The position numbers and the translations under genes were made by a program. The notes beneath the pieces are model-generated. The model made no database searches. It saw only the letters and a program-made list of their open reading frames with translations, and had not been told where the DNA came from. Of a stretch of 64,000 nucleotides of DNA, positions 1 to 64,000 are shown piece by piece. Position 1 is the first letter of the stretch. Each line of letters opens with the position of its first letter. Location: positions 558,001 through 622,000 of the forward strand of contig NZ_LT629781.1 in the NCBI RefSeq assembly GCF_900105685.1, given 5' to 3'. The DNA is from Verrucomicrobium sp. GAS474. Its GTDB lineage: Bacteria; Verrucomicrobiota; Verrucomicrobiia; Methylacidiphilales; GAS474.

Positions 1-2261
1 TATTCGACGTCACGGTGGCCAACGGAGGCGACTCCGCCGAGACGGTGCAGGTAGCCTACGCCATCCATCGTCGCAAAGACGGCGCGCTTCTCTTCGCCGA
101 CGAAAACGCGGGCCGGGCGGACGTTCCCTCCACGGGTGAGGCGCAGATCCGGATCACGACGCCGATCCTCGCGCCTCGCCTTTGGTTCCCGCACGATCCC
201 GAGCTGTACGAGGTGACCGTCGAACTGATGCGTGCCGGAAAAAGCATCGACCGCTATCGCGTCGAATTCGGATTCCGCACGTTCACCACCGAGAAGAACC
301 GCTTCCTGCTCAACGGCAAGCCCTACTGGCTTCGCGGGGCCAACCATTTCCCCCACGCGCTCGGTCCCAACGACGAGAAGCTGGCCGACACCTTCACGCG
401 CCTCGCCGTCGAGGGCAACGTGCGGGCCACCCGCTTCCACGTGGCACCCCTCACGAAGGCGTGGGCCTGCGCCGCCGACCGCCACGGCCTCGCCGTCTCT
501 TTCGAGGGAATCTGGCCGTGGCTGATGCTCAACGGAGAACCTCCGGCCGACGCCCTGCTGCAAGCCTGGGAAGACGATTTCGCCTCCCTCGTGAAGCGCT
601 TCCGGAACCATCCCTCCGTCGTCCTCTGGACGGTGAACAACGAGATGAAGTTCTACATCTTCGATAAGGAAAACAAAGAACGGCTCCAGCGCAAGTGGGC
701 CATCGTCTCCCGGATGATCAAGCGGATGCGCGAACTCGATCCCACCCGCCCCGTCGTCGCCGATTCGGGTTATGTCCGGGGCGCCCATATCGAGGACTAC
801 CGGAACATCGTCGAGCCGAACGGCTTCGACGACGGGGACGTCGACGACATCCACGAATATTACAGTTGGTATCATCCTTCCTTCACCACCGCGTGGAAGG
901 GGGAGTTCGCGGCGCGCTCGTCGTCGCCGGACCGTCCCTTCATCTGCCAGGAACTTTCCTCGGGCTACCCGCGCAACGACGACGGCCTCCCCGTCCGCTT
1001 CTACCTGTTCAATCACCAGACGCCGCAGGCCCTGGTCGGCGACTATGCGTTCGAGCACAACGATCCCGCCCATTTCCTCGCGCGGCACGCCCTCACCACC
1101 CGGCAGACGGGCGAGGCCATCCGCCGCACGAACCGGGACAACGCCGCGGGAGCCCTCCACTTCGCCTATCTCACGTGGTTCCGCAACGTCCACGACGCCG
1201 CGACGGTGACGCCGTGGGCCCCCTATCACGCTCTCCGTGCCGCGCTCCAGCCGATCCTCCTCAGCCTCGAGCATCTCGGGAGCCGCTGTTACGCAGGGGC
1301 CCGTTTGCGTCGGCGTGTCTGCGTCGTGAATGACTCCGAAACCATGGAAGGGCTCCCCGCCTCCCGGCTGGAATGGAGCTTCGTCGACCGAAGCGGGAAG
1401 ATTCTTTCGCGGGACGGCATCCTCGTGCCTGCCGTTCCTTATTATTCCAACCATTGGGTCGACGTCGAGATCGTCGCGCCCGCGGTCCTCGGGACTCCCC
1501 GGGTCGATGGCCGTATCCTCCTTCGGCTTTCGGTCGAAGGTCGGACGCTTGCCGAGAACGCCTACGATTTCACTGTCGCCTCGCGCGAGTGGACTCATCC
1601 GGCCGGGGCCTTCCCGGCCCGTGTCAGTCTCTACGACCCCCAAGGCGTCCTGGCGCCGCTCCTTCCCGCCGATTCCTTCACTGCGGCCTCGCTGCTCTCG
1701 GAAGCCATGTCGGCCGAGGTAATCGTTGCCGACGCCGCAGATCTGGGAGTCTCGGAGTTGGGCGACTTGCGGAGGTTTGTCGAGGAGGGAGGCCTGCTCT
1801 TCCTTTCCCATGCGGGGGAAAAAATGGCGGAGTTCATGCCCGAGGTCGTCAAAGGATACCGCAAAGTCGACGGAGAAATCGTGAATTTCAAACAACCGGA
1901 ATCGGTCCTCTTCGAGGAGATCGAGCCCCTCGACCTCGCCTGGTTCGAGGGAGGCGCGGCGGAGGCCCTCGCCTGCATCGGGGTCTACGAAATGGACGGC
2001 AACGCGCCGGAGGCCTCCCCTCTCGCCGAGTTCTGCGACTTTCACAACTACCTCCAACGCCCCGAGGAGGTTCTCCTCCACAACGGCGTTCCCCTCCTCG
2101 AAGCCCGCCTGGGACGGGGTTTCCTCATCGCCAGCGAGATGAACCTCGAGGCTGGCCGGGACGAGCCGGTCGCCGCCCGTCTCTTGAACAACGGCATCGT
2201 CCGTTTGGCGCGGATCGCCGCCGCGATGGCGAAGAAACAACCGGCTTTCGCCGCCCGCTGA
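1..2261 (+). CDS. Glycoside hydrolase family 2-type enzyme (5' partial)
   Basis: The reading frame is open from base 3, and the residues before the first possible start (GTG at 15) continue an Ig-like beta-sandwich, so the true start lies upstream of the window. The fold order is sandwich domain, then a TIM barrel beginning near LNGKPYWLRGANHFP. The barrel carries the GH2 acid/base motif TVNNE (Glu codon at 642) and a probable nucleophile in CQELSSG (Glu codon at 951). About 350 C-terminal residues form accessory domains. GH2 enzymes are beta-galactosidases, mannosidases or glucuronidases; which one cannot be read from sequence alone. It is the first visible gene of a glycan-degradation operon, 12 bp upstream of the transporter. 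Confidence 0.85.
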   Translation, partial: FDVTVANGGDSAETVQVAYAIHRRKDGALLFADENAGRADVPSTGEAQIRITTPILAPRLWFPHDPELYEVTVELMRAGKSIDRYRVEFGFRTFTTEKNRFLLNGKPYWLRGANHFPHALGPNDEKLADTFTRLAVEGNVRATRFHVAPLTKAWACAADRHGLAVSFEGIWPWLMLNGEPPADALLQAWEDDFASLVKRFRNHPSVVLWTVNNEMKFYIFDKENKERLQRKWAIVSRMIKRMRELDPTRPVVADSGYVRGAHIEDYRNIVEPNGFDDGDVDDIHEYYSWYHPSFTTAWKGEFAARSSSPDRPFICQELSSGYPRNDDGLPVRFYLFNHQTPQALVGDYAFEHNDPAHFLARHALTTRQTGEAIRRTNRDNAAGALHFAYLTWFRNVHDAATVTPWAPYHALRAALQPILLSLEHLGSRCYAGARLRRRVCVVNDSETMEGLPASRLEWSFVDRSGKILSRDGILVPAVPYYSNHWVDVEIVAPAVLGTPRVDGRILLRLSVEGRTLAENAYDFTVASREWTHPAGAFPARVSLYDPQGVLAPLLPADSFTAASLLSEAMSAEVIVADAADLGVSELGDLRRFVEEGGLLFLSHAGEKMAEFMPEVVKGYRKVDGEIVNFKQPESVLFEEIEPLDLAWFEGGAAEALACIGVYEMDGNAPEASPLAEFCDFHNYLQRPEEVLLHNGVPLLEARLGRGFLIASEMNLEAGRDEPVAARLLNNGIVRLARIAAAMAKKQPAFAAR

Positions 2262-2273
2262 CCGAAACGAGCC

Positions 2274-3719
2274 GTGAACCCCTCCTCAACTGCGTCGTTG
2301 GAGCCGCCTCCGCACGGAGCTCCGGCGCTTCCGCCGGAGGAGCCCTACCATGTGGGCACGCTTCGCTACACGCGGCGCGGGCTGCTCGTCTTGGCCCTCT
2401 GGCTGCTGGGGGGAGACTTCGCCTTCGTCTTCTTCGAAAGCATCTTCAGCCGCTTCATGCCGCTTTATCTCAAGGACCTTCATGCCTCGAACGCCTTGAT
2501 CGGCATCATGACGGGAAGTTTCGCCGGGATTGTGAACATCCTTTTCCTTCCCCAGATCAGCCAGTGGAGCGACCGCCATCGCGGCCGCTTCGGCAGGCGG
2601 ATTCCTTTCCTGCTCGCGGTCGCCCCGCTCACCGTCGCCTCCCTCGTCGGGGTGGGATTTGCCCCGGAGATCGCCGCGTGGCTCCAGGCCCATGCTCCGG
2701 GCCGCCTTGCGGCGGTCGCTTCCGAAACGACGGTGGTCCTCTCTCTCCTCTGCGTCTTCGTCGTCTCCTTCCATTTCTTCAACATGGTGCTGGTCAACGC
2801 CTACGGCTGGCTCCTGCGCGACGTGGTCCCGCAGGAGCTGATGGCCCGCTTCCTGTCGTGGTTCCGCATCGTCGGCACCGCGAGCACCTTCTGCTTCCTC
2901 TGGATCGTCTTTCCCCATATGGAAGCCCACCGGAAGGGCATCTTCGCCGGGATCGGCCTCTTCTATCTCGCGGCGTTCCTGCTGATGTGCGCCAAGGTTC
3001 GGGAAGGTACCTATCCCGAGATGGCTCCCGGAAAGGCGCGCCCCGGCCTTCTGCAATCCTTCCTTCCTTATTTCAAGGAATGCCTCCGTTTTCCGATCTA
3101 TCGCCATTTCTTCGCCGCCAGCGTTTTGGGAGTCCTGGCGACGGCCTGCGCGGGACCCTTCGCGATTCTCTTCGCCCGGGAGACGCTCGGCTTCGATATG
3201 GATTCCATGGGAAAGCTGTTGGCCTGGGGGGCCGCCGCTTCCGCCGCGGTCTATTTCCCCATGGGGTGGTTGTGCGACCGTTTCGGAGCCCTGCGCGTGG
3301 CGCTCCTCGCCCTGGTCGTCCTCGTACTGGTCTCCCTCCTGGCCCTGTTCCTGGTTCACGGACAAAGGAGCTACCTGATCTATACCGTCGTCTGGGCGCT
3401 TCCGACCGTGGGGTGGACGCTCGGCTCCTACGCCGCCATGATGAAGCTCTTCCCCAAGGAAAAATTCGGCCAGTTCTCCTCCGCCTCGAACGTCTTCGGC
3501 TGCGGCGCCCTCATCGTCGGAAACTACGCCATCGGCCGATTCATCGACCTTGTCCACGGAGACTACCGGATGACCTTCCTATGGAGCGCCGTCCTCTTTG
3601 CCTTGGCGATTTACCCCATGTCCCTCGTCTACCGCTACTGGAAACAGCACGGAGGCCCCGACAATTACGTCCCTCCCTTGCCGGAAGTGGTTTTCCCTCC
3701 GAAGGCATCCCATTCTTAG
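2274..3719 (+). CDS. MFS sugar transporter (GPH/sugar:cation symporter-like)
   Basis: 481 residues with about twelve hydrophobic segments and a short Pro-rich cytoplasmic N-terminus. The start is GTG at 2274, only 12 bp after the GH2 stop. The loop QWSDRHRGRFGRRIPFL between TM2 and TM3 matches the major facilitator loop signature (D-R-x-G-R-R), and a second one, GWLCDRFGALRV, follows the central loop, as in the MFS 6+6 repeat. From its position inside a glycosidase operon it probably imports the oligosaccharides or monosaccharides released by the neighbouring enzymes. The substrate is inferred only from context. Confidence 0.8.
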   Translation: MNPSSTASLEPPPHGAPALPPEEPYHVGTLRYTRRGLLVLALWLLGGDFAFVFFESIFSRFMPLYLKDLHASNALIGIMTGSFAGIVNILFLPQISQWSDRHRGRFGRRIPFLLAVAPLTVASLVGVGFAPEIAAWLQAHAPGRLAAVASETTVVLSLLCVFVVSFHFFNMVLVNAYGWLLRDVVPQELMARFLSWFRIVGTASTFCFLWIVFPHMEAHRKGIFAGIGLFYLAAFLLMCAKVREGTYPEMAPGKARPGLLQSFLPYFKECLRFPIYRHFFAASVLGVLATACAGPFAILFARETLGFDMDSMGKLLAWGAAASAAVYFPMGWLCDRFGALRVALLALVVLVLVSLLALFLVHGQRSYLIYTVVWALPTVGWTLGSYAAMMKLFPKEKFGQFSSASNVFGCGALIVGNYAIGRFIDLVHGDYRMTFLWSAVLFALAIYPMSLVYRYWKQHGGPDNYVPPLPEVVFPPKASHS

Positions 3720-3726
3720 ACTTTCT

Positions 3727-5280
3727 ATGCATTTCAAAGCGTTTCGCCGTTGTTCGGTCCCGTGGCAGGCCGCGTTCCTAAGCACGATCCTCACCGCCGC
3801 AGCGGGGACCGCCGTTTTCGCGGAGACGCCGGAGGACGCGGGAATCGCCGCGATCAAGGCGTTGGCTCTCGACGCCGGGACTGTGGTGGAGGCGACCCAC
3901 GAGGATGCCCCCACGGTGACGCTCCCGGACGGCAAGACCCTCGATCGTCTTCCTTCCCGGACTGTCGTGAAGATCGTCCTCAATCCGGCCAAAGGATCGA
4001 ACATCAGGGTCGAGATCTGGCTGCCCGACGCCGGGAAATGGAACGGGCGCCTGCTGGGACAGGGCAACGGCGGGGCCGCCGGGGGCATCCCCCTGGGGAG
4101 CTTGGCAGGCCCCCTCGCCGGTGGCTACGCTGTGGCGACGACAGACATGGGAACCTCCCCGAATGCGGACTCCGGGATCGGGAATCCCGAGGTCTGGAAG
4201 GATTTCGGCTTCCGGGCCACTCATCTGATGACGGTCGTCGCCAGGCAGGTCGTCAAAGCTTATTACGGCAGGGGGCCAGATTACGCCTACTTCAACGGCC
4301 GCTCCACGGGCGGCCAGCAGTCGCTTCAGGAAGCCCAGCGCTATCCCGAGGATTACGACGGCATCGTCGGGAGCGTCCCCGCGCACTGCCGGACGCCTCT
4401 CCACGCCTATTTCCTCTGGAACGATCAGATCCTCGCCAAGTGCCCCTTCACGCCCTCCCAGGAGAAAAACGTCATCGACGCGGGTGTCGAATACATGGCG
4501 TCCCGGGAGGTCCCGGCCCTCGCCGGGAAAATGGTCTCCGATCCCCGGTGCGACGGGAAGGACATCGAGGCCGTTATCCAGTTGGCGATGCAGAAGGATC
4601 CCTCCCTCACTCCGGCGCACGCGGCGGCGCTCCGGAAACTCTTTGACGGGCCGCGAAGCACCACGACGGGCGAGCGCATCTTCGACGGGGTTCCCTTCGG
4701 CAGTCCTCTCGATGCCCTCTCCCACGGGAATCTCTACCTCTTCAAGTGGGTCTTCGGGAAAGACAAGGATTTGGGGACGATCGACTTCGGGAAAGACATC
4801 GATACCTACACCGCCGCGCTCGGCCCCTACCTCAACGCGGAGAGCCTCGACCTGGCACCCTTCGCGGCCCGGGGCGGCAAGCTCCTCATGGCCTCGGGCG
4901 CGGCCGACTCGTGCGTTCCCTACACCGCCACGCTCGACTACTACGAGCGGGTCGTCGAGCGATTCGGCGGGGACCTCCCGAAGGTGCAGGCGTTCTTCCG
5001 CTATTTCATCATCCCCGGCCTGACCCACCGGACCGGGCCGTTGAATAACCTGCCGAACCTGCTCGAGCTCGTCATCCAATGGCGGGAGAAAGGCGTCGCG
5101 CCCGGGGAGATCCGCGCCCGGCGTATCGTCGACGGCAAGACGGAGATCGACGTCCCCATCTATCCCTATCCCGCGAAGGCGGCTTGGGATGAGGCGGCTT
5201 CCGCCTACAAGGCGATCGATGGGCCGCGCGGCGGGGTGGAGCGGATTGCGGAACGGTTCAGGCCACCGGCGGCGGAATAA
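3727..5280 (+). CDS. Tannase/feruloyl-esterase family protein, secreted
   Basis: 517 residues from ATG 3727, 7 bp after the transporter stop. Longer in-frame starts would run into the transporter gene, so this start is preferred. Residues 1-32 form a signal peptide (FLSTILTAAAGTAVFA). The family's serine motif appears as GRSTGGQQ (Ser193), followed by an acid in GAADSCVPY (Asp394) and histidine in PGLTHRTG (His434). Family members usually have Cys before the Ser and Cys after the His, joined by a disulfide (CS-D-HC motif); here both are Arg. The family hydrolyses ester-linked hydroxycinnamates or gallates on plant polymers. With a GH2, GH38 and GH74-like enzyme beside it, a plant cell-wall side-chain esterase is likely. 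Confidence 0.75.
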   Translation: MHFKAFRRCSVPWQAAFLSTILTAAAGTAVFAETPEDAGIAAIKALALDAGTVVEATHEDAPTVTLPDGKTLDRLPSRTVVKIVLNPAKGSNIRVEIWLPDAGKWNGRLLGQGNGGAAGGIPLGSLAGPLAGGYAVATTDMGTSPNADSGIGNPEVWKDFGFRATHLMTVVARQVVKAYYGRGPDYAYFNGRSTGGQQSLQEAQRYPEDYDGIVGSVPAHCRTPLHAYFLWNDQILAKCPFTPSQEKNVIDAGVEYMASREVPALAGKMVSDPRCDGKDIEAVIQLAMQKDPSLTPAHAAALRKLFDGPRSTTTGERIFDGVPFGSPLDALSHGNLYLFKWVFGKDKDLGTIDFGKDIDTYTAALGPYLNAESLDLAPFAARGGKLLMASGAADSCVPYTATLDYYERVVERFGGDLPKVQAFFRYFIIPGLTHRTGPLNNLPNLLELVIQWREKGVAPGEIRARRIVDGKTEIDVPIYPYPAKAAWDEAASAYKAIDGPRGGVERIAERFRPPAAE

Positions 5281-5349
5281 CAGGTGATAAACCTGCTCTG
5301 AAACCAAATCATCGGCTGCGAATCAGCTCGAAACCTTCGAAACCCTCCC

Positions 5350-8300
5350 ATGCTTATTTCTCCCAAACTCCTTGCCAAAGTACGCCGCCTTGTCGGCACC
5401 TACGAAGCTCTCATTTTCCGCTCCTGGGGGGAAATCCCGGTCGAGGCCCAGGAAACCTGTGAACATTTCCGGACCGTTCCTCCCTCCGGCTGGACCCCGA
5501 TTGAGAAGGGCTTCGTCTGGGGCGAACCATGGGGAAATGCGTGGTTCCGGGGAACGGCGGTCGTTCCTGATGCCGAAGCCGGAGTCCCGGTCTATATTCG
5601 GGCGCACACCGACGGGGTGGAAACCCTTCTCTGGGTCGACGGACGGCCCCGCGGCCTCTTCGCCCACGCCACCGAGGCCGCGGCGCGCGGCGGCCATCAC
5701 ACGCTTTTGCTCGACGCGAACCCGCAGCCTGGACGGGGTTACGAGATCTCCCTCGAAAGCTATGCCGGGCACCCCGTCTGCGGCACTCAGCCCTTTGACG
5801 ACTGGGAGAAGCAGGTGGACTATCCCTCCCGGTTCCGGCGGATCTTCCGGGGCGTCGAGCTGCTTGCCCGCCGGGACGACGTGAAGGATTTCGTCTTTGA
5901 TCTTCGGGCCTTGGTCCAACTCGCGGAAGCCTTGCCGGACGACAGCTTCCGGCGCGCGAAGATCCAGAACGGGCTGGAGGCGATCTTCCGCCTCGTTTAC
6001 CAGCATCCGGGCGACCGGGACGAAACGGCATGGCGCCCTCCCCTGGGCGAGGCGCGATCGATCATGGTGGCCCTGCTGGCCGTTCCCAATGCCCCGTCCG
6101 CGCCGCGCGCGGGCCTGATCGGCCACTCTCACATGGACACCGCCTGGACGTGGCCCATCAGCGAGACGATCCGGAAGTGCGCCCGCACGTACTCCAACGT
6201 CCTCAGCCTGATGGAGCAGTATCCCGAATATCTCTTCGCCCAGAGCTCGCCGTACCATGCCGAGATGATGCGGCTTCATTACCCCGAAATCTTCGCGGGC
6301 ATGCAGCGGCGGATCGCCGAGGGACGGTGGGAACCGCTGGGAGGGATGTGGATCGAGTGCGACTGCAACCTGACGTCGGGTGAATCGATGATCCGGCAGT
6401 TCCTCCGGGGCATCGCCTACACCCGGGAGCATTTCGGTTACCGGCCCGACACGTTCTGGCTTCCCGACACCTTCGGCTATAGCGCCGCCCTTCCCCAGAT
6501 CCTGCGGGGCTGCGGCCTCCGCTATTTCCTTACGACGAAGCTGACCTGGAACGACACGAACACGTTTCCCTACGACACGTTCCGCTGGCGCGGACTCGAC
6601 GGTTCCGATGTCCTTGTCCATTTCAACGACATCCATTGCTGGCCCGACCCGGCGACGCTCGTGGCGAAAATCCACGGCGGCGGACCGGGCGATTTCCGGA
6701 AGACCGCCAACTACGTCCAGCACAAGGAAGTCAACGACCGCCGCCTCATCTCCTACGGGTTCGGCGACGGCGGCGGCGGCCCGCAATACGAGATGATCGA
6801 GATGGCCCGCCGCTGCCGGGACACCGAGGGATGCCCCAAGGCGGAACACGTCACGGTCAGCCGCTTCATGCAGGAGCTCGAGGAAACCTCGCGCAAGATC
6901 CCTGTTCACGACGGCGAACTCTACTTCGAGGGGCACCGCGGGACGCTGACCCAGATCCATCGCATCAAGCGGGGCAATCGCCGCGCCGAACTCGCGCTCC
7001 GCGAAGCCGAGTTCCTGGCGGTGGCGCGGCGGAAGGAGGCCCCTGAATTGGCCGCGCTCTGGGATCTCCTCCTCGTGAATCAATTCCACGATATCCTGCC
7101 CGGCACGTCGATTCCCCAGGTCCACGACCGGGCGATCGGTGAATTGGAGGAAGTGGTGGAAGGCGCGATCTCCCTGGGGCGACGATTGATCGGCGCTCCG
7201 GGGGCCGATCGCGTCACGCTGTGGAACAGCCTCTCTTGGCCGCGCAAGGGACCGCTGCGCGTGCGGGGGCTGAGCCCCGGAACCGCCCCGGCGGGCCCCG
7301 GCATCGTCGCGCAGATCGTGCGCGACCTGGACGATGTCGAGGAGGCCGTCGTTTCGGGCGTCGAAGTGCCGCCCCTGGGATCGGTCTCCGTTGCCGTGGT
7401 TTCGCCTGCCGGGGGGCCGTCGCCGTTCCGCTACCGGGGCGAGGTTCTCGAAACGCCTTTTTTCACGGCGCGATTCGACGCCCAAGGCTATCTCGACTCC
7501 CTCTTCGACAAGGCGGCGGGACGCGAGCTGCGGGGAAGCGGCCTTCCGCTCAACGCCTTCCTGGCCGGGGAGGACGTCCCCGAGTCGTGGGACAACTGGG
7601 ACATCGACGAGGATCAAAAGCTCAAGATGGCGCTCCAGACCCGGCTGGTCCGGCGCGAGGTCGTCGCCGACGGCCCCCTGGAGTTCCGCCTTCGGAGCGA
7701 ATACCGGATCGACCAACGCTCGCGCCTCCGCCAGGACATGATCTTCCGCGCCGACACGCCTCAAATCGACTTCGACACCGAAGTGGAATGGGATTCCCCC
7801 CATACTCTCCTGAAGGCCGCCTTTCCCCTGAACCTCCGGGCTGGCTCGGCGCGCCACGAGATTCAATTCGGCCACGCCGTCCGTCCCACGGTCAGGAACA
7901 CCAGCCATGAACGGGCGATGTTCGAGGTCTGCCAGCACAAGTGGACCGCCGTCTCGGAGACGCGCTACGGCGTCGCCCTGCTCAACGACGGGAAATACGG
8001 CCTTTCCACGGAGGGGGCCGAGCTGCACCTCACCCTCATGAAGGGCGGCTGCCATCCCGATCCCCGGGGCGACAAGGGCCGCCACCGGTTCCGCTACGCG
8101 CTGCTGCCGCACAGGGGAGCTTTCTCCGCGGAGGCCGTCATCCGGCCCGCCTACGAATTCAACGTCCCCCTTTCATCGGGGAACGCCCCTGCCGCGCCAT
8201 CCCTCTTCCTCCTCGACCTGCCGCACGTCGTCGTCGAGGCGGTGAAGCCTGCCGCCGATGGCCGGGGCCATATCGTCCGCTTCTACGAGGCCGAGGGCTG

Positions 8301-8472
8301 CGCCGGCCGGGGAACGTTGGAATTCCCCGCCCGCCCCGCCCGCGTTCTGGCGACGAACCTGTTGGAGGAAGACCTCGAAGAAATACCCTTCGCCAACGAC
8401 TTGGTTCCCCTTGCGTTCCGTCCCTTCGAGATCAAAACTATTCGGGTTATCGCGGCGTCTTCTCCGCCTTAG
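5350..8472 (+). CDS. Alpha-mannosidase, glycoside hydrolase family 38
   Basis: 1040 residues, normal for bacterial GH38. The catalytic domain begins near GLIGHSHMDTAWTWP, the GH38 metal-binding H-x-D motif. The nucleophile Asp is in FWLPDTFGYSAALPQ, and a metal-binding His is in NQFHDILPGTS. A middle helical domain and beta-sandwich domains follow. No signal peptide is visible, so it probably acts in the cytoplasm on imported manno-oligosaccharides. It sits 69 bp downstream of the esterase gene in the same operon. Retaining alpha-mannosidase activity is established for the family; linkage specificity is not predictable. Confidence 0.92.
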   Translation: MLISPKLLAKVRRLVGTYEALIFRSWGEIPVEAQETCEHFRTVPPSGWTPIEKGFVWGEPWGNAWFRGTAVVPDAEAGVPVYIRAHTDGVETLLWVDGRPRGLFAHATEAAARGGHHTLLLDANPQPGRGYEISLESYAGHPVCGTQPFDDWEKQVDYPSRFRRIFRGVELLARRDDVKDFVFDLRALVQLAEALPDDSFRRAKIQNGLEAIFRLVYQHPGDRDETAWRPPLGEARSIMVALLAVPNAPSAPRAGLIGHSHMDTAWTWPISETIRKCARTYSNVLSLMEQYPEYLFAQSSPYHAEMMRLHYPEIFAGMQRRIAEGRWEPLGGMWIECDCNLTSGESMIRQFLRGIAYTREHFGYRPDTFWLPDTFGYSAALPQILRGCGLRYFLTTKLTWNDTNTFPYDTFRWRGLDGSDVLVHFNDIHCWPDPATLVAKIHGGGPGDFRKTANYVQHKEVNDRRLISYGFGDGGGGPQYEMIEMARRCRDTEGCPKAEHVTVSRFMQELEETSRKIPVHDGELYFEGHRGTLTQIHRIKRGNRRAELALREAEFLAVARRKEAPELAALWDLLLVNQFHDILPGTSIPQVHDRAIGELEEVVEGAISLGRRLIGAPGADRVTLWNSLSWPRKGPLRVRGLSPGTAPAGPGIVAQIVRDLDDVEEAVVSGVEVPPLGSVSVAVVSPAGGPSPFRYRGEVLETPFFTARFDAQGYLDSLFDKAAGRELRGSGLPLNAFLAGEDVPESWDNWDIDEDQKLKMALQTRLVRREVVADGPLEFRLRSEYRIDQRSRLRQDMIFRADTPQIDFDTEVEWDSPHTLLKAAFPLNLRAGSARHEIQFGHAVRPTVRNTSHERAMFEVCQHKWTAVSETRYGVALLNDGKYGLSTEGAELHLTLMKGGCHPDPRGDKGRHRFRYALLPHRGAFSAEAVIRPAYEFNVPLSSGNAPAAPSLFLLDLPHVVVEAVKPAADGRGHIVRFYEAEGCAGRGTLEFPARPARVLATNLLEEDLEEIPFANDLVPLAFRPFEIKTIRVIAASSPP

Positions 8473-8487
8473 CCGAAGTTTCCACTC

Positions 8488-10686
8488 ATGAATCGCTCCT
8501 TCTTCCTTTCGGGACTCCTCTTCTGCTGCTGTGGCTTTGATACCCTCCGCGGCACCGATCTCTCCGCGAGCTACGATTGGAAGCCGATGAAGGTCGGCGG
8601 GGGCGGCTGGGTCGTCGGCATGGATATCAGTCCCACGGAGAAGAACCTGATCTACATCCGCACCGACGTCTCGGGCGGCTATCGGTGGAACGCCGAGACC
8701 TCGACGTGGAAGCAGGTCGTCACCTCCTCGAGCATGCCGAAGGAATACGTCGAGTACGGCAAGTACTCGGGCGTCGACAGCCTCGTGAGCGCGCCGAAGG
8801 ACCCGAACGTCGCCTACATGGCCTTCTCCAAGCAGGTCTTCCGGAGCGCCGACCGGGGTGAGACCTGGAAAGCGACGACGTTCGGAACCCACGATCTCGC
8901 GATGGACTCGAACGGCGAGGGGAGGCAGGAGGGGGAGCGGCTCGCCGTCGACCCGAACAACAGCGACATCGTCTACTACGCCTCGATCGCGAACGGTCTC
9001 TGGCTCACTCCCGACGGCGGAGCCACGTGGAGCAAGGTGGCCGCGATCCCGGCGGGCAAGCTGCCCCACGGCGTCAACACCGTCGTCTTCGACAAGGGGA
9101 GCGCCACTCTCCCGGCGAAGGGGGAGACCGTGAAAACGAGCGTCCTCTACGTCACCGTCGAGGAGGCGGGCATTTTCAAGAGCGCCGACGCGGGTGCCAC
9201 GTGGACGAACATCGCGGCCTCGGCTACCGGCACCCCTGGTCCCGGAGTGAAGGTCCGCAACGCGAAGATCGGCCCGGACCGCACCTACTTCGTCGCCTGC
9301 GACAACGACAAGGGAGCCGTCGGCTCGGTCTGGAAGCTCAACGTCGCCGGGGAGTGGACGAACATCACCCCGCCCCCGCCGAACGGCGGAAGCCAATCCT
9401 ATGTCGACATCGCCGTCGACCCGTTCGACGCCCATCATCTCCTCGCCATGGAGAACGGCGGCAAGTGCTTCCTCTCGACCGACCAGGGCGCAACGTGGAC
9501 CTACCATTTCTTCCGGCTCGAGAGCGCGAAGATCGAGTGGCTCGGCAAGCAGGAGAACTACTGGCTGAGCGTCGGCGAACTCGCCTTCGATCCGTTCGAC
9601 CGGGGCAAACTCTGGTTTGCGGAGGGCTTCGGCGTCTGGTGGGCGAAGGACCTCGCCGCAGTCCAGATCCCCTGGCAGGCCGAGAGCGCGGGAATCGAGG
9701 AAGTCTGCGCCCGTGAGATCGTCGCCCCGCCCGGGGGCAAGCCGGTCGGCGCGGTGTGGGACGCGGGCGTCTTCTATTTCAGCGATCCCGATGTGTACAC
9801 CGCAAAACGGGCGCTGCCCTACTTCATGGCGTGCTGGTCGATCGACTGGTGCCCCGCCGATCCGAAATTCATCGCCGCCCTTTTCCGGAACAACCTCAAC
9901 TTCGGCCCGATGCCGAGACAGGCGGGCTACTCGACCGACGGCGGGCTGACGTGGAAGCGGTTCCCCGCCGCCGAGAACAAGACCCTCCCTCCCGGCCTCG
10001 ATTACGGCATCGTCGCCGTCTCCGCGAACACTCCCGACCACATCGCCTGGTGTCCCGCGTTCACCAAGCTCCCGTTCTACACCGCCGACCGGGGTGCGAC
10101 GTGGCAGCAATCCGATTGCGGCGAGCTGAAGGCGACGGGGATGTCCCCGATCCATTCGGGCCAGCGGCCGATCTGCGCCGACCGCGTCCTACCCGATACG
10201 TTCTATCTCTACACGACGAGTGACGGCGTCTACCGCTCGACCGACGGGGGAGCGCACTATGCCAAGGTCGGCGGACCGTCCTGCCCCGGACGGACCAACG
10301 CGCTCCTCAAGGCGGTGCCGGGCCACGGCGGTGACCTCTGGTTCGCCGAGGAGTCGGGCGGCGGCCTGTGGCACTCGACCGACGGCGGTGCCAAGTGGGA
10401 GGCCCTTCCCGGCTTCCAGCGTTGCATGACCATCGGCTTCGGCAAGGCGCAGACCGAGGATGGCTACCCGACGCTCTACGTCGACGCCATCCGCGGCGGC
10501 GTCACCGGCATCTACCGCTCCACCGACACGGGAGCCACCTGGGACAAGATCTGCGACTACCCCCTCGGCCTCTTCGAGTGGGTCAACTCGATCGACGGGG
10601 ACAAGGAAGTCTTCGGCAAAGTCTACCTCGGCTTCGCCCAGGCCGGTTTCGCCTACGGCGCGCTCAAAGAGCAGTCCAATCCCTGA
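8488..10686 (+). CDS. GH74-like beta-propeller glycosidase, exported
   Basis: 732 residues starting 15 bp after the mannosidase. It has a hydrophobic N-terminal signal (RSFFLSGLLFCCCG); the cluster of Cys makes lipoprotein processing possible but there is no clean lipobox. The mature start VGGGGWVVGMDISP then IYIRTDVSGGYRW matches the beginning of GH74 xyloglucanases, where the Asp in RTDVGG is catalytic. Repeated Asp-box/BNR motifs (SADAGATW, STDQGATW, STDGGAHY, STDTGATW) run through the protein and indicate a two-propeller fold. GH74 enzymes are endo-acting on xyloglucan; here the exact glucan is unproven. It is the last gene of the glycosidase operon. Confidence 0.8.
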   Translation: MNRSFFLSGLLFCCCGFDTLRGTDLSASYDWKPMKVGGGGWVVGMDISPTEKNLIYIRTDVSGGYRWNAETSTWKQVVTSSSMPKEYVEYGKYSGVDSLVSAPKDPNVAYMAFSKQVFRSADRGETWKATTFGTHDLAMDSNGEGRQEGERLAVDPNNSDIVYYASIANGLWLTPDGGATWSKVAAIPAGKLPHGVNTVVFDKGSATLPAKGETVKTSVLYVTVEEAGIFKSADAGATWTNIAASATGTPGPGVKVRNAKIGPDRTYFVACDNDKGAVGSVWKLNVAGEWTNITPPPPNGGSQSYVDIAVDPFDAHHLLAMENGGKCFLSTDQGATWTYHFFRLESAKIEWLGKQENYWLSVGELAFDPFDRGKLWFAEGFGVWWAKDLAAVQIPWQAESAGIEEVCAREIVAPPGGKPVGAVWDAGVFYFSDPDVYTAKRALPYFMACWSIDWCPADPKFIAALFRNNLNFGPMPRQAGYSTDGGLTWKRFPAAENKTLPPGLDYGIVAVSANTPDHIAWCPAFTKLPFYTADRGATWQQSDCGELKATGMSPIHSGQRPICADRVLPDTFYLYTTSDGVYRSTDGGAHYAKVGGPSCPGRTNALLKAVPGHGGDLWFAEESGGGLWHSTDGGAKWEALPGFQRCMTIGFGKAQTEDGYPTLYVDAIRGGVTGIYRSTDTGATWDKICDYPLGLFEWVNSIDGDKEVFGKVYLGFAQAGFAYGALKEQSNP

Positions 10687-10783
10687 ACTTCCTTTGCCCG
10701 ACGGATACGACGCATCCCAAATCTGAAAGATTTTTGAGAACTCCACACGATCCAGGAATATCTGCGTCTGAGAACCCTTGAAT

Positions 10784-10981
10784 ATGCATCATGTCGACGC
10801 CCTATATCGACCGATTGTCCTGAAACGAGACATCCATTCGGACGGTCGGCATATGCAGTGCCGCTTTGACGAATCCCACAGGCAAATGATAGGAGCCAAA
10901 GAAACAGCCGAAACGTCTGCGGCAACAGCGAAGCGATTTGGTTTGGGGAAAAGAACGGTGAGCGCGTGGTGGAAAACCTAG
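10784..10981 (+). pseudogene. Possible transposase/HTH remnant
   Basis: A 65-codon stretch ending in a helix-turn-helix-like segment (SAATAKRFGLGKRTVSAWWK) followed at once by a stop. This resembles the N-terminal HTH of insertion-sequence transposases, but the rest of such a protein is missing. The upstream part has no recognisable domain. It lies in a 700-bp gene-poor stretch next to another gene remnant on the opposite strand. A fortuitous ORF is possible. Confidence 0.3.
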
Positions 10982-10984
10982 TCC

Positions 10985-11114
10985 CCCTTCCGATCGATAC
11001 AATCGACGATCCCCCTCGTATTCGATCTATTTTCATCCGCAGGAAACTGGGCAACTCTAGGCGTCCGTGGATGTCGCCAATGACATAAGTGACGGCTGGG
11101 ATCAAACTAGCCAA
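10985..11114 (-). pseudogene. Metallophosphoesterase N-terminal remnant
   Basis: Reading leftwards from 11114, the minus strand encodes AVTYVIGDIHGRLELPSFL, which matches the first metal-binding motif (GDIHG) of calcineurin-like serine/threonine phosphatases. It is followed by KIDRIRGGSSIVSIG, where intact proteins continue with the second motif (GDxVDRG). That motif is absent: the frame continues into unrelated sequence near 10985, where the opposite-strand HTH-like fragment ends. Only about 40 residues of the family are preserved and the start would be TTG. I read it as the 5' stub of a deleted gene. Confidence 0.4.
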
Positions 11115-11204
11115 CCGGGCTTGGATCCTGATAACTGTGCGAGGCCATTCCCTCTCTTCTCATGGCAGGCGCGAGTGGAAAATCGGAATCAAGCTGCGGA
11201 CTCA

Positions 11205-11331
11205 GGTCACATTATGGGTTGATTTTGATACTCTCGGCCACGTTATGCCTTAAAGCAGGCAAGATTCGTTTTTGACCCTCAGAGAAGAGAATGCCAGATT
11301 ATGGGTGAATGCCTGGCCAAATTACGAGTAA
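11205..11331 (+). repeat. Four short direct repeats, insertion-sequence-end-like
   Basis: Four imperfect direct repeats with approximate consensus GGCCANATTATGGGTNA start near 11205, 11236, 11293 and 11315. Multiple short repeats of this type are found at the ends of IS21-class elements as transposase-binding sites. No transposase gene is attached. The surrounding 10.69-11.39 kb carries only the two gene remnants listed separately, so this is plausibly one end of a decayed element. Confidence 0.35.
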
Positions 11332-11395
11332 GGCTCATCCGGCTCCCTCAAGCCGCCGCAAACACAACCGCAACCGCCAGCACCGGTGCCGGCGG

Positions 11396-12259
11396 TTACT
11401 TGCCCTGCTCGATTTCGGCCCACTCGGCGGGGGAGAGGCGGAGGGCGACGGCGGCGACGTTCTCTTCCAGATGGGCGAGCGAGGAGGTTCCCGGGATCGG
11501 GAGCATCGCGGGGGAGCGCTGGAGCAGCCACGCGAGGGCCAATTGGCCGATCGTCGCGCCGTGCCGCTGCGCCGCCTGGTCGAGCTTCCCGCCCGGCTTC
11601 ACCAGATCGCCCCCGGCGATGGGGAACCACGGGATGAAACCGACGCCTTTCTTTTCGCACCAGTCGACGACGTCCTCGTGCTTGCGGTCGCCGAGGTTGT
11701 AGAGATTCTGGACGCTGACGATGGGGACGGTCTTCTGCGCCCGCTCGATCTCCTCCACCGTCACCTCGGAGAGGCCGATGTGGCGGATCTTCCCGGCCTG
11801 CTGCAATTCCTTCAGCGCGCCGAGCGTTTCCTCGACCGGCACCTGGGGGTCGATCCGGTGGAGTTGATAGAGGTCGATCCGTTCGAGGCGGAGGCGGCGC
11901 AGGCTCAGCTCGACGCATTGGCGGAGGTATTCGGGTCGTCCGACGGGGGCCCACTGGCCGGGGCCGGAGCGAGTCAATCCGCCCTTGGTGGCGATGACCA
12001 GTCCGGCGGGATAGGGATGGAGGGCCTCGGCGATGAGGACTTCGCTGACTTCGGGGCCGTAGGAATCGGCAGTGTCGATGAAGTCGATCCCCAGCTCGAC
12101 GGTCCGGCGCAGCACGCGCTTCGCCGCCTCGCGGTCCTTCGGATAGTTCCAGATCCCCTCGCCGGTGATCCGCATCGCGCCGAAGCCGAAGCGGTGGACC
12201 GGCATATCGCCGCCGAGGGTGAACGTTCCGCCGGCGACGACTGGGGAGGAGGAATTCAT
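11396..12259 (-). CDS. Aldo/keto reductase
   Basis: 287 residues, a typical aldo/keto reductase TIM barrel. The catalytic tetrad is present: Asp62 and Tyr67 in [10 protein letters not shown], Lys92 in ATKGG and His134 in YQLHRID. The NADP(H)-binding end is in [15 protein letters not shown]. It should reduce carbonyl compounds with NADPH in the cytoplasm; the physiological substrate is not predictable. It is divergent from the flavoprotein reductase gene, with about 88 bp between the starts. A GC-rich inverted repeat at about 11371-11396 lies just beyond its stop and may act as a terminator, although it lacks a T-run. Confidence 0.88.
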
Positions 12260-12347
12260 CCCCCTATTCTAGGGCCAATCGGCATTCCGGCAAGCCGCCC
12301 GCAAAGGGAGTGGGTGAAGTCGCCGACCTATGCTATTCTCTCTCGCC

Positions 12348-13790
12348 ATGAAAGCCTCTTCCTCCCCCTCCTCGTTCGACGTCGTCATCCTCGGCGGGGG
12401 GAGCGCCGGGTATGCGGCGGCGCGGACGGCGGCGGGGCTGGGGGTGAAGGTCGCGGTGATCGACGGGGCGAAGGACCTCGGCGGGCTCTGCATCCTGCGG
12501 GGCTGCATGCCGACGAAGGCGCTCCTCGAATCGGCCCACCGCTGGAACGAGATCAAACGCGCGGGCGAGTTCGGCCTCCGGGTGAAGCCCCTCGCCCCCG
12601 ACCTGAAGGCGATCCTGAAGCGGAAGGACCAGCTGATCGCCGGATTCGCCGACTACCGCGTCGGCCAGTTGGAGAAAGGGAAATTCACCCTGATCCGGGG
12701 CATGGCCCGCTTCGTCGATCCCCGCACCGTCGAGGTGAACGGGAAGAAGATCACGGGCAAGGCCTTCATCATCGCGACCGGCTCCGTCGTCGCCTCGGTG
12801 CCGGTCCCCGGCCTGGAGGAGACGGGCTACCTGACGAGCGACGACGCGCTGAAACTCGCCCCCCTCCCGAAGTCGCTGATCGTCCTCGGCGCGGGGGCGG
12901 TCGGGGTCGAGTTCGCCCAATTCTACGCCCACCTCGGGACGAAGGTGACGGTCCTCCAGCGGAGCCCGCAGATCCTGAAGTCGTTCGACGCCGACACCGC
13001 CGCCGAGGTGGAGCGGGCGTTCCGCGACGGCGGGATCGATCTCCGCACCGGGACGAAGCTCCTCTCGGTCGCCAAGAAAGGAACGAAGACCGAGGTCCGC
13101 TTCGAGCAGGACGGAAAGAAGGCGCGCGTGACTGCCGACCTTCTCCTCAACGCCCTGGGCCGCCGTCCGGCGCTCGCCTCGCTGAATCTCCCGGCGGCGG
13201 GCATCCCCCTCGGCGAGGGCGGGAAGATCGCCGTCGACGCCAAGCGGGGGCTGCGGACGAAGGCGGCCCACATCTTCGCGGCGGGCGACGCGGCGGGACT
13301 CCACGAGGTCGTCCACTCCGCGATCGCACAGGGGGAGATCGCGGCGAAGAACGCGGCGGTCCTGGCCCTCGGCTCGAAAAAGACCCTTCCCTACGCCGAC
13401 CCGATCCCGCTCGAGATCGTCTTCACCGAGCCCGAGGCGGCCCGCGCGGGGATGACGGAGAAGGAGGCCCGCGCGAAGGGAATCGATTGCCTCGTCGCCT
13501 CCTATCCCTTCAACGACCACGGGAAGGCGAACATCATGGGAGCCGAGCACGGCGTGGTGAAACTCGTCGCCGACCGGAAGGGGAAGCTCCTCGGCGGGCA
13601 ATACGTCGGCCCCCACGCCTCCGACCTGATCCACGAGCTGGTCCCGCTGCTCCACTTCGGCGCGACGGCGGCGGAGCTGGCCGCGATGCCCCACTACCAC
13701 CCGACGCTAGCGGAGATCATCACCTATCCGGCGGAGGAAATCGCCGACATGGTGCAGGCTGCAGCGGCAAAGGTGAAAAAGGTAGGGTAA
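12348..13790 (+). CDS. Pyridine nucleotide-disulfide oxidoreductase (Lpd/MerA-like)
   Basis: 480 residues from ATG 12348. Order: FAD-binding GGGSAGYAAARTA, redox-active CxxxxC in GGLCILRGCMPTKALL (Cys48/Cys53), NAD-binding GAGAVGVEFAQFYAHLG, second FAD motif IFAAGDAAG and a dimerisation domain with HYHPTLAEI, whose His usually pairs with Glu in dihydrolipoamide dehydrogenase and related enzymes. It lacks the N-terminal heavy-metal domain and C-terminal Cys pair of mercuric reductase. No 2-oxoacid dehydrogenase genes are adjacent, so a housekeeping Lpd role is not implied. Conserved catalytic residues suggest an active NAD(P)H-dependent disulfide reductase. Confidence 0.85.
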   Translation: MKASSSPSSFDVVILGGGSAGYAAARTAAGLGVKVAVIDGAKDLGGLCILRGCMPTKALLESAHRWNEIKRAGEFGLRVKPLAPDLKAILKRKDQLIAGFADYRVGQLEKGKFTLIRGMARFVDPRTVEVNGKKITGKAFIIATGSVVASVPVPGLEETGYLTSDDALKLAPLPKSLIVLGAGAVGVEFAQFYAHLGTKVTVLQRSPQILKSFDADTAAEVERAFRDGGIDLRTGTKLLSVAKKGTKTEVRFEQDGKKARVTADLLLNALGRRPALASLNLPAAGIPLGEGGKIAVDAKRGLRTKAAHIFAAGDAAGLHEVVHSAIAQGEIAAKNAAVLALGSKKTLPYADPIPLEIVFTEPEAARAGMTEKEARAKGIDCLVASYPFNDHGKANIMGAEHGVVKLVADRKGKLLGGQYVGPHASDLIHELVPLLHFGATAAELAAMPHYHPTLAEIITYPAEEIADMVQAAAAKVKKVG

Positions 13791-13817
13791 CGCTTCCATG
13801 CGTTCGTTTTCGGTTTT

Positions 13818-14543
13818 CTAACTCTCCGGGAGGGCGGGGAAGACCTCGAAGTGGAGGCTCCGCTCGGTCATCTCGTTCAGCGCGAGGCGGACGTCATGGA
13901 AGGCCTCGCCGAGGCGGTCGAAGAGGGGCCGCCGCCGCATCCGCGCCGCCTCGGGGCATTGGGCGGCGGCCCGGTACCCGGCGCTCCCGACGGCCTCGTA
14001 GAAGCCGACCGCCGGGGCGCCCCGCCGCCGTTCCCGCGCCTCCAACGTCTCCTTGAAGACGCCGCTCTGGAAGAGGGCGAAGTCGGCGAGGTTCAGCCGC
14101 CGGTGGAAGGCGCGGCCCGCCGGGGCCTGCTCGGCGGCGGCGAGGAGGTCGCTGAGGTAGCCGAGGCTCCGCGCCCCCTTCGCGGGCCGGGCCTCCCCCT
14201 CCAGGACCTCGTCGAGGTGCTCCCGCCGCACGAAGGCGGCGAGGACGGCGGCGACGTAGCCGCCGAGCTCCCGGTCGGCCGGGGCGTCGAAGCCCCGGCG
14301 CAGCAGCGCGCGCCGGACGAGGACGTGGAAATAGAACGCCGTGGAAAGGCCGATGGCGGCGGGCTTCTCGACGAAGGCCTCGTAGATCAGCGGCTCGTCG
14401 AGGAGGCGCTCGCACTCCTCCTCGTCGGCCAGGAGGCGGAGCAGCGCGTTCGCCGCCGGAGAGCCGGGATCGCCCGCCAGCGTGCGGGTCAGGAAATCGA
14501 CATCGCATTCGGTCAACTGGGGAAGGCGGGGAGCTTGCACCAT
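13818..14543 (-). CDS. Hypothetical alpha-helical protein
   Basis: 241 residues with no family I can name. It is rich in Ala, Leu, Glu and Arg, predicted all-helical, and contains two Cys and no signal peptide or membrane segment. Features include an acidic start (TECDVDFLTRTLAGD), GLSTAFYFHVLVRRALLRRG in the first half and LNLADFALFQSGVFKETLEARERRR later. It is convergent with the flavoprotein gene (27 bp apart) and divergent from the Nudix gene (46 bp). Third-position GC bias matches the neighbours, supporting a real gene. Confidence 0.65.
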   Translation of the reverse strand: MVQAPRLPQLTECDVDFLTRTLAGDPGSPAANALLRLLADEEECERLLDEPLIYEAFVEKPAAIGLSTAFYFHVLVRRALLRRGFDAPADRELGGYVAAVLAAFVRREHLDEVLEGEARPAKGARSLGYLSDLLAAAEQAPAGRAFHRRLNLADFALFQSGVFKETLEARERRRGAPAVGFYEAVGSAGYRAAAQCPEAARMRRRPLFDRLGEAFHDVRLALNEMTERSLHFEVFPALPES

Positions 14544-14589
14544 GAATCTCTTGGAGCATAATCAATGCCAACGCTTTACCACCGCTTTC

Positions 14590-15135
14590 ATGACCTTCCC
14601 CACCCCCCAGCAAAAGCCCGAGGACATCTTCGACCTCGTCGACGAGAACGACGCCGTGATCGGGCGGGAACGGCGCTCCGTGATCCACCGCGAGGGGCTC
14701 CGCCACCGCGCCGTCCACCTCCTCCTCTACAACGGGAAGGGCGAGGTCTTCCTCCAGCGGCGCTCCCCGGCGAAGGACATGAACCCCGACTGCTGGGACT
14801 CCTCGTGCAGCGGCCACGTCGACTCGGGCGAGACCTACGACGTCGCCGCCGTGCGCGAACTCGTCGAGGAACTCGGCGTCGTCATGACCCTCGCCACCCT
14901 CCTTCCGATCGAGAAGATCGAGGCGAACCCGGGAACGGCGAACGAATTCGTCCAGGTCTACCGGGGCCGCCACGACGGGCCTTTTGTCCTCTGCCCGGAA
15001 GAAATTACCGACGGCCGCTTCTTCCCCCCCGCCGAGATCGACGCCCGGATCGAGGCCGCCCCGCGCGAATTCTCCCCCGCCTTCCGCCACATCTGGGGCC
15101 GGGTTCGGGACCGGTTCCCTTCCGCCCAAGCCTGA
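14590..15135 (+). CDS. Nudix hydrolase, isopentenyl-diphosphate isomerase-like
   Basis: 181 residues from ATG 14590; an upstream in-frame ATG at 14542 is less likely because it overlaps the divergent start. The complete Nudix box GX5EX7REUXEEXGU occupies residues 75-97 (GHVDSGE...RELVEELGV). The flanks EDIFDLVDENDAVIG, HRAVHLLLYNGKGEVFLQRR and PDCWDSSCSGHV are typical of the YfcD/IDI-like Nudix subgroup. It presumably cleaves or isomerises a diphosphate substrate with Mg2+; the substrate is not defined. It is followed 57 bp later by the formyl-THF deformylase gene. Confidence 0.85.
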   Translation: MTFPTPQQKPEDIFDLVDENDAVIGRERRSVIHREGLRHRAVHLLLYNGKGEVFLQRRSPAKDMNPDCWDSSCSGHVDSGETYDVAAVRELVEELGVVMTLATLLPIEKIEANPGTANEFVQVYRGRHDGPFVLCPEEITDGRFFPPAEIDARIEAAPREFSPAFRHIWGRVRDRFPSAQA

Positions 15136-15192
15136 TTGGCTTGCCTCCGGCAGGCGATTCGGGAAAAGATAGCCCCTCCCTCCTCCACTATT

Positions 15193-16080
15193 ATGGCTTC
15201 CTCCAAAGGCATTCTCTATTCGAGCCTCACCCTCATCGGCCCCGACCGGAAGGGGATCATCGCCCGCTTCACCCAGCTCTTCTTCCAGCTCGGCGCGAAC
15301 ATCGAGGGCCTGGAGGAGCAGGTCGCCCGGGGCCGCTTCAGCATGACCGTCCTCGCCTCGTGGGACAAAAAGAAGGTCAACCCCGAGGCCGCCCGCGCCG
15401 TCCTGCTGCGCGAGGCCGAGGCCGTCCACATGGAGGCGACCCTCCGCTTCGAGACCCCCGGCGAGCCGAAGATGGCGATCCTCGTCACGAAGGAGCCGCA
15501 CATCCTCGAAGGCCTCCTCGCCGCCACCGGCCTCGGCAAGACGAAGGGAAAGAAGACGAAGAAGACCCTTCCCTGCCGCCCCGTCGTCGTCATCGGGAAC
15601 CGGCCCGACCTCGAGCCCCTCGCCAAGAAGGCGGGCCTCCCCTTCCACCTCGTCGACTACAAGGACCGCGCCAAGGCCGAGGCCGAAATCCGCCGCCTCC
15701 TCGATTCCTACGGCGCCCAGTTCCTCGTCCTCGCCCGCTTCATGAAGATCCTCTCCCCCGACTTCGTCTGGCGGTGGAAGAACAAGATCATCAACATCCA
15801 CCCCTCCCTCCTCCCCGCCTTCCCCGGCGCGAACGCCTACCGGCAGGCCTTCGAGAAGGGCGTGAAAGTCTTCGGCGTCACCGCCCACTTCGCCACCCCC
15901 CAACTCGACGAAGGACCGATCCTCGCCCAGGAAGCCGCCACTGTCGGCATCGGGGAACCGCTCTCGGAGATCGTCCGCAAGGGACAGCTACTGGAGACGA
16001 AATGCCTCCTCGCCGGGGTGAAGCTCTTCCTCACGAGGAAACTCGATATCTACTGGGGCCGGGTGCATAGCGCGGAGTAG
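15193..16080 (+). CDS. purU: Formyltetrahydrofolate deformylase
   Basis: 295 residues from ATG 15193. Residues 8-90 are an ACT domain (LTLIGPDRKGIIARFTQLF), followed by a formyltransferase-like domain from about residue 128. The active-site triad is visible as Asn201 and His203 in INIHPSLLPAF and Asp239 in QLDEGPILAQE. PurU hydrolyses 10-formyl-THF to THF and formate to balance one-carbon pools or feed PurT. Many PurU proteins read NIHHS; here it is NIHPS, as in PurN. The ACT plus transferase arrangement still identifies PurU rather than PurN. Confidence 0.88.
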   Translation: MASSKGILYSSLTLIGPDRKGIIARFTQLFFQLGANIEGLEEQVARGRFSMTVLASWDKKKVNPEAARAVLLREAEAVHMEATLRFETPGEPKMAILVTKEPHILEGLLAATGLGKTKGKKTKKTLPCRPVVVIGNRPDLEPLAKKAGLPFHLVDYKDRAKAEAEIRRLLDSYGAQFLVLARFMKILSPDFVWRWKNKIINIHPSLLPAFPGANAYRQAFEKGVKVFGVTAHFATPQLDEGPILAQEAATVGIGEPLSEIVRKGQLLETKCLLAGVKLFLTRKLDIYWGRVHSAE

Positions 16081-16180
16081 GCCATGGCCACGGTCCAACG
16101 CGTCAGCCCCGTGATGGGCGCCGCCGATTTGGGCGAGACACTCGCTGGGTGTCTGGGCTTTGTGGGGCAGAAGACGGGGT

Positions 16181-16785
16181 AGGGGGGGCGCGGGTTGGGG
16201 GGTGCCCTTCGGGACTTGCGCGGTCGACCCTGTACAGCTGGAGGCGATCCGCTTTAACGCCACAGAGGGGCTCCGCCCCTCCGTGACCTCCTGTTCTGAG
16301 GGCCTCAACTAGGCGGACGCGTTTCCCCCTGCGCCTCGTCTCCTAACTGGATTAAAATCGGATGGTTCCAGTACGCCCGAGGGTACGTATTGAAGGGGTA
16401 GCAGTACCAATACGCCCAGACTCCTATCGGGAGAGAAGCGTATGGGAGAGATATCTTCAGGGGTTCAGCACCGAGGAGATGGGCCTGCATCCTTGGATGC
16501 TCCTTCCCATGGCTCGGCCCTCATAGAGGTTAGATCCAGCGGAGTAGAGTGAGCGCATGAGAGATTAGCCTTTAGGTTCGCGCTTTATTTACACCACGGC
16601 CTATCAGAGGGGGAGGTGCAGGAGGGGCGCAATGCCGTCGCGTTAGCGACACTCGTTCTCAGGGGAAACTAACTCGCATGGCCGGGAGGCAACCCCCTCT
16701 TGCATCTCTAAACGCGCGTCCGGCATCCAGCTGTACAGGGAGATGTACCCCGTCCCGAAGGGCTGCCCCTCCCCCGCGCCCCCCG
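16181..16785 (+). mobile_element. MITE-like repeat element, copy A (complete)
   Basis: A 600-bp non-coding element. Its ends are an imperfect inverted repeat of about 60 bp: the left arm reads CCCTTCGGGA...CTGTACAGCTGGAGG, and the right arm repeats it inverted at about 16709-16785. The family core with CTGGATTAAAATCGGATGG lies at 16343-16369 and the covarying hairpin module at 16637-16650. Related copies lie at 21458-21822, 28738-29316 and 62251-62525. There is no transposase or convincing ORF: the open frame across the core contains a stop here. It lies about 100 bp after purU; 16081-16180 holds nothing else I can name. Confidence 0.8.
16637..16650 (+). ncRNA. Covarying GNNA hairpin in copy A
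   Basis: GTCGC-GTTA-GCGAC, a perfect 5-bp stem with a GNNA loop. Other copies keep the loop class but exchange two stem pairs (TGCGC...GCGCA), so pairing rather than sequence is conserved. It lies within a module that begins with an AGGAGGGGC box and ends with GGGAGGCAA. Confidence 0.5.
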
Positions 16786-16834
16786 AAAGGGTGTTGTTTT
16801 TTCCAGTACGCCCTCTTAAGTAGAGGCCCTGCCC

Positions 16835-19567
16835 ATGAGTTCGTCCCCGTCCCCCACTCCCTTCGAGTCCGAAGGCTGCACTGTTCCCGCCTTCCCCACG
16901 CTCCCCCGTATCGAGGTCCGGGCGAAGTTCTTCTTCGAGGGGGACCGCAAGTATGTCCTCCAGGGGGTGACCTACGGGCCGTTCCGCCCGCGCGGCGAGG
17001 GGCTGCCCTGCTTCCCGACGGCCGACGAGGTCTTCCGCGATTTCGACCTGATGGCCCCGCTCGGGATCAACACGATCCGCATCTACCACACGCCGCCGAA
17101 GTGGTTCCTCGACATCGCCGCCTCGCGCCGCATCCGGGTGATGGTGACGATCCCGTGGGTGAAGCGGGTCCTCTTCCTCGACGACGCCGAGGTCCTCCAC
17201 CAGACGCGGGAGAACCTCGCCGAGGCGGTGAAGGCGAACGCGGGGCACCCGGCGATCATGGGCTACTTCATCGACAACGAGATCCCGCCCGACCTCGTCC
17301 GCTGGTACGGGCCGCGCAAGATGGAGGCCTTCCTCGACTCGATGGTCGCCCTGGTGAAGAAGCACGATCCCGGCGCGCTGGCGGCCTACGCGAACTTCCC
17401 GCCGACCGAGTACATCCTCCCGGCGAACGTCGATTTCCTCAGCTACAACGTCTACCTCCACGACAAGAAGATCCTCTCGAACTACCTGGGCCGCCTCCAG
17501 AACCTCGCGGGGGAAAAGCCGTTGATCCTCTCCGAGTTCGGCATGGACACGATCCGCCATCCCGAGGAGGAGCAGGCGGAGCTGCTGAAGACCCACGTGA
17601 CGACGGTCTTCCAGGCGGGCCTCGCCGGGACGATCATCTTCTCGTGGACTGACGAGTGGTTCACCGACGGCGTCGACGTGGAGGACTGGGCCTTCGGCAT
17701 CGTGACGAAGGAACGCCGCCCGAAGGCGGCCTACCACGCCCTCCAGCCCTACCTGGCCAATCCCGACCGGCCCCTCTACGAGCGGTTCCCGCTCCCGCGG
17801 ATGCCCCGCGTCTCCGTCGTCGTCTGCTCCTACAACGGGGCGAAGACGCTCCGGGACTGCCTGACCTCGCTCGGCAAGCTCGACTATCCCGACTACGAGG
17901 TGATCTTCGTCGACGACGGCTCGAAGGACGACACGCAGGAGATCATGCGCGCGTTCCCGGACGTGCGGAACATCGTCCAGGTGAACAAGGGGCTCTCCGT
18001 CGCCCGCAACGTCGGCATCCACGCCTCGACGGGGGAGATCGTCGCCTTCACCGACTCGGACTGCATGGTCGACAAGGACTGGCTCTACTTCCTCGTCCAG
18101 GCGCTCGACGCGGGCGGGTTCGCCGCCGTCGGCGGGCCGAACATCTCCCCCCCCGCGACCGACTGGATCCAGGCGACCGTCGCCTCGGCCCCCGGCTCCC
18201 CCAGCCACGTCCTCCTCACCGACACCGTCGCGGAGCACGTCCCCGGCTGCAACATGGCCTACTGGAAATGGTCCCTCGAGGAGATCGGCGGCTTCGACCC
18301 GCAGTACCGCAAGGCGGGCGACGACGTCGACGTCTGCTGGCGGATCATGCAGCTCGGCCACCAGATCGGCTTCTCCCCCTCGGCGATCGTCTGGCACTAC
18401 CGCCGCTTCACCGTCGACGCCTACTTCGGCCAGCAGCGCGGCTACGGCGAGGCCGAGGCGATGCTCCGGTACAAGCACCTGAATTACTTCGGCTCGACCG
18501 GCTCGGCGATCTGGCACGGGCGCGTCTACACGCAGGTCCGCCTCGATCCGTTCTTCAGCCAGCCCCTCGTCTACCACGGGATCTTCGGCACCGGGTTCTT
18601 CCAGTGCGTCTACCCGAAGGGGGAGAACCCCTACCTCGGCCTCTTCGGGAGCCTCGAATGGGTCTCGTTCTCGACGCTGATCCTCCTCCTCTCCCTCCCG
18701 CTGCCGTTCCTCCGGCTGGTGCCGCTGATCCTCTTCGGCCTCACGATGCTCAACGGCCTCTCCTACATGACGCGGGCCCGCATCGAGCCGAAGTTCGACT
18801 CGATCCGCACCCGCCTCCTCCTCTTCTACCTCGCCATCATGCAGCCTCTGGCGCGGGGCCGGGCGCGGCACTTCACCTGGCTGCGCGGGAAGCGGACCCC
18901 CGAGGCCGTCATCGCGACGCCGGAGAGCCTCCCCCACGCCTCCAGCAGCCTCCTCTCCGCCGGCCATCTCACCTTCTGGAGCGAGAGCGGCAAGGAGCGG
19001 ACCGACCTCCTCGCCGAGATCGAGAAGCTCCTCGACGCCGAGGGGTGGAACTACACCCTCGACACGGGGTGGACCGACTGGGACATCCACATCTTCGCCA
19101 GCCGCTGGTGGAACATCCGCCTCCGGACGATCACCGAGATCTACCCCCACGGCCGCCGCCTGACGCGGGTCGGGAACTTCCTCGTCGGGAGCATGTTCTC
19201 GAACATCGTCTGGATCGTCCTCGTCATCCTCGGCCTCGTCTTCAGCCTGACCCAGGTGAAGGAGCTCCCCTTCGTCAACGCTTTCCACGGCGTCGTCGAG
19301 GCGCTCGACAGCGGGGCCTTCAACGAGATCCCCTTCGGCCTCGTCTGCGCCGTGCTGCTGGGCCACTTCGGCATCTGGTTCGCGAACGGCCTCCGCCTTC
19401 GCCACCGCGTCGCCGAGCTGGTCCACGTCGCCGCCGTCCACGCCGGGCTCCAAAGCGTGAAGACCGGGAAGAAGGACAAGGAGAAGGCGAAGCCCTCGTC
19501 CGAGCCTCCGACGGGCGCGGAGCCGCAGGCCGAAACGGTCGTCTCGCCCCAACCCCCGCAAGCGTGA
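16835..19567 (+). CDS. Glycosidase-like domain fused to GT2 glycosyltransferase, membrane-anchored
   Basis: 910 residues. Residues 28-310 form a GH2/GH-A-like TIM barrel with acid/base Glu149 (GYFIDNEIPPD) and nucleophile Glu234 (LILSEFGMDT). Residues 324-560 are a GT-A family 2 transferase: VSVVVCSYNGAKTLRDCL, FVDDGSKDDT, the metal-binding TDSDC at 406-410 and GCNMAYWKWSLEEIGGFD. Then come hydrophobic segments near 605-650 and two more around 770-850, with a Lys/Glu-rich tail. One polypeptide therefore carries both a hydrolytic and a synthetic domain at the membrane. The ABC transporter starts 19 bp later, suggesting joint synthesis, trimming and export of a surface glycan. The polymer is unknown. 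Confidence 0.85.
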   Translation: MSSSPSPTPFESEGCTVPAFPTLPRIEVRAKFFFEGDRKYVLQGVTYGPFRPRGEGLPCFPTADEVFRDFDLMAPLGINTIRIYHTPPKWFLDIAASRRIRVMVTIPWVKRVLFLDDAEVLHQTRENLAEAVKANAGHPAIMGYFIDNEIPPDLVRWYGPRKMEAFLDSMVALVKKHDPGALAAYANFPPTEYILPANVDFLSYNVYLHDKKILSNYLGRLQNLAGEKPLILSEFGMDTIRHPEEEQAELLKTHVTTVFQAGLAGTIIFSWTDEWFTDGVDVEDWAFGIVTKERRPKAAYHALQPYLANPDRPLYERFPLPRMPRVSVVVCSYNGAKTLRDCLTSLGKLDYPDYEVIFVDDGSKDDTQEIMRAFPDVRNIVQVNKGLSVARNVGIHASTGEIVAFTDSDCMVDKDWLYFLVQALDAGGFAAVGGPNISPPATDWIQATVASAPGSPSHVLLTDTVAEHVPGCNMAYWKWSLEEIGGFDPQYRKAGDDVDVCWRIMQLGHQIGFSPSAIVWHYRRFTVDAYFGQQRGYGEAEAMLRYKHLNYFGSTGSAIWHGRVYTQVRLDPFFSQPLVYHGIFGTGFFQCVYPKGENPYLGLFGSLEWVSFSTLILLLSLPLPFLRLVPLILFGLTMLNGLSYMTRARIEPKFDSIRTRLLLFYLAIMQPLARGRARHFTWLRGKRTPEAVIATPESLPHASSSLLSAGHLTFWSESGKERTDLLAEIEKLLDAEGWNYTLDTGWTDWDIHIFASRWWNIRLRTITEIYPHGRRLTRVGNFLVGSMFSNIVWIVLVILGLVFSLTQVKELPFVNAFHGVVEALDSGAFNEIPFGLVCAVLLGHFGIWFANGLRLRHRVAELVHVAAVHAGLQSVKTGKKDKEKAKPSSEPPTGAEPQAETVVSPQPPQA

Positions 19568-19586
19568 CCGGGACCCCGGGGACCTC

Positions 19587-21443
19587 ATGGATTACCGCAC
19601 GCAGAAATCGTCCGACGCCGACCGCATGAGCACGAAAGAACCGTCCGCAGGGACCTCCTCGGTCTACCTCCGGGCCATCCGCTTCTACCGGCCCTACCTG
19701 GGCCAGATCGGCGTCGCGCTGGCCCTCCTCCTCGTCACGATCGGCCTGAATCTCCTCAAGCCGTGGCCGGTGAAGTGGATGATCGACACCGTCATCCCCG
19801 TCGCCTCGGCGGCGAAGAACGGCCCCGTCCCCGACATCGTCTTCTGGGGGATCAAGATGTCGGTCGCCCACGCCACGCTGTGGGCCGCGGGGAGCGTCAT
19901 CGTCATCTACCTCCTCCAGGGCATCTTCAACGTCGGGAACAACTACATCCTCGTCGAGATCGGCCTCAAGGCCCTCCTCCACCTCCGCACCCGGCTCTAC
20001 GCCTTCCTCCAGCACCTCCCCCTCCACTTCCACGAGCGGCGGCGGAGCGGCGACTCGACCTTCCGCGTCGCCTACGATTCCCAGGCGATCCAGACCCTCT
20101 TCAACCGGGGCTTCACCACCGTCCTCAGCTCGGTCATCACCCTCGTCGGCACCTTCGTCGTCATGTTCTACGTCGACCGGACCCTCGCCTACTGCTCCCT
20201 CGCCGTCGTCCCCCTGCTCTGGCTCACGATCTCCTTCTTCGCCGTCCGCATCCGCAAGGAGAGCGACACCCTCCAGCAGGAGGAGAGCGACGTCCTCGCC
20301 GCCGCCACCGAGGGCCTCTCCGCCATCCGCGTCGTCCACGCCTTCGGCCGGGAGGAATACGAGGTGAAGCAGTTCGCCCGCGAGGCCGAGCACAGCTACG
20401 GGGCGAACCTCCGCCTCACCCTCACCAGCACCCTCTCCAGCCTCATCGTCGGCCTCGTCACCTCCCTCGGCACCGCCCTCGTCCTCTACCTCGGCGTCAC
20501 CCACGTCCTCCAGGAACGCCTCGACATCGGCAACCTCTGGGTCTTCCTCACCTACCTCACCAACCTCTACCAGCCCCTCGAGCAGCTCAGCTACACGGCG
20601 TGGTCGATGGAAGGGGCCGCCGCCGGCATGCAGCGCGTCTTCGAGGTGATGGACACCGAGGACACCGTCCCGGAGACCCCCGGCGCCCCCGCCCTCCCGC
20701 CGATCGACGGGCGGATCACCTTCGACCACGTCTCCTTCGGCTACGAGAAGGACGAGGAGACGATCGTGAAGGATCTCTCCCTCGACATCGTCCCCGGGCA
20801 GACCGTCGCCATCGTCGGCGGGACCGGCGCGGGGAAGACGACCGTCCTCTCGATGATCCCCCGCTTCTACGACCCGACGGCGGGCCGGATCCTCCTCGAC
20901 GGCCACGACATCCGGAAGTACCAGAAAAAATCGGTCCGCGAGAACATCGCCATCGTCCTCCAGGACACCCTCCTCCTCTCCGGCACCATCGAGGAGAACA
21001 TCGCCTACGGCCGCCTCGGCGCGAAGCCCGAGGAGATCCGCCGCGCCGCCGTCCAGGCCCAAGCCCACGACTTCATCCTCCGCCTCCCGCAGGGCTACCA
21101 GACGCCCGTCGGCGAGCGGGGCGTCCGCCTCTCCGGCGGCCAGCGCCAGCGGATCGGCATCGCCCGCGCCTTCCTCAAGGGAGCTCCCATATTACTCCTC
21201 GACGAGCCGACGAGCGCCCTCGACGTCGCGACCGAATCGGAAGTCATGGACACCCTCCGCCGCCTCATGCGGATCCAGACCACCCTCATCGTCACCCACC
21301 GCCTGAACACCGTCCACCACTACGCCGACAAGATCTACGTGATGGACCAGGGCGTCCTCGTCGAGTCCGGGAGCGGTGCCGAGCTGCTGGCCAAGGGCGG
21401 CTGCTACGCCAACCTGTGGTCGAAGGGAAATTACGGCGCGTAG
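19587..21443 (+). CDS. ABC transporter, fused permease-ATPase (MsbA-like exporter)
   Basis: 618 residues (start ATG 19587; ATG 19626 is an alternative). The N-terminal half is a six-helix type IV exporter domain, with LLHLRTRLYAFLQHLPLHF in the coupling region. The C-terminal nucleotide-binding domain has Walker A GGTGAGKTT, signature LSGGQRQRIGIARAFL, Walker B ILLLDEPTSALD and a switch His in IVTHRLNT. Such half-transporters act as homodimers exporting lipids, lipid-linked glycans or peptides. Its coupling to the glycosidase-transferase gene suggests a lipid-linked or free glycan substrate. A truncated repeat element begins about 15 bp after its stop. Confidence 0.92.
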   Translation: MDYRTQKSSDADRMSTKEPSAGTSSVYLRAIRFYRPYLGQIGVALALLLVTIGLNLLKPWPVKWMIDTVIPVASAAKNGPVPDIVFWGIKMSVAHATLWAAGSVIVIYLLQGIFNVGNNYILVEIGLKALLHLRTRLYAFLQHLPLHFHERRRSGDSTFRVAYDSQAIQTLFNRGFTTVLSSVITLVGTFVVMFYVDRTLAYCSLAVVPLLWLTISFFAVRIRKESDTLQQEESDVLAAATEGLSAIRVVHAFGREEYEVKQFAREAEHSYGANLRLTLTSTLSSLIVGLVTSLGTALVLYLGVTHVLQERLDIGNLWVFLTYLTNLYQPLEQLSYTAWSMEGAAAGMQRVFEVMDTEDTVPETPGAPALPPIDGRITFDHVSFGYEKDEETIVKDLSLDIVPGQTVAIVGGTGAGKTTVLSMIPRFYDPTAGRILLDGHDIRKYQKKSVRENIAIVLQDTLLLSGTIEENIAYGRLGAKPEEIRRAAVQAQAHDFILRLPQGYQTPVGERGVRLSGGQRQRIGIARAFLKGAPILLLDEPTSALDVATESEVMDTLRRLMRIQTTLIVTHRLNTVHHYADKIYVMDQGVLVESGSGAELLAKGGCYANLWSKGNYGA

Positions 21444-21457
21444 CGCACCGCGGATTA

Positions 21458-21822
21458 ATAGGAATCTAGGCGTATTGGTCCCGTCTCCCCCGCAGTACGT
21501 ACCCTCGGGCGTACCGGAACCATCCGATTTTAATCCAGTTAGGAGACGAGGCGCCACCAATCGCGTCCGCCTAGTTCAGGCGCTCAGAAGGGGACTGCCT
21601 GCGCGATAGCGCAATACCTCGTAAAGGGGAAACTAACTTGCAGGGTTGGGAGACAAGTTCCAGGAGGGGCAGAATGCCGTCGCGGTAGCGACACTCGTTC
21701 CTCAGGGGACACTAACTGGCATGGCCGGGAGGCAAGCCCCTCTTGGGCTATAAAGCGGGTCGCCTCCAGCTGTACAGGATCGACCCCGCAAGCCCCGAAG
21801 GGCCGCCCCGCTTCCCGACATC
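21458..21822 (-). mobile_element. MITE-like repeat element, copy B (right half missing, rearranged)
   Basis: In reverse orientation relative to copies A, C and D. Read on the minus strand it begins with the family terminal repeat (CCCTTCGGGGCTTGCGGGGT...CTGTACAGCTGGAGGCGACC), then two tandem inverted hairpin modules at 21590-21660 and 21661-21737, then the core with CTGGATTAAAATCGGATGG (27-nt block at 21516-21542). It breaks off after CCTAGATTCCTAT near 21458, close to the ABC transporter stop. The right terminal repeat is absent. No coding capacity is seen. Confidence 0.75.
21600..21692 (+). ncRNA. Tandem covarying hairpins in copy B
   Basis: Two hairpins: TGCGC-GATA-GCGCA at 21600-21613 and GTCGC-GGTA-GCGAC at 21679-21692. 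Within one element both stem versions occur side by side, each perfectly paired and each with a GNNA loop. They are followed by AAGGGGAAACTAACTTGC and GGGGACACTAACTGGC, which are themselves related. Confidence 0.5.
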
Positions 21823-21888
21823 CAGTAACCATCCTTTTCCGCCCCCCTCATTCGCCAAATCGCAAAAGGTACGCTACTCTTCCCTCAC

Positions 21889-22872
21889 GTGAACCCGACC
21901 TTCTTCCGCCTCGCACTGACGCTCCTCCTTTCCGCACCCCTCGCCTCCGCGGTCGATCCGTTCGCGGCGTTGGATAAATTCTCGGTCTTCACCTCGCTCC
22001 AGCCGAATTCGATCGGTGCCGACACCGTCCTCGGCCACGCCTCGCCCGCCCTCGGATTCTCCAAGGGCGCCTCGGTCCAGACCTGCTATTGGCTTCCCTT
22101 CGCCCCCGAGGCGGCGGCCAAGTATGTCCAGAACTGGAACCCCGTCCCCCATTCCTCCCTCGGCGTCTTCGCCTCGGGCGGACAGGGCGGCTATTCCTCC
22201 CTCACCCTGAGCCCCGACAGCTCCCCGCAGAAGTGGCTCGCCGACAAAAGCCGCAAGGCGACCTCCGCCGCCGAATCGGGCGACCTCAACCTCAGCCGCA
22301 AGGAAGCCGAGGCGCTCGCCCAGAGCGCCGATCCCGCCCAGGGCTGGCGCGCCATCCTCGCCTCGCGCGAGGCCGAGCTCTTCGCCACCCCGCCGTACGA
22401 GATGGGAGGGAAAAGCGTCTCCCCCATCGACGAGCTGCGGGCGCTGCTGACCGACAACCCCAAGATCCGCCAGGAAATGAGCCCCGTTTTCCGCGCCTCC
22501 GGCCTCTTCGGGAACAAGGGCGAGGGAGCCGCCGCGAATCTCTTCCGCCACTGGGAATTCCTGACCGCCGAACGGCACGGCGTCCTCACCCTCGGCGCCT
22601 CCGTCGCCAGCCCCGGGAGCGAGGGGAGCTGGCAGTTGATCGACGTCGATTACTACGTCAGTGGCTCCTACAACGTCTCCGCGACCCTCTACGAATTCTG
22701 GCCCTTCACCGTCGACGGCAAGGCGGGCTCGCTCGTCTGGGAAGACGACCTCGTCGCCTCCTCCTCCGTCGCCGAATCGGGCGGCGGGATGGAAGGAATG
22801 GCCGTGACCTCCCTCTTCCTCAAGGAAGTGAAGGAAGCGGTGAAGTACATGAAGGGGGACGCGGGGAAGTAA
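21889..22872 (+). CDS. Secreted protein of unknown function
   Basis: 327 residues from GTG 21889 with a clear signal peptide (FFRLALTLLLSAPLASA) and predicted cleavage before VDPF. I recognise no family. The mature protein is rich in Ser, Ala and aromatic residues. It has a central helical segment (LNLSRKEAEALAQSADPAQGWRAIL) and a C-terminal part suggestive of beta structure (WQLIDVDYYVSGSYNVSATLYEFWPF). It probably resides in the periplasm or outside the cell. It is followed 83 bp later by a small membrane-protein gene and may be co-transcribed with it. Confidence 0.7.
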   Translation: MNPTFFRLALTLLLSAPLASAVDPFAALDKFSVFTSLQPNSIGADTVLGHASPALGFSKGASVQTCYWLPFAPEAAAKYVQNWNPVPHSSLGVFASGGQGGYSSLTLSPDSSPQKWLADKSRKATSAAESGDLNLSRKEAEALAQSADPAQGWRAILASREAELFATPPYEMGGKSVSPIDELRALLTDNPKIRQEMSPVFRASGLFGNKGEGAAANLFRHWEFLTAERHGVLTLGASVASPGSEGSWQLIDVDYYVSGSYNVSATLYEFWPFTVDGKAGSLVWEDDLVASSSVAESGGGMEGMAVTSLFLKEVKEAVKYMKGDAGK

Positions 22873-22955
22873 GGGGGCGCGGGGCGGCGAGATCGGCCTC
22901 GCCAAGGAAAGGGCGGCAGGGTAGCGTACTCCTCCCCTTTTCCCCGGAGCTTCCC

Positions 22956-23282
22956 ATGTCCCCCTTCACCGTCACCCTCATCGAATGGAGCGCCACGCTC
23001 CTTTCCCTCGTCGGGTTCTGGCTCTGCATCCGCCATCGCGCGGTCTGCTTCCTCTTCTTCCTGGTCGCCGACGCGGGATGGTTCGCCTCGGCGTTCGCGG
23101 GCGGCCACGCCTCGCTCCTGGCGCAGCAATCGATCTACATCCTGATGAACGTCGTCGGCTATTTCCTCTGGAAACGGGACGAACGCCTGAAGGAATTGCT
23201 CGAAGCCGCCGAAAAGCGGGCGCTCCAGCCCTCGCAGAAACCCGCCCCAGCCCCCGCCCTTCCGGCAGAGGCGACGCGGTAA
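22956..23282 (+). CDS. Small PnuC-like membrane protein
   Basis: 108 residues from ATG 22956. Three hydrophobic segments (IEWSATLLSLVGFWLCI, VCFLFFLVADAGWFASAF, QSIYILMNVVGYFLW) precede a charged tail. The WSATLLSLVGFWLCI and QSIYILMNVVGYFLWKR signatures resemble part of nicotinamide-riboside transporter PnuC, which has seven or eight helices. This protein is much shorter, so it is either a half-size relative or only locally similar. Transport of a vitamin-like compound is speculative. Confidence 0.55.
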   Translation: MSPFTVTLIEWSATLLSLVGFWLCIRHRAVCFLFFLVADAGWFASAFAGGHASLLAQQSIYILMNVVGYFLWKRDERLKELLEAAEKRALQPSQKPAPAPALPAEATR

Positions 23283-23297
23283 GCCTCCGTTCCCCGA

Positions 23298-23315
23298 GAG
23301 AGCGCGAACGCTCTC
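23298..23315. terminator. Hairpin between convergent genes
   Basis: GAGAGCG-CGAA-CGCTCTC, a 7-bp perfect stem with a four-base loop, lies between the stops of the small membrane protein and the convergent helicase gene. There is no T-run on either side, so intrinsic termination is not assured. Confidence 0.4.
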
Positions 23316-23340
23316 CCCCGGCTCTAGGAGCTAAAGCGAC

Positions 23341-25143
<1,803 letters not shown>

Positions 25144-25383
25144 CGGGTCTTATACTCTCTCGGAGTTCGTTTCACCACACTTAATAACGTGCTTCGTACA
25201 TCGCCGCTCATTCACAGCTGTACGCAGCAAGTGTTAGGCTGTGCGGTTTTTTTGTGAATAACCCCGTAACATACAGAACACCATCATTTACTGTTTATGC
25301 GTAAAAACACACATGGCGGTTTTATTGGCTTTGTATGTTAGAGTTTGACTTGCATGTTCTCTTATGAGATTCTTACACTTAGT
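25144..25383. promoter_or_regulatory. AT-rich divergent promoter region
   Basis: 240 bp between the divergent helicase and winged-helix genes, clearly AT-richer than the flanks. A TTGACT box at 25345-25350 lies about 33 bp before the ATG at 25384. No convincing -10 is seen at 17 bp, so the plus-strand promoter is tentative. A T7 run after GCTGTGCGG near 25240 could be a weak terminator. The long leader on the helicase side would suit cold-shock control, but I see no defined element. Confidence 0.35.
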
Positions 25384-25818
25384 ATGGACGTACTCGATCT
25401 CCGCCCTATGTGGAAAGAAGAGCTCCGCCATCTCGAGGAAAAGCTTAAGTTAACAAAGGAACAAATTTCTGTTCTTAAAGCCAAAATTGAAGGAGCAAAT
25501 GAAATTTTCTCTCCTCGTCTCAATGGAGAGGGCAAGGGATCATGGCGTGAGGGTGCGGCTGGACTTCCCTTATTTCCCAGCCTCAGCAAAACAGTAGCCA
25601 TGGTCATTCGCGATCATGGAGTTCAAGAGCCGCTTACGATCGAAGACATTCTCGGAAAGCTGTATCAGTACGGCATTAATCCTAACGAGGTCAAAAGGAC
25701 GACCGTCTATACGCTTGCGAATCGCCTTTGGAAGCAAGGTGCCGTTACCAAAGGAACGGGCGCTAAATTCGGCGCTAAATTCGATGCTTTACCTCCAGCG
25801 CCTAAACCAACTTTATGA
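25384..25818 (+). CDS. Winged-helix-like DNA-binding protein, probably acquired
   Basis: 144 residues from ATG 25384; a longer frame would use TTG at 25345, which coincides with the putative -35 box. Residues 1-40 form a coiled coil (WKEELRHLEEKLKLTKEQIS). Residues 65-130 (VAMVIRDHGVQEPLTIEDIL...VKRTTVYTLANRLWKQG) resemble a winged helix-turn-helix of the HARE/RNAP-delta type. Codon use is far less GC-biased than the neighbours, indicating transfer. It is probably a small DNA-binding regulator; the target is unknown. Confidence 0.55.
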   Translation: MDVLDLRPMWKEELRHLEEKLKLTKEQISVLKAKIEGANEIFSPRLNGEGKGSWREGAAGLPLFPSLSKTVAMVIRDHGVQEPLTIEDILGKLYQYGINPNEVKRTTVYTLANRLWKQGAVTKGTGAKFGAKFDALPPAPKPTL

Positions 25819-25828
25819 AGCCAATAAA

Positions 25829-25928
25829 AGAAAGCGCCCCCGAAGAAAGCCGAGTCGGTTAGGCGCTGCGCGACAAATGAACCGGAACGGGTGGGGCAAA
25901 CTTAGCGGAATGAACCCACCCGCTCCGG
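25829..25928 (+). ncRNA. Two stacked stem-loops, candidate structured RNA
   Basis: Immediately after the winged-helix gene. The first stem pairs GCGCC (about 25836) with GGCGC (about 25862), enclosing a smaller CCGA/TCGG hairpin. The second pairs CCGGAACGGGTGGG (25882-25895) with CCCACCCGCTCCGG (25915-25928): fourteen positions with a single A-C mismatch and a 19-nt loop. It lies ahead of a 43-codon ORF with its own Shine-Dalgarno. It could be a leader, a small RNA or an element end. I match it to no known RNA family. Confidence 0.35.
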
Positions 25929-26041
25929 GAGGCAACTTGAAAGAAACCGAACTTCGATGAAGAAGCTGCGGTCATTGCTCTACCGGAAGGGTACTCTTTG
26001 ACCTAAGTTCTGTCAATCGAGGTTCATCACAGGAGTTCTAT

Positions 26042-26173
26042 ATGGAACGTAATTCTGATGAAGCGCCGCCCGGATATAAGTGGATTTTCCGGCCGTGGAA
26101 GACAGATCCGAATACCGGCACTAGAATCTACCCTAAGCGGGCACGATTTTTCCGGATGTTGGTGAAAGTCTGA
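26042..26173 (+). CDS. Small 43-aa protein of unknown function
   Basis: ATG 26042 is preceded by an AGGAG Shine-Dalgarno 8 bp upstream and the ORF ends at TGA 26171-26173. The peptide is basic and aromatic (PPGYKWIFRPWKTDPNTG, then IYPKRARFFRMLVKV). It is followed 25 bp later by a strong terminator, so it looks like a complete small transcription unit. Good ribosome-binding site and terminator placement argue for real translation. Function unknown. Confidence 0.5.
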   Translation: MERNSDEAPPGYKWIFRPWKTDPNTGTRIYPKRARFFRMLVKV

Positions 26174-26198
26174 TGACGGATTAAGAAACAAGAAATTT

Positions 26199-26240
26199 CG
26201 CATGGGGGAAACTACGGTTTCCCCCATGCGATTTTTCTTT
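26199..26240. terminator. Strong intrinsic terminator
   Basis: CGCATGGGGGAAAC at 26199-26212 pairs perfectly with GTTTCCCCCATGCG at 26217-26230 around a TACG loop: fourteen base pairs, followed by ATTTTTCTTT. It terminates the 43-aa ORF transcript and insulates hpnH. Confidence 0.85.
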
Positions 26241-26275
26241 AGTAGAGTGAGTATTAAACCGTTTCCCCGCAAGGA

Positions 26276-26301
26276 TTGACAAAAATTGGGGGGTCTATAC
26301 T
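26276..26301 (+). promoter_or_regulatory. Putative hpnH promoter
   Basis: A perfect -35 TTGACA (26276-26281) is followed by TATACT (26296-26301), 14 bp before the hpnH ATG at 26315. The 14-bp spacer is shorter than the usual 16-18. An alternative -10, TACTTT at 26298, gives 16 bp but would leave a very short leader. Confidence 0.4.
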
Positions 26302-26314
26302 TTGATCGGTCACT

Positions 26315-27409
26315 ATGGTTCCTATTTCGCAAGCGTGGACGGTCGCCAGTTACGTCCTCGGCCAGAAGATCAAGGGCAACAAGCGTTACCCGCTGGTCAT
26401 GATGCTCGAACCCCTTTTCCGTTGCAACCTCGCCTGCGCGGGCTGTGGCAAGATCCAGTATCCTGCCCACATTCTCGATAAGCGTTTAACGCCCGAGCAG
26501 TGCTGGGCCGCGGCCGACGAGTGCGGCGCCCCGATGGTCTCCATCCCCGGCGGCGAGCCCCTCATCCATAACGAGATCGACCAGATCGTCGCCGGCCTCG
26601 TGAAGCGCAAGAAGTACATCTATCTCTGCACGAACGCGATCCTGCTCAAGAAGAAGATCGACCTCTTCACCCCCTCGAAGTACCTGACCTTCTCCGTCCA
26701 CATGGACGGCGGCAAGGAAGACCACGACGAGGCGGTCTGCCGCGACGGCGTCTACGAGACGGCCCTCGAGGGGATCAAGGAAGCGGTGAAACGCGGCTTC
26801 CGCGTCACGACGAACACGACCCTCTTCGACGGGGCGAACCCCGAGCGCGTCCGCGCCTTCTTCGACGAGATGATGAAGCTCGGCGTCGAGGGGATGATGC
26901 TCTCCCCCGGCTACAGCTACCAGAAGGCCCCCGACCAGGAGCACTTCCTCCACCGCGACAAGACGAAGGCCCTCTTCCGCTCGATCCTCGAGAACAAGAA
27001 GAAGAGCTGGCGCTTCAACCTCTCCCCCCTCTTCCTCGAGTTCCTCCAGGGGAACATCGATTACGAGTGCACGCCCTGGGGCAACCCGACGTACAACGTC
27101 TTCGGCTGGCAGCGTCCCTGCTACCTCCTCCAGGAAGGCTACGTCAGCACCTTCAAGGAGCTGATCGAGACGACGAAGTGGGAGAACTACGGCCACAAGA
27201 GCGGCAACGAGAAGTGCGCCGACTGCATGGTCCACTGCGGATACGAGCCGACCTCGGTCGACGACACCTTCGGTTCCCTCGCCGGCCTCGGCCGGACGAT
27301 CAAGGCGACCTTCGGCATCTCCCTCGCGAAGAAGGGGAGCCCCGGCCACAGCGCGCCCCCCGCGCCGCCCTCCGCCCCCGCGCAGGTCGCCGAGCCCGCC
27401 CTCCACTAA
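26315..27409 (+). CDS. hpnH: Hopanoid biosynthesis radical SAM protein HpnH
   Basis: 364 residues. The radical-SAM cluster is CxxxCxxC at Cys37, Cys41 and Cys44 (FRCNLACAGCGK), followed by the SAM-binding SIPGGEPLIH. A C-terminal Cys-rich segment (NEKCADCMVHCGYEP) is typical of HpnH. HpnH joins 5'-deoxyadenosine to diploptene, giving adenosylhopane, the first step to extended C35 hopanoids. The last 40 residues are a Pro/Ala-rich tail. No other hopanoid gene lies nearby. It is followed 21 bp later by a conserved-looking unknown that is likely co-transcribed. Confidence 0.93.
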   Translation: MVPISQAWTVASYVLGQKIKGNKRYPLVMMLEPLFRCNLACAGCGKIQYPAHILDKRLTPEQCWAAADECGAPMVSIPGGEPLIHNEIDQIVAGLVKRKKYIYLCTNAILLKKKIDLFTPSKYLTFSVHMDGGKEDHDEAVCRDGVYETALEGIKEAVKRGFRVTTNTTLFDGANPERVRAFFDEMMKLGVEGMMLSPGYSYQKAPDQEHFLHRDKTKALFRSILENKKKSWRFNLSPLFLEFLQGNIDYECTPWGNPTYNVFGWQRPCYLLQEGYVSTFKELIETTKWENYGHKSGNEKCADCMVHCGYEPTSVDDTFGSLAGLGRTIKATFGISLAKKGSPGHSAPPAPPSAPAQVAEPALH

Positions 27410-27430
27410 CCCTCCCCAACGCACGAAGTC

Positions 27431-27883
27431 ATGCCGAACGCCGTCGATACCGGAGCGATGCACGCCGCCAAGCAGGCGAACCTCGCCGAGTCTCCCGCCC
27501 TCTCCACCCCCGCCGCCCCCGGCCACCAGAGCCTCCACGGCGCCGAGTACACCTTCACGGGTGACCAGGACCGCCGCGACGGGATCGACGCCGCCTTCGA
27601 TTACCGGGGCGACGTCACCCTCCGCCTGAGCAACGGCGAGGCGCTGGAGTGCTTCCTCTTCAACCGCACCCCGAACAGCAAGCCCCCCCAGGTGCAGCTC
27701 TTCGTGAAGGGCGAGGAGACGCCCCGCGTCCTCCCCTACGTCGACATCGTCGGCATCACCTTCACCGGCAAGGACCCCGCCGACGGCAAGTCCTACCTCG
27801 CCTGGAAGGCGAAGAAGCACAACGAGCGGGTCGAGGAATCGCGCCGCGTCGAAGAGGAAATGCGCCAGCAGGGAATCGTCTAG
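27431..27883 (+). CDS. Small protein downstream of hpnH, unknown function
   Basis: 150 residues. The first 45 are low-complexity Ala/Pro-rich. The remainder is a beta-rich domain (YRGDVTLRLSNGEALECFLFNR...PPQVQLFVKGEETPRVLPY) ending in a helix rich in Glu/Arg. The beta segment resembles a small Sm-like or SH3-like barrel, but I cannot assign a family. Close spacing to hpnH (21 bp) and a terminator just after it indicate a two-gene operon, so a link to hopanoid metabolism is possible but untested. Confidence 0.65.
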   Translation: MPNAVDTGAMHAAKQANLAESPALSTPAAPGHQSLHGAEYTFTGDQDRRDGIDAAFDYRGDVTLRLSNGEALECFLFNRTPNSKPPQVQLFVKGEETPRVLPYVDIVGITFTGKDPADGKSYLAWKAKKHNERVEESRRVEEEMRQQGIV

Positions 27884-27902
27884 CCGATCCCTTCCGAAGA
27901 TC

Positions 27903-27942
27903 CCCCTTCCGACGCGAAGCGCGTCCGAAGGGGTTCTTTTTT
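27903..27942 (+). terminator. Intrinsic terminator after the hpnH operon
   Basis: CCCCTTCCGACGCG and CGCGTCCGAAGGGG pair with one C-C mismatch around an AAG loop, followed by TTCTTTTTTT. It starts 20 bp after the preceding stop. Confidence 0.8.
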
Positions 27943-27967
27943 TAGCCCACCCAAGCCACTTCACCCC

Positions 27968-28276
27968 ATGCGTCGAGACCTCAACTGGAGCGCCAAGCGC
28001 GACGACGGGACGAAGTACGAGGTGCGCGTCATCTACTTCGGCAAGAAATTCGAGATCTCGACCCGGGAGAAGACGGGCCGCACCCACACCGTCGGCAAGT
28101 CGGGCCGCAAGGACCAGGGCCTCGATCTCTGGGACCACAAGACGCCGCCCTCCCGCGAGGTGCTGGAGGAACTGGTCGCCATCATGGAGCGCTACCACCC
28201 GCGCCACCGCGCCACCGACGAGGAACTCCGCGAGGCGCGCCGGATGCTGGCCGAGCACGATCGCCGCGCGGCCTGA
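27968..28276 (+). CDS. Small charged protein of unknown function
   Basis: 102 residues, no signal or membrane segment. The N-terminal half is beta-rich and basic (TKYEVRVIYFGKKFEISTREKTG), the C-terminal half helical (SREVLEELVAIMERYHPRHR). It lies between the hpnH terminator and sufE, 29 bp upstream of the latter, so it is probably co-transcribed with sufE. I recognise no named family. Confidence 0.6.
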   Translation: MRRDLNWSAKRDDGTKYEVRVIYFGKKFEISTREKTGRTHTVGKSGRKDQGLDLWDHKTPPSREVLEELVAIMERYHPRHRATDEELREARRMLAEHDRRAA

Positions 28277-28305
28277 GCCGCACGCGAAGCAAGGAACCCC
28301 GACCG

Positions 28306-28728
28306 ATGCTCCAGGAAAAACGCGATGCCCTGATCGACGCCTTCCAGTCCCTCCCCGACGGCGAGGAGCGGCTGACCTATCTCCTCTCCATGGGCCGCCG
28401 CTTCCCGGCCCTCCCCGACGCCGAGAAGAGCGACGATCTTCTCCTTCCCGGCTGCATGTCCCGCCTCTGGCTCCTCCCGGAATACCGCGACGGGCGGTGC
28501 CACTTCCGCATGGATGCCGACGCCCAGATCGTGAAGGGGATCGCCGCGATGGTCTGCACCTTCTACGGCGGCGAGACCCCCGCCGACATCGCCGCCCAGG
28601 AGCTCGACTTCCTCGCCGAGGCGGGCGTCCCGCAGCTCCTCACGCCGAACCGCCGGAGCGGCCTCTCGAGCCTCCGCTCCCGGATCAAGGCCTTCGCCGT
28701 CGAGCAGCTGGCGAAGGATGGGGTGTAG
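28306..28728 (+). CDS. sufE: SufE-family cysteine desulfurase partner
   Basis: 140 residues, the usual SufE length. The persulfide-accepting cysteine is Cys50 in LLPGCMSRLWL. The pattern R-x-x-Y-LLSMGR(R)FPALP at the start and FYGGETPADIAAQE later are characteristic. SufE accepts sulfur from SufS and passes it to the SufBCD scaffold for Fe-S cluster assembly. No sufBCDS genes are in the window. A repeat element starts about 10 bp after its stop. Confidence 0.9.
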   Translation: MLQEKRDALIDAFQSLPDGEERLTYLLSMGRRFPALPDAEKSDDLLLPGCMSRLWLLPEYRDGRCHFRMDADAQIVKGIAAMVCTFYGGETPADIAAQELDFLAEAGVPQLLTPNRRSGLSSLRSRIKAFAVEQLAKDGV

Positions 28729-28737
28729 GGAAAAGAG

Positions 28738-29316
28738 GTCGCGGGGCGGAGGCGGCCCTTCGGGGCTTGCGGGATCAACGCTGTACAGTGGAGGTAATCC
28801 GCTTTATAGCCACAGAGGGGCTTCGCCCCTCCGTGACCTCCTGTTCGGAGGGCCTGAACTAGGCGGACGCGTTTCCCCCTGCGCCTCGTCTTCTAACTGG
28901 ATTAAAATCGGATGGTTCCGGGGCGTCCGAGGGTACGTACTGCGGGGGTAGACGGTATCAATACGCCCAGACTCCTATTGGGAGAGGAGCGCTTGGAAGA
29001 ATGGCCGCTTCGGCTCCGCCAGCACTCGGACGCGTGATTCCTCCCAAGCGCGTTAGATCTAGCGGAGTACAACTCTCCGAAGGAGCATTGCCTTTAGATG
29101 GAAGGAACCGTTCCCCCTACCGCCTCTTACGGGAGAGGTTCAAGGAGGGGCGACAGCCTGCGCGATAGCGCAACTACTCGTAAGGGGAAACTAGCTTGCC
29201 GGGCCGGGAGGCAAGCCCGCTCCTTGGCGTTAAAGCGGATCGCCTCCAGCTGTACAGGCAAGCGCAGCGATTCTACCCTGCCCCGAAGGGGTCTCACCGC
29301 CCCCCTCGCGCCCCCT
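28738..29316 (+). mobile_element. MITE-like repeat element, copy C (complete)
   Basis: About 580 bp, same orientation as copy A. The left end CCCTTCGGGGCTTGCG...CTGTACAGTGGAGG is inverted at the right end (GGCGTTAAAGCGGATCGCC then CCAGCTGTACAGG, then CCCCGAAGGGG). The core block is at 28893-28919 and the hairpin module at 29159-29172. Between core and module it shares with copy A only short blocks such as GTTAGATCTAGCGGAGTA and GCCTTTAG. It fills the whole gap between sufE and the convergent acetyltransferase gene. No ORF of significance. Confidence 0.8.
29159..29172 (+). ncRNA. Covarying GNNA hairpin in copy C
   Basis: TGCGC-GATA-GCGCA. Compared with copy A the outer two stem pairs change from G-C and T-A to T-A and G-C, preserving pairing. 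Confidence 0.5.
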
Positions 29317-29338
29317 GAAGTCGATTAATCCCAAGCCC

Positions 29339-30130
29339 CTACTCGGCCCGCGGTCCCCGCAGGAGCGGGGCGGTGAGGCGGGAGAGGCTTTCCCGCTGCG
29401 TCCCGTCGGCCTCGAAGTTTTCGGGCGCCAGCCACCGCCGGAAGGAGGCTTCGAGGACGGGCCACTCGGTGTCGAGGATCGAGAACCAGGCGGTGTCCCG
29501 GTTCCGGCCCTTCACCACGGCCGATTGGCGGAAGGTCCCCTCGTAGGAGAATCCGAGGCGGCGGGCGGCGCGGCGCGAGGGGTCGTTGAGCGCGTCGCAC
29601 TTCCATTCGCAGCGGCGGTAGCCGAGGGCGAAGACGTGGCCGATGAGGAGGTAGAGCGCCTCGGTGGCGGCGGGGGTCTGCTGGAGGGCGGGGGAGAAGG
29701 CGAGCTGGCCGACTTCGATGACGCCGACCTCGGGGGCGATCCGCATGTAGGAGGCGAGGCCGAGGGGAAGGCCTCCGGCCTTCGGCTTGGCTTCCGCCGC
29801 GCCGGCGGGGGCCGTTCCATTTTGGGCGGCTTCCTTCGGCCGCTCCAGGATGACGTAGAAGAGGGGATCGGCTCCGCGGCAGGCGGCCTCCATCCAGGCC
29901 CGGTACGCTTCGAGCGTCGGGAAGGGGCCGTAGGGAAGGTAGGTCCACATCCGTCCCTCGCGGTCCTTCGCGTTCGCGGCGAAGAGGGGGGCGGCATGGT
30001 CGGAGGGCCGGACGGTTTCGAGGCGGCAGAAGCGCCCCTCCAGCGGTTCCCGCCACGGCAGGGCGGCGGGTCTCCATCCGGGCAGCGGCACGCCGATCGG
30101 CTGGCCCAGGTCGTTCAGGGGGGAGGACAT
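29339..30130 (-). CDS. GNAT-family N-acetyltransferase (RimJ/RimL type)
   Basis: 263 residues. The start LEGRFCRLETVRPSDHAAPLF and the acetyl-CoA-binding region LLIGHVFALGYRRCEWKCDALNDPSRRAARRLGF are characteristic of the RimJ/RimL acetyltransferase branch, which acetylates ribosomal N-termini or small amines. The stretch GRMWTYLPYGPF is also typical. It ends a few bases from repeat copy C and is divergent from the M20 deacylase gene. The target is not predictable. Confidence 0.85.
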   Translation of the reverse strand: MSSPLNDLGQPIGVPLPGWRPAALPWREPLEGRFCRLETVRPSDHAAPLFAANAKDREGRMWTYLPYGPFPTLEAYRAWMEAACRGADPLFYVILERPKEAAQNGTAPAGAAEAKPKAGGLPLGLASYMRIAPEVGVIEVGQLAFSPALQQTPAATEALYLLIGHVFALGYRRCEWKCDALNDPSRRAARRLGFSYEGTFRQSAVVKGRNRDTAWFSILDTEWPVLEASFRRWLAPENFEADGTQRESLSRLTAPLLRGPRAE

Positions 30131-30231
30131 GTTCGCCCCTTATGTATCATGAAATCGGACGCGGCCCTAGGGCGAAGTGAGCGACCCAAAATCGTGGACA
30201 TCGTCCCGCGACGTGGGGTACGGTGCGGGGC

Positions 30232-31428
30232 ATGGCCTCCCTTCCCCCTCTCCACGCGCTGCTCCGGGACATGGTGGCGATCCCGAGCGTGAATCCGACG
30301 GGCGATCCCGGCACCCCCCACGTCAACGAGCAGAAGATGGCCGAGTTCCTCCTCGGCTGGACGGAGCGCCACGGGGCCGAGGCGGCGCTGATGCCGGTCC
30401 TCCCCGACCGCCCGAACCTCGTCGCCCGCTGGCGTCCGAAGGGGTTGAAGCCGGGCCAACGGCCCCGCCACCGCATCTGGTTCGCCCCCCATACCGACAC
30501 CGTCAGCGTCGCCGGGATGACCGTCGCCCCCTTCGATCCGGTGATTTCCAAGGGCCGCCAGCCCCGCCTCTACGGCCGGGGCGCGAGCGACACGAAGGGG
30601 CCGATGGCCGCGATGCTCCACGCCATCGCGGCGTGGTGGAAGGCGGGCGGGAAGAACGGCGATGTCGAGATCCTCTTCGTCGGCCTCATGGGCGAGGAAG
30701 CGGGGAACGAGGGGGCGAAGGCCCTCGTCGCCCATCCGATCCCGGCGGCGGAACGGCCCGACCTCGTCATCGTCGGGGAGCCGACCGGCCTCCGCGTCGT
30801 CACCGCCCACAAGGGGGCCCTCTGGCTCACCCTCACGGCGGCGGGGAAGGCCTGCCACGCCTCGACGCCGGAGCGGGGCCGCAACGCCATCGACCTCATG
30901 GCCCCGGCCCTCGTCGCCATCCGCAAGCAGCTGATCCCGGCCCTCCGCGCGGAGAAATACCGCCACCCCCTCCTCGGCCTCCCGACGCTGAACATCGGGA
31001 CGATCCGGGGCGGCTCCAAGGTCAACATCGTCCCCGACGCGTGCGTCGTCGAGGTCGATTGCCGGACCACCCCGGCCCTCTCCCACCCGGCCGTCCTCGC
31101 CCTCGCGAAGCGGATCGTGAAGGCCGCCGCCCCCGGCGTCCGGGTCGAGAAACTGCGCGGCTGCCCCGGCCTCGCCACCGATCCGGCCCAGCCCCTGATC
31201 ACGGCGCTGCGGCAAGCCTCGGCGGCGGTCACCGGCGGGAAGCCGAAGCCCCCGGGCGGCGTCCCGTGGTTCTGCGACGCCGCGATCTTCGACGGCGCGG
31301 GCCTCCCCGCCGTCGCCTTCGGCCCGGGGACGATCGCCCAGGCCCACACCCGGGACGAATACATCGCCCTCCGTGATCTCGACGCCGGGGCGGCCGCCCT
31401 TCTCAGGTATTTGACCGATCTCCTTTAG
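30232..31428 (+). CDS. M20-family metallo-deacylase (ArgE/DapE-like)
   Basis: 398 residues from ATG 30232 (GTG 30223 is an in-frame alternative). Metal ligands and catalytic residues are visible: HTDTVSV, GRGASDTKGPMAAML, catalytic Glu pair in MGEEAGNEG, VIVGEPTGL, and a dimerisation domain between. The C-terminal His ligand is in GPGTIAQAHTRDEYI. M20 members remove acyl groups from N-acetylornithine or N-succinyl-diaminopimelate, or hydrolyse dipeptides. Context gives no amino-acid pathway, so specificity stays open. Confidence 0.88.
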   Translation: MASLPPLHALLRDMVAIPSVNPTGDPGTPHVNEQKMAEFLLGWTERHGAEAALMPVLPDRPNLVARWRPKGLKPGQRPRHRIWFAPHTDTVSVAGMTVAPFDPVISKGRQPRLYGRGASDTKGPMAAMLHAIAAWWKAGGKNGDVEILFVGLMGEEAGNEGAKALVAHPIPAAERPDLVIVGEPTGLRVVTAHKGALWLTLTAAGKACHASTPERGRNAIDLMAPALVAIRKQLIPALRAEKYRHPLLGLPTLNIGTIRGGSKVNIVPDACVVEVDCRTTPALSHPAVLALAKRIVKAAAPGVRVEKLRGCPGLATDPAQPLITALRQASAAVTGGKPKPPGGVPWFCDAAIFDGAGLPAVAFGPGTIAQAHTRDEYIALRDLDAGAAALLRYLTDLL

Positions 31429-31499
31429 TCCAGCCGGGTAAAAATTGCAACCGCTTGGGCCGCAACGGTATTGCCCGATGCCGTGTTTGAGTGTATTTC

Positions 31500-32126
31500 A
31501 TGCGCACCCGTATGACCAAACTGCCCAAGGTTCCCGCTCTCCCTGTCACGGAAACGGACCCCATTGAGCTCCAGATTGGCCGCCGCATCCGCGCCCTGCG
31601 CCTCGAACGGGACATCACCCTCGACCAGCTCGCCATCGAGGTGAAGCTGACGAAAGGCCAGCTCTCGAAGATCGAGAACGGCAAGGTATCCTCCCCGGTC
31701 TCCACCCTCACGCGGATCGCCGCCGCCCTTTCCGTCGAGCCCGGCAGCTTCTTCCAGAGCGCCCATCCCGCCCAGCCCCGCGCCGCGCTGGTGCGGCGGG
31801 CGGAGCGGAAATCGATCGCCGGGCGCGGCTCGAAGATCGGCCACAGCTACGAGTCGCTCGCCTTCGGCCTTCCCTTCCAGAAAGACTTCGAGCCCTATCT
31901 CATGCGGATCGACGAGAAGGTGATCGATCCCGCGAAGAACAGCTTCCGCCATCCGGGCCACGAGTTCCTCTTCATGCTGAAGGGAAAGATGGACTACCGC
32001 CACGGGGAGCAGATCTACCACCTCGGCCCCGGCGATTCCCTCTTCTTCGACGGGACGATCGAGCACGGCCCCTCCGCCGTCTACGGCCCGCCGATCGAGT
32101 TCCTGAGCCTGATCAGCAATCCCTGA
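31500..32126 (+). CDS. XRE-family regulator with cupin domain
   Basis: 208 residues from ATG 31500; a GTG at 31491 is in frame. Residues about 28-82 are an XRE helix-turn-helix (IRALRLERDITLDQLAIEVKL...LSKIENGKVSSPVSTLTRIA). Residues 130-205 are a cupin (HPGHEFLFMLKGKMDYRHGEQIYHLGPGDSLFFDGTIEHGP). Proteins of this build bind DNA and sense a small ligand or metal in the cupin. It is convergent with the acyltransferase gene, so autoregulation or control of distant genes is more likely than control of that neighbour. Confidence 0.88.
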   Translation: MRTRMTKLPKVPALPVTETDPIELQIGRRIRALRLERDITLDQLAIEVKLTKGQLSKIENGKVSSPVSTLTRIAAALSVEPGSFFQSAHPAQPRAALVRRAERKSIAGRGSKIGHSYESLAFGLPFQKDFEPYLMRIDEKVIDPAKNSFRHPGHEFLFMLKGKMDYRHGEQIYHLGPGDSLFFDGTIEHGPSAVYGPPIEFLSLISNP

Positions 32127-32143
32127 CCGTCGCGAGACAGGCT

Positions 32144-33307
32144 CTAACCCGCCGCCGAAACCGCGACGGGACTCGACACGGGGCTCTTCGCCTTGTGGAA
32201 CCGGATCTCGTAGAGGGAATAGGAATAGGCGGCAATCGTGAAGACGACCGCGATGTCGACGGCGAGGAAGAGGAGGCCGAACAGCGCGTAGCCCGGCGTC
32301 CCCAGCGGCACCAGCCGGTGGAGCGCGCCGAGGATCAGGACGCCGAGGGGAAGATGGTAGACGTAGACCCCGTAGGAGATTTTCCCGCCGTATTGGAGCA
32401 TCCGCCAATCGGTGAAGCGGGTCCACGGAGCCCCGCCCATCGTCTGCGCCAGGGCGCACGCCCCGAGCGCCGCGAGGAGGGAGTAGCCCCAGAGGAATTC
32501 CCCGTGCCGCCCCATGTGGACCGGATAGCCGAGGCCCGAGGCCTTCAGCAGCGCGCCGACGTGCAGCGGCCCCGCCGAGTCGCGCCAATTCAACGCGATC
32601 ACGAGGAGGCCGCCCAAGGCCGCGAGAATGCCGAGGGCGAGGAAGACGGCGCGGCGCTGGAAGAAGTGCAGCACCTTGGGCCAGGTCAGCAGCGATCCCA
32701 TCGCGAAGGCGTCGAGGTAATTCACCGGCTGGTGGTAGAGCCAGAGCGTGACGAACGCCATGTCCCGCCCCTGCCGGGCGAAGAGGAACGCCGCCCCGAT
32801 CCGGAAGAGCGGGACGAGGAGGAGGAGCAATCCCCCGATCCAGGGGAACGCCTCCTCGGGCAGCCACCAGACCAGCGCCGTCCAGGCGATGTAGATCTGC
32901 CATTCGACGGCGAGGCTCCACAGATGGCCGAACCACATCGATCCGCTCTCGAGGCCGATGTGCCAGAAATTCGAGGTGAAGCTCAACAGGTAGGGCCACT
33001 GGGCGCGGAACTCCGGCGGACGGCGGAAGAGGAGCCAGCAGGCGGCGAAAATCGCGACCAGGAGGAAGTAGGGCGGGAAGAGCCGGAGGACGCGCCGCCC
33101 GAGGAACCCGCCGACGAAGGAGCCCATCGAGCGGTCGATCCCCTTCCGCTTCCGCTGCCGGAGGAGCGAGGTGATGAGGAAGCCGGAGAGGACGAAGAAG
33201 AGGAGGACGCCGATCCAGCCGCAGACGATCGTCTCGCCCCAATGTTGCCCCATCACGGCCAGGACGGCGATCGTCCGCCAGGAATCGAGCCGGGGTTGAT
33301 AGGTCAT
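32144..33307 (-). CDS. Membrane acyltransferase, family 3 (OafA/YrhL-like)
   Basis: 387 residues from ATG 33307. It opens with the family motif YQPRLDSWRTIAVLAVMGQH, where an arginine and histidine of the active site lie, and has about ten membrane segments. The signature W-S-L-A-V-E-W-Q-I-Y appears as HLWSLAVEWQIYIAWTA. Such enzymes O-acetylate or acylate surface polysaccharides or lipids. The gene opposes smc across a 290-bp AT-richer region. A second relative lies at 52384, inside the fibre island. Confidence 0.88.
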   Translation of the reverse strand: MTYQPRLDSWRTIAVLAVMGQHWGETIVCGWIGVLLFFVLSGFLITSLLRQRKRKGIDRSMGSFVGGFLGRRVLRLFPPYFLLVAIFAACWLLFRRPPEFRAQWPYLLSFTSNFWHIGLESGSMWFGHLWSLAVEWQIYIAWTALVWWLPEEAFPWIGGLLLLLVPLFRIGAAFLFARQGRDMAFVTLWLYHQPVNYLDAFAMGSLLTWPKVLHFFQRRAVFLALGILAALGGLLVIALNWRDSAGPLHVGALLKASGLGYPVHMGRHGEFLWGYSLLAALGACALAQTMGGAPWTRFTDWRMLQYGGKISYGVYVYHLPLGVLILGALHRLVPLGTPGYALFGLLFLAVDIAVVFTIAAYSYSLYEIRFHKAKSPVSSPVAVSAAG

Positions 33308-33599
33308 GAAGGACGGGCGGCGAGGGCCTCTCGCCAAAAACCGGGGTCACCATAGAAATGAGCGCAGGCGGTGTCAATCCGCCGCCCCGACCCCGAACTG
33401 TACATCCCCCCGTACATTTCCCCTTCACGAAAGAATCTCCCTCCGTACCAGTACAATACCCATAAAATTAACATGAAAGAACTAATCCGTACGACAAACA
33501 AATTACACCATGCATAGGGCTTTTTCTCTCTTATGCCCCTACTAATAGCGTATTTTGCCTTGAAGGGGTCGCCGGTACCTAGGTAGGTTCCCCCTCGTT
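33308..33599. promoter_or_regulatory. Divergent regulatory region upstream of smc
   Basis: 292 bp between divergent starts, AT-richer than the surroundings, with many GTAC tetramers (AACTGTACATC, CCGTACATTT, CCGTACCAGTAC, CCGTACGAC). These may form a binding-site cluster, but I cannot assign a regulator. The segment from about 33430 to 33560 probably holds both promoters. No RNA gene or small ORF with a ribosome-binding site is evident. Confidence 0.35.
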
Positions 33600-36500
33600 A
33601 TGTATCTCAAGGCACTGAACGTGGTGGGGTTTAAATCGTTCGCGGATAAAACGGTGGTTCAGTTCCACCCCGGGGTCACCGCCATCGTCGGGCCGAACGG
33701 GTGCGGCAAGAGCAACGTCCTCGACTCGATCCGCTGGGTCCTCGGCGAGCAGTCGGCCAAGGCCCTCCGCGGCGGCCAGATGTCCGACGTCATCTTCAAC
33801 GGCTCCGAGAAGCGGAAGCCCCTCGGCATGGCCGAGGTCTCCCTCACCTTCGGCGACTGCGAGAAGGAACTCGGGACCGAATACAACGAGGTCACCATCA
33901 CCCGCCGCCTCTTCCGCGACGGATCGAGCGAATACGAGATCAACAAGAGCCTCTGCCGCCTCCGCGACATCCACCAGCTCTTCATGGACACCGGCGTCGG
34001 CCGGACCGCCTACTCCATCATGGAGCAGGGCAAGATCGACCAGATCCTCTCCGCCCGTCCCGAGGACCGCCGCGCCGTCTTCGAGGAAGCCGCCGGGATC
34101 ACCCGCTTCAAGAGCCAGAAGAAGGAGGCGATGCGGAAGCTGGAGCAGACCGAGGCGAACCTGATCCGCCTCGACGACGTCGTCGGCGAGGTCCGCCGCC
34201 AGATCGGCTCCCTCCAGCGCCAGGCCGCCAAGGCCCGCCGTTACCAGGAGCTCTTCGCCGAGCTCCGCGACCTCGAGCTCAAGTACGCCCGCCGCGAATA
34301 CGCCCGCCTCGTCGAGGATATCACCTTCCTCGCCGAGCGCGCCGACTCGACCCGCGACGCCCACCGCACCCTCGTCGCCGCCGTCGAGGAGGAGGACGCC
34401 GCCCTAGGCCGCTTCCGCGAGGAACTCGAGGGGATCGAGGGAGAGGCCGTCCAGGTCCGCGAGGCGCTGAACGAGGCCCGCATGTCCGGGGAACGGGCCG
34501 TCCAGCGCGAGAACACGAACGCCGCCCGCGTCGAGGAATTCTCCCTCCTCCGCGAGAACGCCCGGATCGAGCTCGCCGGGACCGCCGAGAAGATCCGCAT
34601 CCAGGAGGAGCAGCTCGCCGCCCTCGAGACCCAGATTTCGTCGGCCGCCGAGATCCGCTCCGCCGCCGAGGCCCAGCACCGCGAGAAGGAAGAGGCCGTC
34701 CGCGCCGTCGCCGACCGCGTCGCCGACAAGGAGAACGAGCGCGACACCCGCCGCCACGACCTCGGCCGCCTCCAGAGCGCCCTCGTCGGCCAGCGCAACC
34801 AGCTCATCGCCCTCGAGGCCCAGCACCGCAACCTCCTCCTCCGCATCGAGTCCCTCCGCGCGGAGCAGGACGGCCTCGCCCTCCGCCGCAACGAGGCCGA
34901 GGAGCGCCGCGTCGCCCAGGAGTCCGAGATCGCCGAGGCCGGAGCGGTCCTCGCCGCCGCCCAGGCTGCCGTCGCCGAGCGCCAGTCGGTCGTCGCGGAG
35001 CGCCAATCCCTCGTCGCCGAGCGCGAGGCCGCCGTCGCCGCCTGCCGCGAGGGGGTCGTCGCCGCCCAGCAGGCCGTCGAGGAACGCCGCGCCGGAATCG
35101 CCGAGGCCCAGCAGGTCGTCGCCGGACGGGAAGAGGCCGTCGCCGCCCGCCGCCACGACGTCCGCGCCGCCGAGGAAGCCCTCCGCGCCGTCGAGCGCGA
35201 GCACCGCGACCTCCTCTCCGCCCACGAGCGGATCGCCGCGAAGGTCGAGGCGCTGAAGCAGCTCGAGGCCTCCCACGCCGGTTCGCCCCCCGCCACCCAG
35301 CACCTCCTCGCCTGCAAGGTGAAGGGCGAGATCCAGTCCCGCATCGAGGGGACCCTCGTCGATCACCTCGACGTCTCCCCCGAGAACGCCGAGGCCGTCA
35401 CCCTCCTCCTCGGCGAGGCCGTCAACGCCCTCGTCGTCGATGACCGCGCCGGGGCCGAGGAACTCCTCGCCAAGGCGCGCGAAACCGGCAAGGGCCAGGT
35501 CGTCCTCGCCCCCGTCTCCCTCCCCCGCAGCGGCCACGTCGGCGCGGGCGAGGAGACGTCGGCCCTCCGCGCTCTCCGGGTCACGAACCCGCTCGTCGCC
35601 CCGCTCGTCGAGTCGCTCCTCTCCGAGGCCCACATCGTCGATTCCCTCGCCGCCGCGTGGGACCTGAAGGCCCGCCTCCCGCAGGCCCTCGTCGCCACCC
35701 GTGACGGCACCCTCCTGACCCGCTCCGGCCTCGTCCGCGCGGGCAAGGCGGGCGGGGAGGAAGCGGCCCTCGCCGTCTTCACCCGCCGCACCGAACGCGC
35801 CGCCTTCGAGGAAGAGGCCCAGGCCGCCCTCGCCGCCGCCGAGCAGGGCGCCGCCCGCGTCGGCGAGGCCGCCGCCGCCGTCGACCACGCCCGCGCCTCC
35901 GTCGAGGAGGCCCAGGCCGCCGTCGTCGCCGCCCAGCAGGGCATCCGCGAGGCGCAGGAGGTCGTCGAGGCCGCCCGCACCGGCGTCGTCGAGGCGCAGA
36001 GCCACGTCGCCGAGGCCCAGGGCCATGTCGCCGAGGCGCAGAGCCACGTTGCCGAAGCCCAGCGCCACGTCTCCGAGGCCCAGCAGGGCGTCCGCGATGC
36101 CGAGATCGCGATGGCGACCCGCCGTCACACCCAGGAAACCCTCGGCCGCACCGTCCTCGACCTCGAGGCCGCCCGTGAGCGCGCCGGCCAGGAGGCCGCC
36201 CGCATCGTCGAGCAGATCGGGGGCGACGAGGCCCGCCGCCAGGGCATCGAGGCCGCCGTCGCCGAGGGCGAGGCCCAGATCCGCCAGGTCGAGGACGACG
36301 TCGCCGCTCTCGGCGAGGAAGTCACCGCCCTGGAGGCCGAGGAATCGGCCGCCCAGCAGGTCCTCGTCACCAGCCAGATCGGCGTCGCCGGGCTCGTCCA
36401 GCAGCACCAGGCCGCCCTCCAGCAGCGCGACGGCGTCCGCCACCGCCTCGCCGAACTCCGCGAGCTGACCGCGACCCGGAGCCGCGAGGCCGACGACTAC

Positions 36501-37655
36501 GCCTCCCGCATCGCCCAGGCCGAGAGCGAGATCGGCCTCGCCCGCGAGGAGAAGGAATTCGTCGCCGCCGTCTTCTCCGAGAAGAGCGCCGCCCTCCAGG
36601 AAATCCTCTCCGCCAAGGCCGCCCAGCAGGAAAAAATCACCGAGCGCGAGGAGGCCCTCCGCATCGAGCGCCGCAAGCTCGGCGAGATCCAGAACGACCA
36701 GACCGCCAGCGAGATCAAGCTCACCGAGCGCCGCATCGGCCTGGAACACCTCGTCGAGCGGGTCACCCAGACCTACCAGCTCGCCCTCGCGGAACAGCCC
36801 CCCCTCACCGACGAGGAGCAGGCCTCGGTCGCCGACTGGAGCGTCGTCGAGGCGCAGGTCGCCGAGAAGCGCGAGAAGATCGAGGGCATGGGCCCCGTCA
36901 ACATCGAGGCGATCGCCGAGTTCGAGGAACTGCAGCAGCGCCTCACCTTCCTCGAGACGCAGGAAGCCGACCTCAAGAACGGCAAGGAACAGCTCCTCCT
37001 CGCGATCAACGAGATCAACCAGACCACCCAGAAGCTCTTCGAGACGACCTTCGAGCAGGTGAAGATCAACTTCCAGCAGATCTTCACCGAGCTCTTCGGC
37101 GGCGGCAAGGCCGAGCTCAAGCTCGTCGACGAGAACGACCCGCTCGAATGCGGCATCGAGATCGTCGCGAAGCCCCCCGGCAAGCAGCCGCAGAGCATCA
37201 CCCTCCTCTCCGGCGGAGAAAAGACGATGACCGCCGTGGCGCTCCTCTTCTCCATCTACATGGTGAAGCCGAGCCCCTTCTGCGTCCTCGACGAAATGGA
37301 TGCGCCGCTCGACGAATCGAACATCAACCGGTTCATCAAGATGGTGCAGCGCTTCACCGAGCACTCCCAGTTCGTCGTCATCACCCACAACAAGCGGACC
37401 ATCGGCGTCGCCGACGCGATCTTCGGCGTCACCATGCAGGAGCGCGGCGTCTCCCGCCTCATGTCGGTGAAGCTGACCCCCGACGGCGAGATGTCCCCCG
37501 ACAAGGCCGCCGCCGTCGAGGCGAAGGCCGAGGCCTCCGCCGCCGAATCCGTCCCCGCCTCCAGCCGCATTCCGACCGGCGAACGGAGCGAGGGCGAGAC
37601 GGCGACCACCGGTCTCGGCGACAACGCCGGAGACGACGTGGCCCTCTCGAACTGA
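33600..37655 (+). CDS. smc: Chromosome segregation protein SMC, elongated coiled coil
   Basis: 1351 residues, longer than the usual 1150-1200. The N-terminal ATPase half has Walker A GPNGCGKSN (31-39). The C-terminal half has signature LLSGGEKTMTAVALLF, Walker B CVLDEMDAPLDE and a switch His in VITHNKRT. The hinge spans about 565-720 (QSRIEGTLVDHL...LLTRSGLVRAG). On each side of the hinge (about 458-534 and 754-844) lies an unusually regular run of heptads, such as VAERQSV and VAEAQSH, with valine at one position. A 60-residue low-complexity tail follows the ATPase domain. SMC with ScpAB compacts and segregates the chromosome; scpAB are not in the window. Confidence 0.95.
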   Translation: MYLKALNVVGFKSFADKTVVQFHPGVTAIVGPNGCGKSNVLDSIRWVLGEQSAKALRGGQMSDVIFNGSEKRKPLGMAEVSLTFGDCEKELGTEYNEVTITRRLFRDGSSEYEINKSLCRLRDIHQLFMDTGVGRTAYSIMEQGKIDQILSARPEDRRAVFEEAAGITRFKSQKKEAMRKLEQTEANLIRLDDVVGEVRRQIGSLQRQAAKARRYQELFAELRDLELKYARREYARLVEDITFLAERADSTRDAHRTLVAAVEEEDAALGRFREELEGIEGEAVQVREALNEARMSGERAVQRENTNAARVEEFSLLRENARIELAGTAEKIRIQEEQLAALETQISSAAEIRSAAEAQHREKEEAVRAVADRVADKENERDTRRHDLGRLQSALVGQRNQLIALEAQHRNLLLRIESLRAEQDGLALRRNEAEERRVAQESEIAEAGAVLAAAQAAVAERQSVVAERQSLVAEREAAVAACREGVVAAQQAVEERRAGIAEAQQVVAGREEAVAARRHDVRAAEEALRAVEREHRDLLSAHERIAAKVEALKQLEASHAGSPPATQHLLACKVKGEIQSRIEGTLVDHLDVSPENAEAVTLLLGEAVNALVVDDRAGAEELLAKARETGKGQVVLAPVSLPRSGHVGAGEETSALRALRVTNPLVAPLVESLLSEAHIVDSLAAAWDLKARLPQALVATRDGTLLTRSGLVRAGKAGGEEAALAVFTRRTERAAFEEEAQAALAAAEQGAARVGEAAAAVDHARASVEEAQAAVVAAQQGIREAQEVVEAARTGVVEAQSHVAEAQGHVAEAQSHVAEAQRHVSEAQQGVRDAEIAMATRRHTQETLGRTVLDLEAARERAGQEAARIVEQIGGDEARRQGIEAAVAEGEAQIRQVEDDVAALGEEVTALEAEESAAQQVLVTSQIGVAGLVQQHQAALQQRDGVRHRLAELRELTATRSREADDYASRIAQAESEIGLAREEKEFVAAVFSEKSAALQEILSAKAAQQEKITEREEALRIERRKLGEIQNDQTASEIKLTERRIGLEHLVERVTQTYQLALAEQPPLTDEEQASVADWSVVEAQVAEKREKIEGMGPVNIEAIAEFEELQQRLTFLETQEADLKNGKEQLLLAINEINQTTQKLFETTFEQVKINFQQIFTELFGGGKAELKLVDENDPLECGIEIVAKPPGKQPQSITLLSGGEKTMTAVALLFSIYMVKPSPFCVLDEMDAPLDESNINRFIKMVQRFTEHSQFVVITHNKRTIGVADAIFGVTMQERGVSRLMSVKLTPDGEMSPDKAAAVEAKAEASAAESVPASSRIPTGERSEGETATTGLGDNAGDDVALSN
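34932..35190 (+). repeat. Heptad-encoding 21-bp repeats, SMC arm before the hinge
   Basis: About eleven consecutive heptads (residues ~458-534), each of form V-A-x-x-x-x-x, encoded by degenerate 21-bp units. Adjacent units such as GCCGAGCGCCAGTCGGTCG and GCGGAGCGCCAATCCCTCG are near copies, suggesting internal tandem duplication. Confidence 0.7.
35847..36132 (+). repeat. Heptad-encoding 21-bp repeats, SMC arm after the hinge
   Basis: About thirteen consecutive heptads (residues ~754-844). The block 35990-36075 holds four almost identical 21-bp units encoding VVEAQSH, VAEAQGH, VAEAQSH and VAEAQRH. Like the pre-hinge run it is in phase with no stutter. Confidence 0.75.
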
Positions 37656-37668
37656 CCGGAAGGGATCT

Positions 37669-38661
37669 TCAGCCCTCCTTCAAAAACGCCTGAAGCGCCG
37701 TCATTTTCGGCTGCTCCGGGAGGCCGAATTCCTGCCGCAGCAGGAGCGGATGGAGGCGGCGGACCCCTTCGATGCCGATCGCCTCGGGATCGAGGGCGAG
37801 GTGGGGGACCCCGGCCGGGCAATCGAAGCCGTTCAGGAAAACCATCCGCACCTCCTGCGGCCTCAGCGCGTTCCAGACCGCCGAATCGATCGTCAGCACG
37901 CCGTCGATCCGGTGCCGCCGCGCCCACGCCTTCAGCTTCGTCCCGTCCTTCCCCCAATCGGCGTGGAGGAAGGGGAGGCCGCGCGCCACGAGCCATCCCT
38001 TGTACCCGCCGATCCAGCGGTGGCCGGAGCGGGTCTCCAGATGGCTCTCCAGCACGAGGCCGATCCGGCGGCAGCCCGCCTGCCACAGCGCCTCGGCCCC
38101 GTCGAAGGCCCCCTGGAAGTAATCCATCGCCACCGTGTCCATCGCGGGCAGGTGCTGGAGCGCGCCGAGGGAGACCGCCGCGAAGCGTTCCCACTCCCAC
38201 CCCGCGAGGGTCCACGCCCCGTCCGAGGGGCCGAAGAGGAGGCCGCACACGCCGCGCTGGTAGAGCAGGCGGCTGAGCCGCCGCTGCGCCGCCTCGCCCG
38301 GCGAGGAGAACAACGGGAACCGCTCCACCCGGTAGCCGAGGCGGGCCGCCTCGCCCTCGACGCCCCGCTGGACGATCCGGCTGTAGGGGGTGCCGTCCCG
38401 GTCGAGGAAGGCGAGGACGCTCCCCGTCCGCCGCGCCGGGTGGCGGGCGGAGCGGTAGGCGGCTAGGGAGGAGAGGACCGGATCGGGCTGGTAGCCGAGC
38501 TTCGCGATCGCCGCGCGGACCCGCCGGGCCGTCTCCGGGACGACGGCCCGGGAACCGCGCACCACGCGGGAGACGGTGACGTGGCTGACCCCGGCGATCC
38601 GCGCGACGTCCCGCAGCGTCGGCCTCGGCGTCGAAGGGGGCATGGCCGCAGAATGGGCCAT
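37669..38661 (-). CDS. LacI-family transcriptional regulator
   Basis: 330 residues from ATG 38661 (ATG 38643 is an alternative). The N-terminal HTH is PTLRDVARIAGVSHVTVSRVVRGSRAVVPETARRV, followed by the hinge region IAKLGYQPDPVLSSLAAYR and a periplasmic-binding-protein-like effector domain. It begins 80 bp from, and divergent to, the propeller-protein gene, the standard arrangement for control of that gene. Effectors of the family are usually sugars or nucleosides. It converges with smc, 13 bp between stops. Confidence 0.9.
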   Translation of the reverse strand: MAHSAAMPPSTPRPTLRDVARIAGVSHVTVSRVVRGSRAVVPETARRVRAAIAKLGYQPDPVLSSLAAYRSARHPARRTGSVLAFLDRDGTPYSRIVQRGVEGEAARLGYRVERFPLFSSPGEAAQRRLSRLLYQRGVCGLLFGPSDGAWTLAGWEWERFAAVSLGALQHLPAMDTVAMDYFQGAFDGAEALWQAGCRRIGLVLESHLETRSGHRWIGGYKGWLVARGLPFLHADWGKDGTKLKAWARRHRIDGVLTIDSAVWNALRPQEVRMVFLNGFDCPAGVPHLALDPEAIGIEGVRRLHPLLLRQEFGLPEQPKMTALQAFLKEG

Positions 38662-38677
38662 GTAACTGTGAACATCA
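38660..38677. promoter_or_regulatory. Candidate LacI-family operator
   Basis: ATGTAACTGTGAACAT in the divergent gap has inverted ATGT/ACAT ends and overlaps the start of the LacI gene. Arms are short and the centre is imperfect, so this is tentative. Confidence 0.25.
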
Positions 38678-38740
38678 ATCCCCGATTGCCCCGACCCGGC
38701 AAAAAGACCACGCTGCCCCATCCTTCAACCCCTCCAAACC

Positions 38741-40132
38741 ATGAGCACTCCCTCCTCCTTCCCGAAGTCGGTCAGCGGCGTCGTCCCCTCCTTTGCCCAA
38801 ATCGCCGATTTCGGCCCGCCCCGGTCGGAAATCGGCGTCGGCTGCCTCATGCCGTGGAACGGGAAGCTCTACGTCCTGAACTACTCCTCCCACCGCAAGG
38901 ACAGCGGCACCGGCACCGGCCTGCGGGTGATCGACGGGGACTTCTCCATGTCCCTCCATCCCGCCGCCGTCGACGGCACCTACGCCAACCGCTACGTCCA
39001 CGCCCCCTCCAGCCAGCTGATCATCGGGCCCCACGTGATCGACACCGAACACCGCGTCCGCACCGTCCACGAGCTCGACAACATCCGCCTCTGCGGTACC
39101 GCCACCCACCTCTCCGACCCCGACAACCTCGTCTACATGCTCGGCATGGAGGGGGAGCTCTTCGAGCTGAACGTCCACACCCTCGCCGTCCGCCACCTCT
39201 TCGACCTCACGAAGGAATTCGGCACCCCGGGCGAGGGGAGCTGCCACTTCAAGGATTGCTACACCGGCTGCGGCCGCCTCGTCGTGGTGAACAACGACTA
39301 CGAGGAAGGGGACTTCCTCGGCAAGCGGACCGAGGGGAACCTCGCCGAGTTCGACGGGAAGAAGTGGACCGTCCTCGAGCACAAGCCCTTCATCGGCCTC
39401 GGCGGCCTCGGCCACTTCGGCAACACGATCTTCGCCAACGGCTGGGACCGCGCCTCGGCGATCCTCAAGGTCTACACCGCCGCCGACGGCCTCTGGACCA
39501 CCTACCGCCTCCCGAAGGCCTCCCATTGCTGGGACCACAAGTGGCAGACCGAGTGGCCCCGCATCCGCTCCATCGAGCACGAGCGGCTCCTCCTCGACCA
39601 CCACGGCATGTTCTACGAACTCTCCCCCTGGGCCTACGGCAACCGCATCTGGGGCGTCCGCCCGATCTCGACCCACCTCTCGGTCCACGGCGACTTCTGC
39701 AGCTGGAAGGGGATGCTGGTGATCGGCATGGACAACGCCAGCGCCGACGGCGGCGGCAACGTCCTCTGCGCCGAGCCCCAGTCGGGCATCTGGATGGGCC
39801 GGACCGAGGACCTCTGGAACCAGGGCAAGCCGGCCGGCTGGGGCGGCCCGTGGTGGAAGGACGCCGTCACGGCGGGGAAACCGTCCGACTGCTACCTGAT
39901 GACCGGCTTCGACAAGAAGTGCCTCCACCTCACCGTCGAGGGCGGCGGGAAGAAGGCCTTCCGCGTCGAGGTCGATTTCCGCGGCGACGGCAGCTACCAC
40001 ACCTACGCCGCGCTGGAAACGAACGCCGAGGGCTACGTCTTCCACGCGTTCCCCGAGGGGTTCTCCGCCCATTGGGTGCGGATCGTTCCCGAGGCGGATT
40101 GCACCGCGACGGCGCAGTTCCATTACTCCTAG
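38741..40132 (+). CDS. Predicted beta-propeller protein of unknown function
   Basis: 463 residues, no signal peptide or membrane segment. The sequence has repeating beta-strand units (PWNGKLYVLNYSS, APSSQLIIGPHVID, DNLVYMLGMEGELFELNV, GCGRLVVVNNDY) typical of a propeller. It is rich in Trp, His and Gly. I do not recognise the family. Being divergent from a LacI regulator, it is likely induced by a sugar-like ligand and may bind or act on it in the cytoplasm. A strong hairpin follows its stop. Confidence 0.65.
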   Translation: MSTPSSFPKSVSGVVPSFAQIADFGPPRSEIGVGCLMPWNGKLYVLNYSSHRKDSGTGTGLRVIDGDFSMSLHPAAVDGTYANRYVHAPSSQLIIGPHVIDTEHRVRTVHELDNIRLCGTATHLSDPDNLVYMLGMEGELFELNVHTLAVRHLFDLTKEFGTPGEGSCHFKDCYTGCGRLVVVNNDYEEGDFLGKRTEGNLAEFDGKKWTVLEHKPFIGLGGLGHFGNTIFANGWDRASAILKVYTAADGLWTTYRLPKASHCWDHKWQTEWPRIRSIEHERLLLDHHGMFYELSPWAYGNRIWGVRPISTHLSVHGDFCSWKGMLVIGMDNASADGGGNVLCAEPQSGIWMGRTEDLWNQGKPAGWGGPWWKDAVTAGKPSDCYLMTGFDKKCLHLTVEGGGKKAFRVEVDFRGDGSYHTYAALETNAEGYVFHAFPEGFSAHWVRIVPEADCTATAQFHYS

Positions 40133-40149
40133 GCCGGTCTTTCCCACCG

Positions 40150-40184
40150 CATCCCGGCTGCCGATTTCTCGGCAGGCCGGGATG
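40150..40184. terminator. Long hairpin after the propeller gene
   Basis: CATCCCGGC-TGCCGA and TCGGCA-GGCCGGGATG pair around a TTTC loop with one bulged G: a very stable stem starting 17 bp after the stop. There is no T-run after it. Confidence 0.5.
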
Positions 40185-40277
40185 TCGTGCGTACGGGCCA
40201 TTATATAGCTAGAATCAACTTCTCCTCGCCGCCCGCGTCGGGGGAAGCGACCCTTTTTCAGTCACCCCCCTGACCCC

Positions 40278-41252
40278 ATGATTCCAGCCTCCGACGTTCC
40301 CGCCACGCCCACGCCCATTCCCGTCATCCTCGATACCGACATCGGCGGCGACATCGACGACACCTGGGCCCTCGGCCTCCTCCTCCGCAGCCCCGAGCTC
40401 GACCTGAAGCTCGCCCTCGGCGAATTCGGGCGGGGCACCTACCGGGCCTCCCTCCTGGCGCGGTTCCTGACCGCCGCCGGGCGGACCGACATCCCCGTCG
40501 GCGTCGGGATCGAAGTCCCCGGCCATCCCAGCGGCGTCGAACCGGACACCTCCGAGGCCACCCTCCTCGGCGACTACCAGCTCGACAGCTACGCCGGAAC
40601 CGTCCACCGGGACGGCGTCCAGGCCCTCATCGACCTCATCATGGCCTCGCCGACCCCAATCACCGTGATCTGCATCGCCTCCCCCATCAACCTCGCCGAG
40701 GCGCTGAGGCGCCAGCCCGAGATCGCCCGCAAGGCCCGATTCGTCGGCATGTTCGGCAGCGTCCGCCTCGGCTACGCCGGGAACAAGGAGCCGTGCGTCG
40801 AGGCGAACGCCTGCGCCTTCGTCGACTGCACCCGGGCCGTCCTCGGCGCGCCGTGGCAGAACACCCTCATCACCCCCCTCGACACCTGCGGCCTCGTCCG
40901 CCTCGACGGCGAGGCCTACCGGACCGTCCACGCCAGCGCCGATCCCGTCGCCCGGGAGATCATCGGCGACTACCGGACCTGGTCCGCCCACCCGCCCGGC
41001 TGGGCCAAGGGCCACAAGGACGAAGCCGCGACGCGGAGCACCGTCCTCTTCGACACCGTCGCCGTCTACCTCGCCTTCTCCCACGCCGGGATGAAGCTCG
41101 AGTCGCTCCCCATCGCGGTGACCGACAAAGGCATGACCGTCATCGATCCGAGCGGACCGACCCTCTCCGTCGCCACCGAGTGGAACGACCCGAGTGCCAT
41201 CCAGGCATTCGAGAAACTCCTCGTCGAGCGGCTGACCCGGCCCCAATCCTAG
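40278..41252 (+). CDS. Nucleoside hydrolase (inosine-uridine preferring family)
   Basis: 324 residues. The calcium-binding signature DTDIGGDIDDTWAL (from residue 19) is the family hallmark DTDxGxDxDD, and the fold continues through VICIASPINLAEALRR, equivalent to the family's second substrate loop. Nucleoside hydrolases split the N-glycosidic bond of ribonucleosides for salvage. The protein has an unusual TWAL in place of the frequent AxAL, and lacks a signal peptide. Its stop overlaps that of the convergent ogt gene within a shared CTAG. Confidence 0.85.
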   Translation: MIPASDVPATPTPIPVILDTDIGGDIDDTWALGLLLRSPELDLKLALGEFGRGTYRASLLARFLTAAGRTDIPVGVGIEVPGHPSGVEPDTSEATLLGDYQLDSYAGTVHRDGVQALIDLIMASPTPITVICIASPINLAEALRRQPEIARKARFVGMFGSVRLGYAGNKEPCVEANACAFVDCTRAVLGAPWQNTLITPLDTCGLVRLDGEAYRTVHASADPVAREIIGDYRTWSAHPPGWAKGHKDEAATRSTVLFDTVAVYLAFSHAGMKLESLPIAVTDKGMTVIDPSGPTLSVATEWNDPSAIQAFEKLLVERLTRPQS

Positions 41253-41746
41253 AGCAACGTCCGCCCCTCCAGCGAAAGGAGGATCTCCTTGTTGCGCAGC
41301 CCTCCGGCAAATCCGGTCAGCTTCCCCGAAGCACCGATCACCCGGTGGCATGGGACGACGATCGAGAGCGGATTCCGCCCGTTCGCCGCGCCGACCGCCC
41401 GCGAAGCCGTCGGGCGGCCGATCCGGGCCGCGATCTCGCCGTAGCTCCGGATCTCCCCGAACGGAATCTCCGAAAGCGCCTCCCACACCCGCCGCTGGAA
41501 CGGCGTCCCGACCGGATCGAAGGCGAGGGAAAACGCCTTCCTCTTCCCCGCGAAATATTCCTCCAATTGCCGCGCCGTCGCCTGCAGAACCGGAGGAAGG
41601 GCAGCGCGCGACGCCTCCGTCAACGGCTCCAGCCGCACCCGCTTCGGATTGTCCTCCTCCCAAAGAATCGCCGCCAACCCCTTGCCGCTGGCCACCAGCT
41701 TCAGCCGCCCCACGGGGGAATCGATCCAGGTAAATGAATAGCTCAT
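41249..41746 (-). CDS. ogt: Methylated-DNA--protein-cysteine S-methyltransferase
   Basis: 165 residues from ATG 41746; the upstream extension of the frame lacks similarity. The active-site Cys133 is in IVVPCHRVIGASGKLTGFAGGL, preceded by RRVWEALSEIPFGEIRSYGEIA. The protein removes methyl from O6-methylguanine in a single suicidal transfer. It has the short N-terminal domain typical of Ogt and no AraC-type Ada domain. It is convergent with the nucleoside hydrolase gene. Confidence 0.93.
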   Translation of the reverse strand: MSYSFTWIDSPVGRLKLVASGKGLAAILWEEDNPKRVRLEPLTEASRAALPPVLQATARQLEEYFAGKRKAFSLAFDPVGTPFQRRVWEALSEIPFGEIRSYGEIAARIGRPTASRAVGAANGRNPLSIVVPCHRVIGASGKLTGFAGGLRNKEILLSLEGRTLL

Positions 41747-42105
41747 ATCGGGAGAAATGGTTCGGGTGAAAGTTCGGATAAACAACGCGTCCACGATACT
41801 CCCCCTCGCCGTCCGGAGCATCCCGATTCTTGCTTTTTGATTCGCCCGCTTCCGGAAAATGGAAAACGTTTTGAAACCCTCCCCTCCCCCATTCAAAAAG
41901 ACTTGCACCCTATCGCCCGGGAGCCGCATTTCCTCGATCACCTGGATCGCCAGAACGACCGACTGACCTGCAAAACAAGGCAATGTGGCAGAAAGAGCTC
42001 GCTCCCCCACACACAGACAATAGCGGCCGTTGAACAAAAACTTAAAATCTTGTAACCGCACCAGGCAGTGGCACATAGTGCCCCGCGTTATCAGCGAAAG
42101 CAAAG
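41747..42105. other. Intergenic region at the island edge
   Basis: 359 bp between ogt and the small membrane-protein gene. Composition shifts here from very GC-rich to more balanced. I see no RNA gene, clear promoter or repeat. Open frames through it have no domain similarity or ribosome-binding site. Confidence 0.4.
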
Positions 42106-42396
42106 ATGCTCGCCACTCTCATCGCTTATCTCCTCTCCGCTGCGGGATTGACGATCTTGCTTGTCTGGCCGGAAGACGGCCCCGGCAGTTGGCTTCGCGA
42201 GAAAGTTCTTCGCCCCCTCCTCCCCGAGAAAGCCAGGGGCGTCCTCGATTGCTATATCTGCTCCGGCTTTTGGTGCGGGCTGGCCATGTCGGCCCTGTGG
42301 TGGAGTTGGTATCGCGAACCGTGGCTTTGGACCGGCTGCCTCATGATCCCCGCGCTCTTCTGGTTCGTTCTTCGATCGGGCAAAGCGGGCAACTAG
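42106..42396 (+). CDS. Small membrane protein with CxxCxGFW motif
   Basis: 96 residues, three hydrophobic segments (IAYLLSAAGLTILLVW, SGFWCGLAMSALWWSWY, WTGCLMIPALFWFVL). The cytosol/membrane-border motif CYICSGFWCG resembles the CxxCxGFW motif of the DUF1360-type small membrane proteins found in bacteria and phages. It is the first gene of a plus-strand string leading to the RHS gene. The paired Cys could bind metal or form a disulfide; function is unknown. Confidence 0.6.
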   Translation: MLATLIAYLLSAAGLTILLVWPEDGPGSWLREKVLRPLLPEKARGVLDCYICSGFWCGLAMSALWWSWYREPWLWTGCLMIPALFWFVLRSGKAGN

Positions 42397-42402
42397 TTGG
42401 CG

Positions 42403-42564
42403 ATGAAAAAAGAATCTCACACCACACCCTCTCTGAGGCCACAAGAGGAACCATTTATACCTTCCCAACGAGAGAAGCTCCTACGGGAACGGCTCCGAAT
42501 CGACACACGCCGCGAGGAACAGCGAGGTTGCGGCGGCTGCCGGGGGCGCCGGATCACCCGGTGA
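42403..42564 (+). CDS. 53-aa basic Cys-containing protein
   Basis: ATG 42403 lies 6 bp after the stop of the small membrane-protein gene and the ORF ends at TGA 42562-42564. The peptide is hydrophilic, with a charged helix (SQREKLLRERLRIDTRREEQ) and a C-terminal CGGCRGRR motif. The tight spacing suggests translational coupling. The CxxC near the end could bind a metal together with the neighbour's CxxC. No known family. Confidence 0.45.
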   Translation: MKKESHTTPSLRPQEEPFIPSQREKLLRERLRIDTRREEQRGCGGCRGRRITR

Positions 42565-42596
42565 CGATTTGAAAGATAAGGATTTAAAGAAAAATT

Positions 42597-43388
42597 ATGA
42601 ATTCACATCAGCCCGTCTTCCCGGATTCAAAAATGGCTACCCACATGCCGTTTCTCGATGGCGAGACGCTTGTCTTTTGTCGCGCGGACAATTTCATCGA
42701 GAAAACATTCGGACAGGGAGCTTCCTTCCCGAAGGAAGCTGACCGGGTGCCGACAAATCGGAGCTTCCTCTACAGGCCCTGGAAATTGGCGTTCTGCGCG
42801 TGGAAAAACGGCCATGCCCGATCAATTCAGACCGGACTTCCCGTCGCCGCCATCGAATGCAGCCCGGCGATCTATCGGGAGAATGGGAAAATTTTCCTGT
42901 CGTTCATCAGCGGAACGCCGTCCGATGGCACGCTCCACTACCGGCTTTACACATCTTCAGGCCCGACCTTGGAGGAATTGGAGCCTGCCCGCCCTATTTC
43001 AAATCAAACAGCGCTCTACGGTTTTGTCAGTGCCGTGCATATTTGTCGCGGCAAGGGAAACGAACTGGAACTCCTCGAAAAGGAATCGGGGAAAATCTTG
43101 CGCGTGACGACCGATTTTCAAGGAATTTCCCGCGTTACCTTTCTCTCGGAGGAGCCGCAGAAGCTTCTTATCACAGGCGTGGACAAGGCGCGGAACTACC
43201 GGACCGCCCTGCATGATTTGACCACGCAGCAAACCTGGGATCTTTGTTCGGAAGGGAATCTATACAAATCGACCGTCCATGGGGAAACCGTGGTTTTTGC
43301 CCACAAACTCGCAGGCAAGGAAAACCGGGAACTGCGTCACGGTCAATACACCCTTTCCCCTTCCTCGCTTCAAATTACCCATCGCTAA
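42597..43388 (+). CDS. Hypothetical protein preceding RHS
   Basis: 263 residues, no signal or membrane segment. The sequence has several beta-rich repeats (ENGKIFLSFISGTPSDGTLHYRLYTSSG, LEKESGKILRVTTDFQGISRVTFL) suggestive of a small propeller or sandwich. It ends 2 bp before the RHS start, so the two are almost certainly co-translated, and it may be a chaperone, adaptor or cargo partner of the RHS protein. No family recognised. Confidence 0.6.
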   Translation: MNSHQPVFPDSKMATHMPFLDGETLVFCRADNFIEKTFGQGASFPKEADRVPTNRSFLYRPWKLAFCAWKNGHARSIQTGLPVAAIECSPAIYRENGKIFLSFISGTPSDGTLHYRLYTSSGPTLEELEPARPISNQTALYGFVSAVHICRGKGNELELLEKESGKILRVTTDFQGISRVTFLSEEPQKLLITGVDKARNYRTALHDLTTQQTWDLCSEGNLYKSTVHGETVVFAHKLAGKENRELRHGQYTLSPSSLQITHR

Positions 43389-43390
43389 TT

Positions 43391-46300
43391 ATGTCTGAAT
43401 ACAAGGTTTTGTCTCTGTTTTCCGTAAGTGACGAAGATCCCAACTGGGTCGATTTGGGGGGATTCTTTCAACAAACATACAAAGCTCCTGCTTCTTACAA
43501 AAACATCAGTTGGAGGCTGATCAATACCAGCACGGGTGCCGTCGCCTGGTATGGCGACGTTACGGAGACTAACCATCTTGATCCCGGCACGGCACCCAGG
43601 AACTTCCGATACTACAATTATGGCCCCAATTGTTTCGACCCCATGGCGCTGGAGATCGAGTTCATTCCCGATCCGTGCCAGCCGTGCAAGTGTCCCTGCG
43701 ACGATCCCAGCGGCCAGAACTGCTGTCCCGCGAGCGATGCCACCTCGAACTCCGTCGAGCTCGCCACCGGCCGCTTCGTTTTCGAGCAGGAGCTGCTCTC
43801 GTTGAGCGGCGTCGGTTCGGGAAGCTGGAGCTTCGGTTTGAATTACAAATCGAACTACGCGATCGACAGCATCTTGGGAAAAAACTTCGCCTACCCCCAA
43901 TACCTGCACCTGGAACGACTCTCGACGGTCGAGGGCTTGACCAACATGCAGCTGGTCACCAACCAACTTACCCGGGCGATCTTCATCGATAACGGAGACG
44001 GAACCTATTCCTCCCCCGCCGGCAACAATACGGGCGGGGTCCTGACCTATGCGGATGAGGTATTCACACTGACGGCGTCGGACGGGTCAGTCACGAAATT
44101 CATGGGATTGTATTATGGCACAGAAGGGTGTCCCTTCAGCATGGTCGATCGATACGGCAACAGCCAAACTCTTTCGTGGAGCTTCTTTTATGATTTGAGC
44201 GGGCACTATGTCCCGCAACTCCTCAGCGTCACCGACGCTTACGAGAGGGTCATCACCTACACCTACCACGATAGCGGAACACCAGGGGCGGGGCGTCTCA
44301 AGCAGATCACCGATTTCCTCGGTCGCCAACTCGACTTCCAGTACGATTCGGGCTCCCGCCTCGTGGCCGTCGTCACTCCCTCGATCCTGAAGGCGGCACC
44401 CGGCAATACCTTTCCCGGTGGCACCGCCTATGTCTTCCAGTACGACTCAGGCAACGCCGATCCGGAACGTCGGGACGATCTGATCCGGATTTGGTATCCG
44501 AACCAGACTCAGCCTTACCTCGACGTCGAGACACGCACCGTCAATGTCCAAGCGGTCTATCAAAATGCCACGCCACGCTACCAGGTTACCTACGGCCAGG
44601 ATCCCACCAACGTCGATACCTACGGCAAGGTTCTCACCGAGACCGTCGGCGATCCGCAGAACGGAGTCGGAGGGACGGCGCTTTTCAATTACACCACCAC
44701 CGATCTTCCCTCGAATCTGATCGATCCCTCGGCGCCGATCACCAGCCGTACCACCCACACCGATCGTAACGGCAATCTCACGATCTACGATTTCAACGCC
44801 TATTGGACGACCTCTCGCCTCGAGGTGCAGACCAATCGCGGCAAGAACAGCCTCGAAATCACGCCCCCCACCCTGCCGCCCAACGCCTCCCCCTACGTCA
44901 CCTGGACGAAGTTCACAGCCCAGAACCAGCCTTCACTCATCGTCTACCCCGAAGGGAACAGCGTCGCCTACACTTATGAAACAGGGGTCATCCCCGGCTT
45001 CTCCTCCCCTTACGTCGCGCGGCGCGGCCTCCTGCTGAGCGAGACCCGCCTCCCCGGCAATACCCTCGGCATCCCCCACCGCTCCGGCAGCAACGGCCAG
45101 ACGGAACTCACCAAGCGCTACTTCTACGATCCCCTCTTCAACCAGCTCTGCGCAACCATCGAGGAGCGGGGCAATCCCATCGACGGGAGCAGCACCTACT
45201 TCACCCCGCAGAACGGCGGCACCACGCCGACCAATAGCGACCGCAGCCGCTACGCCACGATCCAGACCTTCGACTACCAGAAGAACCAGCTCGCCACCGT
45301 CACCGGCAATGCCGGCCTCCAGGCCCTCCTCGGCCTCGACGCCACGCAGATCGCCGCCCTCATCACCTACGTCGATACCCAGATGAAAGCCACCGACGGT
45401 ACCGGAGGCCTGCCCGGCGGCTTCCCCCTGAACCTCGGCGACATCAACGGCGACGGCACCGGCGACGGCGCCTCCAGCGGCCTCCCCGCCGCCCCCCTCC
45501 TCGGCAACGTCCTCCGCACCGTCCATCCCCCTGTCCTCCTCGTCGGCGGCACCACCCAGAACCGGGTCGAGCTCTTCACCGTCAACCTCCGCGGCCAGAC
45601 CACCACCGCCACCGATCCCGAGGGGAACCTCACCGTCACCGTCCGCTATCCCGAGAACGATCCCGACGGCGACGGCCTCAACATCGCCCCCGGCCTCACC
45701 ACCCGGCAGTACGGCCTCGTCCGCGAAGTCCACGTCGACGCCGACCCCGACCAGGTCATGAGCCTCCTCGGCGCCTCCGCCGACCTCGTCGCCTTCACCT
45801 CCGGCCTCATCCCCCGGACGAACACCCCCGGCATTTATCAGGACCTCATCACCCGCTACGAGGGAAGCAGCGGCTGCGCCACCTGCGCCTACGACGCCAT
45901 GGGCAACGCCCTCAACGAGACCGACCCCCGCGGCTTCACCACCGTCTACGACCGGAACGAACTCGGCGCCATCTACCGCACCACCAGCCCGGAGCCCTAC
46001 GCCTTCCGCGTCGAGACCTACTACGACGCGAACCGCAACGTCATCCGCGTCGACACCGAGGACCGCCAGCCCCTCTACGACTCCATCGACCCCACCTCCT
46101 CCGGCTACGGCCACTTCAGCCCCACCGGCAGCGGCGCCACCGCCCACGTCCCCATGACCTCCGGCCCCGGCGGCGCCCTCCGCCCCGGCTGGTTCAGCAA
46201 CCTCATGGCCTACGACCTCCTCGACAACAAGATCGAGGAAGACATCGACGCCACCGGCTCCACCCCCGCCAGCCTCCTCACGAGATACGCCTACGACGCC

Positions 46301-49300
46301 AACCAGAACCTCGTCCAAATCACCAAGCCCGCAGGCAACACCGTCGAGTACGATTACGACGAGCGGAACCTCCGCATCGCCGAGCGCGTCGGCTACGATC
46401 CCGCCGATCCGGCGACGCATCCCGGGGCCGTCACCGTCAATTCCTACGACGGCAACGGAAACCTCGTCAACGTCATCGCCCCCGTCAACCGGGGCGGCAC
46501 CGGCACCGCCCTCACGGCCTATATCATGAACGCCTTCGGCAGCGGCTCCCAGCTCGTCGCCACCGGCGATTGGACCGTCCAGAACACCTACGACGGCTTC
46601 GACCGCCTCGTGAAAACCACCGACGCCGTCGGCGGCCTCACCAACAACACCTACGACCCCGCCGCCAACCTCGTCGCCCAGCAGAAACAAGGAACCATCG
46701 GCGGAGCCACGCCCACCGACCGCACCGGCACCGGCAACACCCCCCTCTCCAACACCGTCCTCCGCTACGACGAGGCCTCCCGCACCTACGAGCGGCAGCA
46801 GGATGTTTTCCTCGCCACCGGCGCCACTCTCGGCTCCGGCCGCGATGTCGCTCAGGCAGGCGGCGGCCTCGCCGCCAACTCCACCGCGAACAACCACACC
46901 GGCAGTGCCACCCTCACCAGCGGAGGAAGCAGCTACGTCCTCACCCGCACCGTCTACGACGCCACCGGCCGAGCCGCTGCCACGTTGACCGACAACACCG
47001 CCCAGACCAGCTACGCCTACGACGGAGCCAACCGCCGCCTCCTCTCCACCGATCCCCTCGGCAACCAAACCGCCATCCAGTACGATGGCAACGGCAACCC
47101 CGTCCGCTCCACCTCCGTAGAGGTCTGCACCATCACATTGCCGACAGTCCCGAACGAAACCTTCACCACCTTCACCTGGTACGATTCCCTGAACCGCCCC
47201 GTCGTCCAGGGCGGCCAGGGGGCCGATGGCCAGCTCACCGCCAACCTCGGCCTCTGCTGCCCCTGGCAGGGCCTCCCCAGCACCCTCTTCAGCCTTTCAG
47301 GCTACGACAGCCGGGGCAACCTCGTCTCCGCCGTCGATCCGAAGCAGAACGTCGTCCTCTCCGAATACGACGGCGCCTCCCGCCTCGTCGAGACCCTCCA
47401 GCAACTGCGCCAGGCCGGGCAGGGAAGCAATCCCCCCGAGGCCAACCAGAGCTTCCTCCCCGCCGGGGGCGGCAACATCCGCACCGGCTACGTCTACGAC
47501 GCCAACAGCCGCCTCGCCGAGCTCCTCGACGACCGCGACGCCGCCACCGTCTACCGCTACGACCTCCTCGACCGCCAGGTCACCAAGACCCTCGCCGACG
47601 GCTCCCTCTCGACCAACGCCTACAACCTCGCGGGGGATTTGACCGGCTACACCGACGAGAACGGGAGCGCCTTCGCCTTCACCGTCGATGCCTTGGGCCG
47701 CCGCACCGCCGTCGCCATCACCCTCGCCACCGGCGTCCTCGGCACCACCGCCCAGACCTTCCAATACGACGGCCTGGGCCGGAACACCCAGGCCATCGAC
47801 ACCGTCGTAAGCACCAGCGCCGAAGTCGACTTCATCTACGACTCCCTCGGCCACGTCCTTGAGGAAAAGCAGGCCTACGGAGGCCAGACCCGCTACACCA
47901 CCCATAACAGCTGGTTCTCCCTCGTCCCCGCCGTTGTTGTCTACCCTTCCGGGACCAACAGCTTCGGCAACGGCTACGACCTCCTCTACCGGCGCAACGC
48001 CCTCGTCACCACCGGGGCCTCCGGCACCCTCGACACCGTGAGCTGGGAATTCTTCGGCCCCAGCCGCATCGCCGAGACCCGCTGGGGCGGCACCAGCCTC
48101 ATCGCCACCCAGCTGAACAACGACCGCACCCGCTCCGCCATCCAGACCGGATGGCCCACCCCCGCTTGGGGCGATCAATCGAGCGACCGCCTCGGCTACG
48201 ACGGCGCGGGCCGGATGATCACCAAACGCTACCTGACCGGGGGATTGGACGGCTCCGGTGCCTACGCCGACACCACCGCCCTCGTCGGCTTCACCGCCAG
48301 CCACGACCGCGCCGGGAACAAGATGTACGAGCGCGCTTTGCACGCCGAGAGCCGGAGCAGCCTCTACCAGCCCGTCGCCGATAACGGGACCTGGCAGACC
48401 GGGTACGACTCCGCCAACCGCCTCCGGCAATACCAGCGCGGCGTGCTGTCGTCGGCCATCTTCCCCTACCGCGCCGGACCCGGGGCCAGCATCGCCACCC
48501 CCCTCCTCCTCCCCGGCAGCGAGCGGAACCGGACCTACGACCTCGACGGCCTCGGCAATTGGAAGAAAACCGACTGGACCCTCGACGGCTACGCCGCCAC
48601 CACCACCCTCACCAAAGAAGTCCGCCAGCACAACTACGTCAACGAAATCACCCAGGTCCGGGCCACCACCGGGGCCACCGTCACGAACACCCCCTTCACC
48701 TACGACCACGGGAACAACACCGACGGCATCCAGGGGAACGGCAACACCGCCAACGACGGCGTCCGCACCTACCAGTGGGATGCGTTCAACCGGTTGATCA
48801 TCGTCGGTAAAGCCTCCGGCGGGGCCACTCTGGCAACGTACGTCTACGACGCCCTGGGGCGGCGCATCCAGAAAGCCATCGCCGACCTCGGCGCCGGCCT
48901 GGGTGGATTGACCGGGGACATCCCGGCGGAAACGACCACCTATCTCTACGACGGGCAGCAGATCATCGAGGACCGGAATGCCGCCGCGCCGGGCGATTGG
49001 ACGAAGATCTACTTCTGGGGGCAATACGTCGATGAACTCATGGTCATGGCCACCCCGACCAACGTCTATCGCCTCCTCTCCGACCTCCTTTACCGAAGCA
49101 CGGCCCTCGTCAAAACCGACGACAACTCCATCGCCGAGGTCTACGACACCGATGCCTACGGCATCACCCTATGCTACTGGAGATCGAGCTTCGACGGGCA
49201 GTGGTTCACCGATGACGACGAGCCCACGAACAATCCGATCAATACGACGATCTTTACGGGGAGGCAGTTTGATCCGGAGAGTCAGATTTACTATTATCGG

Positions 49301-49753
49301 GCGCGATATTACTCTCCGATGGCGGGGAGGTTCTTAACCCCCGACCCGCTGGGTGTCGTAGGCGGAATCAATTTGTATGAGTATGTGGGGGGAAATCCAG
49401 TTACTCGGGTGGATTTTGACGGTGAGTATGCGACGGCACCTTCGCTTATTATACCCAAACCGTATATTTTGCCTCCACCGATCCCTGTCTTCCCTCTGCC
49501 ACCCGACTACCCAAATGTTCCTCCATCACCCGATACGGATCCAAATTACCAAAAGCGAAAGGATTGCCAAAATACGGCTCAACAAGTGAGAGATGCTTGC
49601 GACAAAAGTTGTGAGCCTATCTGCGATAAAAAAGCAAAGGCACGATGCTATGCGGGGTGCAAGAATAGGTACGATACGGATCTGCGAGACTGCAACGCGA
49701 GATACCCTTCCAATCCAACCTATCCCCCCACACGCGATCCTAGAGTGGCTTAA
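43391..49753 (+). CDS. RHS-repeat protein (polymorphic toxin-type)
   Basis: 2120 residues from ATG 43391. The N-terminus (1-110) has no signal peptide and ends with a Cys cluster (PDPCQPCKCPCDDP, GQNCC). YD/RHS repeats (YDxxGN, YDGxGR, YDALGRRIQKA) run through most of the protein, forming the cocoon-like beta-shell. The conserved core ends at FTGRQFDPESQIYYYRARYYSP, GRFLTPDPLG and INLYEYVGGNPVTRVDFDG. After it a Pro-rich linker and Cys-rich tip of about 95 residues follow (KDCQNTAQQVRDACDKSC); DNA there is markedly AT-richer, as for exchangeable RHS tips. Secretion route is unclear: no VgrG/PAAR or Sec signal is seen. Confidence 0.9.
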   Translation: MSEYKVLSLFSVSDEDPNWVDLGGFFQQTYKAPASYKNISWRLINTSTGAVAWYGDVTETNHLDPGTAPRNFRYYNYGPNCFDPMALEIEFIPDPCQPCKCPCDDPSGQNCCPASDATSNSVELATGRFVFEQELLSLSGVGSGSWSFGLNYKSNYAIDSILGKNFAYPQYLHLERLSTVEGLTNMQLVTNQLTRAIFIDNGDGTYSSPAGNNTGGVLTYADEVFTLTASDGSVTKFMGLYYGTEGCPFSMVDRYGNSQTLSWSFFYDLSGHYVPQLLSVTDAYERVITYTYHDSGTPGAGRLKQITDFLGRQLDFQYDSGSRLVAVVTPSILKAAPGNTFPGGTAYVFQYDSGNADPERRDDLIRIWYPNQTQPYLDVETRTVNVQAVYQNATPRYQVTYGQDPTNVDTYGKVLTETVGDPQNGVGGTALFNYTTTDLPSNLIDPSAPITSRTTHTDRNGNLTIYDFNAYWTTSRLEVQTNRGKNSLEITPPTLPPNASPYVTWTKFTAQNQPSLIVYPEGNSVAYTYETGVIPGFSSPYVARRGLLLSETRLPGNTLGIPHRSGSNGQTELTKRYFYDPLFNQLCATIEERGNPIDGSSTYFTPQNGGTTPTNSDRSRYATIQTFDYQKNQLATVTGNAGLQALLGLDATQIAALITYVDTQMKATDGTGGLPGGFPLNLGDINGDGTGDGASSGLPAAPLLGNVLRTVHPPVLLVGGTTQNRVELFTVNLRGQTTTATDPEGNLTVTVRYPENDPDGDGLNIAPGLTTRQYGLVREVHVDADPDQVMSLLGASADLVAFTSGLIPRTNTPGIYQDLITRYEGSSGCATCAYDAMGNALNETDPRGFTTVYDRNELGAIYRTTSPEPYAFRVETYYDANRNVIRVDTEDRQPLYDSIDPTSSGYGHFSPTGSGATAHVPMTSGPGGALRPGWFSNLMAYDLLDNKIEEDIDATGSTPASLLTRYAYDANQNLVQITKPAGNTVEYDYDERNLRIAERVGYDPADPATHPGAVTVNSYDGNGNLVNVIAPVNRGGTGTALTAYIMNAFGSGSQLVATGDWTVQNTYDGFDRLVKTTDAVGGLTNNTYDPAANLVAQQKQGTIGGATPTDRTGTGNTPLSNTVLRYDEASRTYERQQDVFLATGATLGSGRDVAQAGGGLAANSTANNHTGSATLTSGGSSYVLTRTVYDATGRAAATLTDNTAQTSYAYDGANRRLLSTDPLGNQTAIQYDGNGNPVRSTSVEVCTITLPTVPNETFTTFTWYDSLNRPVVQGGQGADGQLTANLGLCCPWQGLPSTLFSLSGYDSRGNLVSAVDPKQNVVLSEYDGASRLVETLQQLRQAGQGSNPPEANQSFLPAGGGNIRTGYVYDANSRLAELLDDRDAATVYRYDLLDRQVTKTLADGSLSTNAYNLAGDLTGYTDENGSAFAFTVDALGRRTAVAITLATGVLGTTAQTFQYDGLGRNTQAIDTVVSTSAEVDFIYDSLGHVLEEKQAYGGQTRYTTHNSWFSLVPAVVVYPSGTNSFGNGYDLLYRRNALVTTGASGTLDTVSWEFFGPSRIAETRWGGTSLIATQLNNDRTRSAIQTGWPTPAWGDQSSDRLGYDGAGRMITKRYLTGGLDGSGAYADTTALVGFTASHDRAGNKMYERALHAESRSSLYQPVADNGTWQTGYDSANRLRQYQRGVLSSAIFPYRAGPGASIATPLLLPGSERNRTYDLDGLGNWKKTDWTLDGYAATTTLTKEVRQHNYVNEITQVRATTGATVTNTPFTYDHGNNTDGIQGNGNTANDGVRTYQWDAFNRLIIVGKASGGATLATYVYDALGRRIQKAIADLGAGLGGLTGDIPAETTTYLYDGQQIIEDRNAAAPGDWTKIYFWGQYVDELMVMATPTNVYRLLSDLLYRSTALVKTDDNSIAEVYDTDAYGITLCYWRSSFDGQWFTDDDEPTNNPINTTIFTGRQFDPESQIYYYRARYYSPMAGRFLTPDPLGVVGGINLYEYVGGNPVTRVDFDGEYATAPSLIIPKPYILPPPIPVFPLPPDYPNVPPSPDTDPNYQKRKDCQNTAQQVRDACDKSCEPICDKKAKARCYAGCKNRYDTDLRDCNARYPSNPTYPPTRDPRVA

Positions 49754-49765
49754 TAACGGAGTATT

Positions 49766-50068
49766 ATGTACAGAGAAGTTACTTATGATTGGGGTGATCG
49801 AAAAGATGCTGAGATCATCAAAATCGTTTCGATAGAAAAAATAAATGACGAGCGCTGGGAATGTCGCTGGTGTCTTCCTCACATATGCCCAGAGGGATCG
49901 TCCACCGGAATCGATCCCTTTCAGGCGCTTCTATCGGCTTTGAGTTCTATGAGAAATCTCATCGCAGATTCAGGTTTCCCCAATTTGACTGTCTATCAAT
50001 TTGAACCGGGAGATAATGCAAATATCACGCTTGAATACGGAAGCGACGGCGTAGGCCCCGCGCAATAA
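49766..50068 (+). CDS. Candidate immunity protein for the RHS tip
   Basis: 100 residues, ATG 49766, 12 bp after the RHS stop. It is acidic and cytoplasmic (DWGDRKDAEIIKIVSIEKIND, ECRWCLPHICPEG). Size, charge and position directly behind an RHS C-terminal tip match the cognate immunity genes of RHS/CDI systems. No immunity family is recognised, so the role rests on context. Its stop codon abuts the displaced RHS tip. Confidence 0.55.
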   Translation: MYREVTYDWGDRKDAEIIKIVSIEKINDERWECRWCLPHICPEGSSTGIDPFQALLSALSSMRNLIADSGFPNLTVYQFEPGDNANITLEYGSDGVGPAQ

Positions 50069-50484
50069 GGTTCTTATCGAGAGACCCGATTGGGACAGCA
50101 GGCAGGATCAACCTTTACGAGTACTGTGGAGACAACCCTCTCGTATTGGTCGATCCTATGGGGCTCAGAGGCTCTACTCCCGGTAATGGTTCGGAATGTT
50201 GCTTGGAACACAAACCGCAATGGGAACTCGATGGAGACGGAAGCGCAAACGCATGTATGGATGCTTATGTGGCTCCATACTTGCCACCTGGTTGGGGGCA
50301 AGCCGCCGCTGGCCTTGGATTTACCCTGTTAAGCCTTGCTAAGGGGATTGCGGGCACCGCCGGCCAGGGCGGAGGCGCTTTATCGGCTGGATATATTGCA
50401 GGTCTTTATTTGCAGGCCGCGATTTATTGCACCAATCAAATCTGCTCCAAAAAAGGAAAAATCAAATGTGGAGATTGTCAGTGA
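50068..50484 (+). pseudogene. Displaced (orphan) RHS C-terminal cassette
   Basis: Reading from the immunity-gene stop, the plus strand encodes RFLSRDPIGTAGRINLYEYC, then GDNPLVLVDPMGLRG, a second copy of the RHS core end, fused to a different tip of about 100 residues. That tip contains CCLEHKPQWELDGDG, AYVAPYLPPGWGQAAAGLGF and a hydrophobic stretch before IYCTNQIC. No start codon or ribosome-binding site precedes it, so it cannot be expressed alone. It is the classic silent RHS tip, usable only after recombination with the full gene. The similarity begins at the shared DNA AGGTTCTTA. Confidence 0.75.
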
Positions 50485-50651
50485 AAAATAGCCGAGTCTT
50501 TATCATCGCCTACCAGCTACTGTTTTTTGCCTTGATTGGCCTTCATGTGAGCCAAAGTGGCTTGAAAACTCTAATTCCCTTTCTTAACTGCGCTGGACTC
50601 TTACTTGCGAGCATTCATCTGGCGCTTCTGAGCAAAGGCAAGGGAGAGTAG
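50466..50651 (+). CDS. Small membrane protein, candidate immunity to the orphan tip
   Basis: 61 residues from ATG 50466, overlapping the last 19 bp of the orphan tip in another frame. Two hydrophobic segments (VFIIAYQLLFFALIGLHV, LIPFLNCAGLLLASIHLALL) indicate an inner-membrane protein. Membrane immunity proteins usually protect against membrane- or periplasm-acting toxins, consistent with the hydrophobic orphan tip. Assignment is by context only. Confidence 0.45.
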   Translation: MWRLSVKNSRVFIIAYQLLFFALIGLHVSQSGLKTLIPFLNCAGLLLASIHLALLSKGKGE

Positions 50652-51008
50652 CTGCTACACATGCTCACCTCTACGCATAGCGGCAACCAATAGCGAGCGG
50701 CATGCCAACCATTTGCGACACTCGGTTCCATCGAAGCTACTCGCTACTTACGGCCCGGTCAGTGACGGGGTCGGCTTTCACTTATCTTTGGAACGCTTCA
50801 GCACACGCCCCCCCTCCATCCCGTACTGGTCCTCGTCAACTTCGCAGGAATCCTTTCAAGGGGCTCTTTCACCAACCCTGCGGCACAACCGAGTTAGAAA
50901 CGCGACTCCTTTGGCTCTCCCCGATCTTCTTTCCGCCCCCTCGCGACGTTAACCCGCTCCCTAAGATTCCCTGACCGACTCTTTCCACGCCTCCACCCAA
51001 ACCCACCC
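50652..51008. other. Gene-free spacer before the fibre genes
   Basis: 357 bp between the RHS cassettes and the first fibre gene. C-rich, with no convincing ORF, RNA gene or inverted repeat. It presumably holds the promoter for the fibre operon, but no clear -35/-10 pair is visible. Confidence 0.35.
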
Positions 51009-51124
51009 ATGAACATCGACCTCAACGGCAACACGCTGATCCAAGGCTATTTCTCCGGCATCGGAGAGGAATTGACCGCCCTCAACGCCTCGAACCTGAC
51101 GACCGGCACCGTCCCCGATGCGCG
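51009..51124 (+). repeat. Direct repeat, head of fibre gene 1
   Basis: 116 bp identical to 53532-53647 except at one position (51074, G versus A). The next 26-bp identical block begins at GTGACGCTGCAGGGG. Beyond that the two genes diverge. Confidence 0.95.
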
Positions 51125-52379
51125 TCTCGGCGCCGATGTGACGCTGCAGGGGAATACGTTCAACGAGGCGTCGAAATTGGTCCAATTCGGGCCTGATGCG
51201 ATGATTCCTTTCCCTGACGCGGGAGGAGGGGTGCCTCTATTGGATTTTGTGAAGCTCTCGGCCAATATGGATGATCCCTATTGGGGAGGGTTCAATATTG
51301 CGATTTCTCCCGATTACGATCATCCGGCGGAAACGGCGCTTTTCTCCTTTTATGCCAATGGAGCGATGCAGTTCCCCAAGAATGGAAATCCCGATGGCGT
51401 CTATGGTTTGATTGTCGGATTCGGCCATCCGACTTCGGGAAGGCATGCGGGAAATATCGATTTCTCCGGCAACGATTTCCCTAACGCAGCAGGAGGAAGC
51501 ATCGGCCTAAAAGGTGGAAATGCCGCCGGAGCGTGGGCAGGAAATATCAACGGAACGGGAGGATCGGGAGTCAACGCTCACGGGGGAATTATTAATTTTT
51601 ACGGAGGATCGGCTGCCGGGACCAATGGAGGAACGATTGATATTTCCGGCGGAACGACCTATCCCGGCGGCAGTATCAATCTCAAGGATGGCGCGGGAAC
51701 TATCCAGCTAGGCACCGGAGCCACGCTAACCCTGCCGAATACGACGGGGACGGTGGCGCTGACCTCGGATGCCTTCCCTCACGACATGATCCGGCTTTCC
51801 GGGTCGGGGACGTGGACGATTCCCTCCGGAGTGACCTCCTTTAAGGTGACGTGTATCGGCGGGGGAGGAAGCGGTTCAGCCCAATATTTTTACGGGGGCG
51901 GAGGCGGGGGGGGCGGGGGCGCTGTCATCGCCCTCTTCAAGAGCCTCGCGCCCGGGACATCCTTCACTTATGCGGTGGGAACGGGCGGAGCCGGGGTGAC
52001 CTGTTCTTCGACGGTGACGACTATCGATGGAAATAATGGGGGCGATACGACCTTCGGGGGCCTGATCGCCGGGGGCGGAGGCGCGGGCAATTTCGTGGGC
52101 GATGCGGGTTCGGGCGGCGGGACTTACGTGGGATCGATGACGAGCGCATTGGGGCTCAATGGACAAACGGGAGGCTATGCGATTTTTGGAGCAACGTACT
52201 TTTCCACGGGCGGCGGCAATCCCGGCGCGGGATTTGGTAATGGAGCTTCGTACACGAACTGCGGGAGAGGAAACGGAGCCCCTTCGGGATATGGCGGAGG
52301 AAGCGCCGGGTTTTCCGGCAATACCTCAGCCGGTTCCTCGGTCGCAGGAGGGGACGGCCTGATCCTCATTGAATATTGA
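51009..52379 (+). CDS. Tail-fibre-like protein with glycine-rich domain
   Basis: 456 residues. The N-terminal 50 residues (LNGNTLIQGYFSGIGEELTA, NASNLTTGTVPDARLG) match the repeated trimer-forming units of phage tail fibres and related surface proteins. A beta-helical middle with repeated GG-x-I/N motifs follows. The C-terminal domain opens with GTWTIPSGVTSFKVTCIGGGG and is glycine-rich, like the tips of many phage fibres that bind host receptors. There is no signal peptide. The start region is nearly identical in DNA to that of the gene at 53532. The gene ends 4 bp before the acyltransferase start. Confidence 0.75.
   Translation: MNIDLNGNTLIQGYFSGIGEELTALNASNLTTGTVPDARLGADVTLQGNTFNEASKLVQFGPDAMIPFPDAGGGVPLLDFVKLSANMDDPYWGGFNIAISPDYDHPAETALFSFYANGAMQFPKNGNPDGVYGLIVGFGHPTSGRHAGNIDFSGNDFPNAAGGSIGLKGGNAAGAWAGNINGTGGSGVNAHGGIINFYGGSAAGTNGGTIDISGGTTYPGGSINLKDGAGTIQLGTGATLTLPNTTGTVALTSDAFPHDMIRLSGSGTWTIPSGVTSFKVTCIGGGGSGSAQYFYGGGGGGGGGAVIALFKSLAPGTSFTYAVGTGGAGVTCSSTVTTIDGNNGGDTTFGGLIAGGGGAGNFVGDAGSGGGTYVGSMTSALGLNGQTGGYAIFGATYFSTGGGNPGAGFGNGASYTNCGRGNGAPSGYGGGSAGFSGNTSAGSSVAGGDGLILIEY
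51906..51913 (+). repeat. G8 homopolymer in fibre gene 1
   Basis: Eight consecutive G followed by C and five more G, within the glycine-rich domain. Slippage here would shift the frame and remove the receptor-binding tip. Confidence 0.6.
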
Positions 52380-52383
52380 GCAA

Positions 52384-53535
52384 ATGGAACACAACCCGCG
52401 CCTCGATTCTCTGCGAGGCATCGCAGCGTTGGCAATCGTCAGCTACCATTGGAAGCGGGCTATTCCTTTCGGCTGGATCGGGGTCAGCTTCTTTTTTGTT
52501 CTTTCCAGCTACCTCGTCACCTCTCTTTTGATCGAGGCGAAGGATAGGCATCCCTCCTTTATCTCCTACTATAGCTCGTTCCTGAAGCGGAGGAGCTTGA
52601 GGCTGCTTCCTCTTTATTTTCTGTTCTTCGCCCTCGTCGTGGGCGTTTCCCTGGCCTCTGGCGTGTTTTTCAAGGTCGCGAACGATCTGATCTATTTGGC
52701 CACGATGACCTTCAATTATCGTGCGATTTTCGGAGTGGCAGGCGATTACGGGCACTTCTGGAGTTTGAGCGTGGAATGGCAGTTCTATATTCTATGGGGC
52801 CTCTGCGCCTGGTTTTTATCGAGGAAAAATCTGTTGAAAATGGCAATCATCCTGATCCCGCTGGGAATGGTCGCGCGGATCGGAACGTGGGCAGTGTTGA
52901 CCTCGTGGGGCTGGTCCGAGGGCCGCATTGCAGGAGCTGTTATGTTTAGCTCCTTCACTTATATCGAGGCTTTTTCTTACGGAGTGCTGCTCACCGATCC
53001 CGGGATCAGAAAAGGATTCGGCTCGAGGAAGGTGCTGGCCCTTTGCGCGGCGCTGACGGGACTGGGAGGGATATTTGTCACGCTGGAAGCATGGCGGCAC
53101 GGGTTGCTGGGGGTGGAGATCGGAGTGAAGAATCTGGGATATCCCGATGGGATGGTTTTGTCTCACGAATATTTGTGGGGCTATTCGATCCTCGCTCTCT
53201 TCCTGGCTTCTTTCATGGCCTTCGTGATCGAAGCGAAGCCGTGGGATCGCTGGCTCCTTTCGCCCGGGCTTCGTTATGTGGGAGTGATTTCCTACGGGAT
53301 TTATATCTACCACTTTCCCATCGTTCATTTCTTTTTGAAGTGGTCCCCCTCCCGCCCGGATGTGAAAGGGATCGATGTTTTATTGGATCCGCTCAATGCG
53401 GTTTTATTTGCGGCTGCCGTGGCGCTCACCCTGATCGCCGCTCACTTCTCTTATTTCTTCTTTGAAAAACGATTTTTGACCTCATCAACCGCGCGACCCT
53501 TCCCCATCCCTCAACCCAGAAACGACCCGACATGA
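52384..53535 (+). CDS. Membrane acyltransferase, family 3, within the fibre operon
   Basis: 383 residues from ATG 52384, 4 bp after the first fibre gene. Family motifs: EHNPRLDSLRGIAALAIVSYHW at the N-terminus and GHFWSLSVEWQFYILWGL; about ten membrane segments. Distantly related to the enzyme at 32144. Its stop overlaps the start of the second fibre gene (ATGA), so all three are translationally linked. Acyltransferases beside phage fibres often O-acetylate host glycans and thereby change receptors; that function here is an inference. Codon use is less GC-biased than in the 32-kb homologue. Confidence 0.85.
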   Translation: MEHNPRLDSLRGIAALAIVSYHWKRAIPFGWIGVSFFFVLSSYLVTSLLIEAKDRHPSFISYYSSFLKRRSLRLLPLYFLFFALVVGVSLASGVFFKVANDLIYLATMTFNYRAIFGVAGDYGHFWSLSVEWQFYILWGLCAWFLSRKNLLKMAIILIPLGMVARIGTWAVLTSWGWSEGRIAGAVMFSSFTYIEAFSYGVLLTDPGIRKGFGSRKVLALCAALTGLGGIFVTLEAWRHGLLGVEIGVKNLGYPDGMVLSHEYLWGYSILALFLASFMAFVIEAKPWDRWLLSPGLRYVGVISYGIYIYHFPIVHFFLKWSPSRPDVKGIDVLLDPLNAVLFAAAVALTLIAAHFSYFFFEKRFLTSSTARPFPIPQPRNDPT

Positions 53536-53647
53536 ACATCGACCTCAACGGCAACACGCTGATCCAAGGCTATTTCTCCGGCATCGGAGAGGAATTAACC
53601 GCCCTCAACGCCTCGAACCTGACGACCGGCACCGTCCCCGATGCGCG
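53532..53647 (+). repeat. Direct repeat, head of fibre gene 2
   Basis: Second copy of the 116-bp head repeat; see 51009-51124. The two are 2523 bp apart in direct orientation, so recombination between them would delete one tip plus the acyltransferase gene. Confidence 0.95.
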
Positions 53648-56507
53648 CCTGAGCACCGACGTGACGCTGCAGGGGAATACGTTCAATGCGGCGAATCAAC
53701 TGGTGCAGCTCGATTCGGTCGGTGCCGTGGCCATTGCAGGGTATACAGGCACGCCGTCGGTTTCGCCCACTGGCTGCCCAAAGATCACCGTGAACCCCGG
53801 AGGCGGAGTGGGGACGAGATCGGCGCAGAATTTCATGATTTGGATGACCGACTATGCCACGGGTAATCCCGGCGCGTGGAATTTCGACAACGAACCGATC
53901 CTCCGCTTCCCCAACAATAATCAAGGCGAGGACGCCGGATATCTCGTCTTTTACAACAAAGGCCCCGGCTATAGTCGGGCCGGGCGGATCGACCTGCGAG
54001 GCGGAACCTATCATGGAACCAGCGCCTATTCCGGGGACATCTCCATGGGTGGAGGCAGTGCGGCGGATACGCATGGCGGCGCGGTCGTAACGGACGGCGG
54101 CTCCGTGGCCGGGGCTCATGGTGGAGAGCTTAACCTGCGAGGAGGATCCTCCTACCCCGGCGGATCGATTAACCTGAGCAACGGTGGAGGAACGATCGCA
54201 CTGGGTACAGGGAATACGCTGACGCTGCCGAATGCGACGGGAACGGTGGCGCTTCAATCCGATATTACGGGTTATCTTCCTCTTTCCGGGGGAACGCTGA
54301 GTGGATCGCTCAACATTACTCCTGCGACCGGAGAGGCGAGTTTGAAAATTATTAGTGGGGATACCGATTCGTATCTCCAACTCGGGACTGCCGGAACCAG
54401 TTACTGGACCTTCTTTTCCGGGGCGGACACCGATTTTCAACTTGCAGGCCCGACGGGCAGTAACCTACGAATCAGCAGAACGACTGGATTCATGTCCTTT
54501 TATAAGGACGCCGCCTTTTCCGGCGCTCTCTCGGCCGGCACCTTCTCTGGCTCCGGCTCCGGTCTGACAGGGATCCCTCTTTCCGGCTTGGCGTCGAGTG
54601 GCGCATCAAGCGGGGAGGTACCGGTCTGGAACGGAACGGCTTGGGTGCCGGGGACGACTGCGGGCTCAGGCACGGTGACGAGTGTCGGTCTTTCGATCCC
54701 CTCGGTCCTCGGTACGGTTTCAGGCTCTCCAGTGACGGGAAGCGGGACGCTGGCGATCACCGCCCCGACCATGGCGACGGGGGCCTTCATCGCCTCCCCG
54801 GCAGGAACGAGCGGCACGGCAGTGGCCCGGACGATTGTGGCTTCGGATATCTTCAGCATTCTTTCGGCGGCGATGGACACAGCCTTCGGGTCAGCGCAGG
54901 GGAATGTCCTGCAGCGGACGGCGTCGGGATGGAGTGTGCTGGCCCCCGGGACGGCGGGCCAGGTGTTGACGACGAACGGCGCGGGAGCCAACGCGGTCTG
55001 GGCGGCCTCGGGCGGGGGAACCTCCGTCCAGGTGCCGGTGCGGCAGACGGCCCTTTCCGGTGCGGTGAATGCGACGGGGCAGGGGAACTGCCTCACGACG
55101 GGCTCCGGATTCCAGCCGGGGGTGACGACGAATGCGGGAAGCGATCCTCTGACGCTCGCCTTCGCGTCGGGATTCGGCAGCTCGGGCAATGTCGATTACG
55201 TGGAGCAGATCACAGCGGATCAGGCGACTTACTGGTCTGCCTTGCCTGCGAATAATCTCTCCTTCCTCGCCATCACCCGGACGGGTGTCGGGAGCCTCTC
55301 GCCCTACGCGACCTTGGCCCCGCCCCAATACGGCTACGCCTACAATCCGACGGCGCAGACGGCGCTCTCCCTCAACAACAAGAGCACGGATGATTTCGGG
55401 AATGCCTGGACGAATGCCTCGGTGACATTCACCGGCGCGTCCCCGCAGATCGCGGGAACGCAGGTCGGCGTGTTCAACGGCAGTTCCTCTCGCATGTCCT
55501 CCACCAGCTTCACCACCTTGGGGGTGGGAGGGTGGGCGCTGCGGGGATGGTTTAAAATGGGTTCGTTGGCATCGCCACAAGGACTCTTCCAATTCTGCAA
55601 TTCGGCAAACAATTTAGGGGCAGCCGTTCTTGTTTCTTCCTCGGGCAAGACTCAGCTCAATCTTTCCAGCAACAACTCCTCATGGGATATCGCCAACTCC
55701 ACTGCGGGATCGATCACGATGACCACGGGGACATGGTATTTTGTGGAACTGACCTTCGATTCGGTGGCGGGGAAATACGTTCTCTACATTAACGGCGTGG
55801 CGGATCAGACGATTACCTCGACCTCCCGGATTTGCAGGATCAACACGGGATACGTCGGATTCAACAACCCGACGGGGACGAATACGTGGCTTACGGGCAA
55901 TGCGCAAGGATTCGAGTTCCTCCCCTACTGCCAGCATCCCAACGGAACGACCTACTCGGTCCCGACCGCGCTCGCCGACGTCACAGCGGCGGGGTACGCC
56001 TCCGATTGGTTCGATATCTCGTTTTATACGTTGAAACGGATCGCCGCAGCGTCGGCTTCGTCGGGGGTCAATCCCACGTTTGCCGCGGTGAACCGCGTCT
56101 ACGTCGGTGAGGCGACCACAGGGGCCTCGACCGTGTCGTCGATTGTGACCTATGCTTATCAGGGGAAGTACAGCACGGGTTTCATCCCCACCCTGCCGGG
56201 GTTGTCGGCGGCGGTTTCCTACAACCACAACATTGGCACCAACCTGTTAAGCAATCCGCTCCTTTCCTTGAAATGCCTGACGGCGGACCAGAGCTATGTG
56301 GCCGGAGACATCGTCACGGGATGGGGAGGATACAATCCCTCGCCCGATTACGTTCCCGTCCCTTTGACGTGGACCAGCAAGACCATCGGGTTCTCCACGA
56401 TGGCCAATCAGGCATGGAAGACGGTCTACAAGACCGGCGGCAGCATCGTGGTCATCACGAACTATAGCTATTGGGCCTACCAGATCACGGTCCAGAGAGG
56501 GTTTTGA
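53532..56507 (+). CDS. Large tail-fibre-like protein with LamG/ConA-like domain
   Basis: 991 residues. The head is the same as in the protein at 51009. Then come GG-rich beta-helix repeats, a fibre repeat (YLPLSGGTLSGSLNI), a Gly/Ser/Thr-rich shaft (GSGTVTSVGLSIPSVLGTVS), and a concanavalin/LamG-type lectin domain around residues 640-800 (VGVFNGSSSRMSSTSFTTLG, TGTWYFVELTFDSVAGKYVL). No signal peptide. Plausibly a second fibre with a carbohydrate-binding tip. Its start overlaps the acyltransferase stop by 4 bp. Confidence 0.75.
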   Translation: MNIDLNGNTLIQGYFSGIGEELTALNASNLTTGTVPDARLSTDVTLQGNTFNAANQLVQLDSVGAVAIAGYTGTPSVSPTGCPKITVNPGGGVGTRSAQNFMIWMTDYATGNPGAWNFDNEPILRFPNNNQGEDAGYLVFYNKGPGYSRAGRIDLRGGTYHGTSAYSGDISMGGGSAADTHGGAVVTDGGSVAGAHGGELNLRGGSSYPGGSINLSNGGGTIALGTGNTLTLPNATGTVALQSDITGYLPLSGGTLSGSLNITPATGEASLKIISGDTDSYLQLGTAGTSYWTFFSGADTDFQLAGPTGSNLRISRTTGFMSFYKDAAFSGALSAGTFSGSGSGLTGIPLSGLASSGASSGEVPVWNGTAWVPGTTAGSGTVTSVGLSIPSVLGTVSGSPVTGSGTLAITAPTMATGAFIASPAGTSGTAVARTIVASDIFSILSAAMDTAFGSAQGNVLQRTASGWSVLAPGTAGQVLTTNGAGANAVWAASGGGTSVQVPVRQTALSGAVNATGQGNCLTTGSGFQPGVTTNAGSDPLTLAFASGFGSSGNVDYVEQITADQATYWSALPANNLSFLAITRTGVGSLSPYATLAPPQYGYAYNPTAQTALSLNNKSTDDFGNAWTNASVTFTGASPQIAGTQVGVFNGSSSRMSSTSFTTLGVGGWALRGWFKMGSLASPQGLFQFCNSANNLGAAVLVSSSGKTQLNLSSNNSSWDIANSTAGSITMTTGTWYFVELTFDSVAGKYVLYINGVADQTITSTSRICRINTGYVGFNNPTGTNTWLTGNAQGFEFLPYCQHPNGTTYSVPTALADVTAAGYASDWFDISFYTLKRIAAASASSGVNPTFAAVNRVYVGEATTGASTVSSIVTYAYQGKYSTGFIPTLPGLSAAVSYNHNIGTNLLSNPLLSLKCLTADQSYVAGDIVTGWGGYNPSPDYVPVPLTWTSKTIGFSTMANQAWKTVYKTGGSIVVITNYSYWAYQITVQRGF

Positions 56508-56598
56508 GCAGGCGATGAGAATGGGCTTCGTGATCTTTTAAAGAGCCAGCGTCCTCTAAATAAGCTCGAAAATGAACTTTCTCCACTTTCGAGGAAAG

Positions 56599-56672
56599 TG
56601 GAGCGGGTGAAGGGAATCGAACCCTCGTCTCAGCCTTGGGAAGGCCATATTCTACCATTGAACCACACCCGC
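56599..56672 (-). tRNA. tRNA-Gly (anticodon CCC)
   Basis: 74 nt with encoded CCA. The acceptor stem GCGGGTG pairs with CACCCGC, the D-loop is GGTTCAATGGTAGAA-like, the anticodon loop is TTCCCAA (anticodon CCC) on a stem with two G-T wobbles, and the T-arm is GAGGGTTCGATTCCC. It lies 92 bp beyond the second fibre gene and may mark the edge of the accessory island. No duplicated tRNA end is visible within the window. Confidence 0.95.
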
Positions 56673-56711
56673 GTGCGCCGGTCCTTCGGAGGAAGGAAGC
56701 GAGATGGGATC

Positions 56712-57206
56712 TTACCGAAGTTTGGGGCGGAATCCAGAAATATGTTCCAGGCACTCGGCGATGGCCGGGAGGAGGGGGGGGAGGCACTCCCCGATGGCCC
56801 GGGGTTTGCCGGGGAGGTTGACGATGAGGGTGCCGCCTCGGATGCCGGCGGTGGCGCGGGAGAGGAGGGCGGTGGGGACGCGGGCGATGTCGTAGGAATG
56901 GCGGCGCATGAGCTCGCCGAAGCCGGGGAGCTCTTTTTCGAGGACGGCGCGGGTCGCCTCGGGGGTGATGTCGCGGGGGGCGGGGCCGGTGCCGCCGGTG
57001 GTGACGACGAGGGGAAGGCGCTCGTCGTCGGCCAGCCGCTTCAGGAGGGCGGTGAGGCCGGGGAGGTCGTCGGGCATGAGGACGCGGACGAAGTCGACGG
57101 GCTCGTCGAAGCACGCGGAGATGACGCGCTCGATCTCGGGACCGCTCTGGTCTTCGTAGAGGCCGGAGGAGGCCCGGTCGCTGAGGGTGATGCGGCCGAT
57201 TTTCAT
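56712..57206 (-). CDS. mogA: Molybdopterin adenylyltransferase
   Basis: 164 residues from ATG 57206; a longer frame starts at 57254. Motifs MKIGRITLSDRASSGLYED at the N-terminus, VVTTGGTGPAPRDITPEAT and the C-terminal NLPGKPRAIGECLPPLLPAI are diagnostic of the MogA/MoaB family and closer to MogA. It adenylylates molybdopterin before molybdenum insertion. No other moa/moe gene is in the window. Confidence 0.9.
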   Translation of the reverse strand: MKIGRITLSDRASSGLYEDQSGPEIERVISACFDEPVDFVRVLMPDDLPGLTALLKRLADDERLPLVVTTGGTGPAPRDITPEATRAVLEKELPGFGELMRRHSYDIARVPTALLSRATAGIRGGTLIVNLPGKPRAIGECLPPLLPAIAECLEHISGFRPKLR

Positions 57207-57219
57207 GGGGATGACTCTA

Positions 57220-58161
57220 TCACAAGGAGGGGGGCTGGTCGCCAGGGCCGCCACGGTTATTTTTGCCGAGCCGGAAGGCGGGGAAGGTTTCCCGCAGGAG
57301 GCCGGTCCAGGCGCGGGCGGCGGGGGAGAGGGGGCGGCCCCGGCGCCAGATGAGGCCGGGGGTCCAGCCGAGGTCGGCGTCGGCGAGGGGGATGGCGCGG
57401 ATGGGAAGGAGGCGGCGGACTTCGACGACGAGGCGGGGGAGTATCCCGACGCCGAGCCCGGCGGCGACGAGGGCGATGATGAAATCGGGCTGGGCGCTGC
57501 GGGCGGCCTCGGCGGGGGAGAAGCCGCGCTTGCGGCAGGCGCTCTCGATGACGGCGTTGAGGGAGAAGCCTTCCTCGAAGAGGACGAAGGGCTGCCCGGC
57601 GAGGTCTTTCAGCCGGATCGGCTTTCCCTTCGGCCAGGCGAAGCCGGGGGGAAGGAGGGCCATGAGGGGCTCCCGGTGGATTTCCCTCCAGGCGCATCCC
57701 TTCAGGAGGGGCGGCAGGGTGACGCCGAGTTCGAGCTCCCCGGCGACGACTTTTTCCTCGAGCCACCGCCCGCCCGCTTCCTTCAGCCGGATCTCGATGC
57801 CGGGATGGCGGCGGCGGTATTCGGCGATGGCCCCGGCGAAGAGGGTGCCGCTGCCGAGGGGCGGGATGCCGAGGTCGAGGTGGCCCCGGCGGAGGCCGTT
57901 CAGGGCGTCGAGGTCGCCGCGCAGCCCCTCCTGCTCCCGCAGGAGGGCGAGGCCGCGCCGGTAGACGACCTCCCCGGCGGCGGTAAGGCGGGGCCGTCCC
58001 GACCGGGCGCTCCGGTCGAGGAGGGGGGAGCCGCAATCGTGCTCGAGCTGGGCGACGGCCTTGCTGACGGTCGACTGGGTCGCTCCGAGGGTCTTGGCCG
58101 CCTTGGAGAAGCCGCCCTGTTCGACGACCTCCTTCAACGCCCGCACGTGCCGGATTTCCAT
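57220..58161 (-). CDS. LysR-family transcriptional regulator
   Basis: 313 residues from ATG 58161. The N-terminal HTH is MEIRHVRALKEVVEQGGFS, then KAAKTLGATQSTVSKAVAQL, followed by a two-lobed effector domain. It lies 98 bp from, and divergent to, the lrgAB-like pair. In Bacilli the LysR protein CidR controls cidAB in response to acetate, so an equivalent role here is reasonable but unproven. The gap contains ATTCC/GGAAT inverted half-sites. The stop lies 14 bp from the mogA start, so the two may be co-transcribed. Confidence 0.9.
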   Translation of the reverse strand: MEIRHVRALKEVVEQGGFSKAAKTLGATQSTVSKAVAQLEHDCGSPLLDRSARSGRPRLTAAGEVVYRRGLALLREQEGLRGDLDALNGLRRGHLDLGIPPLGSGTLFAGAIAEYRRRHPGIEIRLKEAGGRWLEEKVVAGELELGVTLPPLLKGCAWREIHREPLMALLPPGFAWPKGKPIRLKDLAGQPFVLFEEGFSLNAVIESACRKRGFSPAEAARSAQPDFIIALVAAGLGVGILPRLVVEVRRLLPIRAIPLADADLGWTPGLIWRRGRPLSPAARAWTGLLRETFPAFRLGKNNRGGPGDQPPSL

Positions 58162-58183
58162 GCCGTGCAATCTGGGGCATTTC

Positions 58184-58232
58184 ATTCCGTTTTGGAATCT
58201 CGATTATTCCATCAATTCATTTCTGGAATTCC
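58184..58232. promoter_or_regulatory. ATTCC/GGAAT inverted repeats, LysR binding region
   Basis: ATTCC-GTTTT-GGAAT at 58184-58198 is a perfect inverted repeat of LysR T-N11-A form. A second pair, ATTCC at 58206 and GGAATTCC at 58225-58232, lies just downstream. All are between the divergent starts. Confidence 0.5.
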
Positions 58233-58258
58233 GATTCGGGAGGCATCCTTTTCCTTCG

Positions 58259-58705
58259 ATGAAGCCCGCTTCCGATCCTCCCCCTCCGTTCCGGATGCCC
58301 CGGCTGCTCCGGCTGGCCTCGCTCGGCTACCGGCAGAGCGCGGCATTGCAGGTCGGCTTCCTCACGGCGATCTGGGCGGGGAGCCAGCTCCTGGCGACGG
58401 CGCTCCGCATCCCGCTCCCTCCCGGCGTCGTCGGGTTCTTCCTCGTGATTTTCTGCCTCCGGCAGCGGTGGCTCTCCCCGCGCTGGTTCCAGAAGGGGGC
58501 GTCGGGGCTGCTGAACCACCTCACGCTGTTCTTCGTCCCCGCGATGGTCTCCCTGATCGGCAGGCCGGAGCTCCTCGGCCCGCTCGGACTGAAGCTCCTC
58601 CTCGCCGTCGTCGTCGGGACCCTCCTCGTGATGGCGACGACGGCCCTCGTCATCGACCTCAGCCTCGGTCGGGCGCGGACGGAACCGCCGGCCCCTTCCT
58701 CATGA
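58259..58705 (+). CDS. lrgA: CidA/LrgA-family holin-like protein
   Basis: 148 residues from ATG 58259. Four membrane segments (ALQVGFLTAIWAGSQLLATAL, PLPPGVVGFFLVIFCL, LTLFFVPAMVSLIG, LLLAVVVGTLLVMATTALVI). The motif PLPPGVVGFFLV and FFVPA are characteristic of CidA/LrgA. The family affects autolysis, and in some bacteria transports pyruvate with the partner protein. Its last codons overlap the lrgB start (ATGA). Confidence 0.85.
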   Translation: MKPASDPPPPFRMPRLLRLASLGYRQSAALQVGFLTAIWAGSQLLATALRIPLPPGVVGFFLVIFCLRQRWLSPRWFQKGASGLLNHLTLFFVPAMVSLIGRPELLGPLGLKLLLAVVVGTLLVMATTALVIDLSLGRARTEPPAPSS

Positions 58706-59433
58706 ACGTCGTCGTCCCGCTTCTCTGGATCGGGATCACGCTGGCGTTTTACGTCGCCGCGCTCCGGCTCTATCGACGGCACCGGCGCTGGTGGACGGCC
58801 CCGCTCCTGGTGACGTGGCTCCTCTGCGGCCTCCTCCTCTTCCTCTCCCGGACGCCCTACCCGGAATACCTGCGCGGGGCCCACTGGTTCGTCTTCCTCC
58901 TCGGCCCGGCGACGGTCGCCTTCGCCCTCCCGGTCTACCGGCAGCGGGCGCTGATCCGGCATCACGGCCGGACGATCGCGGCGGGCGTCGTCGCGGGAAG
59001 CCTCGCCTCGCTCGGCAGCGGGTGGGCGCTGGCCCATCTCCTCCACCTCCCGCCCGAGATCGAGGCGAGCCTCCTCCCCCGCTCGGTGACGACGCCCTTC
59101 GCGCTCGCCGTCTCGGAGCGGCTCGGCGGCATCCCGGAATTGACCGCCTCCCTGACGGCGGCGACGGGACTCTTCGGCGCGGCGATCGGCGAAGGGTTCC
59201 TCCAATGGCTGCCGCTCCGGTCGAAGCTGGCCGCCGGGTTCGGCCTCGGCCTGCGCTCGGTCAGCTGCTCCTTCACCTCGGGGGCGATGCTGGGGATGGG
59301 AGCCCATGGCGCGGGGGTGGCCCGGGCGCGGGAACGGGGAGACGAGGCGGCGGCGATCGCGGGGCTGGTGATGATTTTCGCCGGGCTATTGAATGTGGCG
59401 GGGGCGACGCTCTACGTCCTGGCGCGGAGCTGA
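58702..59433 (+). CDS. lrgB: CidB/LrgB-family membrane protein
   Basis: 243 residues, seven or eight membrane segments. Family motifs FLLGPATVAFALPVYRQ, LPRSVTTPFALAVSERLGG and GAHGAGVARA are clear. It starts inside the lrgA stop codon, so the two are co-translated, as in Bacillus and Staphylococcus cidAB/lrgAB. The 3' end overlaps the convergent glycosyltransferase gene by 22 bp. Confidence 0.88.
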   Translation: MNVVVPLLWIGITLAFYVAALRLYRRHRRWWTAPLLVTWLLCGLLLFLSRTPYPEYLRGAHWFVFLLGPATVAFALPVYRQRALIRHHGRTIAAGVVAGSLASLGSGWALAHLLHLPPEIEASLLPRSVTTPFALAVSERLGGIPELTASLTAATGLFGAAIGEGFLQWLPLRSKLAAGFGLGLRSVSCSFTSGAMLGMGAHGAGVARARERGDEAAAIAGLVMIFAGLLNVAGATLYVLARS

Positions 59434-60683
59434 TCCGAGGCCGCCTCGATCGCCCGCCAGCGCTCCCCCCACGTATGGCGCGCGAGGAACGCCTCCCGCG
59501 CCCGCCGCCCGGTCTCGCACAGCGCCTCCCGATCCCTCATCAATAGCATAGCTCGGTCGGCCAGCGCGGCCTCGTCAGCGGCGTAGAACATCTCCCGCTC
59601 CGGGGCGAAGAGGGCGGGATAGCCGGGGCGTCCGTCGGTGAGGAGGGGAACGCCCGCCGCCGCCGTCTCGAACATCCGGAAGGGCGCGCCCGACTCGATG
59701 CTCTGCGGGTCGAGCCATTGGACCTGGAGGGCCCCGGCGCGGAAGAGGGCGGGCCAGCGGGCGGCGGGAATGTCGGTCGTCTCCCGAAAAGCGACCCCCG
59801 TTCCGAGTTCCCGGCGCAGTTCCTCCTCGCGGGCGAAGACCTCGGTCCGGTGGCCGCTCAGGACGGCGACGGGGACCCGTTGCGCCAGGGCGCGGAGGCC
59901 CCGGAGGCGGGCGACCCGTTTCCCCCAGCGCCAGATTTCGTACCGGGCCAGGGCGAGGGCCGACGGCGTGGCGAGCCAGCGGTCGAGGATCAGCTTCCGT
60001 TTCGGCGGAAGGGCGGCGGCGACGGCATCGGCGAGGGCGTAGGCGGGGAAGGGCCAGGCGGCCTCCTCCATCGCGGCGGTCGAGGCGGCGATCCACTCGA
60101 CGACGGGGGGCGGGAAGGAGGCGAGCTTCGCCTCGAGCGCCGCCCGTGCGGGGACGGTTCCGAGGAAGACGGCGTGGTCGGCCAGCTCGGGATAGAGCGC
60201 CTCCGCTTCCGTCGCCATCCCCCCCTCGACGAAGGCGGCGTCGGCGGAGAGGTCAGTCGGCAGGGCGGGGAATCGGGCGTGCCGTTCCCACTCCCCGCGC
60301 CACCAGCCGTCGTGGAAGAAAACGGCGACGCGGGCCTCCTCGTGCCACCGCTTCCAGATCGCCACCCCCTCGGGGGCCATGGTGGCGGGGCAGCGGTAGA
60401 AGTCGTCGTACCACAGCGCCGCCTTCGGGATCTCCCGCAGGCGGGCGTCGTACCACAGCCCGGGCCACGCAAGGGGGGTGTCCATCAGGAAGGCAATCCG
60501 TTCCGGGGCGGCGGCGGCGATCTCCCCCCGGAGGGCCTCGACGGGGCGGGGCTGCCCGGCCTCGTCGCGGAGGAAGAGGACGACCGGTTCCTTCCCGACC
60601 GCACGGACGCCGGAACGGAGGCCCCGGGTGAAGAGGCGCTCGACGCCGTGATGCGATTCGAGGAAGAGAACCCGGCCCGGCAT
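59412..60683 (-). CDS. CgeB-like glycosyltransferase
   Basis: 423 residues, predicted GT-B fold. The C-terminal half has GAPFRMFETAAAGVPLLTDGRPG, the donor-binding E-x7-E-like region of group 1/CgeB glycosyltransferases, and HTWGERWRAIEA near the end. The N-terminal half (RVLFLESHHGVERLFTRGLR, ALWYDDFYRCPATM) resembles the CgeB/DUF3880 class. It probably modifies a surface glycan or protein. It is followed on the same strand by no further gene; the PHP gene lies 23 bp upstream and is likely co-transcribed. Confidence 0.6.
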   Translation of the reverse strand: MPGRVLFLESHHGVERLFTRGLRSGVRAVGKEPVVLFLRDEAGQPRPVEALRGEIAAAAPERIAFLMDTPLAWPGLWYDARLREIPKAALWYDDFYRCPATMAPEGVAIWKRWHEEARVAVFFHDGWWRGEWERHARFPALPTDLSADAAFVEGGMATEAEALYPELADHAVFLGTVPARAALEAKLASFPPPVVEWIAASTAAMEEAAWPFPAYALADAVAAALPPKRKLILDRWLATPSALALARYEIWRWGKRVARLRGLRALAQRVPVAVLSGHRTEVFAREEELRRELGTGVAFRETTDIPAARWPALFRAGALQVQWLDPQSIESGAPFRMFETAAAGVPLLTDGRPGYPALFAPEREMFYAADEAALADRAMLLMRDREALCETGRRAREAFLARHTWGERWRAIEAASDQLRART

Positions 60684-60706
60684 GATGGTCTGGGCCCCGG
60701 CGGGGG

Positions 60707-61447
60707 CTAGGCCCGGGGGATGGAGGCCGCGGCGGTGGCTTGGGCTTCGGCCTTCGCTTTCGCCTTCTTCCGCGCGCCGAAGCGGAAGACGTTGTTGAAG
60801 GTCTTCCGCAGCGCTTCCTTCCGCGTGAGGTAACGCTGCTGGAGGCGGGGATGCTTCACGACGGCCTTCAGGACCCCGGCGACGTTGAAGGTCTCGGCAT
60901 CGAGGATCGAGTAGGAGACCCCGAGGGCCTCGACGTGGTGGGAATCGCTCGCCGCCGTCATCGGGAGGCCGCGCCGCTCGGCGTAGTCGAAGGCCTGCTG
61001 GTTCCAGCGGCGGAAGGTGGTGGCGGCGTTGAAGACCTCCAGGGCGTCGAAGGGGAGGGTGTCGAGGACCGACTCCCGGATCCCGGCGCGGAAGGAATCA
61101 TAGGGGTGGGGCGGGATCGCGATGCCGCCCTGCTTGTGGATCAGCTCGACGGCCTCGGCCGCGGGGATCCCCTTCAGGTCGGGGAGGCGGATGCCGAGGG
61201 CAAGGAGGTGGCCCTCCCGGGTCGAGATCTCCTGCCCCGGGATGATGAGGAAGCCGTCGACCGGCTCCCCGTCGGCGCGGAGGAGGCCCTTCGACTCGAA
61301 GTATTCAACGCAGGCGCTGGTGTTGTGATCGGTGATCGCGAAGCCGTGGAGACCCCGCGCCTTCGCGACGGCGACCATCTCTTCCGGCTCGGAGACACCG
61401 TCGGAGGAGAAGCGGGAGTGGGCGTGGAGGTCGAGGTTCAGGATCAC
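60707..61447 (-). CDS. PHP-domain metal-dependent phosphoesterase
   Basis: 246 residues. The four PHP motifs are seen: LDLHAHSRFSSDG (His8, His10), ITDHNT, PHPYDSF and ASDSHH. Such stand-alone PHP proteins hydrolyse small phosphate esters or 3',5'-nucleoside bisphosphates with three metal ions. A C-terminal Lys/Ala-rich tail (FGARKKAKAKAEAQATAAA) may be disordered. It is divergent from ubiE/menG. Confidence 0.85.
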   Translation of the reverse strand: MILNLDLHAHSRFSSDGVSEPEEMVAVAKARGLHGFAITDHNTSACVEYFESKGLLRADGEPVDGFLIIPGQEISTREGHLLALGIRLPDLKGIPAAEAVELIHKQGGIAIPPHPYDSFRAGIRESVLDTLPFDALEVFNAATTFRRWNQQAFDYAERRGLPMTAASDSHHVEALGVSYSILDAETFNVAGVLKAVVKHPRLQQRYLTRKEALRKTFNNVFRFGARKKAKAKAEAQATAAASIPRA

Positions 61448-61484
61448 GGCCCCCCCATTTTAAACGCCTCCCGGCCCGGATACA

Positions 61485-61501
61485 AAGTGCAAAACGCACT
61501 T
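61485..61501. promoter_or_regulatory. Short palindrome upstream of ubiE/menG
   Basis: AAGTGC-AAAAC-GCACTT, a perfect 6-bp inverted repeat between the divergent PHP and ubiE/menG genes. Could be an operator; no regulator assigned. Confidence 0.3.
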
Positions 61502-61554
61502 CCCCGTGTTAAAACCCCGCGACAGGCCCGACACGTGTCCCCCCTTCCCTCCCG

Positions 61555-62250
61555 ATGACCACAGCCCCCCAGCAGGAACGGACGAAAGTCCAGGCGATGT
61601 TCAACCGCGTCGCCCCCCGGTACGATTTCCTCAATCGCCTCCTGAGCGGCGGCCGGGACAAGGCCTGGCGGCGGGCGCTGACCCGGGAGGTGGCGCGGCA
61701 GAAACCGGCCCGCCTCCTCGACCTGGCGACGGGGAGCGGGGACGTCCTCCGCGCCCTCCGGGAGGATGGGGCGCTGGCCGATTCCGGCGTGAGCCTGGGT
61801 GCCGACTTCTGCCTTCCGATGCTGGAGGAGGCGCGGAAAAAGGGGATCGGTCCTCTCGTTCTCGCTGATGGTCTTCGACTCCCCTTTGCCGATGGGAGCT
61901 TCGATGCGGTGACGATCGCCTTCGGTTTTCGGAATCTGGAGGACCGGGCTGCGGGGCTGCGGGAGATCGGGCGGGTACTCGCGCCGGGAGGGGTGCTTTA
62001 CATCTTGGAATTTTCCCATCCGTGGCCGGTCTTCGCGCCGTTTTATTTCTTTTATCTCCGCCATTTCCTGCCGACTTTGGCCGCGGCTGTCGGTGCGCCG
62101 AGGGAGGCTTATACCTACCTCGGGGACTCGATCCGGGCGTTTCCGAGCCAGTCTCGGTTGGCGGCGTTGCTGAAGGAATGCGGCTTTGCGGAGGCGGGGT
62201 GGCGGAATCTTACGGGGGGGATTGTGGCGCTGCATCGGGGGCGGAAGTAG
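61555..62250 (+). CDS. ubiE: Demethylmenaquinone/ubiquinone methyltransferase
   Basis: 231 residues. Signature VQAMFNRVAPRYDFLNRLLS, SAM-binding LLDLATGSGDVL (residues 54-65), and the family motif GFRNLEDRAAGLREIGRVLAPGG are all present, plus LEFSHP. It C-methylates demethylmenaquinol, and also the ubiquinone precursor in organisms that make it. In this type of bacterium menaquinone is the expected product (MenG). A repeat element begins directly at the stop. Confidence 0.9.
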   Translation: MTTAPQQERTKVQAMFNRVAPRYDFLNRLLSGGRDKAWRRALTREVARQKPARLLDLATGSGDVLRALREDGALADSGVSLGADFCLPMLEEARKKGIGPLVLADGLRLPFADGSFDAVTIAFGFRNLEDRAAGLREIGRVLAPGGVLYILEFSHPWPVFAPFYFFYLRHFLPTLAAAVGAPREAYTYLGDSIRAFPSQSRLAALLKECGFAEAGWRNLTGGIVALHRGRK

Positions 62251-62525
62251 GGGGGGGAGCTGCCCTTCGGGGCTTGCGCGGTCGACCCTGTACAGCTGGA
62301 GGCGACCCGCTTTATAGCCCAAGAGGGGCTTTGCCCCTCCTCGAACCTCCCCTTCGGAGGGCCTTAGCTAGGCGGACGCGTTTTGGCGGCGCCTCGTCTC
62401 CTAACTGGATTAAAATCGGATGGTTCCGGTACGCCCGAGGGTACGTACTGAAGGGGGAGCAGTACCCATACGCCCAGACTCCTATCGGGAGAGGAACGCT
62501 TGGGACGAATCACGCGTCCGGGGGC
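62251..62525 (+). mobile_element. MITE-like repeat element, copy D (left half only)
   Basis: About 275 bp beginning at the ubiE/menG stop codon. Contains the left terminal repeat (CCCTTCGGGGCTTGCGCGG...CTGTACAGCTGGAGGCGACC), the core (27-nt block at 62401-62427) and CCAGACTCCTATCGGGAGAGG. The right arm and hairpin module are missing; the sequence runs into the 3' end of the convergent gene. The frame SPNWIKIGWFRYARGYVLKG is open through the core here, but not in copy A. Confidence 0.75.
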
Positions 62526-62548
62526 CGGGGAACCGAAGGGGATTCAGC

Positions 62549-63436
62549 CTACTGCGCGGCTGGCTTCTGGACTTTTGACTGTCCGTCGGAGAGCCGCGTC
62601 CGCCGGATCGAGGGGTTTTCCTCGCGCCCGCCGGAGACGTAGATCGCGCCGTCGGAGGCGCTTTCGAGGTGGGGCTGGCTCTCGTTGAGGGAATAGTAGC
62701 TGGCCTGGGCCTCGATGTTCCCGTCGACGCCCGCGCGGCTGTAGCGGTAAAGGGAGCTCCCGGCGAGGCTCAGGATGTGGAGATGGCCCTGGTTGTCGAA
62801 CTTCGTCACGGGGGTCTCCAGATCGACGATCTCGCCGAGGAGGATGTTGGCGTAGACGGTGTTCAGCGCCTCGTCCTCGACGCGGAGGTAGAGGTCGGTG
62901 TTCTTCATCGTCGGGGCGAAGCGGACGAGGGAATAGGTCCGCATGGAGCCCTCGACCGGACGCCGCTCCCGCCACACCGTCTGCCCGGGGACGAGGGTGA
63001 TGAAGAGGGGGCTGGAGAGGTACTCCCGGTCGGCGAGATCGATGACGGCCTGGACCTTGTACCGACCCGTCGCCCGCATCGCGTAGAGCGGCGTGAGGTC
63101 GATCGCCAGCGTCGTCCGCTTTCCGGCGGCGAGGAGGAGGGGCTCCCGGGCGGCCTTCCGGTCCGGGGCGACGACGGAGCCGTCCTCCCGCGTGATGTAG
63201 AAGGAGAGCCACGGCTTCTCCCCGGCGTCGGCGAAGGAGAGATCGAACCCGGCGGCGTTCTCGATGGTCAGCCGGAGGGGGATCGCCTCGTAGAGGAGGT
63301 AATTCATCCGCTCCGTCTCGACGCCGAGCTTCAGCTGGGCGCGGGCCGTCCCCGCCGCGGCGAAGAAGGCGAGGCTCAGAAGGAGCAGGGGAAGGAGGGA
63401 CCCGAGGAGCGGAACGGCGCGGAGGGAAGGACGCAT
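62549..63436 (-). CDS. Secreted protein of unknown function
   Basis: 295 residues with a signal peptide (LLGSLLPLLLLSLAFFAAAG, then TARA with AQLK at the probable cleavage). The mature part looks all-beta (LKLGVETERMNYLLYEAIPL, KLTIENAAGFDLSF-like), suggestive of immunoglobulin-type sandwich domains. No family recognised. Probably periplasmic. The charged C-terminal tail NPSIRRTRLSDGQSKVQKP is close to repeat copy D. Confidence 0.7.
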   Translation of the reverse strand: MRPSLRAVPLLGSLLPLLLLSLAFFAAAGTARAQLKLGVETERMNYLLYEAIPLRLTIENAAGFDLSFADAGEKPWLSFYITREDGSVVAPDRKAAREPLLLAAGKRTTLAIDLTPLYAMRATGRYKVQAVIDLADREYLSSPLFITLVPGQTVWRERRPVEGSMRTYSLVRFAPTMKNTDLYLRVEDEALNTVYANILLGEIVDLETPVTKFDNQGHLHILSLAGSSLYRYSRAGVDGNIEAQASYYSLNESQPHLESASDGAIYVSGGREENPSIRRTRLSDGQSKVQKPAAQ

Positions 63437-63602
63437 GGGGTGAGGGCGATCCTAAGGCTTTCCCCCTCCGCAGGAAAGCGCAAACGGAAGACTCGCTTTT
63501 TTCGCGTCGGGAGGAACAATAGGGGAGTCCCGGGGGGGACCGCCTACCGATCTCAACCTCGCCATCACGCGTCCTCCGAGTCCCCCCGAGACCGTCCCGT
63601 CC

Positions 63603-64000
63603 ATGCCCGACACGCCCTCCGCCCTCCCCCGGCCCGTCGTCCTCGTCGTCGACGACGACGAGCCGACGCTCCTCCTCTTTTCCCGCAACCTGACGAAGAT
63701 CGGGTGCGAGGCCCATACCGCCGTCGGCGGGCGGGCCGCCCAGCAGTTCATGCAGGAGCGCGGGACCGCGGGCCTCGACTGCGTCATCACCGACTACCGC
63801 ATGCCCGGCGTCAGCGGCCTCGACCTCCTCCAGTGGATCCAGGACCGGGACGACACGCTGGCGACCATCGTCGTCACCGCCGAGGGGGAGAAATCGCTCA
63901 TCGCCGCCAGCCTCCGCGGCGGGGCCGTCGATTTCCTCGAGAAGCCGGTCTCCCGCGAGCAGCTCGGCAAGTCGATCCGCGCCGCGGCGGAGACGACGAC
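63603..64000 (+). CDS. Response-regulator receiver domain protein (3' partial)
   Basis: Runs off the window end. ATG 63603 is followed by VVLVVDDDEPTLLLFSRNL (acidic pocket), the phosphoacceptor Asp in CVITDYRMPG, the conserved Thr in VVTAEGE and Lys in FLEKPVS. This is a full CheY-like receiver domain; the output domain, if any, lies beyond the window. The N-terminal 10 residues are Pro-rich. Divergent from the secreted-protein gene. Confidence 0.9.
   Translation, partial: MPDTPSALPRPVVLVVDDDEPTLLLFSRNLTKIGCEAHTAVGGRAAQQFMQERGTAGLDCVITDYRMPGVSGLDLLQWIQDRDDTLATIVVTAEGEKSLIAASLRGGAVDFLEKPVSREQLGKSIRAAAETT

Follow-up and report, generated by a model that had tools for sequence, protein, structure and literature searches.

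The cyclic beta-1,2-glucan synthase Cgs is described in PMC10901819 as a multi-domain assembly line that elongates, shortens, and cyclizes beta-1,2-glucan, and the length control exerted by the enzyme is thought, according to the same source, to fit the product to its transporter. A second described group comprises the pseudomonad GH17-TM-GT2 proteins, which the account in PMC10237404 proposes to cleave and cyclize their own glucan. This study investigated a protein from Verrucomicrobium sp. GAS474 that is likewise predicted to join a glycosidase-like barrel to a GT2 glycosyltransferase at the membrane. The window, namely the whole stretch of 64,000 nucleotides that was analyzed, belongs to a 3.76-Mb single-contig genome. 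A sequence-only reading had offered the hypothesis that the fusion is a polymerase that trims or transglycosylates its own product, and our results partly supported this interpretation. The gene is as follows:

16835 to 19567, + strand: 910-residue fusion protein with a GH-A barrel, a GT2 domain, and a membrane part (open reading frame, Pfam, homologues, AlphaFold model)

Results

The fusion gene

Because a 981-residue shadow frame lies on the strand opposite to 16835-19567, the length of the open reading frame alone does not prove that it is a gene. The domain search that the sequence-only reading had suggested was run with Pfam, and the matches above the cut-off (GT2, GH2 TIM barrel, and GH72) were all in the plus frame, as were the homologues; a shadow-frame artefact was rejected on these grounds. 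The same search revealed no domain arrangement of the Cgs type. The AlphaFold model of the full-length protein had a pLDDT of 82.5 and a pTM of 0.78. Judged from its sequence, 16835-19567 is a real gene.

Near-full-length homologues recovered as a single match were identified in 46 of 60 order-level genomes, the source genome included; eight of the other 14 had split or partial matches, and six had a short GT2-like match or nothing. The closest named relatives of the protein were Verrucomicrobiota MAGs, several of which are labelled Methylacidiphilales. The 39-row homologue alignment included stop-to-stop open frames, with some rows beginning upstream of the true start, and the near-duplicates L029, L042, and L043 were excluded from A1 and A2, leaving 36 of the 39 rows. 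A promoter and terminator scan yielded no signal above chance.

The N-terminal barrel

16904 to 17770, + strand: clan GH-A TIM barrel, residues ~24-312 (model, fold and profile matches, invariant E149 and E234)
17279 to 17281, + strand: codon of Glu149, the predicted acid/base, after Asn148 (aligned with the NE of LaGH157; invariant in 73/73)
17534 to 17536, + strand: codon of Glu234, in E-F-G, the predicted nucleophile (aligned with E224 of LaGH157; invariant in 73/73)

Pfam matched residues 28-242 to the GH2 TIM barrel (31.5 bits; cut-off 21) and residues 22-264 to GH72 (28.0 bits; cut-off 25.9). Structure prediction had been proposed in the sequence-only reading as a check that might expose a barrel devoid of an active site; instead, the AlphaFold model of the barrel, obtained from 36 homologues, was confident (pLDDT 88.6, pTM 0.87) and carried an invariant Glu pair. 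The top PDB fold match was LaGH157 (9g4n_A; Z 30.0, rmsd 2.9, 298 residues aligned). The GH2 glucuronidases came second with Z values of 28-29, some of them within approximately 1 Z of GH157, so that the two families are in a near tie by fold. The sequence-profile search placed GH157 clearly first (2.3e-23), followed by a GH2 galacturonidase (1.1e-12), GAS2 of GH72 (2.5e-7), and GH158 (3.2e-6). GH157 and GH158 are beta-1,3-glucanases and GH72 enzymes are transglycosylases, GAS2 being a 1,3-beta-glucanosyltransferase.

Both probable catalytic Glu residues that had been assigned to the barrel were found as placed. N148-E149 and E234 are situated at the ends of model strands 141-146 and 230-235, and the arrangement that defines clan GH-A was present, namely a TIM barrel whose two catalytic Glu residues follow strands 4 and 7, with an Asn before the first Glu. 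E149, E234, N148, R82, Y84, and W275 were among the barrel positions invariant in all 73 aligned homologues, which numbered 32 of 289. At the aligned position 224 of LaGH157, the wild-type chain has Glu, and the chain of the E224A mutant (9g4n) has Ala. The model supports the prediction that the barrel is a competent-looking GH-A glycosidase domain, and membership of this clan suggests that its chemistry is retaining.

In the profile alignment, W285-A-F287-G replaced the NNKG of 6ncw, and both W285 and F287 were invariant (73/73). The N-K motif of glucuronidases is described in PMC7933434 as binding the uronate carboxylate. Because W285-x-F287 replaces N-K, a neutral sugar is a more likely substrate than a uronic acid, and a GH2 beta-glucuronidase was not favored.

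The GT2 domain

17804 to 18514, + strand: GT2 (GT-A) domain, residues ~324-560 (Pfam, NCBIfam below cut-off, conservation)
Motifs of the domain: DDGS at residues 360-363, TDSD at 406-409, GDD at 495-497, and QQxGYG at 533-538 in the place of QxxRW

Pfam assigned residues 327-483 to GT2 with 109.8 bits, and a fold search returned GT-A glycosyltransferases. The features of the GT2 family (a GT-A fold, a DxD-type metal site, and a base Asp) were all found, with TDxD and GDD invariant. D361, D407, D409, D496, and D497 were conserved in 73/73 homologues and D360 in 72/73; TDSD is the DxD-type motif that had been noticed from the sequence. The best NCBIfam models, MftF, EpsD, and PgaC, were all under their cut-offs, and the top match, MftF, scored 158 bits against a cut-off of 280.

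The view of the GT2 as a polymerase was not borne out, since QQxGYG replaced QxxRW in all 73 homologues. The motif is located 36 residues past the last Asp of GDD, a spacing that we take to be that of BcsA and that places QQxGYG at the QxxRW site. Processive synthases of the BcsA type have QxxRW and membrane helices flanking the GT domain on both sides; in this protein, QxxRW was missing, as was any hydrophobic span ahead of the GT2. Because QxxRW is typical of processive synthases, its absence suggests that the GT2 may add few residues.

The membrane part and topology

18629 to 18886, + strand: membrane-associated helices, residues ~599-684 (hydropathy window 600-646; model helices 607-620, 628-647, and 657-684)
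18965 to 19189, + strand: alpha/beta domain, residues ~711-785 (model secondary structure)
19193 to 19441, + strand: C-terminal membrane helices, residues ~787-869 (hydropathy 778-814 and 824-855; model helices 787-806 and 835-869)

The membrane helices that had been expected past the GT2 were found, and hydrophobic stretches suited to a membrane (600-646, 778-814, and 824-855) were confined to that region. Residues 550-910 had no Pfam match. No hydrophobic span was detected in residues 24-590, where the maximum 19-residue Kyte-Doolittle value over 73 sequences was 1.58, and there was neither a signal peptide nor a membrane span before the GT2 or between it and the barrel. Because no span or signal separates them, the barrel and the GT2 are expected on the same side, and both should face the cytoplasm. 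A periplasmic barrel such as that of the pseudomonad NdvB was rejected for want of a signal or span.

The adjacent ABC half-transporter

19587 to 21443, + strand: MsbA-type (ABCB-like) ABC half-transporter, 618 residues (Pfam, adjacency, co-occurrence)

The transporter gene starts 19 bp past the synthase stop codon. Its product has one membrane domain (ABC_membrane, PF00664, residues 43-330) followed by one ATPase domain (ABC_tran, PF00005, residues 394-543), which is the organization of an ABCB-type half-transporter. Its best-scoring NCBIfam models were of the MsbA/lipid-flippase type, all below their cut-offs (MsbA, 450 bits against 602), and it also fell short of the ChvA/NdvA exporter models PRK13657 (374.5 of 733 bits) and TIGR01192 (311.2 of 585.4 bits). 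Three further MsbA-type half-transporters are encoded in the genome, one of which (L152) is approximately 3 kb or less from glycosyltransferase genes.

Adjacency was examined in 47 stretches, from which the duplicates L110 and L111 were dropped, as were L030, L034, L037, L039, and L051, whose downstream DNA did not reach the threshold of at least 900 bp. Of the 33 testable order-level loci, a set that includes L049, whose order is unconfirmed, 29 had the transporter as the next gene downstream in the same orientation; in L047, it appeared as two frames. It did not adjoin the synthase in L026, L032, L049, and L092, nor in any of the seven class-level relatives (L095-L101). The linkage was limited to the order of the window.

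Co-retention of unlinked genes

In a related order, the one to which G071 belongs, 36 of 48 genomes contained both the synthase and the transporter, 11 contained neither, one contained the synthase only, and none contained the transporter only. The presence or absence of the two genes therefore agreed in 47 of the 48 genomes (Fisher p 5e-10, a value that treats the genomes as unrelated and overstates the support because they share ancestry). The genes were on different contigs in 35 of the 36 genomes with both, and in the remaining one (G818), they were approximately 9.4 kb apart on opposite strands. The synthase-only genome, G816, is 86% complete and is missing the transporter orthologue; in the reverse case, G025 (78% complete), the transporter was accompanied only by a short GT2-like match. 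The presence cut-offs were set after the scores had been seen, with transporter orthologues at 560 bits or more and paralogues at 367 bits or fewer.

A phylum sample of 194 genomes revealed close synthases (barrel score of at least 340 bits) and transporter orthologues in the same nine genomes. Non-adjacent transporter orthologues scoring 560-810 bits were identified in G004, G012, G017, G009, G042, G177, G217, and G071. No orthologue was found in G241, G238, G229, and G122 (best match at most 356 bits), all of which have distant synthases only (37-41% identical), and because of these four genomes, the pair is not obligatory across the family. The orthologue was also absent (best match at most 356 bits) from four class members that had no synthase match. 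Joint absence occurred beside joint presence inside families f59, f14, and f18, and likewise inside f9 of the window's order, in which G024 (95% complete) lacks both genes. This co-retention of unlinked genes is the strongest new evidence for synthase-transporter coupling; the coupled ABC exporter proposed from the sequence thus has backing from the gene 19 bp downstream and from co-occurrence even where the two genes are unlinked.

Distribution and neighbors

The search for fusions covered Verrucomicrobiota, the phyla of G249 and G248, and plasmid records; within this scope, barrel-GT2 fusions were found in Verrucomicrobiota only. In the phylum of G249 (locus titled Alphaproteobacteria; 398 genomes), 16 genomes had weak barrel matches of at most 52 bits, which were not checked for GT2. 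In the phylum of G248 (locus titled Omnitrophota), 73 of the 145 genomes had barrel matches. The full-length profile matched nothing past the barrel in 12 Omnitrophota stretches, and nine Omnitrophota proteins analyzed with Pfam contained either just the barrel or CBM9, TPR, PilZ, or Ig-like domains, with GT2 in none. The majority of nine Omnitrophota proteins whose sequences were inspected had a hydrophobic stretch close to the N-terminus, and several secreted or membrane-anchored relatives carried NDAP or NDMP instead of NE at the acid/base position. No plasmid record had a match spanning 80% of the fusion protein, and the barrel alone matched four records at approximately 25% identity. A fusion candidate on an Aminobacter plasmid was rejected; the gene upstream of its GT2 match encodes a TackOD1 protein and not a barrel.

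The neighbors of the gene in class-level relatives varied (UvrD, queuosine synthesis, class-III aminotransferase, GT87-like, FAD oxidoreductase, and sulfatase), and no conserved neighbor besides the transporter provided a lead. The FAD oxidoreductase was of the glycerol-3-phosphate oxidase type. At the locus in the window, a DUF3463 radical-SAM gene was observed approximately 5 kb downstream. The relatives that keep the synthase include genomes of approximately 1.3-2 Mb. A literature search retrieved no paper on the barrel-GT2 fusion, a weak negative result given its thin coverage of subscription journals.

Discussion

We give slightly less than an even chance (approximately 0.45) to the reading that this locus encodes a glycan synthase anchored in the membrane and facing the cytoplasm, with a built-in retaining barrel for trimming, transferring, or closing the chain, together with a dedicated exporter. 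In this mechanism, the GT2, which has no obvious channel of its own, would extend an acceptor at the inner membrane face with sugars donated by a nucleotide sugar. The barrel, located on that side as well, would make a two-Glu retaining attack on the GT2 product, with E149 as the acid/base and E234 as the nucleophile, and would cut, transfer, or close the chain to release a defined oligosaccharide. This product would then be exported through the inner membrane, into the periplasm or the envelope, by the ABC half-transporter (19587-21443). We infer that the barrel acts on the product of the GT2 and that the transporter exports this glycan. The likeliest role of the barrel is transglycosylation or closure, or length trimming. 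Because the relatives of the barrel lean toward beta-1,3-glucan, the product may be a beta-glucan-like neutral glycan. A fuller version of this reading is more tentative: the fusion may be an undescribed self-processing synthase in which a cytoplasmic GH-A barrel closes or transfers the GT2 chains and which, with its ABC exporter, provides two Verrucomicrobiota orders, streamlined freshwater lineages among them, with a core glycan of the envelope, perhaps a beta-glucan that is cyclic or of set length.

The main rival is glycolipid synthesis and flipping, in which the GT2 would glycosylate a membrane lipid, the barrel would remodel its head group, whether by hydrolysis or by transglycosylation, and the lipid would reach the outer leaflet with the MsbA-type transporter as flippase. 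The preference of the transporter for MsbA/lipid-flippase-type models (though below their cut-offs) is consistent with this route, as are a GT2 that is unlike a synthase threading its own polymer, having few helices and no QxxRW, and the downstream DUF3463 gene, whose domain occurs also in the hopanoid protein HpnH. However, the nearest solved relative of the barrel by profile acts on a polysaccharide and no lipid-binding feature was identified, and we regard the glycolipid route as rather unlikely. The MsbA-range scores and the restriction of linkage to the window's order would also agree with a transporter that is a separate flippase (e.g., for lipid A), tied to the synthase only by common descent and gene order. 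Such independence is improbable, considering that the genome has three other MsbA-type half-transporters and that the orthologue and the synthase were lost jointly in several lineages despite being unlinked.

The remaining alternatives concern the barrel. We know of no activity for any member of the barrel-GT2 fusion family, which would suit a non-catalytic domain that holds the glycan or serves as a ruler for the GT2; this is quite improbable, because the acid/base and nucleophile Glu residues are invariant in all 73 homologues, compared with 32 of 289 barrel positions overall, and the NDAP and NDMP of the Omnitrophota relatives suggest that the acid/base position can change when it is not needed. 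The expected location of the barrel on the GT2's side and the hydrolases among its fold relatives would permit a cytoplasmic clean-up enzyme that recycles unexported product without shaping it. This appears highly improbable, in that a permanent 1:1 fusion (73/73, in rows picked as fused-protein matches) better fits a step coupled to synthesis.

If the self-processing reading is true, bacteria have solved the making, trimming or closing, and export of an envelope glycan once more with different parts, and a GH-A barrel fused to a synthase works inside the cell on the nascent chain. It would also open a first way into the study of an envelope glycan retained even by the relatives with small genomes, and it would provide a compact enzyme for producing defined oligosaccharides. 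The joint retention of the gene pair predicts a shared phenotype, and the fusion with its co-retained pump suggests a little-known route for making and exporting a surface sugar.

Among single domains, the barrel is closest to the GH157 endo-beta-1,3-glucanase LaGH157 (PDB 9fz9/9g4n/9g5g), which was the top match by both profile and fold with the nucleophile position aligned; the identity is approximately 18%, and the solved LaGH157 protein has no GT2. The GT2 half is closest to MftF among the NCBIfam models, at a score far under the cut-off. As a whole, the fusion resembles the pseudomonad BcsA-like "Orphan" and NdvB GH17-TM-GT2 proteins (PMC10237404) in combining an N-terminal TIM-barrel glycosidase with GT2 and membrane helices. 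In the description given there, however, the pseudomonad barrel is periplasmic, with a signal peptide and with TM1 leading to the GT2, and the GT2 has Q(Q/R)xRW, whereas our protein has neither a signal nor a TM before the GT2 and carries QQxGYG. A periplasmic barrel connected through a membrane helix, the hallmark of the GH17-GT2 proteins, was thus not found; the barrel here resembles GH157, GH2, and GH72 instead, and the system includes a separate ABC exporter. Compared with Cgs/NdvB and Cgt/ChvA/NdvA of Agrobacterium, Brucella, and Rhizobium, as portrayed in PMC10901819, the locus is similar in uniting a GT2-fold transferase and glycan-processing domains in one membrane protein and in having a dedicated ABC half-transporter for the product, export being predicted here. 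Cgs itself is described in that source with GT84, GH144-like cyclization, and a phosphorylase GP domain, unlike the GH-A barrel ahead of GT2 in our protein, in which Pfam detected GT2-type and GH2/GH72-type domains only and nothing in the C-terminal part. By analogy, the locus may be likened to the cyclic beta-1,2-glucan synthase with ChvA/NdvA in its logic, apparently assembled from different parts.

Relatives of the synthase in other genomes

Four of the DNA stretches fetched from other genomes (L098, L099, L100, and L101) carry a more distant synthase subfamily, which is 37-41% identical. Genomes with this subfamily lack the transporter orthologue; its members may use a different export route or make another product.

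Barrels related to that of the synthase were also identified in Omnitrophota, where they are paired with TPR or PilZ domains or stand alone. The proteins, by fetched stretch and position, are as follows:

L139, 4032-5144, related-barrel protein
L139, 6950-9265, related-barrel protein
L141, 4645-6951, related-barrel protein
L145, 5683-7050, related-barrel protein
L146, 4259-6376, related-barrel protein

At the acid/base position, these barrels have NDAP or NDMP rather than NE; judging from these motifs, they are possibly inactive relatives or relatives with an altered mechanism.

In the synthase itself, a small alpha/beta domain with conserved W and D residues (residues ~711-785; 18965-19189) is flanked by membrane helices and matches no Pfam model.

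Repeats and other genes in the window

The window has four copies of the 28-base repeat GATTTTAATCCAGTTAGGAGACGAGGCG, one of them with a single mismatch and the other three exact, where none is expected by chance:

16332-16359, minus strand, 28-base repeat
21526-21553, plus strand, 28-base repeat
28882-28909, minus strand, 28-base repeat
62390-62417, minus strand, 28-base repeat

Judged from these copies, the sequence appears to form an interspersed family of intergenic repeats. Two copies in opposed orientations flank the two-gene unit of synthase and half-transporter, one per side. A second repeat, of 34 bases and likewise not expected by chance, has a single copy on either side of the unit:

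16659-16692 and 21702-21735, plus strand, 34-base repeat

The domain content of two further genes was examined:

8488-10686, plus strand, protein of 732 aa that carries Sortilin-Vps10 and BNR repeats
26315-27409, plus strand, radical-SAM protein with DUF3463

The former represents the type of propeller found in some secreted glycosidases. The latter would bear on the glycolipid alternative, in which the transporter flips a glycosylated membrane lipid, only if this gene is a conserved neighbour; its domain arrangement is that of the hopanoid-biosynthesis protein HpnH.

Follow-up and report, generated by a model that had tools for sequence, protein, structure and literature searches.

The O-acetyltransferase Oac of Shigella phage Sf6 is encoded by the very phage whose receptor it changes. 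This O-acetylation blocks superinfection, hindering the endorhamnosidase of the phage itself, and the title of a reference cited in the same source (reference 50) places oac beside the integrase gene (PMC9558356). Acyltransferase genes of the AT3 type are also known at tail fiber loci, as in WC36-2 (OL791266), a phage of a Lentisphaerae strain, in which the AT3 gene adjoins fiber, fiber-assembly and baseplate genes (PMC11361711). The motifs R-X10-H and RXXR are essential in the AT3 enzyme OafB (PMC9833829). In tail fibers with exchangeable tips, modules are swapped between fibers.

Here we analyzed a stretch of 64,000 nucleotides of Verrucomicrobium sp. GAS474 (contig NZ_LT629781.1, positions 558,001 to 622,000), hereafter the window, in which two fiber genes, A and B, enclose an AT3 gene on the same strand (Table 1). 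We propose that these genes are probably a low-GC3 cassette for receptor binding and lysogenic conversion from a tailed phage, which became stranded in the chromosome by an Rhs locus and a tRNA-Gly. The likeliest state of this cassette is that of a stranded remnant, which may possibly have kept functions.

Table 1. Features of the fiber-acyltransferase cassette and its neighbors, in window positions.
Feature	Position	Strand	Details
Rhs/YD-repeat gene, left neighbor in the same low-GC stretch	43244..49753	+	PF05593, TIGR03696; only one found in the genome
Fiber A, 456 aa	51009..52379	+	near-identical head 1-40, GG(S/T)I-repeat shaft ~145-250, Gly_rich_2 tip 265-456
Head repeat copy 1	51009..51124	+	116 bp, differs from copy 2 at one position
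AT3 membrane O-acyltransferase	52384..53535	+	383 aa (ATG start at 52384) or 388 aa (TTG start at 52369)
ATGA overlap, acyltransferase stop / fiber B start	53532..53535	+	read from sequence
Fiber B, 991 aa	53532..56507	+	head as in A, related shaft, generic phage-fiber linker ~340-500, tip ~498-991
Head repeat copy 2	53532..53647	+	116 bp, one mismatch to copy 1
tRNA-Gly (CCC), 3' end facing the cassette	56599..56672	-	tRNA search

All three open reading frames are intact. The tip of fiber A matches Gly_rich_2 (PF21722, 7e-13), which bears out the glycine-rich tip assigned to it in an earlier, sequence-only reading of this DNA, and fiber A also matches the tail family phrog_863 (6e-17). Fiber B has no Pfam match, hence the label "LamG-like" that the same reading gave to its tip is a judgment by eye and found no backing; the structure model of this module of ~490 residues (pLDDT 32) was too poor to use. 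The three genes had also been read as translationally coupled. This holds for the acyltransferase and fiber B, whose stop and start share the ATGA, whereas the junction between fiber A and the acyltransferase is a 4-nt gap if translation starts at ATG 52384, the likely start judging from the sequence, or an overlap if it starts at TTG 52369. Scans for terminators and promoters gave results at chance level.

Searches with single proteins found no close relatives of fiber A or the acyltransferase in viral contigs, nor of fiber B in named genomes, and tblastn of the tips and the head against GenBank phages gave no match. A phmmer search against solved structures matched the linker of fiber B to adenovirus Fiber-1 (E 0.0006), a weak hit that we judged to be low-complexity. 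Local blastp matches of ~22-28% among glycine/serine-rich fiber proteins came from a run without low-complexity correction and were set aside as well.

Alignment of the two fiber genes confirmed that both start with a 116-bp direct repeat that has a single mismatch (G/A at 51074, synonymous) and extends, at weaker identity, to 182 bp at 91%. The identity begins at the fiber ATG, and the upstream flanks of the two copies are unrelated. The sequence-only reading had suggested looking for the head elsewhere; a DNA search across the genome (a single contig of 3,763,444 bases) found just the two copies in fibers A and B. Genome scans with the head and shaft gave matches that were weak and confined to a few genomes, and the structure model of the head (pLDDT 36) was too poor to use. 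Over head codons 1-40, 37 of 40 are identical and the three differences are silent, compared to identical codons for 12 of 29 identical residues in a conserved block near residue 220. Because silent positions are alike in the head, protein-level selection alone would not account for them, and the head is recently shared rather than merely conserved.

The similarity of the two proteins does not end with the head, but persists to ~residue 260 at 51% amino-acid identity, a region that includes the GG(S/T)I-repeat shaft. The tips, described earlier as completely different, are thus different only beyond this point. Fibers A and B are either a pair of older date, duplicated or related, in which the heads became alike afterwards, or the outcome of a recent head graft. 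Recombination at the head is therefore supported by the codon comparison as a past event and not as a running switch; of the "recombining" system previously suggested, the historical part stands, whereas the active part is not supported, a single arrangement being seen.

Domain and motifs identify the middle gene as an AT3 acyltransferase that is intact. It matches PF01757 (1e-22, 81 bits against a cut-off of 31) and the O-acetyltransferase family phrog_3333 (3e-33), has multiple hydrophobic segments, and carries the motifs R11-X10-H22 and R70-S-L-R73 (RXXR). The link to a glycan-modifying enzyme suggested in the sequence-only reading is supported. The nearest AT3 to this enzyme is encoded in the same window (32144-33337, 34-36% identity). 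An uncultured Opitutaceae gene, whose neighbors look like sugar-polymer genes, shares 36% identity over the N-terminal part, and the best phage AT3 found shares 33.5% over 157 residues. Being closer to the host AT3 and the Opitutaceae gene than to the phage AT3 found, the enzyme may have a bacterial source.

The neighborhood of AT3 and tail genes recurs in phages. AT3 genes adjoin fiber and baseplate genes in viral loci such as L172, L202 and L219. Of 79 viral loci, 25 have seed homologs of tail genes within 4 kb of the AT3 gene, compared with 1 of 77 genomic loci. These figures come from clipped loci and do not prove AT3-fiber enrichment, because any phage gene picked at random might be found about equally near to tail genes. 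Among those phage loci that were inspected, AT3 is convergent with the fiber, whereas in the cassette it is co-directional and sits between two fibers. Within limited searches, the same-strand order fiber-AT3-fiber was not found elsewhere.

Two scans of viral contigs identified tip B in ten viral loci, at 36-48% identity. The tip-B fiber comes after P2-type gpJ/gpI in L060, after the siphophage tip protein J in L054, L059 and L023/L061, and after a baseplate wedge and a structural protein in L021, which equals L057. Since it ends fibers behind different baseplate or tip genes, tip B is a mobile tail-fiber module across unlike phages. At these viral loci, no AT3 was detectable within 6 kb of tip B, and among 387 genomes of the phylum tip B occurs in this genome only. 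In one viral contig of 192 kb (L056, IMGVR_UViG_3300022872_000001), four tandem fiber genes carry tip B, with small repeated genes between them.

On the domain homology of both tips, fibers A and B qualify as phage tail fiber or receptor-binding proteins, and their phage origin is well supported by the sequence comparisons, in line with the identity and origin first suggested for them. The sequence-only reading named a lack of linkage to any export or tail system as grounds for its own refutation; such linkage is indeed missing at the cassette locus, yet in viral contigs tip B does show linkage with tail genes.

The cassette lies at the right end of low-GC patches covering ~42-56.6 kb of the window, which hold the Rhs gene, a displaced Rhs tip, small orphan genes and the cassette, and end at the tRNA-Gly; on both sides this stretch is flanked by ordinary host genes. 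The GC3 of the cassette is 0.63-0.73 versus 0.91-0.95 for neighboring host genes, and is similar to that of the resident prophage fiber (0.71) and the L021 fiber (0.69). Among the genes listed for the window, none for capsid, tail, terminase, portal or integrase was seen, its small ORFs had no PHROG matches, and no att-like repeat of the tRNA-Gly of at least 14 bp was found within the window. The locus thus holds no intact prophage that would carry the AT3 gene as a lysogenic-conversion gene, and no tail or baseplate genes adjoin those of the fibers. Together with the possibly bacterial source of the AT3 and the lack of AT3 at the viral tip-B loci, the missing phage genes and att repeat are the evidence against a phage cassette. 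In an empty-site comparison with two genomes of the same genus, the left flank of the cassette was absent and the right flank ended at a contig edge.

This setting also suggests that the three genes could be passengers of a variable chromosomal site, namely unrelated foreign genes gathered by the Rhs locus and tRNA-Gly in which fibers and enzyme have no joint function. The extent of the low-GC patches, the displaced Rhs tip and small orphan genes directly upstream of the cassette, and the lack of linkage between AT3 and tip B elsewhere are all consistent with such a site. However, the ATGA overlap, the tight packing of the three genes on one strand and the shared head flanking the enzyme on both sides speak against it, and we regard mere passengers as unlikely.

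The displaced Rhs tip (50060-50484, RFLSRDPIGTAGRINLYEYCGDNPLVLVDPMGLRG...) is located 3' of the Rhs gene, which is intact; a small DUF6968-like ORF separates the two, and the tip resembles an orphan Rhs C-terminal cassette. In a genome of the same order (G010:C22; L045:14804-17278, L046), two large genes come after that for an exported GG(S/T)I-repeat protein, and the second of them encodes 1676 aa and is possibly Rhs-like by eye; the pairing of a fiber with an Rhs gene may recur.

A second stranded fiber in the same genome (2708582-2710678; L037:13583-15679) also ends in tip B, with 57% identity (match 2709203-2710663). It has a GC3 of 0.48 and no phage genes beside it, and adjoins genes for a TPS exoprotein and a ShlB-type transporter, which lie on the opposite strand. 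Compared to fiber B, its differences by codon position are 0.38/0.25/0.69, mostly at third positions, a bias that fits constraint on the protein.

The position of this second fiber beside two-partner secretion genes brings to mind domesticated surface adhesins, that is, fibers kept by the host as cell-surface binders, with the acyltransferase tuning its glycan coat. The lack of phage genes near the cassette and the intact ORFs are compatible with such a role, as is a related fiber-like protein at genome 2157 kb that has a signal peptide and a host-like GC3 of 0.94. Nevertheless, hydropathy analysis revealed no hydrophobic segment in fibers A and B, hence neither a signal peptide nor a membrane segment or anchor, so that an exported form of the adhesin suggested in the sequence-only reading is not supported. 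Moreover, the GC3 of the cassette is not host-like, and the second stranded fiber and the two-partner genes do not share a strand. Domestication as adhesins is therefore rather unlikely. The protein at 2157 kb (genome 2155461-2157725; L011:7462-9726) possesses in addition a GDSL domain and a K1-lyase_C end, has no apparent phage genes beside it, and is perhaps a settled, exported version.

The genome also contains a resident prophage of 34.86 kb (3722222-3757081; L009, L010, L019, L223-L225) with integrase, terminase, portal and major head protein genes. Its site is a tRNA-Arg(CCT), where the identical core measures 54 bp. Both the junction with the host and a stretch that continues around the phage circle, at the end of the contig, are present in the assembly, suggesting that the sample contained an excised or tandem form. 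The fiber-like protein of this prophage (L009:8377-10485, minus strand) begins with a Sec-type signal peptide (MKKLLLL...) and carries a GDSL lipase/acylhydrolase domain, and another fiber-like protein in a phage-like gene context (G002:C437; L048:3103-3966) has a Sec-type signal peptide as well (MKKLLLL...). Signal peptides of this type are unusual for virion fibers, and the two proteins may be surface proteins of lysogens.

Fibers A and B might serve as spare fibers that the resident 34.9-kb prophage uses in trans to alter its host range, given that its circle is present in the assembly and that its fiber has the motif QGNTFNAANQLV in common with the cassette fibers. But the heads resemble the prophage fiber only weakly (38% over 58 residues, E 0.0035), and the prophage fiber, unlike A and B, has a signal peptide at its start, making this use very improbable. 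Fibers of this kind also occur on contractile tail-like particles, and the cassette could in principle belong to a tailocin or an injection system. The genome has no match to the sheath (PF04984, Phage_sheath_1) or to baseplate J (PF04865), although both searches ring in controls, and the window has no visible tail, capsid or integrase genes. The tail-like particle raised in the sequence-only reading is thus not supported, and its contractile form is largely refuted and retains hardly any probability.

We return to the favored explanation, a stranded phage cassette, and propose how it would work. Through their shared head, the two fibers would attach at one and the same site of a virion's tail, from which each of the two tips would bind a different receptor at the surface. 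The AT3 enzyme would acylate a surface polysaccharide of the host, so that the receptor is changed after infection, leading to lysogenic conversion and superinfection exclusion. Such a scheme, like that of Oac in Sf6, looks like a modification of the common phage combination of a fiber that binds a receptor and an enzyme that alters it. A recent duplication or gene conversion made the heads near-identical, and recombination between them could join head A to tip B and eliminate the enzyme. The remainder of the phage would have been lost from the site, and any present-day expression of the three genes is hypothetical. A receptor cassette retained by the host, which would be co-expressed, supply fibers in trans to resident or incoming phages, alter the host receptor through its enzyme, and delete the enzyme and switch the tip by head recombination, is quite improbable in our view.

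Phages of this verrucomicrobial host are little known, and the cassette presents a receptor-binding tip that moved between very different phages, here on a local head and beside a surface-modifying enzyme. Should the three genes function jointly, one coupled unit would encode both attachment and the change of the receptor, and would be movable or deletable as a block. The near-identical heads predict a 2.5-kb deletion, by which the tip would be swapped and the enzyme removed at once.

Compared to known systems, the cassette recalls tail fibers with exchangeable tips in that tip B ends the fibers of several phage types, but differs in having heads alike, tips different and no tail genes left. 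Similar to OafB and OafA, its enzyme has the R-X10-H and RXXR motifs, yet is AT3-only, without their fused SGNH domain. In this respect it resembles Oac of Sf6, likewise AT3-only (PF01757); unlike oac, the AT3 gene of the cassette sits on the same strand between two fiber genes, overlapping one of them, and its substrate is putative. The gene neighborhood is reminiscent of that in phage WC36-2, whose enzyme, however, is a 685-aa protein of the O-antigen acetylase type encoded convergently with one fiber, whereas that of the cassette has 383 aa and is co-directional between two. An AT3 gene beside a fiber gene is thus already known in phages, and what sets the cassette apart, within the limited searches, is the same-strand order of fiber, AT3 and fiber.
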